Shown here piece after piece: positions 1 to 20,920 of a stretch of 20,920 nucleotides of DNA. Source of the stretch: a virus; the IMG/VR virus record IMGVR_UViG_3300042476_000641, positions 1-20,920 of that record. One strand, 5' to 3'. The position numbers and the translations under genes were made by a program. The notes beneath the pieces are model-generated. The model worked only from the letters and a program-made list of their open reading frames with translations. It searched no databases and had not been told where the DNA came from. The stretch's first letter is position 1. Every line of letters starts with the position of its first letter.

Positions 1-35
1 TATATTGAGGCATAATTAAAGAATAGAGGTTGGAA

Positions 36-494
36 GTGGCAACAGTAAATAAAGACTTCAGAGTAAAGCACGGCATTAACGTAGCCGAAGGCGGAATCTT
101 TGGATCAACAGTCACAGTTGCCACTCCTACTCAAAATTCACATGCAGCAACAAAGTTATATGTAGATACTGCAGTAGGATCTCCACAACTTCCAGTTGGT
201 GCTACGCCACCAGCATCTCCAGAAAATGGAGATTTGTGGTTTGATACATTAACAGAACGTGTACATGTTTATTATAGTTCTGAATGGGTTGCAATTGCAA
301 CACTTGAGGATGCAGCAGAATTACAAGACCACATTCATGATACAGCAATTGATGGTAATGGATTAATCGTAAGTACTTTTATTAGTGGTGGAGCATACAA
401 CGAACCAGGTGTTCTTGTTAGTGGTGGACTATATAATACATCATCATTTGAAGCAACATATGATGGTGGAACGGCTATTGATAATTTTAATTAA
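36..494 (+). CDS. Small tail-fibre-associated virion protein
   Basis: A 152-residue protein, probably a short fibre, collar or adaptor component of the virion. The first ~50 residues (MATVNKDFRVK, then a HAATKLYVD motif) resemble the N-termini of phage fibre proteins, and the ENGDLWFDT plus YYSSEWV segment near residues 65-90 is the 'label on a structural unit' motif common in phage fibres. The last ~35 residues carry a GGxYN/GGxYNT/FExTxDGG motif that recurs inside the 1188-residue virion protein at 14632. I chose GTG at 36 rather than TTG at 30, because AGAGG (25-29) then sits 6 nt upstream and the product begins MAT like the next two genes. It ends 37 nt before the next gene. The virion role is inferred from motif and neighbours; the exact position in the tail is unknown. 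Confidence 0.72.
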   Translation: MATVNKDFRVKHGINVAEGGIFGSTVTVATPTQNSHAATKLYVDTAVGSPQLPVGATPPASPENGDLWFDTLTERVHVYYSSEWVAIATLEDAAELQDHIHDTAIDGNGLIVSTFISGGAYNEPGVLVSGGLYNTSSFEATYDGGTAIDNFN

Positions 495-499
495 TTATC

Positions 500-526
500 T
501 GTTATAATATATACATACCAAAGGAG
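500..526 (+). promoter_or_regulatory. Extended -10 promoter and SD before the repeat fibre gene
   Basis: TGtTATAAT at 500-508 is a near-consensus extended -10 element, with no convincing -35 hexamer upstream. AAGGAG at 521-526 is a strong Shine-Dalgarno 5 nt before ATG 532. One of seven matching elements in the window. Confidence 0.6.
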
Positions 527-531
527 TATAA

Positions 532-2820
532 ATGGCAACCAGAATGCAACAGCGTAGGGGAACCGCTTCACAATGGACATCTGCAAATCCAGTATTAAAT
601 GCTGGTGAGATGGGATGGGAATCAGATACCAATAAATTTAAAATTGGTGATGGAACAAACCACTGGGCAGATTTAGATTATTTTATTGATGGCAATTCAA
701 CTGCAAATCCTGCTTTTGGTACAAGTATTACTTTTGAAGGCGCTACCGCTGACTCTTATGAAACTACTTTATCAGTAGAAGACCCAACCGAAGATCGCAC
801 AATTACAATTCCAAATGCAAGCGGACAACTTGTTCTTCGTGATACATATGAAACACTTTCAAATAAAACTTTACAAGATCCAACAGTTGCAGGACTTAAA
901 ATTTCAGATGGCTCAATTGTTGTAGAGGGTACAACTGCAAACGATTTTGAAACTACTGTTCAATTTACTGATCCAACTGCTGATAGAACCATTACAATTC
1001 CTGACGTAACTGGTACAGTAATTACAACTGGAAACCTTTCAGACATTACAAATATTGGAGTATTTAGTTCAACTATTACAATGGAAGGAACAACTCCAAA
1101 TGATTTTGAGTTAACACTTTCTGCAGGGGATCCAACCCAAGATCGTGTAATCACTTTCCCAGACGCTAGTGGTACAGTAATTACAACTGGAAATATGTCT
1201 GATATTACTAATACTGGAATATTCTCTGGTCAAATTATACTTGAGGGTGCAACACCAAATGAATTTGAAACTACTGTTCAAGCACAAGACCCAACTGCAG
1301 ATCGTACCATTACTCTTCCAGACGTTAGCGGTACAGTAATCACAACTGGAAACCTTTCAGATATCACTGCTGTTGGAGTACTTACTACATCAGTTGTTTT
1401 TGAAGGTACTACAGCAAACGATCATGAACTAACTCTTGCTGCAGGAGATCCAACCTCTGACATAACTATTTCATTCCCTGATGCAGCAGGAACACTTGTT
1501 GTTGATACTGCTACACAGACCCTTACAAATAAAACATTAACAAGCCCACATGTAAGCAACTTAATCATTACAGATGGAAGCATTGTTCTTGAAGGTTCTA
1601 CACCAAATGATTTTGAAACTACAGTAACTTTTACTGATCCAACTGCTGACAGGACAATTACATTTCCTGACATAAGTGGTTCTGTTATTACAACTGGTGA
1701 CACAGGTACTGTAACTAGCACAATGATTTTAGATGGAACTATCCTAGATGCAGATGTTAATGCATCAGCAGCAATTGCACAATCTAAGATTTCTGGATTA
1801 ACAACAGATTTAGGAAATAAGCAAGATAAAATTTCTGGTGTATCAGATACAGAAATTGGATACCTTAGTGCTGTAACTTCAGACATTCAAGCACAACTAG
1901 ATGCTAAGTTAGCCCTTGCTGGTGGAACCATGACTGGTGCTATTGCAATGGGTACAAACAAGATTACTGGTCTTGGAACACCAACCGATGCAGCAGATGC
2001 AGCAACAAAAGCCTATGTAGATGCTCTTGGAGAAGGACTTCACATCCATGCTTCAGTAGTCGCTGCAACAACTGCTAACATTACTCTTGCTACAGATGTT
2101 GAAAACGGAGACACTCTTGACGGAGTAACTCTTGCAACTGGTAACAGAATTCTTGTTAAGAATCAATCAACTGCATCTCAAAACGGTATTTACGTAGTAG
2201 CAGCATCAGGAGCACCATCTAGAGCAGCAGACTTTGACTCCCCTGCTGAAATTGACGGAGGAGACTTCGTATTCGTAACTGGAGGAACAGCAAATGATAA
2301 CAAAGGCTTCGTACAGATAAACACTGTTGGAACAATAGGTACAGATCCAATTGAGTTTAGCCAATTCTCAGGTGCTGGAACATTTACTGCGGGTAATGGA
2401 TTAACATTAACTGATACAGCATTTAGTATTAATACTAGTATTACTGCAGATCTTTCAACAGCACAAACTCTTACAAACAAAACTTTAACAGCACCTAAAA
2501 TTAATTTAGGACTTAATGCTCAAACTGGAACAACATACACACTTGTTTTGGGTGATGCTGGAAAAGTTGTAACAGCCTCTAATTCTTCAGCAATTACAGT
2601 TACTATTCCACCATCAGGTGACGTTGCTTACGCAATTGGATCACAGATAACTGTTCTTCAAAAAGGTACAGGCCAAGTTACTTTTGCACAAGGCTCTGGA
2701 GTAACAATTAACTCCACTGGTGCTACTGCAACTGCTCCTAAACTAAGAGCACGTTACTCATCAGCAACATGCGTATATGAAGGTTCAGATGTTTGGTACG
2801 TTGTAGGAGATATTAGTTAA
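532..2820 (+). CDS. Repeat tail fibre with Mtd-like N-terminus
   Basis: A 762-residue fibre or receptor-binding protein. Residues ~1-50 (QQRRGTASQW, LNAGEMGWESDTNKFKIGDG) match the N-terminal domain family typified by the Bordetella phage major tropism determinant, which anchors many fibres. Residues ~69-390 are six imperfect copies of a unit beginning EGxTxNDFE and continuing DPTxDRTITxPDxSG, several ending VITTGNLSDIT. Two 'TNKTL' linkers are embedded. Around residues 485-500 is the AADAATKAYVDAL motif, followed by a GNRILVKNQ / NGIYVV segment and a beta-rich C-terminus ending YVVGDIS, all common in phage fibres. ATG 532 has a strong SD and its own promoter. Family assignment is good; receptor and exact virion location are unknown. 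Confidence 0.88.
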   Translation: MATRMQQRRGTASQWTSANPVLNAGEMGWESDTNKFKIGDGTNHWADLDYFIDGNSTANPAFGTSITFEGATADSYETTLSVEDPTEDRTITIPNASGQLVLRDTYETLSNKTLQDPTVAGLKISDGSIVVEGTTANDFETTVQFTDPTADRTITIPDVTGTVITTGNLSDITNIGVFSSTITMEGTTPNDFELTLSAGDPTQDRVITFPDASGTVITTGNMSDITNTGIFSGQIILEGATPNEFETTVQAQDPTADRTITLPDVSGTVITTGNLSDITAVGVLTTSVVFEGTTANDHELTLAAGDPTSDITISFPDAAGTLVVDTATQTLTNKTLTSPHVSNLIITDGSIVLEGSTPNDFETTVTFTDPTADRTITFPDISGSVITTGDTGTVTSTMILDGTILDADVNASAAIAQSKISGLTTDLGNKQDKISGVSDTEIGYLSAVTSDIQAQLDAKLALAGGTMTGAIAMGTNKITGLGTPTDAADAATKAYVDALGEGLHIHASVVAATTANITLATDVENGDTLDGVTLATGNRILVKNQSTASQNGIYVVAASGAPSRAADFDSPAEIDGGDFVFVTGGTANDNKGFVQINTVGTIGTDPIEFSQFSGAGTFTAGNGLTLTDTAFSINTSITADLSTAQTLTNKTLTAPKINLGLNAQTGTTYTLVLGDAGKVVTASNSSAITVTIPPSGDVAYAIGSQITVLQKGTGQVTFAQGSGVTINSTGATATAPKLRARYSSATCVYEGSDVWYVVGDIS
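736..1695 (+). repeat. Six-copy fibre repeat, 53 or 63 residue spacing
   Basis: Repeat units start (EG codon) at 736, 925, 1084, 1243, 1402 and 1591, giving spacings of 189, 159, 159, 159 and 189 nt. The two long spacings carry a TNKTL-type linker (SNKTL, TNKTL) with a following 'DGSIV' strand; the three short ones carry VITTGNLSDIT instead. Copies are diverged at the DNA level, so the array is old rather than a fresh slippage product. Confidence 0.9.
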
Positions 2821-2849
2821 TTTAACTAAAGAATAGAAAGGGTAGGTTA

Positions 2850-3707
2850 ATGGCAACAGATATTCTGGGTACCATTAGTTCCTCTGCGAAGGGTGCTCCT
2901 GGCATCCCAACAATTGGAACAGCAACTGATGTGGGAACATCTCGTGCATTCAACAATGGTGCTGCCACTGTAACCTTTACCGAAGGAGCAGGAGCACCTG
3001 CAACATCTTTTACAGTTACATCATCACCAGGTGGCTTCACAGCAACTGGATCATCATCTCCAATAACCGTTGAAGGATTACAATCTAATACATCCTATAC
3101 ATTTACTGTTAAAGGAAATAACCTATCAGGTTCATCACTTGATTCATCTGCCTCTAACTCTATTACAGCAACTACAGTACCAGCAACACCCTCTGCACCA
3201 AGCGTAACAACTTCAGCATTGAATGATAATGTTTCTTGGACTGCCCCTGCAAATGGTGGTAAAGCAATTACTGGATATACTTGGGCATCTTCTGATGGAA
3301 AAGGCGCTACAGTAGGTTCAGGAACAACAAGTGTTAATGTTACTCAAGAAGCAAATACTTCACAAACTTATACAGTTTATGCAACTAACGATAATGGTAA
3401 CTCAGGAACCTCAAATGCATCAGGCAGTGTAACTACACCGCCATTCTTTCCGCCATTCTTTCCACCATTCTTTCCATTTTTCCCACCATTCTTCCCATTC
3501 TTTCCGCCATTTTTCCCATTTTTCCCACCATTCTTCCCATTCTTCCCGTTCTTCCCACCGTTCTTCCCGTTCTTCCCACCGTTCTTCCCGTTCTTCCCAC
3601 CGTTCTTCCCGTTCTTCCCGTTCTTCCCACCAAGATTTGGGTACTCTTCTGAAAGATTTAAGAATAGTATTATAAAGATTGTTAATATTAATTTAAAAAA
3701 TAAATAA
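2850..3707 (+). CDS. FnIII fibre protein with Pro/Phe tract and N-terminal piece of S74 domain
   Basis: A 285-residue virion protein, probably a fibre or tail tip component. After MATDILGTIS come two fibronectin type III domains: residues ~18-110 (with LQSNTSYTFTV) and ~112-195 (with NVSWTAPANGGKAITGYTW, a typical FnIII strand). Residues 197-261 consist only of Pro and Phe, in units of PPFF, PPFFPFF and PPFFPFFPFF. Next is RFGYSSERFK, the start of a peptidase S74 intramolecular chaperone domain. S266 and K271 have the same five-residue separation as the Ser-Lys cleavage dyad described for endosialidase NF. The reading frame then ends after 14 more residues, and the rest of the S74 domain is the next gene. 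The weak SD lies in GAAAGGG upstream of ATG 2850. Confidence 0.82.
   Translation: MATDILGTISSSAKGAPGIPTIGTATDVGTSRAFNNGAATVTFTEGAGAPATSFTVTSSPGGFTATGSSSPITVEGLQSNTSYTFTVKGNNLSGSSLDSSASNSITATTVPATPSAPSVTTSALNDNVSWTAPANGGKAITGYTWASSDGKGATVGSGTTSVNVTQEANTSQTYTVYATNDNGNSGTSNASGSVTTPPFFPPFFPPFFPFFPPFFPFFPPFFPFFPPFFPFFPFFPPFFPFFPPFFPFFPPFFPFFPFFPPRFGYSSERFKNSIIKIVNINLKNK
3438..3632 (+). repeat. Pro/Phe-only coding repeat (PPFFPFF units)
   Basis: 65 uninterrupted codons for Pro (29) and Phe (36). Unit order is PPFF twice, PPFFPFF three times, a 10-residue PPFFPFFPFF, PPFFPFF twice, the 10-residue form again, then PP. The 5' copies vary in codon use (ttt/ttc, cca/ccg), whereas the 3' copies are nearly identical 21-nt units. 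This suggests recent expansion from the 3' side. Confidence 0.97.
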
Positions 3708-3751
3708 TTAAATTAAAAAGTGGAGGGGATAAAGTGGAATCAATAAATATT
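3684..3751 (+). repeat. AATATT direct repeats bounding a 62-bp segment that splits the S74 domain
   Basis: AATATT occurs at 3684-3689 and again at 3746-3751. Removing one repeat plus the intervening sequence (62 bp) joins the two flanking genes in frame: ...IIKIVN then IDFEQTIKGLNP..., a continuous S74 domain in a 367-residue protein. The extra 62 bp supplies a TAA stop, a GGAGGGG ribosome site (3722-3728) and a GTG start (3734). Confidence 0.75.
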
Positions 3752-4015
3752 GATTTTGAACAAACCATAAAGGGGTTAAATCCAGTAACTTGGATATACA
3801 ATAACGATCCTAAAAAAACTAGGCAAATAGGATATATAGCAGAAGAGGTTAATAAAATAGAATCTCTTCAATATATAGTCTTATTAGATAAAGAAGAAAA
3901 GCCGTTAGCACTTAGATATGATCTTCTTTCTGTTTACTCTATAGAAGTTTTAAAAATATTAATGCAAAAAATAGAAATTTTAGAAAATGAAATAAAAATA
4001 TTAAAAAATAAATAA
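3734..4015 (+). CDS. C-terminal part of peptidase S74 intramolecular chaperone domain, separate gene
   Basis: A 93-residue protein corresponding to most of an S74 / intramolecular chaperone domain, which trimerises fibres and is then cleaved off. Visible family features are GLNPVTWIYN (residues ~14-23), QIGYIAEEV (~32-40), the LRYDLLSVYSIEVLK segment (~60-74) and a C-terminal helix with coiled-coil character (IEILENEIKILKNK). The Ser-Lys cleavage dyad is not here but in the upstream gene. GTG 3734 has an excellent SD (GGAGGGG, 5 nt spacing), so separate translation is plausible. It could act in trans on the fibre, or be the remnant of a broken gene. Family call is strong; function of the split form is uncertain. 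Confidence 0.75.
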   Translation: MESINIDFEQTIKGLNPVTWIYNNDPKKTRQIGYIAEEVNKIESLQYIVLLDKEEKPLALRYDLLSVYSIEVLKILMQKIEILENEIKILKNK

Positions 4016-4038
4016 AGTTTTAATTTTATAAAGCAATA

Positions 4039-4060
4039 TGATACAATTAATTTAAAGGAG
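4039..4060 (+). promoter_or_regulatory. Extended -10 promoter before the oxygenase block
   Basis: TGaTACAAT at 4039-4047, then AAAGGAG (4054-4060) ahead of ATG 4074. It lies in the 58-bp gap between the fibre genes and the accessory block and would drive the first accessory transcript. Confidence 0.55.
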
Positions 4061-4073
4061 TAAAAAAAATAAA

Positions 4074-5612
4074 ATGGGACTAAAATTTGGAACTTTGTGG
4101 TTTGGTAATAAGCCTACACTACTACAGCAAATTTCTTGGAATTCATATATTTATCATGGGCATGAATTGAATATATATTTATATGATATGTCTATTGATG
4201 TACCAGAGGGCGCAATTAAAAAAGATGCAAATGAAATTATATTAGAAAAAGATATATTTTTACCAAAATTTGATGATGAAAGTTTTGGTGGTGGACATGC
4301 TCAATTTTGTGATATATTTAGAATTCATATGTTAAAAAACACAGACTTTATCTGGACAGATTCAGACATGGTTTGTTTAAAAGATGTTTGGCCAAATCAA
4401 GAGCCATATCTTTTTGGATTAATGATAGATCAGGCTCGCCCAGCAGAAGGTCCAATAAGAGTTAATAACGATATCCTGTACATTAATAATCCTGATATTA
4501 TAAATGAAATACTTGATAATTTTAAGGATTTGCCAGAGTCTTATGGAGATGATCAGACTAGAACTGGTCCAGATTTGTTAACACGTATATTTTCAGAAAA
4601 AAATTTAATGAGTTTTGCTAAAGAAGAAAATGTTTTTCATCCAGTAAGATATGCTCATACTATTAATTTTTTATCACCAGACCATTTTAAAGAAACGATG
4701 GATTTAATTAGTGATAGTGTTGCCGTATCATTTTTTAATGATTCTTGGCGTAGACATAAATTAGTTATTCCAGATATAAACTCTGTTCCAAACGAAAATA
4801 CTGTACTTGGATATTTTACTAATAAGTATATACATAAAAAAAATCCAAATATTGTATTAAATAAAACCTACATTGATCAAAATAATTCTTCATCGCAATA
4901 TTTAGAAATTGATGAAAATCAAACCCCATGGTTTACTAAAGATAGATCAGAGACAGCATTAAATAGATTTCCAACAAGAATTATAGGAAAAGATATTGTA
5001 GTAGAAAATCCAGCATTAGGAATAAACCTATATAAGAACACTTTTTCAAAAGAAGATTCTGAAAGATATATAAATATTCTTGAGTCAAATTTAGGCGGTA
5101 ATGGTCCATATAAGTGGTCAGAAGCCAAAGTTACAAATTCTGACCAGCCAATTAAAAAAGCCAGAGATTGTGTTGATTTTAGATACAAACAGGAAAATTT
5201 AGGACCAAGAGATAGTTACAATGCTGAATTGCTTGATCTACATGAAGAAATATATCAAAAACTAAAGTTTTGCGTTGATGATTATGCAAGATATTGGGGA
5301 ATAAACGTAGTATATTATGAAGCATTTAATTTTGTAAAATATGAAGGAGAAGGAAAACATTTTAATATACATGCTGATCATGGACCAGTATATAACTGTA
5401 CTGTATCTGCCGTAATTTATTTAAATGACAACTATGAAGGTGGAGAAATTAAATTTCCAAGACTTGATGGCTATACCCATACTCCAAAAATAGGAGATAT
5501 ACTTTTATGCCCATCTAATTATATTTATGAACATGCATCGTTGCCAATGAAATCAGGAGCAAAATATTGTGTTGTTGTAATGACAGATATTAATGATCTA
5601 GGTCATAAATAA
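4074..5612 (+). CDS. Glycosyltransferase fused to 2OG-Fe(II) prolyl-hydroxylase-type domain
   Basis: A 512-residue bifunctional protein. Residues ~1-280 look like a GT-A fold glycosyltransferase: an LWFGNKP N-terminus, then DFIWTDSDMVCLKDVW with a metal/nucleotide-sugar DxD motif at D96-S97-D98, and VNNDILYINN further on. Residues ~310-512 form a 2-oxoglutarate/Fe(II) dioxygenase: H433-A-D435 and H487 bind iron and K497 would bind the 2OG carboxylate. The H-to-K distance of 10 equals that in collagen prolyl 4-hydroxylases. The oxygenase half is clearly paralogous to the gene at 6399 (shared RDCVDF, EAFNF, YNCTVS, YEGGE). A hydroxylase-plus-glycosyltransferase fusion suggests hydroxylate-then-glycosylate chemistry, as in lysyl hydroxylases and mimivirus L230. 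Substrate unknown. It overlaps the next start by 1 nt. Confidence 0.85.
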   Translation: MGLKFGTLWFGNKPTLLQQISWNSYIYHGHELNIYLYDMSIDVPEGAIKKDANEIILEKDIFLPKFDDESFGGGHAQFCDIFRIHMLKNTDFIWTDSDMVCLKDVWPNQEPYLFGLMIDQARPAEGPIRVNNDILYINNPDIINEILDNFKDLPESYGDDQTRTGPDLLTRIFSEKNLMSFAKEENVFHPVRYAHTINFLSPDHFKETMDLISDSVAVSFFNDSWRRHKLVIPDINSVPNENTVLGYFTNKYIHKKNPNIVLNKTYIDQNNSSSQYLEIDENQTPWFTKDRSETALNRFPTRIIGKDIVVENPALGINLYKNTFSKEDSERYINILESNLGGNGPYKWSEAKVTNSDQPIKKARDCVDFRYKQENLGPRDSYNAELLDLHEEIYQKLKFCVDDYARYWGINVVYYEAFNFVKYEGEGKHFNIHADHGPVYNCTVSAVIYLNDNYEGGEIKFPRLDGYTHTPKIGDILLCPSNYIYEHASLPMKSGAKYCVVVMTDINDLGHK

Positions 5613-6388
5613 TGACAACACAAAAAAATATGGCTATCTTTAGATCTTTTAGACCTTGGCTAACTAAAGATAGTATATCTACTCCAATTTCAACACAAAA
5701 AGAAATTCCAGATTGGTATAAAAATGCAGATAGATTTGCAAAAATGTCAAATGGAGAATATTATAAAGCACCAAAAGGTACTTGTCCATTTCCAAAAGAA
5801 GGAACAACAGATGATTATGGAAAAATTCCTACATGGAAGGCCTGTCCAGCAATTCTTGATGCCTTTACAACTGGATATCTTTTTAAAACTCCATGTGAAT
5901 TAACATTTTTTAAAAATAACCAAGGAATAATTAATGTTAAAATTGAAGATCAAAAATATCAAGATTTTTGCACTCAAAGACCACCCATGCCACAATTTGA
6001 ACACCCTAAAGGATTTTATAAAAATCATTTTGCTTGGTCAGCAGATTGGGGACTAGAACTCCCAGATGGCTATAGCGCAATGTTTATGACACCAATGAAT
6101 CGGTTTGACCTACCATTCTTAAATACAACTGGAATAGTTGATTCTGACAAGGTTCATCTTTTAGGAAGTTTTCCATTTTTTATAGCAGATGGTTGGGAAG
6201 GAACACTTCCAGCAGGAACACCATATCTACAGGTTCTTCCATTTAAACGAGAAGACTGGGAAAGCAAAATTGAAATTTTAGATCATTCCCAAATTTATGA
6301 TAAAATGAGTAATAACATGAAATTTTATAGACAGCCTGACGGTGGTGTATATAAAAATAAAGTCTGGTCAAAAAGAGAATACAAATAA
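5612..6388 (+). CDS. Conserved phage protein, DUF6065-like
   Basis: A 258-residue soluble protein without signal peptide or membrane segment. Recognisable blocks are EIPDWYKNA (~residues 27-35), TWKACPAILDAFTTGY (~74-89), GYSAMFMTPMNRFDLPF (153-169) and LPAGTPYLQVLPFKREDW (~199-216). The order of blocks (a Cys-Pro strand, a 'xPxNR' strand, a 'AGTPxxxxxP' strand) parallels the gene at 7064, and both resemble what I recall of the DUF6065 family, a predicted beta-rich protein of unknown function. ATG 5612 overlaps the preceding TAA by one base (TAATG), implying translational coupling to the glycosyltransferase-oxygenase. No catalytic motif is visible. Family name is held with moderate confidence; function is unknown. 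Confidence 0.6.
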   Translation: MTTQKNMAIFRSFRPWLTKDSISTPISTQKEIPDWYKNADRFAKMSNGEYYKAPKGTCPFPKEGTTDDYGKIPTWKACPAILDAFTTGYLFKTPCELTFFKNNQGIINVKIEDQKYQDFCTQRPPMPQFEHPKGFYKNHFAWSADWGLELPDGYSAMFMTPMNRFDLPFLNTTGIVDSDKVHLLGSFPFFIADGWEGTLPAGTPYLQVLPFKREDWESKIEILDHSQIYDKMSNNMKFYRQPDGGVYKNKVWSKREYK

Positions 6389-6398
6389 GGAGAATAAA

Positions 6399-7064
6399 AT
6401 GCAAACTTGGACAGAAAAAGAAAAATTAGGAAATGGAATAACCTGTTATCGTGGAGTAATAAAAAAAGAATTTGACGTTATTAATGTGCTTGAGTCTAAT
6501 CTTAGCCCAGTTGATAAAACAGAAGATGAGTTTAGATGGCTTCCAGCATATGTTGGATATCAACAACTTATGCCAGACTATAGGGATTGTGTTGATTTTA
6601 AATTTAAAAAAACTGACCTTCAAAATAATAGTAGTATAAATTCTTTAAATCTTCAGGCATTGTGGCAAAAGGTATATGATGCACAATTCGCAGCAGTTGA
6701 AGACTATAGAAGAGACTTTAACATTATGCCATTGAAATATTGGGAAGCATTTAATTTTATTAAATATGGTCCAGGTCAACACTTTAAAGAGCATCACGAC
6801 CATGGATATTCTTATAACTGTACAGTATCTCTTGTTGCGTATGTAAACGATGACTACGAAGGCGGAGAGTTATACTTTAGACTTCAAGGTTTAAACATTA
6901 AGCCAAAGGCTGGAGATCTTTACATATTCCCGTCTAACTTTATGTATCCTCATCAGGCTATGCCAGTTCATTCTGGAACAAAGTATTCCATAGTAACAAT
7001 GTTAGATTATAGCAAAAAGTATCATACACCAGACATGTATGATCCAAAATGGAATAATGAGTGA
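6399..7064 (+). CDS. 2OG-Fe(II) oxygenase, prolyl-4-hydroxylase type
   Basis: A 221-residue stand-alone dioxygenase. Iron ligands are H132-x-D134 (in KEHHDHG) and H185; K195 is placed to bind 2-oxoglutarate. FPSNFMYPHQ and SGTKYSIV are the typical final strands. It is the closest paralogue of the C-terminal half of the 4074 protein. I chose ATG 6399, with AAGGAG at 6387-6392 six nt upstream, over an in-frame GTG further upstream that would run 47 nt into the previous gene. Its stop codon shares one base with the following start (TGATG). Expected to hydroxylate a protein side chain or small molecule in the infected cell; the substrate cannot be read from sequence. Confidence 0.87.
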   Translation: MQTWTEKEKLGNGITCYRGVIKKEFDVINVLESNLSPVDKTEDEFRWLPAYVGYQQLMPDYRDCVDFKFKKTDLQNNSSINSLNLQALWQKVYDAQFAAVEDYRRDFNIMPLKYWEAFNFIKYGPGQHFKEHHDHGYSYNCTVSLVAYVNDDYEGGELYFRLQGLNIKPKAGDLYIFPSNFMYPHQAMPVHSGTKYSIVTMLDYSKKYHTPDMYDPKWNNE

Positions 7065-7780
7065 TGTTAAATATATCAGTTGAAAAAAATTTAGATTCTG
7101 TAATTAAAATATCTCCAATGTCCATAAAAAGGGATTGGATGGATTTAACACCAGAAAAACATGCTTATAGATGTTTTCCAGTTACTCAGGCAAATGTAGT
7201 TGGTTGGGGTTTATCATGTACAGAAGATATTGAGTTTACTTGGAATGGTATTAGTGACACAAGATCTGATAATGTTAGTATTTTAAAAGGAAATAATTTT
7301 TTACATACTGGAAGAGGGCAAGCAACTGTAAGCATAACTACTGGTTTAGTATTTAGAACTGAAAAAGATATAAGTATGCTTACAATAAACCCAGTTAATT
7401 ATTTTAATGATGACTTTGAAGTTATGTCTTCATTAGTTAGTACATCCTGGCTTGATACTGGATTTCCATTAGCAATAAAAGCAAGGTGTGCAAATAAAAA
7501 TATTATAATAAAGGCTGGCACTCCTATTGCAACTATTATTCCTATATCTCTTACCGCAATGAATAATACATCAATTCAAATTGTTGATTATTCTGATTTA
7601 GATAGAAAAAGAGAAAAGGCTCATCAGTCTTATGGAGAAGAAGCACAAAAAATAAATCAAAAAGGTGAATGGACTGACTGGTATAGAGATGCTATAAATG
7701 AAAAAGGAGAGTCTTTAGGTAGTCATGAAGTTAAAGTTTTAAAACTTTCTGTAAATGATCAATCATCAAGGAGAGTATAG
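7064..7780 (+). CDS. DUF6065-like protein, second copy
   Basis: A 238-residue protein. Residues ~34-60 (HAYRCFPVTQANVVGWGLSC, then IEFTWNG) resemble the start of the DUF6065 family as I recall it; INPVN (108-112), DTGFPL and KAGTPIATIIPIS (150-162) are further blocks. Block order matches the gene at 5612, so the two are probably diverged paralogues. The charged C-terminal ~55 residues (DRKREKAHQSYGEE...) look like a helical tail. ATG 7064 overlaps the previous TGA by one base (TGATG), indicating coupling to the oxygenase; GTG at 7061 is an alternative start. Each DUF6065-like gene directly touches an oxygenase gene. Function unknown. Confidence 0.62.
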   Translation: MLNISVEKNLDSVIKISPMSIKRDWMDLTPEKHAYRCFPVTQANVVGWGLSCTEDIEFTWNGISDTRSDNVSILKGNNFLHTGRGQATVSITTGLVFRTEKDISMLTINPVNYFNDDFEVMSSLVSTSWLDTGFPLAIKARCANKNIIIKAGTPIATIIPISLTAMNNTSIQIVDYSDLDRKREKAHQSYGEEAQKINQKGEWTDWYRDAINEKGESLGSHEVKVLKLSVNDQSSRRV

Positions 7781-8235
7781 TGTATGAATTAAATATGTCA
7801 AATCAAAATATTCTTAATGATTATCTTAATAAAATTAAAAAAGAAAAGGTATATCATTATTTATTAACAGTATGCAGAGATGAAAAAGACAAAATCCAAT
7901 CTATTATATCTTTTTATAGTTTAAAAGAGGCTATTGAGGGATACGAAATGTACCAAGATGCGGGATTTGCAAAACAATATTTAATAGTATCTTTATATTA
8001 TCCAGACGGAAAGGTTGATACTAAAACTCTAAGAAGAAATCATGCTGGGGATCCATCTTTTGTTAGACAAAATTACATAGATACTGTTGAGGCGTTGCAT
8101 ACAGTTAAAAATAAGTTAAATAAAGAAGACTATGAAGAACTATGTATGAAAATTGTAACCTCATTTGCAAAAGATAATTGGAGATTTGATGCAAATAGAT
8201 TTTTAAAACAATTAGAAATAGATAAGGAGTTATAG
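7780..8235 (+). CDS. Uncharacterised 151-residue phage protein
   Basis: I do not recognise this protein. It is soluble, rich in Lys, Tyr and Glu, and begins with a predicted helix (YLNKIKKEKVYHYLLTVCRD). Mid-protein are a SLKEAIEGYEMYQDAGFAKQYLIVSLY segment, spanning about residues 46-72, and DGKVDTKTLRRNHAGDPSFV at about residues 76-95. Its C-terminal third looks helical. It starts at GTG 7780, one base overlapping the preceding TAG, with AAGGAGAG at 7768-7775. An ATG at 7795 (MSNQN) is an alternative start without a clear SD. Co-transcription with the oxygenase block is likely; it ends 29 nt before the next gene, in a gap that holds a promoter. Confidence 0.6.
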   Translation: MYELNMSNQNILNDYLNKIKKEKVYHYLLTVCRDEKDKIQSIISFYSLKEAIEGYEMYQDAGFAKQYLIVSLYYPDGKVDTKTLRRNHAGDPSFVRQNYIDTVEALHTVKNKLNKEDYEELCMKIVTSFAKDNWRFDANRFLKQLEIDKEL

Positions 8236-8258
8236 GGATATATTTCCTATGATATAAT
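8232..8258 (+). promoter_or_regulatory. Extended -10 promoter with overlapping inverted repeat, leaderless start
   Basis: TGaTATAAT at 8250-8258 ends only 6 nt before ATG 8265, so a normal transcription start would fall on the start codon; no SD is present. An imperfect inverted repeat (ATAGGGA 8232-8238 with TTTCCTAT at 8243-8250, one G-T pair) sits immediately upstream and could be an operator or a weak hairpin after the previous gene. Confidence 0.55.
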
Positions 8259-8264
8259 AAAATT

Positions 8265-8939
8265 ATGGACAAAACACAAGCATCTGTGGTAATTAGAAAG
8301 CCATCAATGACGCCTTCTGGGTGGTTTGGAAATAGCAAAGACATGATTGTTGAGTTAGAAAACTTTATGACCCAAGAAGAAATAGATTTTTTAGAAAAGG
8401 CTGCTAAATCATTAACAATTTGGGATGTAACACAAAGTCATGTAAATGAAAATGGTACAGTGGTTTATGATTCTGATTACTGGAAAGACAGAGTTGCAAC
8501 ATCTCCAACATTAGATAAAAATGATCCCGCAATTGCACCAGTTATTGCAGGATTATTTCAAAGATTAAAGCCAATAGTTGAAGATTTTTATAAAGTTAAA
8601 GTTATTCCTACTGGAACAACTATTGTTAGATGGCTTCCAGGCCAATTACAAAATCCTCATGCCGACAAAGAATTACATGAGGGTCCAGATGCTGGATTAC
8701 CAAATGACTTTCCTAATTATGACTTATCTAGTTTATTTTATTTAAACGAAGATTATGAAGGTGGAGAATTATATTTTCCAAATCAAGGAGTTAAATTTAA
8801 ACCTAAAAAGGGTGCTGCTTATTTTTTCCCAGGAGACATGCAGTACATCCATGGAGTAACAGAAATAAAAAGTGGTATTAGATATACTTGTCCATTTTTT
8901 TGGGAAATTATAGAGCATACAGGAGATAGAAAACCATGA
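8265..8939 (+). CDS. 2OG-Fe(II) oxygenase, prolyl-4-hydroxylase type
   Basis: A 224-residue dioxygenase. H132-A-D134 (in NPHADKE) and H196 (in YIHGV) are the iron ligands and R206 the predicted 2-oxoglutarate anchor, so this copy uses Arg where the 4074 and 6399 copies use Lys. YEGGELYFP and FFPGDMQ are family-typical strands. The N-terminal ~30 residues (IRKPSMTPSGWFG) are an extra segment. The gene appears to start a new transcript with a leaderless mRNA. It overlaps the next gene by 4 nt (ATGA), so the two are probably coupled. Substrate unknown. Confidence 0.87.
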   Translation: MDKTQASVVIRKPSMTPSGWFGNSKDMIVELENFMTQEEIDFLEKAAKSLTIWDVTQSHVNENGTVVYDSDYWKDRVATSPTLDKNDPAIAPVIAGLFQRLKPIVEDFYKVKVIPTGTTIVRWLPGQLQNPHADKELHEGPDAGLPNDFPNYDLSSLFYLNEDYEGGELYFPNQGVKFKPKKGAAYFFPGDMQYIHGVTEIKSGIRYTCPFFWEIIEHTGDRKP

Positions 8940-9691
8940 ATTTAAATAATAAAAAAAGATTAACAAAAGATATTGTAATTTATGACAATTTTATAAATGA
9001 AGATGTTTCTGCAAAACTTATAAAGGTTTTGAATAAACATGCAGATACTGGTAAAATTACTTGGATGCCTATATCATTTTATGAGTCGTACTCTTCTGTT
9101 CTTCCACAAGATAATGATGAGTATGTTATTGCCGAAGGACTCCCATCTGATATTTTTTCACAAATAAAACAGGGAATTATTGAGGCTGTTGCAAGTGTTC
9201 ATGACCTTGATCCAAAAATAATTTGTCAAATTGGATATCATACACAAAAATGGGAGCCAGGGGCTTACGCTAGAATTCATTCTGACAATACAGATGAGCA
9301 TGGAAATTCTGGTGCATTTACTAGAAGTAGATATGCAGCATTTTTATATTTAAATGATAGTTTTGATGGAGGTCTTTTGCAATTTCCAAATCAAGATTTA
9401 AGTATTCAGCCTAAAGTTGGAATGCTTGCTGCATTTGACGGGGGATTCAATAATATGCATGAGGTAACTCTTATAACTAAAGGTATCAGATATACTATTG
9501 GCTCTTTCTGGGATGACCGTGAAGAAGATGCATACCCACAAGAAGTAAGAGATGCATGGGCAGCAGAGATGAAAGAAACTAGAGCACAACAAGAAATTGA
9601 AAGAGCGGAATGGCAAGAATTACTTAAGCAAGGCTGGAAGATAGATATGGATGGAAATAAATATAAGCCAGATGAGGTTTTTAATGGTTGA
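8936..9691 (+). CDS. 2OG-Fe(II) oxygenase with charged C-terminal extension
   Basis: A 251-residue dioxygenase. H115-S-D117 (RIHSDN) and H175 (NMHEV) are the iron ligands, with R185 ten residues later. Strands FLYLNDSFDGGLLQFPNQD and VGMLAAFDGG follow family order. After the core (about residue 190) there is a ~60-residue extension rich in Glu, Ala, Arg and Trp, predicted helical (EVRDAWAAEMKETRAQQE), absent from the other copies here; it could mediate protein contacts. It starts at ATG 8936, four bases overlapping the previous gene, and runs 8 nt into the next. Substrate unknown. Confidence 0.85.
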   Translation: MNLNNKKRLTKDIVIYDNFINEDVSAKLIKVLNKHADTGKITWMPISFYESYSSVLPQDNDEYVIAEGLPSDIFSQIKQGIIEAVASVHDLDPKIICQIGYHTQKWEPGAYARIHSDNTDEHGNSGAFTRSRYAAFLYLNDSFDGGLLQFPNQDLSIQPKVGMLAAFDGGFNNMHEVTLITKGIRYTIGSFWDDREEDAYPQEVRDAWAAEMKETRAQQEIERAEWQELLKQGWKIDMDGNKYKPDEVFNG

Positions 9692-10343
9692 AAATTTTAA
9701 AAAACAATTAATAAAAAATAACTATGAATTTGAAGAGATTACAGATGAAATTATATTAGTTAAAAATTTTTTATTAAAAGAAGAAATAGATTTTATATGG
9801 AGTAAAATTAACGAAGCATCTCAAGCAGACTGGGAGATTGAATATTTATCAAATTTACCAAGATTTTGTATGGAAAAGTTTGGCAGGGATGATGTTGAAA
9901 ATCTTGTTGCTGAGGGAAAGTTTGAAATAACTCAAAATTGGTCTGATAAAAATTTGGATATTTCAAAATATAAAGAGCACGGAAGCATTCACAGCAGGAT
10001 TAATAATTTAATAGTTGAATCTGATCCTGGCCTATATTTGGGTGGTTTTGCTACTATTCAAAGAATGCAACCAGGAGTTCAATTAAAATCCCATACTGAT
10101 CAAAATACAGATCCATCCATTAAATATGCCACAATATTGTATCTTAATGATAATTATAATGCAGGAGAACTTTTTTTTGAAAAATTAAATATAGAGTTAC
10201 GACCTAAACCAGGAGAAATTTTATTTTTTCCAGGAGACGAAAAACATGAACATGGAGTAAGACATGTTGGTGAAGGTCCAATAAGATATGTTTTAGTTGG
10301 ATTTATAAAAGAAAAGGATCATTATGTTAAAAATAGATATTAA
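9684..10343 (+). CDS. 2OG-Fe(II) oxygenase, prolyl-4-hydroxylase type
   Basis: A 219-residue dioxygenase. H137-T-D139 (KSHTDQN) and H190 (HEHGV) are the iron ligands; R201 is the predicted 2-oxoglutarate anchor, eleven residues on because of a short insertion (VGEGP). GELFFEKLNIELRPKPGE and FFPGDE are typical strands. I chose ATG 9684 (GAGG at 9674-9677, 6 nt away) over an ATG at 9651 that would run 41 nt into the previous gene. The N-terminal half differs from the other copies, which suggests a different substrate. Confidence 0.85.
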   Translation: MVENFKKQLIKNNYEFEEITDEIILVKNFLLKEEIDFIWSKINEASQADWEIEYLSNLPRFCMEKFGRDDVENLVAEGKFEITQNWSDKNLDISKYKEHGSIHSRINNLIVESDPGLYLGGFATIQRMQPGVQLKSHTDQNTDPSIKYATILYLNDNYNAGELFFEKLNIELRPKPGEILFFPGDEKHEHGVRHVGEGPIRYVLVGFIKEKDHYVKNRY

Positions 10344-10354
10344 GAAAATAAATA

Positions 10355-11071
10355 ATGAATAAAGAAATATTAGACCCAAAAGTTTATTACTATACCGATG
10401 TAATAGAAGATTTTAATAAATTTCAAAAAACTTTAAAAGAATTAGATTCTCTTAATTCAGATATTGAATTAAAGGTAAATGTTTGGGACATTTGGACAGC
10501 CTCTAATGACAAAAATTTTATTTATGGTGAAACAAAAGTATTTGATATTAATAAAATAAATAAATTAAGTGGAGAAATGGGAGAAAAAAGCAAATATATT
10601 TATGATTCAGTAATGACTACTCTTTATAATGTTTGCAAAGATTATGCAACTTCTCTTGGAGATTTTGATGAACCAAAACTTTTTCCAACCTTTAATATAA
10701 AAAAATATAATACTGGAATGGGAATGGGGGCACATTTTGATCAATTAGATGGAGACAAAACTTTAAAATATTCTCTTGTCATGTATTTAAATGATGATTG
10801 CGAAGGCGGAGAAATATCTTTTCAATTAAAAGATTATGATGGAGGCTGGACAAGTACTGATGGATTTTCTAAAGGAACGGCACCATTTGTAGATTTAGAC
10901 TATGATATATCTGTTGCAACTGGGGCGATTAACTTTGGAATAAAACCAAAAGCAAATAGTGTTGTTATTTTCCCAGCATTTCCTCCATATTTTCATACAG
11001 CGCATACTGTAAAATCTGGCGTAAAATATATGGTTCCAGGACATTGGATTTACAATAATACAGGGATATAA
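10355..11071 (+). CDS. 2OG-Fe(II) oxygenase, first of a tandem pair
   Basis: A 238-residue dioxygenase. H127-F-D129 (GAHFDQ) and H214 (YFHTAH) bind iron, K224 is the predicted 2-oxoglutarate anchor. It closely resembles the following gene from the first residues (MNKEILDPKVYYYTDV against MNKEVLEEKVYYYTNV) to the last strands (FPxxPPYxHTAH, KYMVPxHWI). It is 29 residues longer, with extra residues near 30-65 and in the loop around residues 160-190. No strong SD precedes ATG 10355. A local duplication followed by divergence is the simplest origin. Confidence 0.86.
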   Translation: MNKEILDPKVYYYTDVIEDFNKFQKTLKELDSLNSDIELKVNVWDIWTASNDKNFIYGETKVFDINKINKLSGEMGEKSKYIYDSVMTTLYNVCKDYATSLGDFDEPKLFPTFNIKKYNTGMGMGAHFDQLDGDKTLKYSLVMYLNDDCEGGEISFQLKDYDGGWTSTDGFSKGTAPFVDLDYDISVATGAINFGIKPKANSVVIFPAFPPYFHTAHTVKSGVKYMVPGHWIYNNTGI

Positions 11072-11098
11072 TTAATACACAAGAGATGGAGAATGTAA

Positions 11099-11728
11099 AT
11101 GAATAAAGAAGTTTTAGAGGAAAAAGTTTATTATTACACTAATGTGTTTGATGACTTACAAAAACTTATGAATGCTGTAGAAGAAAGTTCGCCAAATTGG
11201 GAAGAATGGACAGCCTGTAGCGGAGAACACTATGTTTATGGAACGGGAAAAACCATAGTATCATCTACTGGAAATATTGATGGAGAAGTAAATGATTATA
11301 TTTTTAATACAATAAATGATGCATTTCAAAAAGTAGCAAAAGACTATGCAATGTCAATGGGGGATAGTTCCGATCCTAAACTTTTTCCAGCATTTCCAAT
11401 TAAAAAATATATGGCTGGAACATTTATGGGCGCACACTTTGATCAACAAGAGGGCGATGAAAGACTTAAATATTCTTTAGTTATGTATCTTAACGATGAC
11501 TATGAGGGGGGAGAAATTTCATTTACAATAAAGGATCCAAATGGACCTATTGAAAACGGAGCGCCTGTAGCAGATTTTGCAAATGCTGGTCCTGAAACTT
11601 ATAGTTTTGCTATAAAGCCAAAAGCAGGAAGCATAATTATTTTTCCACCATCACCACCATATCATCACACTGCTCATTTAGTAAAGAGTGGTTTTAAATA
11701 TATGGTTCCACAGCACTGGATTCATTAA
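11099..11728 (+). CDS. 2OG-Fe(II) oxygenase, second of a tandem pair
   Basis: A 209-residue dioxygenase paralogous to the preceding gene. H113-F-D115 and H190 are iron ligands; K200 is ten residues after the distal His, the collagen-P4H-like arrangement. YLNDDYEGGEISF and FPPSPPYHHTAH match its neighbour. GATGGAG at 11086-11092 serves as SD for ATG 11099. All catalytic residues are kept in both copies, so neither looks like a decaying duplicate. Substrate unknown. Confidence 0.86.
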   Translation: MNKEVLEEKVYYYTNVFDDLQKLMNAVEESSPNWEEWTACSGEHYVYGTGKTIVSSTGNIDGEVNDYIFNTINDAFQKVAKDYAMSMGDSSDPKLFPAFPIKKYMAGTFMGAHFDQQEGDERLKYSLVMYLNDDYEGGEISFTIKDPNGPIENGAPVADFANAGPETYSFAIKPKAGSIIIFPPSPPYHHTAHLVKSGFKYMVPQHWIH

Positions 11729-11738
11729 TTTAATATAA

Positions 11739-12407
11739 ATGAAAACGGCAATAGTTACGGGTGCTAGTAAGGGCGTTGGCTATGCCACTGTAAAACGTTT
11801 ATCTGAAAATGGATATAAGGTCATAGCAGTATCTAGGAATTTGTCAAAAATTTCAGAGTTAGTTTCAGAAAACGTTGAAGTTTATCAATTAGATGTAACA
11901 AATTTTTCAGAAATAGAAAAATTTTTTGAAATATATAAAGATATAACTCTTGATCTTTTGGTAAATAATGCTGGTGGTGGAGTTAGTCCTACAAAAATAA
12001 TTAATGAAATTCCAGAAAATTTTCAAAGGGCTTATGCTATTAATGTATCTGGACCAATGTATTTGTCTCAACTATTTGTACCATGTATGAAAAGATCAGA
12101 GTCTCCAACCATAATATTTGTAACATCTTTTGGTGGCAAAATTCCTAATCGTGGGGGAGGAAACTATACCAATGCTAAGCGTGGGCAACGAGGTCTAGTA
12201 GAAACTATGAGACTAGAATTTCCAGAGTATAGTATAAAAATAACTGAAATTTGTCCCGCCACAATTGATACTCAAGAACAAAAAAAAGATTCTGCTTTAT
12301 CAGCAGAAGACTTAGCAGAAGCAATTTATTGGGTTGGATCTTTACCAAAACATGTAAATATAAATCAAATAGAGATGTGCAATATCAATAGCAGTAAATT
12401 TGGATAA
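11739..12407 (+). CDS. Short-chain dehydrogenase/reductase (SDR)
   Basis: A 222-residue NAD(P)-dependent oxidoreductase of the classical SDR type. It has the nucleotide-binding TGASKGVG at residues 7-14, NNAG at 76-79, catalytic S130 and Y143-T-N-A-K147, and an upstream NVSG that supplies the usual Asn. SRN near residue 32-34 follows the second strand, where a basic residue often favours NADP(H). The protein is slightly shorter than typical (about 250), lacking much of the C-terminal substrate loop. It lies 10 nt after the last oxygenase with no clear SD and ends the accessory block. It may act on a product of the oxygenases or on a sugar or lipid; nothing in the sequence decides this. Confidence 0.88.
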   Translation: MKTAIVTGASKGVGYATVKRLSENGYKVIAVSRNLSKISELVSENVEVYQLDVTNFSEIEKFFEIYKDITLDLLVNNAGGGVSPTKIINEIPENFQRAYAINVSGPMYLSQLFVPCMKRSESPTIIFVTSFGGKIPNRGGGNYTNAKRGQRGLVETMRLEFPEYSIKITEICPATIDTQEQKKDSALSAEDLAEAIYWVGSLPKHVNINQIEMCNINSSKFG

Positions 12408-12565
12408 GTGTAAGAGATTTTGTTTTATAAAAGTGCATAACCATAAAGTAAAGATTTAGTTTCAATTTTGTGCGTATTTTTTTATTTTAAATTTGTGATA
12501 TACTAAGAGTGCTTTGCAATTATCAAAGCATTGATAATATTTTTTAATAGAAAGTTGGAAATTTT
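12408..12565 (+). promoter_or_regulatory. Leader of the ribonucleotide reductase gene: promoter and nested hairpins
   Basis: The largest gene-free stretch in the window. Extended -10 TGaTATACT lies at 12496-12504 without a clear -35. Just downstream are two overlapping inverted repeats: TGCTTTG (12510-12516) pairs with CAAAGCA (12524-12530), and ATTATCA (12519-12525) pairs with TGATAAT (12532-12538). They share 12524-12525, so they cannot form together. The second is followed by a T run (12540-12545), as in an intrinsic terminator, though its stem has only one G-C pair. No cobalamin riboswitch is recognisable; the leader is too short. The SD before ATG 12566 is weak. Confidence 0.45.
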
Positions 12566-14596
12566 ATGTCAGAGGTCTTTTCTTTTCGTTTATCAGATGA
12601 ATTCGTAAGTAAATATGTTGGAATCTCAGCACCATTTGGATTTACAGATGCAGGCTCCAACTCATTAGGAGAAATCACCTTTATACGTACCTATTCTAGA
12701 ATGAAAGAAGATGGAACAAAAGAAAGATGGCATGAGGTTTGTAAACGTGTAATTGAAGGAATGTACTCAGTACAAAAAAACCATGCTAAAGACAATCGTC
12801 TGCCGTGGAATGATAATAAAGCCCAGAAGTCTGCTCAAGAAGCCTATGATCGTATGTTTAACTTAAAGTGGACCCCACCAGGTAGAGGTCTGTGGGCATT
12901 TGGAACTCCCATGACTATGGAAAAAAGAAACTCTGCTTCTCTACAAAACTGTGCTATGGTCTCTACTCGTGATATTGATCGTAATGATCCAGGAGCACTA
13001 TTTGCTTGGATAATGGATGCCTTAATGCTAGGTATAGGTGTAGGGTTTGATACTATTGGACAAGACAAAGAAATGACCATTTATACCCCTACAGAACCAG
13101 AGAATATATGGAATATTCCAGACACTCGTGAAGGCTGGGTAGATTCTGTAAGAATGCTTTTAAACTCATATTTACGCCCTAATCAGGCTATACAAAAATT
13201 TAACTATGACCTTATCCGTCCTTTAGGTGCCCCCATAAAAGGCTTTGGAGGGGTTGCTAGCGGTCCAGCACCACTTATTGCACTACATAACAAGATAGAC
13301 ACAGTAATAGGCGGTAGAGCAGGAGAAAAACTTGATTCTAGAGCAATAGTAGATATTGTTAATCTTATTGGTACATGCGTTGTTTCTGGAAATGTTCGTC
13401 GTTCTGCTACCCTTGCTTTAGGGTTGGCTGGAGATGATGATTTTATTAATCTTAAAAATCCAGAGGTTTTTCCAGATCGTAATTCATTTGATCCAGCAAA
13501 ACCAGGATGGGCATGGATGTCAAATAATTCTGTTTCTGCAGAAGTTGGAACAAAATATGAAGACTATGTTGATTTAATTTCAAATAATGGAGAGCCAGGA
13601 TTTATTTGGTTAGATGTTGCCAGAGATTATGGAAGATTGGCAGATGCTCCAGATTATAAAGATTCTCGTGTTATGGGATTTAATCCATGCGCTGAACAAC
13701 CATTAGAATCTTATGAACTGTGTACTCTTGTAGAAGTTCATTTAAATAGACACGAAGATAAAGAAGATTTTCTTCGCACATTAAAATTTGCATATCTATA
13801 TGGTAAAACTGTTACACTAATGCCAACACATTGGCAAACCACAAATGGAATTATGCAACGTAATCGTCGTATTGGAACATCTTTAACTGGTATTGCATCA
13901 TTTGCAGATACAAAAGGTATGCCAACTGTTCGTGATTGGATGGACGAAGGGTATAAGAAAATTAGACAATATGATCATTCATATTCAGAATGGTTATGTG
14001 TACGTGAATCAATTCGTGTAACTACCGTCAAACCTTCAGGATCTGTTTCATTACTTTCTGGTGCAACACCAGGAGTTCATTGGGGTCCAGGAGGATCTTT
14101 TTATCTTCGTGCTATAAGGTTTGGCAATACAGATCCAATGGTACATTTATTTAAAGCAGCAGGGTATAAAATTGAAGATGATCTTGTATCAGCAAATACC
14201 TCAGTAGTATATTTCCCAGTAGCATCTGGACATCCTCGTTCTGAAAAAGATGTAAGTCTTTTTGAAAAGATTGGTTTGGCTGCTACCGCTCAAAAATATT
14301 GGTCTGACAATGGGGTGTCTGTAACTTTGTCATTTGATAAAGAGTCTGAAAGCAAACACATTGCTCCAGCACTACATATGTATGAAGGTCAATTAAAGGC
14401 AGTTTCATTTTTACCTATGGGTAATCAAACTTATCCTCAGCAACCATACACTCAAATAACGAAAGAAGAATATAACTCATATGTCGGAAAAATTGGTAAG
14501 ATTGATTGGTCTGCTATCTATGATGGTAAGGACAATCTTGACGCAGAGTCTGAAAAGTATTGCTCAACAGACGCATGTGAGATTAAATTATATTAA
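12566..14596 (+). CDS. nrdJ: Class II (adenosylcobalamin-dependent) ribonucleotide reductase
   Basis: A 676-residue ribonucleotide reductase of the monomeric B12-dependent type typified by the Lactobacillus leichmannii enzyme (about 740 residues), making deoxynucleotides for phage DNA synthesis. Active-site landmarks are present: C129 (QNCAMV), N373, C375 and E377 in NPCAEQ, C386 eleven residues after C375 (the spacing of C408/C419 in the reference), and the C-terminal redox pair C666/C671 (CSTDAC, the spacing of C731/C736). VKPSGSVSLLSGATPGVHWG is the conserved phosphate-binding region. The gene is intact with no intein or frameshift. It needs host cobalamin but no oxygen and no second subunit. 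Own promoter with a structured leader; it sits between accessory and structural genes. Confidence 0.95.
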   Translation: MSEVFSFRLSDEFVSKYVGISAPFGFTDAGSNSLGEITFIRTYSRMKEDGTKERWHEVCKRVIEGMYSVQKNHAKDNRLPWNDNKAQKSAQEAYDRMFNLKWTPPGRGLWAFGTPMTMEKRNSASLQNCAMVSTRDIDRNDPGALFAWIMDALMLGIGVGFDTIGQDKEMTIYTPTEPENIWNIPDTREGWVDSVRMLLNSYLRPNQAIQKFNYDLIRPLGAPIKGFGGVASGPAPLIALHNKIDTVIGGRAGEKLDSRAIVDIVNLIGTCVVSGNVRRSATLALGLAGDDDFINLKNPEVFPDRNSFDPAKPGWAWMSNNSVSAEVGTKYEDYVDLISNNGEPGFIWLDVARDYGRLADAPDYKDSRVMGFNPCAEQPLESYELCTLVEVHLNRHEDKEDFLRTLKFAYLYGKTVTLMPTHWQTTNGIMQRNRRIGTSLTGIASFADTKGMPTVRDWMDEGYKKIRQYDHSYSEWLCVRESIRVTTVKPSGSVSLLSGATPGVHWGPGGSFYLRAIRFGNTDPMVHLFKAAGYKIEDDLVSANTSVVYFPVASGHPRSEKDVSLFEKIGLAATAQKYWSDNGVSVTLSFDKESESKHIAPALHMYEGQLKAVSFLPMGNQTYPQQPYTQITKEEYNSYVGKIGKIDWSAIYDGKDNLDAESEKYCSTDACEIKLY

Positions 14597-14605
14597 GACC
14601 CATCC

Positions 14606-14627
14606 TGCTATAATAAGGCTATAGGAG
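14606..14627 (+). promoter_or_regulatory. Extended -10 promoter and SD before the large virion protein
   Basis: TGcTATAAT at 14606-14614, no clear -35, followed by AGGAG (14623-14627) 4 nt before ATG 14632. The predicted leader is only about ten bases. Confidence 0.6.
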
Positions 14628-14631
14628 AAAT

Positions 14632-17600
14632 ATGGCCAATCCATCAAATTTATACGCAGAAAAAATTTATTCTGAGCACCCACTAGTTCTTTGGGCGTTA
14701 GATGACAAACTTGACTATATAGGTTTGATATCCGAAGCACAAAGAAATATAGCAGATGATTGGACAGTCACAAATGCTACAGCAAGCGTTTCAACAACTT
14801 ATTTAAAACAGCCATTTCCAAATAGTGTTTTAAATCTTATTCAACTTGATAATGCCCCACCACTAGAAACTTTAGAAGCATACTTTATAAGTGATACAAT
14901 ATTAAATTTTAATGATTTAGAGTCATCATTTGATACCTTTACTATAGGAACATATTTTTATTCAAACAGTATATTTATAGATAAAGTATCAATTGGCTAT
15001 GAATATACAGATCCAGACACCCTAAGCATAGTTCAAAATTTAAAATCATTTACGAGTTGGCCATATCAAAGTTGGGGGCTTATATCTGAAACTTTTATAA
15101 AACCAGATTTAAATGTAGATTTCCGAATAGTATTTAAAATAACAATATTTGCAGGTTCTGGAGATCCAGTAGATAATCAATTTTATTTTAATGGAATCAC
15201 TATTGGACAATGGAATGAAGAATTTAATGCTAATTCATACGGTGTTACTCCAATAACAATTCCAGCAGATATAAGTATTTATGGTGGACTAGAGGCAGTA
15301 GAAGCCCAGGCATACGGTATAGCAGAAGACTCTGGATATTACATTACAGAGGGAGGCCTTAAATGTAAAAATTCTGGTATGCCATTAGTTTATGGTGCAA
15401 GTGGTGTAACAAAACTAGAACCAAGTACAGATGCATCTTTAATTATTCCTGGTAAAGGATTTTTAAATCAAAGTGGTAAATATAATGATTATACAATAGA
15501 GTTTTGGACAAAAATAAATTCTAATACAGCAAATCCTAGAAAAATTTTTGGTCCAATAGCATCTAGTGATGGACTATATGTTGAAAATGGATTTTTGACT
15601 TTAGTTATTGGAAATCAGTTTGCTTCTCATTTTGTTGGTGAATGGTTTAGACCAATGCTTATTCATATAAGATTAATTAAAAATGCAGCATCTTTGCTTA
15701 TAAATGGCGAAGAAGTTTTTTCGTTATCTATAAATACAGAAAATCTTGTATTACCAACACAACTAGATATTTATGGAAATAGCCAAGATTGGCTAGGGTT
15801 TTATGCTTATGCAGATGTTTATCCATTTGAACTTGACTGTATTGCTATATATTCTTACCAAGTTCCAATTACAGTAGCAAAACGTAGGTGGGTTTATGGT
15901 CAAGGTGTTGCTTCAGCAGAAGTAGTCAACGCATCCTACAGCGGAACAACTGCTTTTATAGACTATTCTTTTGCTGATTACACAGCAAACTATAACTATC
16001 CAGACTTTGCAAAATGGAATCAGGGTGCATTTGATAATCTTATTACAACCTCAACAAGCCTAAGAACTCCAGAATATATTTTGCCAGAAATTTTTATAGG
16101 AACAAAAACATTGCAAGAACTATATGAAGATAATAAGGATATACAAGATAATGAATCTGGTCCAGTAGTTGTTGATAAATTTTTATCTTTTAAGCCAAAT
16201 AATTCTTGGAATTCAATAAACTCATATATAAACTTTCCTAAATTTAATTTACTTTCTAGCCAGGTAGAAAGTTTTTATGGAGTATTTAGTTCACACAATC
16301 TTGTTTCACAAGAAATATTATTTAAAATATATAATCCTATTACAAAAGATTATTTTATGATTATGAAAGATGGGGATGAAATTAAATATTCTTTAACTTA
16401 TAACGGTATAAGTGAAATATTATTTACATCTGATCCAATTTTATCAAATAATTTTTTTTCGGTAGGACTTAATTTAACAGCATTGGTTAATGAATTTGGA
16501 AACAATGTTCCTGCATTTTTTGGAAATCAAAATGTTTTAAAAATGTATGTTTGTGGAGATGAATCTGAAGAATATAGTTTTACTGGAAGACTATACTCAA
16601 TTGGTATTTCAACATCTAAAAATTATTCAAAAATATCAGAAAACTTTGATAGCAATGGTATAGTTTTAATTGAAAATGGGCAACAATTAATTAGCCATAC
16701 GGCAAGTTATACTTTGTTACCTTCAGAAGCCTATAATAAATATTTTCTTGATATTGGGGTTGCTGGATATTGGGAAGACTATTTACCATTGTCATACTTT
16801 GGCCAATTTGTTAAAAATGCCCAAGGAGAAGATTTTTATGATTTAGATTTTTTACAATTTAATATTGGGTATCCAGAAGTAACAAATTTTTCTATAGACA
16901 CTGTTGACGGAGGACTTTACAATGAAGCGGGAACTATTTTAAACGAAGGATTCTACAATACCTTAGAGTTTGAATCTACGTTTAATGGTGGTTTAGTAGA
17001 GGATGGCGATGAGTTTGAATATAATACAGAAAACTCTCAAATAAAAAGTTATGCAACTTTTCAATATTTAGTTGATGGTGCAAATATTCCAACAGCCTTT
17101 ACAAATGAAAAAGCCCTCAATAAGTATAAGATAATTGATTTGTCAGAACACGCAGATTGGGAAACAACAAGGTTTGAAATATTAAATAATACACTTATTT
17201 ATCCAGTAAAGAATATAGATTTTAATAAACTGGCAATTGTTTATAGTCTTGAATTTAATACCCGTGGTATTTTAAGTAAACCAATTTTATTAAACAGACT
17301 ACAATTTTCTTCTCAGGCATTAAATGATAATTCTGATAATTATGTTGGAACTAGATTTGGAGCAGATTTAGTGCCATACAAGAAAAACGGAATATATTAT
17401 AGTTATAAAAGTAAAAATCCATTTAGCATTTATAAAGAAAGTACACCATATTTATATCTAACAAAAAATTCTGGAATAGAAGTTCGTGGAAAACTAGATA
17501 TATTAGAAAATCGTGGCTTATCGTTACCAATTAATAAAGAGTTATCTACAGATTATAGGGTAAGTGCTATACAATTATGGATGAAGTATGATCAAGAGAC

Positions 17601-18198
17601 ATTTCCGCTAACAGCAACGGAACTATTTGAAATTAACTATAATGGTGGCATCGTTAAAGTTTATTTTCAGGCAAATAGTCCAGATGCAAATAGGGGAAGG
17701 TTATTTGCTTTAAATGAAAAAAATATTGAGTATAATGGACTTGCATTTTATTTAAACGGCACAATTGTTCGTGAACCAGTTTTATCAATTAAAGAATGGT
17801 CTTCAATAGGAATTTCATTTTTAACACCACTGTCATTTAGTTCATATTTAGGAAATATTAATGTTACTGGACCAGCACTTTTTAATAATATTTCTTATTA
17901 TAAAGCAAGTAGTTTGCAAGAAATTGAAAAGGTTACTAGAAGGCCTTGGTATAAGGTTGTAACTGATGGAGTTGGCACCCTTGATTGGCAATTTTGGCTA
18001 AATAATTTTACTTGGGATGGAGTTCTTATTTTAGGTTCATCACAATTTTATGGAATTAACCCTTCCGATATTTATAAAACCTACATAGGAACTAATAAGA
18101 TAATTATTGATGATAATGAGGGTCTCGTATATCAGCCTGAAAAAATGAAAATATATACAGAAACAGAATGGTTAACCAACGTATCCATTCCACTATAA
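14632..18198 (+). CDS. Large virion protein with LamG/concanavalin-like domains
   Basis: A 1188-residue protein, probably a tail or baseplate-proximal carbohydrate-binding component. At least three segments look like LamG/concanavalin-type jelly rolls: residues ~284-410 (YTIEFWTKIN, then WFRPMLIHIRL and ASLLINGEEVFSL), ~515-680 (LSFKPNNSW, FSVGLNLTAL, YSFTGRLYSIGI) and ~970-1105 (AIQLWMKYDQ, LAFYLNG, WSSIGISF). An N-terminal beta-rich region (~60-230) may be another binding module. Residues 758-787 repeat the GGLYNEAG/GFYNT/FESTFNGG motif found at the end of the gene at 36. It is devoid of transmembrane segments, consistent with an external virion protein. The gene sits directly upstream of the head genes. 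Family is inferred from fold-like patterns, so the specific tail role is uncertain. Confidence 0.68.
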   Translation: MANPSNLYAEKIYSEHPLVLWALDDKLDYIGLISEAQRNIADDWTVTNATASVSTTYLKQPFPNSVLNLIQLDNAPPLETLEAYFISDTILNFNDLESSFDTFTIGTYFYSNSIFIDKVSIGYEYTDPDTLSIVQNLKSFTSWPYQSWGLISETFIKPDLNVDFRIVFKITIFAGSGDPVDNQFYFNGITIGQWNEEFNANSYGVTPITIPADISIYGGLEAVEAQAYGIAEDSGYYITEGGLKCKNSGMPLVYGASGVTKLEPSTDASLIIPGKGFLNQSGKYNDYTIEFWTKINSNTANPRKIFGPIASSDGLYVENGFLTLVIGNQFASHFVGEWFRPMLIHIRLIKNAASLLINGEEVFSLSINTENLVLPTQLDIYGNSQDWLGFYAYADVYPFELDCIAIYSYQVPITVAKRRWVYGQGVASAEVVNASYSGTTAFIDYSFADYTANYNYPDFAKWNQGAFDNLITTSTSLRTPEYILPEIFIGTKTLQELYEDNKDIQDNESGPVVVDKFLSFKPNNSWNSINSYINFPKFNLLSSQVESFYGVFSSHNLVSQEILFKIYNPITKDYFMIMKDGDEIKYSLTYNGISEILFTSDPILSNNFFSVGLNLTALVNEFGNNVPAFFGNQNVLKMYVCGDESEEYSFTGRLYSIGISTSKNYSKISENFDSNGIVLIENGQQLISHTASYTLLPSEAYNKYFLDIGVAGYWEDYLPLSYFGQFVKNAQGEDFYDLDFLQFNIGYPEVTNFSIDTVDGGLYNEAGTILNEGFYNTLEFESTFNGGLVEDGDEFEYNTENSQIKSYATFQYLVDGANIPTAFTNEKALNKYKIIDLSEHADWETTRFEILNNTLIYPVKNIDFNKLAIVYSLEFNTRGILSKPILLNRLQFSSQALNDNSDNYVGTRFGADLVPYKKNGIYYSYKSKNPFSIYKESTPYLYLTKNSGIEVRGKLDILENRGLSLPINKELSTDYRVSAIQLWMKYDQETFPLTATELFEINYNGGIVKVYFQANSPDANRGRLFALNEKNIEYNGLAFYLNGTIVREPVLSIKEWSSIGISFLTPLSFSSYLGNINVTGPALFNNISYYKASSLQEIEKVTRRPWYKVVTDGVGTLDWQFWLNNFTWDGVLILGSSQFYGINPSDIYKTYIGTNKIIIDDNEGLVYQPEKMKIYTETEWLTNVSIPL

Positions 18199-18200
18199 TC

Positions 18201-18209
18201 TGCTATACT
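18201..18209 (+). promoter_or_regulatory. Extended -10 promoter, leaderless start
   Basis: TGcTATACT at 18201-18209, right after the stop codon of the preceding gene (18196-18198). ATG 18217 begins 8 nt after the hexamer, where transcription would normally start, and no SD is visible. Confidence 0.55.
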
Positions 18210-18216
18210 TGTGGTT

Positions 18217-18612
18217 ATGGAATCACTAATTAATCCAAAAACTGGTCAACCCTATGTAAAAAATGTTCGTCGTAAGGTAATAGATAAGCATTATGACTGG
18301 GGTCTTTATGTATATAAAAAGTCTAATGGAAAATGGTTCACAGATAATACTGGTTCAATTTTAAATATTCCATCAGACCGTGGCGACTTATCTAAAATTG
18401 CAGAACTGCGAAAAGTTGCTATGCACTATGGCGACGATGGTGAAGGTAAGGCAATATTTGTTCCTGGGCTAACAAGAATTAGTGAAGAAGAGTATTCTGA
18501 ACAAAAAGAAAGAATGAAAGAAGGATTAATTCCTTCAATGAATGATTTAGGTGCTTGGCATGCAGCACAACAAACATTAGATAAGTATGGAAAGGATGCT
18601 GTAAATGAGTGA
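18217..18612 (+). CDS. Small uncharacterised gene upstream of the portal
   Basis: A 131-residue basic to mixed-charge protein I do not recognise. The first half (NPKTGQPYVKNVRRKVIDKH, DWGLYVYKKSNGKWFTDNTG) looks beta-rich and the second half helical (EEEYSEQKERMKEGLIP, WHAAQQTLDKYG). No signal peptide or membrane segment. I chose ATG 18217 over in-frame GTG 18211 because the promoter's -10 ends at 18209, so GTG 18211 would probably not be transcribed. It overlaps the portal gene by 8 nt and so is probably coupled to it. A head-assembly or packaging role is suggested by position only. Confidence 0.65.
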   Translation: MESLINPKTGQPYVKNVRRKVIDKHYDWGLYVYKKSNGKWFTDNTGSILNIPSDRGDLSKIAELRKVAMHYGDDGEGKAIFVPGLTRISEEEYSEQKERMKEGLIPSMNDLGAWHAAQQTLDKYGKDAVNE

Positions 18613-20212
18613 TGAACAAGAATACATTCGTGCAGGTCTAAATACACAAAATAAAGAAGAGAGTCCATTTAAGTATCAAGATCCATTTAATAAGAATTGG
18701 GATGATTTAAAAGATTATGCTGGGCTAGATCAAAATTTTCGTCGTAGAACAACTCGTAATTTATCAAAATATATTAGTCCAGAAACAAATCAAGCATATT
18801 TAAATGCAGCAAATGTTACACCATCTGGAGTAGATGCAGAATCAAAGGCTATTAATCCTGGAACGGTATATAGAAATGGTTATGGACTATTTGATGTAAT
18901 CACACCTCCATATAATATGTATGAGTTGGCAAACTTTTATGATACATCATTTGCCAACCATGCTGCTATTGATGCTAAAGTAGAAAATGTTGTTGGCCTT
19001 GGATATCGTTTTGATATTTCAGATAGAACATTGTTAAGGTTTGAAATGAATGAAGATCAGGCAGCAGTAGATCGTGCTCGCAATCGTATTGAAAGAGCCA
19101 AAATTCAACTACGTGATTGGTTAGAAAGTTTAAATGACGATGATAGTTTTACAAAAACGATGGAAAAGGTTTATACAGATCTTCAAGCAACTGGTAATGG
19201 GTTTATTGAAGTAGGTAGAACCGTTGCGGGAGATATTGGATATGTTGGGCATATTCCAGCAACTACTGTTCGTGTGCGTCGCCTACGTGATGGATTTATT
19301 CAAATTATTGGTCAAAAGGTAGTTTATTTTAGAAATTTTGGAGCAAAGAATCCAAATCCTATGGGAACAGATCCAAGACCAAATGAAATTATTCATCTTA
19401 AAGAATATTCACCTTTAAATACATTTTATGGTATTCCAGATATTGTTGCAGCAATGCCATCTTTAATTGGAGATCAGTTAGCGTCTCAATATAATATTGA
19501 TTATTTTGAAAACAAGGCAGTGCCAAGATATGTTGTAACCCTAAAGGGTGCAAAACTATCAGGAGATGCTGAAGACAAAATGTTTAGATTTTTACAGACT
19601 GGACTTAAGGCTCAGTCACATAGAACCCTATATATCCCACTTCCTGGTGATACTGATGGAAATAAAGTTGAGTTTAAAATGGAGCCAATTGAAAATGGAA
19701 TTCAGGATGGATCATTTAAAGAATATCGTAAACAAAATCGTGATGATATTTTAATTGCTCACCAAGTACCTATTTCAAAACTAGGCGGAGCAGATTCTGC
19801 AGGCACTGCAGCAGCACTTTCTCAGGATCGTACATTTAAAGAACAAGTTTCTCGCCCAGCACAAAGACATTTAGAAAAAGTGGTAAACAAGATTATTAGA
19901 GAAAAAACAGATATTCTTGAACTTAAGTTTAATGAACTAACCCTAACAGATGAAATTGCACAATCTCAAATTCTTGAGCGCTACGTAAAAACACAGGTAA
20001 TGACTCCAAATGAGGCTCGTGAAAAGTTAGACTTGCCACAAAGAGCAGATGGCGATGACCCATTTATTATGTCTCCAAGACAGGCAACCGATACTAGAGC
20101 AAATTTGGCAGGGAACCGTCAGAGAAGTGCAGAACGAACAAACAATAACTCTGATTCTTCAACAACCATCTCTGGTCGTAATCCAAAGGGTGAGGGCAGA
20201 TCGTCTCAATAG
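18605..20212 (+). CDS. Phage portal protein
   Basis: A 535-residue portal protein: twelve copies form the ring at one capsid vertex through which DNA is packaged and the tail attaches. Family-typical segments are ENVVGLGYRF (~residues 128-137), an ATGNGFIEVGR strand (~197-207), IIHLKEYSPLNTFYGIPDI near residues 264-282 (the PBSX-type portal signature region), and a stem helix region around 305-335. The segment DILIAHQVPISKLGG (~380-394) followed by a long helix (RPAQRHLEKVVNKIIREK) is also usual. The C-terminal ~60 residues are polar and low-complexity. ATG 18605 overlaps the preceding gene by 8 nt. No terminase gene lies just upstream, where it is often found. Confidence 0.92.
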   Translation: MSDEQEYIRAGLNTQNKEESPFKYQDPFNKNWDDLKDYAGLDQNFRRRTTRNLSKYISPETNQAYLNAANVTPSGVDAESKAINPGTVYRNGYGLFDVITPPYNMYELANFYDTSFANHAAIDAKVENVVGLGYRFDISDRTLLRFEMNEDQAAVDRARNRIERAKIQLRDWLESLNDDDSFTKTMEKVYTDLQATGNGFIEVGRTVAGDIGYVGHIPATTVRVRRLRDGFIQIIGQKVVYFRNFGAKNPNPMGTDPRPNEIIHLKEYSPLNTFYGIPDIVAAMPSLIGDQLASQYNIDYFENKAVPRYVVTLKGAKLSGDAEDKMFRFLQTGLKAQSHRTLYIPLPGDTDGNKVEFKMEPIENGIQDGSFKEYRKQNRDDILIAHQVPISKLGGADSAGTAAALSQDRTFKEQVSRPAQRHLEKVVNKIIREKTDILELKFNELTLTDEIAQSQILERYVKTQVMTPNEAREKLDLPQRADGDDPFIMSPRQATDTRANLAGNRQRSAERTNNNSDSSTTISGRNPKGEGRSSQ

Positions 20213-20218
20213 TTGAGA
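20204..20218 (+). terminator. Small hairpin over the portal stop codon
   Basis: TCTCAA (20204-20209) and TTGAGA (20213-20218) form a perfect six-pair stem whose three-base loop is the TAG stop. No T run follows, so it is a poor intrinsic terminator. TTGAGA also resembles a -35 hexamer 19 nt from the next -10. Could equally be chance. Confidence 0.25.
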
Positions 20219-20234
20219 AAACTATATAAAGCGG

Positions 20235-20243
20235 TGCTATAAT
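20235..20243 (+). promoter_or_regulatory. Extended -10 promoter before prohead protease
   Basis: TGcTATAAT at 20235-20243; ATG 20253 is 10 nt beyond the hexamer end, leaving a leader of only about 2-3 nt and no SD. TTGAGA at 20213-20218 could serve as a -35 with 19-nt spacing. Confidence 0.55.
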
Positions 20244-20252
20244 TATAACGTT

Positions 20253-20920
20253 ATGTTAATAAATAAGGCTCATTGGGAAACTAAAGGTGACAATGTTCGC
20301 CTTTCAATGCCTATTGGAAAAATAGATGTTGAACGCCGTATGGTGTCTGGTTTTGCCACGCTTGATAATGTTGATCGTCAAGGTGATATTGTAACCACAG
20401 AGTCTAGTGTAGAGGCTTTTAAAAATTTTCGTGGTAATCTTCGTGAAATGCATCAACCAAGCGCTGTAGGAAAGATTGTTTCTTTTAAAGAAGATAAATA
20501 TTTTGATCCAAATGATAAAAAATTTTATAGTGGAGTTTATGTTTCAGCCTATGTATCCAAAGGTGCACAAGATGCTTGGGAAAAGGTTTTAGATGGAACC
20601 TATACTGGTTTTTCAATTGGCGGAAATATTAAAACCTGGGATGATGCATATGATGCAAAGATTGATAAAACAATTCGTGTAATCAAAAATTATGAGTTAC
20701 ATGAACTCTCTCTTGTAGATAATCCAGCAAATCAATTTGCAAATATTGTATCTATTGAAAAAATAAATGGTCAAAATGTTGTTGATGGATATTTATCAAA
20801 AACAGAAATTGAAAACGTATTTTGGGATTCAGAAAATAGTATTGTGATGGTTTCAGATTCTGATTCAGTAACAAGTCCAGTAACTGGAAATAAGATGCAA
20901 AATATTGGTTTTATAGAAAA
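20253..20920 (+). CDS. Prohead maturation protease, 3' end outside window
   Basis: 222 codons are open to the window end, so the gene is partial. The product matches the HK97-type prohead protease family (peptidase S78), which cleaves scaffold or capsid protein during head maturation. The N-terminal MVSGFATLDNVDRQGDIV strand is typical; H67 (in REMHQPSAVGKI) and S121 (in YTGFSIGGN) are the expected catalytic His and Ser. HELSLVDNPAN around residue 150-160 is the family's conserved closing block. The region after residue ~170 is acidic and may lead into a scaffold-like extension, which cannot be judged here. ATG 20253 has an extended -10 promoter and no SD. Its position directly after the portal is the usual one. 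Confidence 0.92.
   Translation, partial: MLINKAHWETKGDNVRLSMPIGKIDVERRMVSGFATLDNVDRQGDIVTTESSVEAFKNFRGNLREMHQPSAVGKIVSFKEDKYFDPNDKKFYSGVYVSAYVSKGAQDAWEKVLDGTYTGFSIGGNIKTWDDAYDAKIDKTIRVIKNYELHELSLVDNPANQFANIVSIEKINGQNVVDGYLSKTEIENVFWDSENSIVMVSDSDSVTSPVTGNKMQNIGFIE

Follow-up and report, generated by a model that had tools for sequence, protein, structure and literature searches.

Aquatic phages commonly carry 2OG oxygenases as 'auxiliary' genes. The prolyl hydroxylases PBCV-1 vCPH, Bacillus anthracis P4H, Chlamydomonas P4H-1 and PHD2 each work as a single enzyme, on Gly-Pro-X, Ser-Pro or HIF substrates. By profile and fold this latter group lies closest to the phage enzymes described here, with which it has HxD...H and a 2OG-binding Lys/Arg in common; unlike these single P4Hs, however, the phage enzymes form a multi-copy array beside a Phe/Pro tract that is their putative substrate. 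In the bifunctional collagen hydroxylase-glycosyltransferases human LH3 and mimivirus L230 a GT-like N-terminal part and a C-terminal 2OG domain share one chain, similar to the first gene of our array (4074; genes are named by their start positions), to which the profile matches are weak (1.4e-4 and 0.003). LH3 and L230 act on collagen lysine, whereas 4074 is nearer to prolyl hydroxylases and its GT half is poorly supported.

A previous study of cyanophage S-SCSM1 described 24 2OG genes of four families (PMC9602691), and in our own search this Synechococcus phage gave 13 PF13640 matches. Cyanophage 2OG oxygenases belong to the same Pfam and PHROG families as those of the array (PF13640 and phrog_61) and likewise occur in many copies per genome, with 8-13 PF13640 matches and no FFPP tract. 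Unlike the array, they are mostly scattered across 190-230 kb, and the densest cluster that we saw, in KF156338, packed about five into 8 kb, of which two scored below cut-off. The nearest isolates by portal are Stanwilliamsviridae phages of Streptomyces (47% identical), of which BoomerJR, for example, has neither a PF13640 match nor an FFPP tract. Among 50,697 isolate phage records there was no close relative by DNA or for the 7061 protein, and oxygenase 6399 found only distant 2OG matches in cyanophages and a Methylophilales phage. What 2OG oxygenases do in viruses had, according to an earlier paper, not been investigated specifically (PMC9602691). Phages rich in 2OG genes are already known, but we found no report of an oxygenase array paired with a Phe/Pro tail tract, and the open-licence literature held no paper linking phage 2OG oxygenases to such a tract.

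Layout of the locus and its oxygenase domains

The window (the whole stretch of DNA analysed, 20,920 nucleotides, positions 1 to 20,920 of IMG/VR record IMGVR_UViG_3300042476_000641) carries the locus on its plus strand. The left flank is a tail fibre with an Mtd_N domain (532-2820; PF18454, 8.2e-13), followed by our candidate substrate, a tail-type protein (2850-3707) with two fn3 domains (9.2e-9), an (FFPP/FFP)n tract and the first strand of an S74 domain, and by a separate ORF holding the rest of this endosialidase-type chaperone domain (3734-4015; PF13884, 2.4e-6). The tract itself (3438-3632) contains 29 Pro and 36 Phe and is written in mixed codons (TTC/TTT/CCA/CCG). Its gene lies directly upstream of the oxygenase block, which opens with a putative glycosyltransferase (N-terminal) fused to 2OG domain 1 (C-terminal; 4074-5612; PF13640, 1.8e-9) and continues with a distant paralogue of the DUF6065 protein (5612-6388; phrog_7084, 2.7e-34), oxygenase 2 (6399-7064; PF13640, 1.2e-15), the DUF6065 protein with its predicted dUTPase-like fold (7061-7780; PF19541, 1.6e-31) and a small protein present in 52 related loci (7780-8235; no Pfam or PHROG match). 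Oxygenases 3 to 7 then follow (8265-8939, 8936-9691, 9684-10343, 10355-11071 and 11099-11728; PF13640, 1e-8, 1.7e-8, 1.3e-11, 5e-9 and 4e-10, respectively), and then a short-chain dehydrogenase/reductase (SDR; 11739-12407; PF00106, 9.1e-40), by gene order in relatives the usual last gene. A class II type ribonucleotide reductase (RNR; 12566-14596; PF17975, 1.2e-31; PF21995, 1.8e-13) forms the right flank. The starts of 6399 and 9684 were taken as ATG, longer ORFs opening at 6342 (GTG) and 9651, and scans for promoters and terminators gave no usable signal.

A sequence-only reading of this DNA had proposed seven 2OG-Fe(II) oxygenase domains, and we found PF13640 (2OG-FeII_Oxy_3) above the curated Pfam cut-off in 7/7 of them, at 5328-5576, 6753-6995, 8637-8900, 9245-9505, 10053-10307, 10694-11035 and 11402-11722 (E per protein 1.2e-15 to 1.7e-8). 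The motif that it had read in every copy, HxD with a distal His and a Lys/Arg 10 or 11 residues later, agrees with the seven-way alignment, where all seven share H131, D133, H185 and Y196 (numbered as in the C-terminal half of 4074) and each has a Lys or Arg 10-11 residues past the distal His. No copy has an internal stop, in keeping with its view that none is visibly decayed. All seven are under purifying selection (pN/pS 0.08-0.27). Catalytic residues are intact in 1196/1295 PF13640 domains of relatives, and 8265 is the most conserved of the seven, with a median identity of 87% in relatives.

In the predicted fold of 4074, the one copy of the seven that was modelled, the C-terminal half (pLDDT mostly >90) is a double-stranded beta-helix and matches PHD2, Chlamydomonas P4H-1, chlorovirus vCPH and Pseudomonas P4H. 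By structure and sequence, the nearest relatives of the oxygenases are peptidyl prolyl hydroxylases. The closest paralogue pairs are 10355/11099 (47% identity) and the 4074 C-terminal half/6399 (43%), with the remaining pairs mostly at 20-33%, and this low identity among most of the seven indicates that a single recent tandem duplication does not by itself account for the array. Each oxygenase falls in its own supported clade in the tree, together with orthologues from other loci. PHROG labels such as 'ferrochelatase' or 'DNA endonuclease V' on these proteins were treated as annotation carry-over, the matching part being the 2OG domain.

Occurrence of the cassette and of the Phe/Pro tract

On each of more than 100 contigs from uncultured viruses, 5-10 oxygenase genes occur with a shared gene order. 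We observe that these form a cassette, comprising a tract-bearing tail-type protein and 5-10 2OG oxygenases in largely fixed order; among similar phages the cassette either sits whole between the tail-fibre and RNR genes or is missing altogether. In seven portal-matched relatives the whole block is absent between these two genes; at such empty sites Mtd_N tail-fibre homologues adjoin RNR, so that the left flank persists without the cassette, and RNR is present with or without it. The earlier suggestion that this is a dedicated modification system, not a lone auxiliary gene, is strengthened by this ordered, unit-wise occurrence, by the separate orthologue clades and by purifying selection. The number itself is not special to this phage, as 5-10 copies are the norm in the group and a cyanophage with 24 2OG genes is reported (PMC9602691). 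The block had also been drawn from 4074 to 11728, coordinates that are right but that omit the linked tail gene upstream (2850-4015) and the SDR downstream (11739-12407), and taking the block alone as the system left it unconnected with its likely substrate, the protein with the FFPP tract immediately upstream.

The genetic link between tract and array is strong. Records chosen solely by their tract contained PF13640 in 47/50 cases and six or more matches in 34/50, and a second tract-chosen batch, with many short contigs, contained it in 32/44. By comparison PF13640 was found in 8/50 records of a control set and the tract in none; these were records with collagen-like GPX repeats, many of them pattern matches by chance, and serve as a control rather than as a test of collagen substrates. 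Within a set of 30 records with near-identical portals, the tract occurred in 6/6 with the array and 0/24 without it (Fisher 1.7e-6), and among those of at least 35 kb in 4/4 versus 0/9 others, although the contigs are related and partial and the p values nominal. In all 32 array loci where no tract was detected, less than 1.8 kb of contig precedes the first oxygenase. Seen from the tract, the nearest oxygenase was downstream in 62/62 loci; only this direction is informative, because the arrays are so dense that the distance between the two (median 1.1 kb, vs 0.9 kb for random points) is not. Moreover, the pairing holds across phages with portals merely 48% identical, the tract sits in otherwise different proteins across loci, and in bacterial assemblies the pairing was found for 3/4 long tracts. 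Tract proteins with no oxygenase in sight also occur (G006, G010, G044, L251 and L265), in some phages with a tract the only oxygenase lies 5-25 kb off, and tract length correlates weakly with enzyme number (Spearman 0.25). Some FFPP records lack a PF04860 portal.

Proposed function and competing explanations

We think it probable that 2850-12407 is a mobile tail-modification cassette, in which enzymes of the prolyl-hydroxylase type modify the Phe/Pro tract of the tail protein, with glycosylation sometimes to follow. Going by the genetic link and the enzyme family, each oxygenase would bind Fe(II) and 2-oxoglutarate and hydroxylate prolines of the tract, or less likely Phe, and the paralogues may take different repeat positions or different ring carbons. 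More tentatively, a glycosyltransferase, either fused or encoded next to the oxygenases, might then glycosylate the new hydroxyls in this phage and a few relatives, and the DUF6065 pair might help in fibre presentation or assembly. The tract, a very hydrophobic Phe/Pro stretch, would thereby probably become a stiff, soluble rod of the polyproline type, or would bind something different. The earlier multi-step idea is only one option: the seven enzymes might just as well act at different sites of a single repeat protein, serve different substrates, or be partly redundant.

An alternative that we consider unlikely is that the array modifies other targets, such as several virion proteins or host proteins, and that the FFPP protein, instead of being a substrate, is a receptor-binding partner transferred along with the array. 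Several diverged paralogues would suit several substrates, and the Pseudomonas P4H among the structural matches acts on EF-Tu; however, the Phe/Pro tract is the one constant companion of the array loci, in proteins that otherwise differ. It seems improbable that the 2OG enzymes, SDR and GT form a small-molecule or glycan pathway, in which a sugar, a lipid or a compound derived from amino acids is synthesised or decorated for use in the virion or host envelope. The SDR and possible GT do lie within the block, and Streptomyces PolD, a free-amino-acid-type enzyme, is also among the structural matches, but peptidyl prolyl hydroxylases match best, the block holds no other biosynthetic genes and the GT is absent from most relatives. 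Tail regions exchange often, and the tract and array are missing together in relatives, as expected if the two were functionally unconnected and merely lay in a tail region prone to recombination; yet the conserved order, downstream position and purifying selection, together with a pairing that spans different tract proteins and phage lineages and has no untruncated exception among array loci, make such hitch-hiking very doubtful. We give scant credence to DNA hypermodification by TET/JBP-like oxygenases and a glycosyltransferase with nucleotide enzymes nearby, to which the GT-like domain, the dUTPase-like fold of 7061, the adjoining RNR and a weak match of 8265 to PF12851 (TET/JBP-type; E 3e-4) might point, as that match reaches 20.5 bits against a 34.9-bit cut-off whereas PF13640 passes, the other six oxygenases have no PF12851 match at E 0.01, RNR also occurs in relatives without the cassette, and the block both adjoins and tracks a tail gene. 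Just as hard to credit is an auxiliary metabolic role, in which the genes would lower 2-oxoglutarate levels or reprogram the nitrogen metabolism of the host, as proposed for cyanophage 2OG genes (PMC9602691); one enzyme would suffice for it, and it fits poorly with seven distinct orthologues that are conserved and linked to a tail gene.

Returning to tract modification, the cassette suggests that phages finish their own tail fibres chemically, similar to the cellular hydroxylation of collagen and plant cell-wall proteins. It gives a specific candidate substrate directly upstream of the oxygenases, and a natural comparison lies between close relatives that have the whole cassette and those that lack it. 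We regard it as evenly balanced whether, more broadly, a large uncultured phage group makes hydroxylated (and in some cases glycosylated) Phe/Pro-rod tail proteins by means of a transferable multi-enzyme cassette, as a phage counterpart of collagen and plant extensin maturation. If true, some phage 2OG genes would move from 'host metabolism' to 'virion maturation', protein hydroxylation would join phage tail biology, and tail maturation would need oxygen, iron and 2-oxoglutarate.

Accessory genes of the cassette

The N-terminal half of 4074 scores 21.7 bits against PF04572, just below the cut-off of 22.3, and its model is of low confidence in this GT half. The GT-2OG fusion was seen only in the window and in locus L254, most relatives having no such GT domain. 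For the DUF6065 pair, 7061 matches PF19541 at 110.1 bits (cut-off 26.6), and a Pfam search of 5612 gave no match. The 7061 model (pLDDT 94) has dUTPases as its best structural matches (Z about 11, about 10% identity); there is no dUTPase Pfam match, and its near-invariant columns W26, C38, G48, D56, N113, P155 and G220 do not seem to resemble the catalytic dUTPase motifs. Lastly, PF13884 (S74) in ORF 3734 reaches 28.2 bits against a cut-off of 22, but in an ORF split from that of the fibre, and this fibre/S74 split recurs in the relatives L065 and L488.

The oxygenase block in the window

In the window, a virus record of 20.9 kb, a tail-fibre gene (532) is followed by one for a protein with two fn3 domains and a 65-residue (FFPP/FFP)n Phe/Pro tract (2850; tract 3438-3632) and by the remainder of an S74 chaperone (3734). 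After the oxygenase block come an SDR (11739), a ribonucleotide reductase (RNR) of class II type (12566), a large protein whose match to laminin-G/ConA-like domains is weak (14632), and a portal (18605). The S74 domain is split (2850-4015): its first strand (YSSERFKxSI) closes the fibre ORF, and the remainder is encoded by a second ORF that has its own ribosome-binding site and whose product may act as a chaperone in trans; since the same split recurs in relatives (L065:4133-5209, L488:1134-2210), it is not a sequencing error.

The sequence-only reading had proposed seven P4H-type 2OG-Fe(II) oxygenase domains between 4074 and 11728, and these are real: the C-terminal half of 4074 and the proteins at 6399, 8265, 8936, 9684, 10355 and 11099 all exceed the PF13640 cut-off and contain zero internal stops. 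In an alignment of the seven, every copy retains the HxD motif and the distal His, followed 10-11 residues on by Lys or Arg, and the catalytic residues are intact. Pairwise identity reaches 47% (10355/11099) and 43% (4074 C-terminal half/6399), with the remaining pairs mostly at 20-33%. By profile the nearest solved structures are Bacillus anthracis P4H (9e-11), prolyl 3-hydroxylase 1, chlorovirus vCPH, PHD2 and Pseudomonas P4H; mimivirus L230 is a weak match. The double-stranded beta-helix core on which the earlier claim hinged is predicted directly for one copy: the AlphaFold model of 4074 is confident in its 2OG half and gives a P4H-type fold that matches PHD2, vCPH, the Pseudomonas enzyme and Chlamydomonas P4H-1, the last also in a structure with its Ser-Pro peptide. 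Amid the oxygenases lie a DUF6065 protein (7061-7780), its distant paralogue two genes away (5612-6388) and a small protein without assigned function (7780); the DUF6065 protein is confidently predicted to fold like a dUTPase, its sequence having no recognisable similarity to that family.

Conservation of the array in uncultured phages

Most viral loci retrieved with two block proteins as queries have 5-10 oxygenases in a span of at most 7.7 kb. The commonest number among the 89 long sequences is seven, and 107 loci have at least six block genes of 2OG type. Among those listed, the order is the same: FFPP protein, 4074-type 2OG, 5612, 6399, 7061, (7780), 8265, 8936, 9684, 10355 and/or 11099, SDR, (RNR). 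Each of the seven forms its own supported clade in the tree with orthologues from other loci, pN/pS is 0.08-0.27 across all seven, and all four key residues are kept in 1196 of 1295 oxygenase domains of relatives. The copies are old, distinct and without decay, and the array is under purifying selection.

Many relatives carry, between the 8265 and 8936 orthologues, an extra 2OG-like protein of ~300 residues that the window lacks (e.g. L011:11381-12277, L051:7666-8556, L158:12061-12957, L132:12032-12955). Its HxD is replaced by HxS (24 distinct sequences) or RxD, suggesting a conserved pseudo-enzyme or a different chemistry.

Linkage to the Phe/Pro tract and its possible meaning

Scanning for the tract's DNA pattern alone, we chose 50 records of at least 16.8 kb and found PF13640 in 47, with at least six matches in 34; a second batch with many short contigs gave 32/44, and of 50 control records selected for a collagen-like pattern, 8 had PF13640 and none had a tract. 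P values are nominal, since contigs are redundant and related. In the reverse direction, the tract was detected in 104 of 136 array loci, and in all 32 loci without a detected tract the sequence runs no more than 1.8 kb upstream of their first oxygenase. Where a tract locus has an oxygenase, the nearest lies downstream (62/62). Among 30 records with portals 86-96% identical to that of the window, six have arrays of at least six oxygenases and all six carry the tract, versus 0/24 of those with 0-4 oxygenases. Because fragments missing the region miss both features, synteny and the matched records of at least 35 kb (tract in 4/4 with the array, 0/9 without) outweigh the raw counts. In seven array-free matched records the block 2850-12407 is missing, with little distance between the tail-fibre and RNR genes; the cassette is present or absent as a unit. 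The pairing extends to phages with portals only 48% identical and to records without a PF04860 portal match. Of four long tracts in bacterial assemblies, three have 2OG neighbours and one lies at the end of its stretch; none of 13 short or chance matches has such neighbours. Taken together, linkage and gene order are conserved; hitch-hiking of tract and array is an unlikely rival explanation.

Since P4H-type enzymes work on proline-rich peptides in an extended form, and such a peptide is the array's one constant companion, we infer that the array would hydroxylate prolines of the tract. More tentatively, the paralogues would serve different positions or carbons, the putative GT part of 4074 would add sugar and DUF6065 would have an assembly role. 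The GT-2OG fusion occurs only in the window and L254; the GT is separate in some relatives and undetected in most. Rival roles are modification of other proteins, synthesis of a glycan or metabolite, and DNA hypermodification. The pairing has exceptions: no oxygenase is in sight for the tract proteins of G006, G010, G044, L251 and L265, whose tracts are chiefly internal, and in some phages with the tract the only oxygenases are one or two distant ones. The tract is found within many kinds of protein (fn3 + S74, Hint-type, Cys-rich ends, short proteins); at its variable first aromatic position F is commonest, followed by Y, with S, H and W rare.

Comparison with other viral oxygenases

Most T4-like cyanophages are reported to have 1-5 2OG genes, and S-SCSM1 24 of four families; their roles in viruses are said not to have been studied specifically, and an effect on host 2-oxoglutarate levels is predicted (PMC9602691). 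Depletion of 2-oxoglutarate is a further rival for the array. The three cyanophage genomes checked have 8-13 PF13640 matches each, mostly spread genome-wide, and the FFPP tract is absent from all three. Viral protein hydroxylases are already known from chlorovirus and mimivirus; what sets the present case apart is an ordered cassette of several enzymes linked to a single tail repeat, a case that would gain if the chemistry were demonstrated.

The PHROG labels 'ferrochelatase' and 'DNA endonuclease V' fall on plain 2OG oxygenase domains (4074-11728), and deposited cyanophage records bear the same wrong product names. At L272:3560-6969 another FFPP protein, with a Hint-like end, has a four-base overlap with a 2OG-like ORF that PF13640 misses. 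Finally, some phages have two separate Phe/Pro tract regions (the record of L320, G113:26817 and 34493; G046, G048, G038), one of them several kilobases away from the array.
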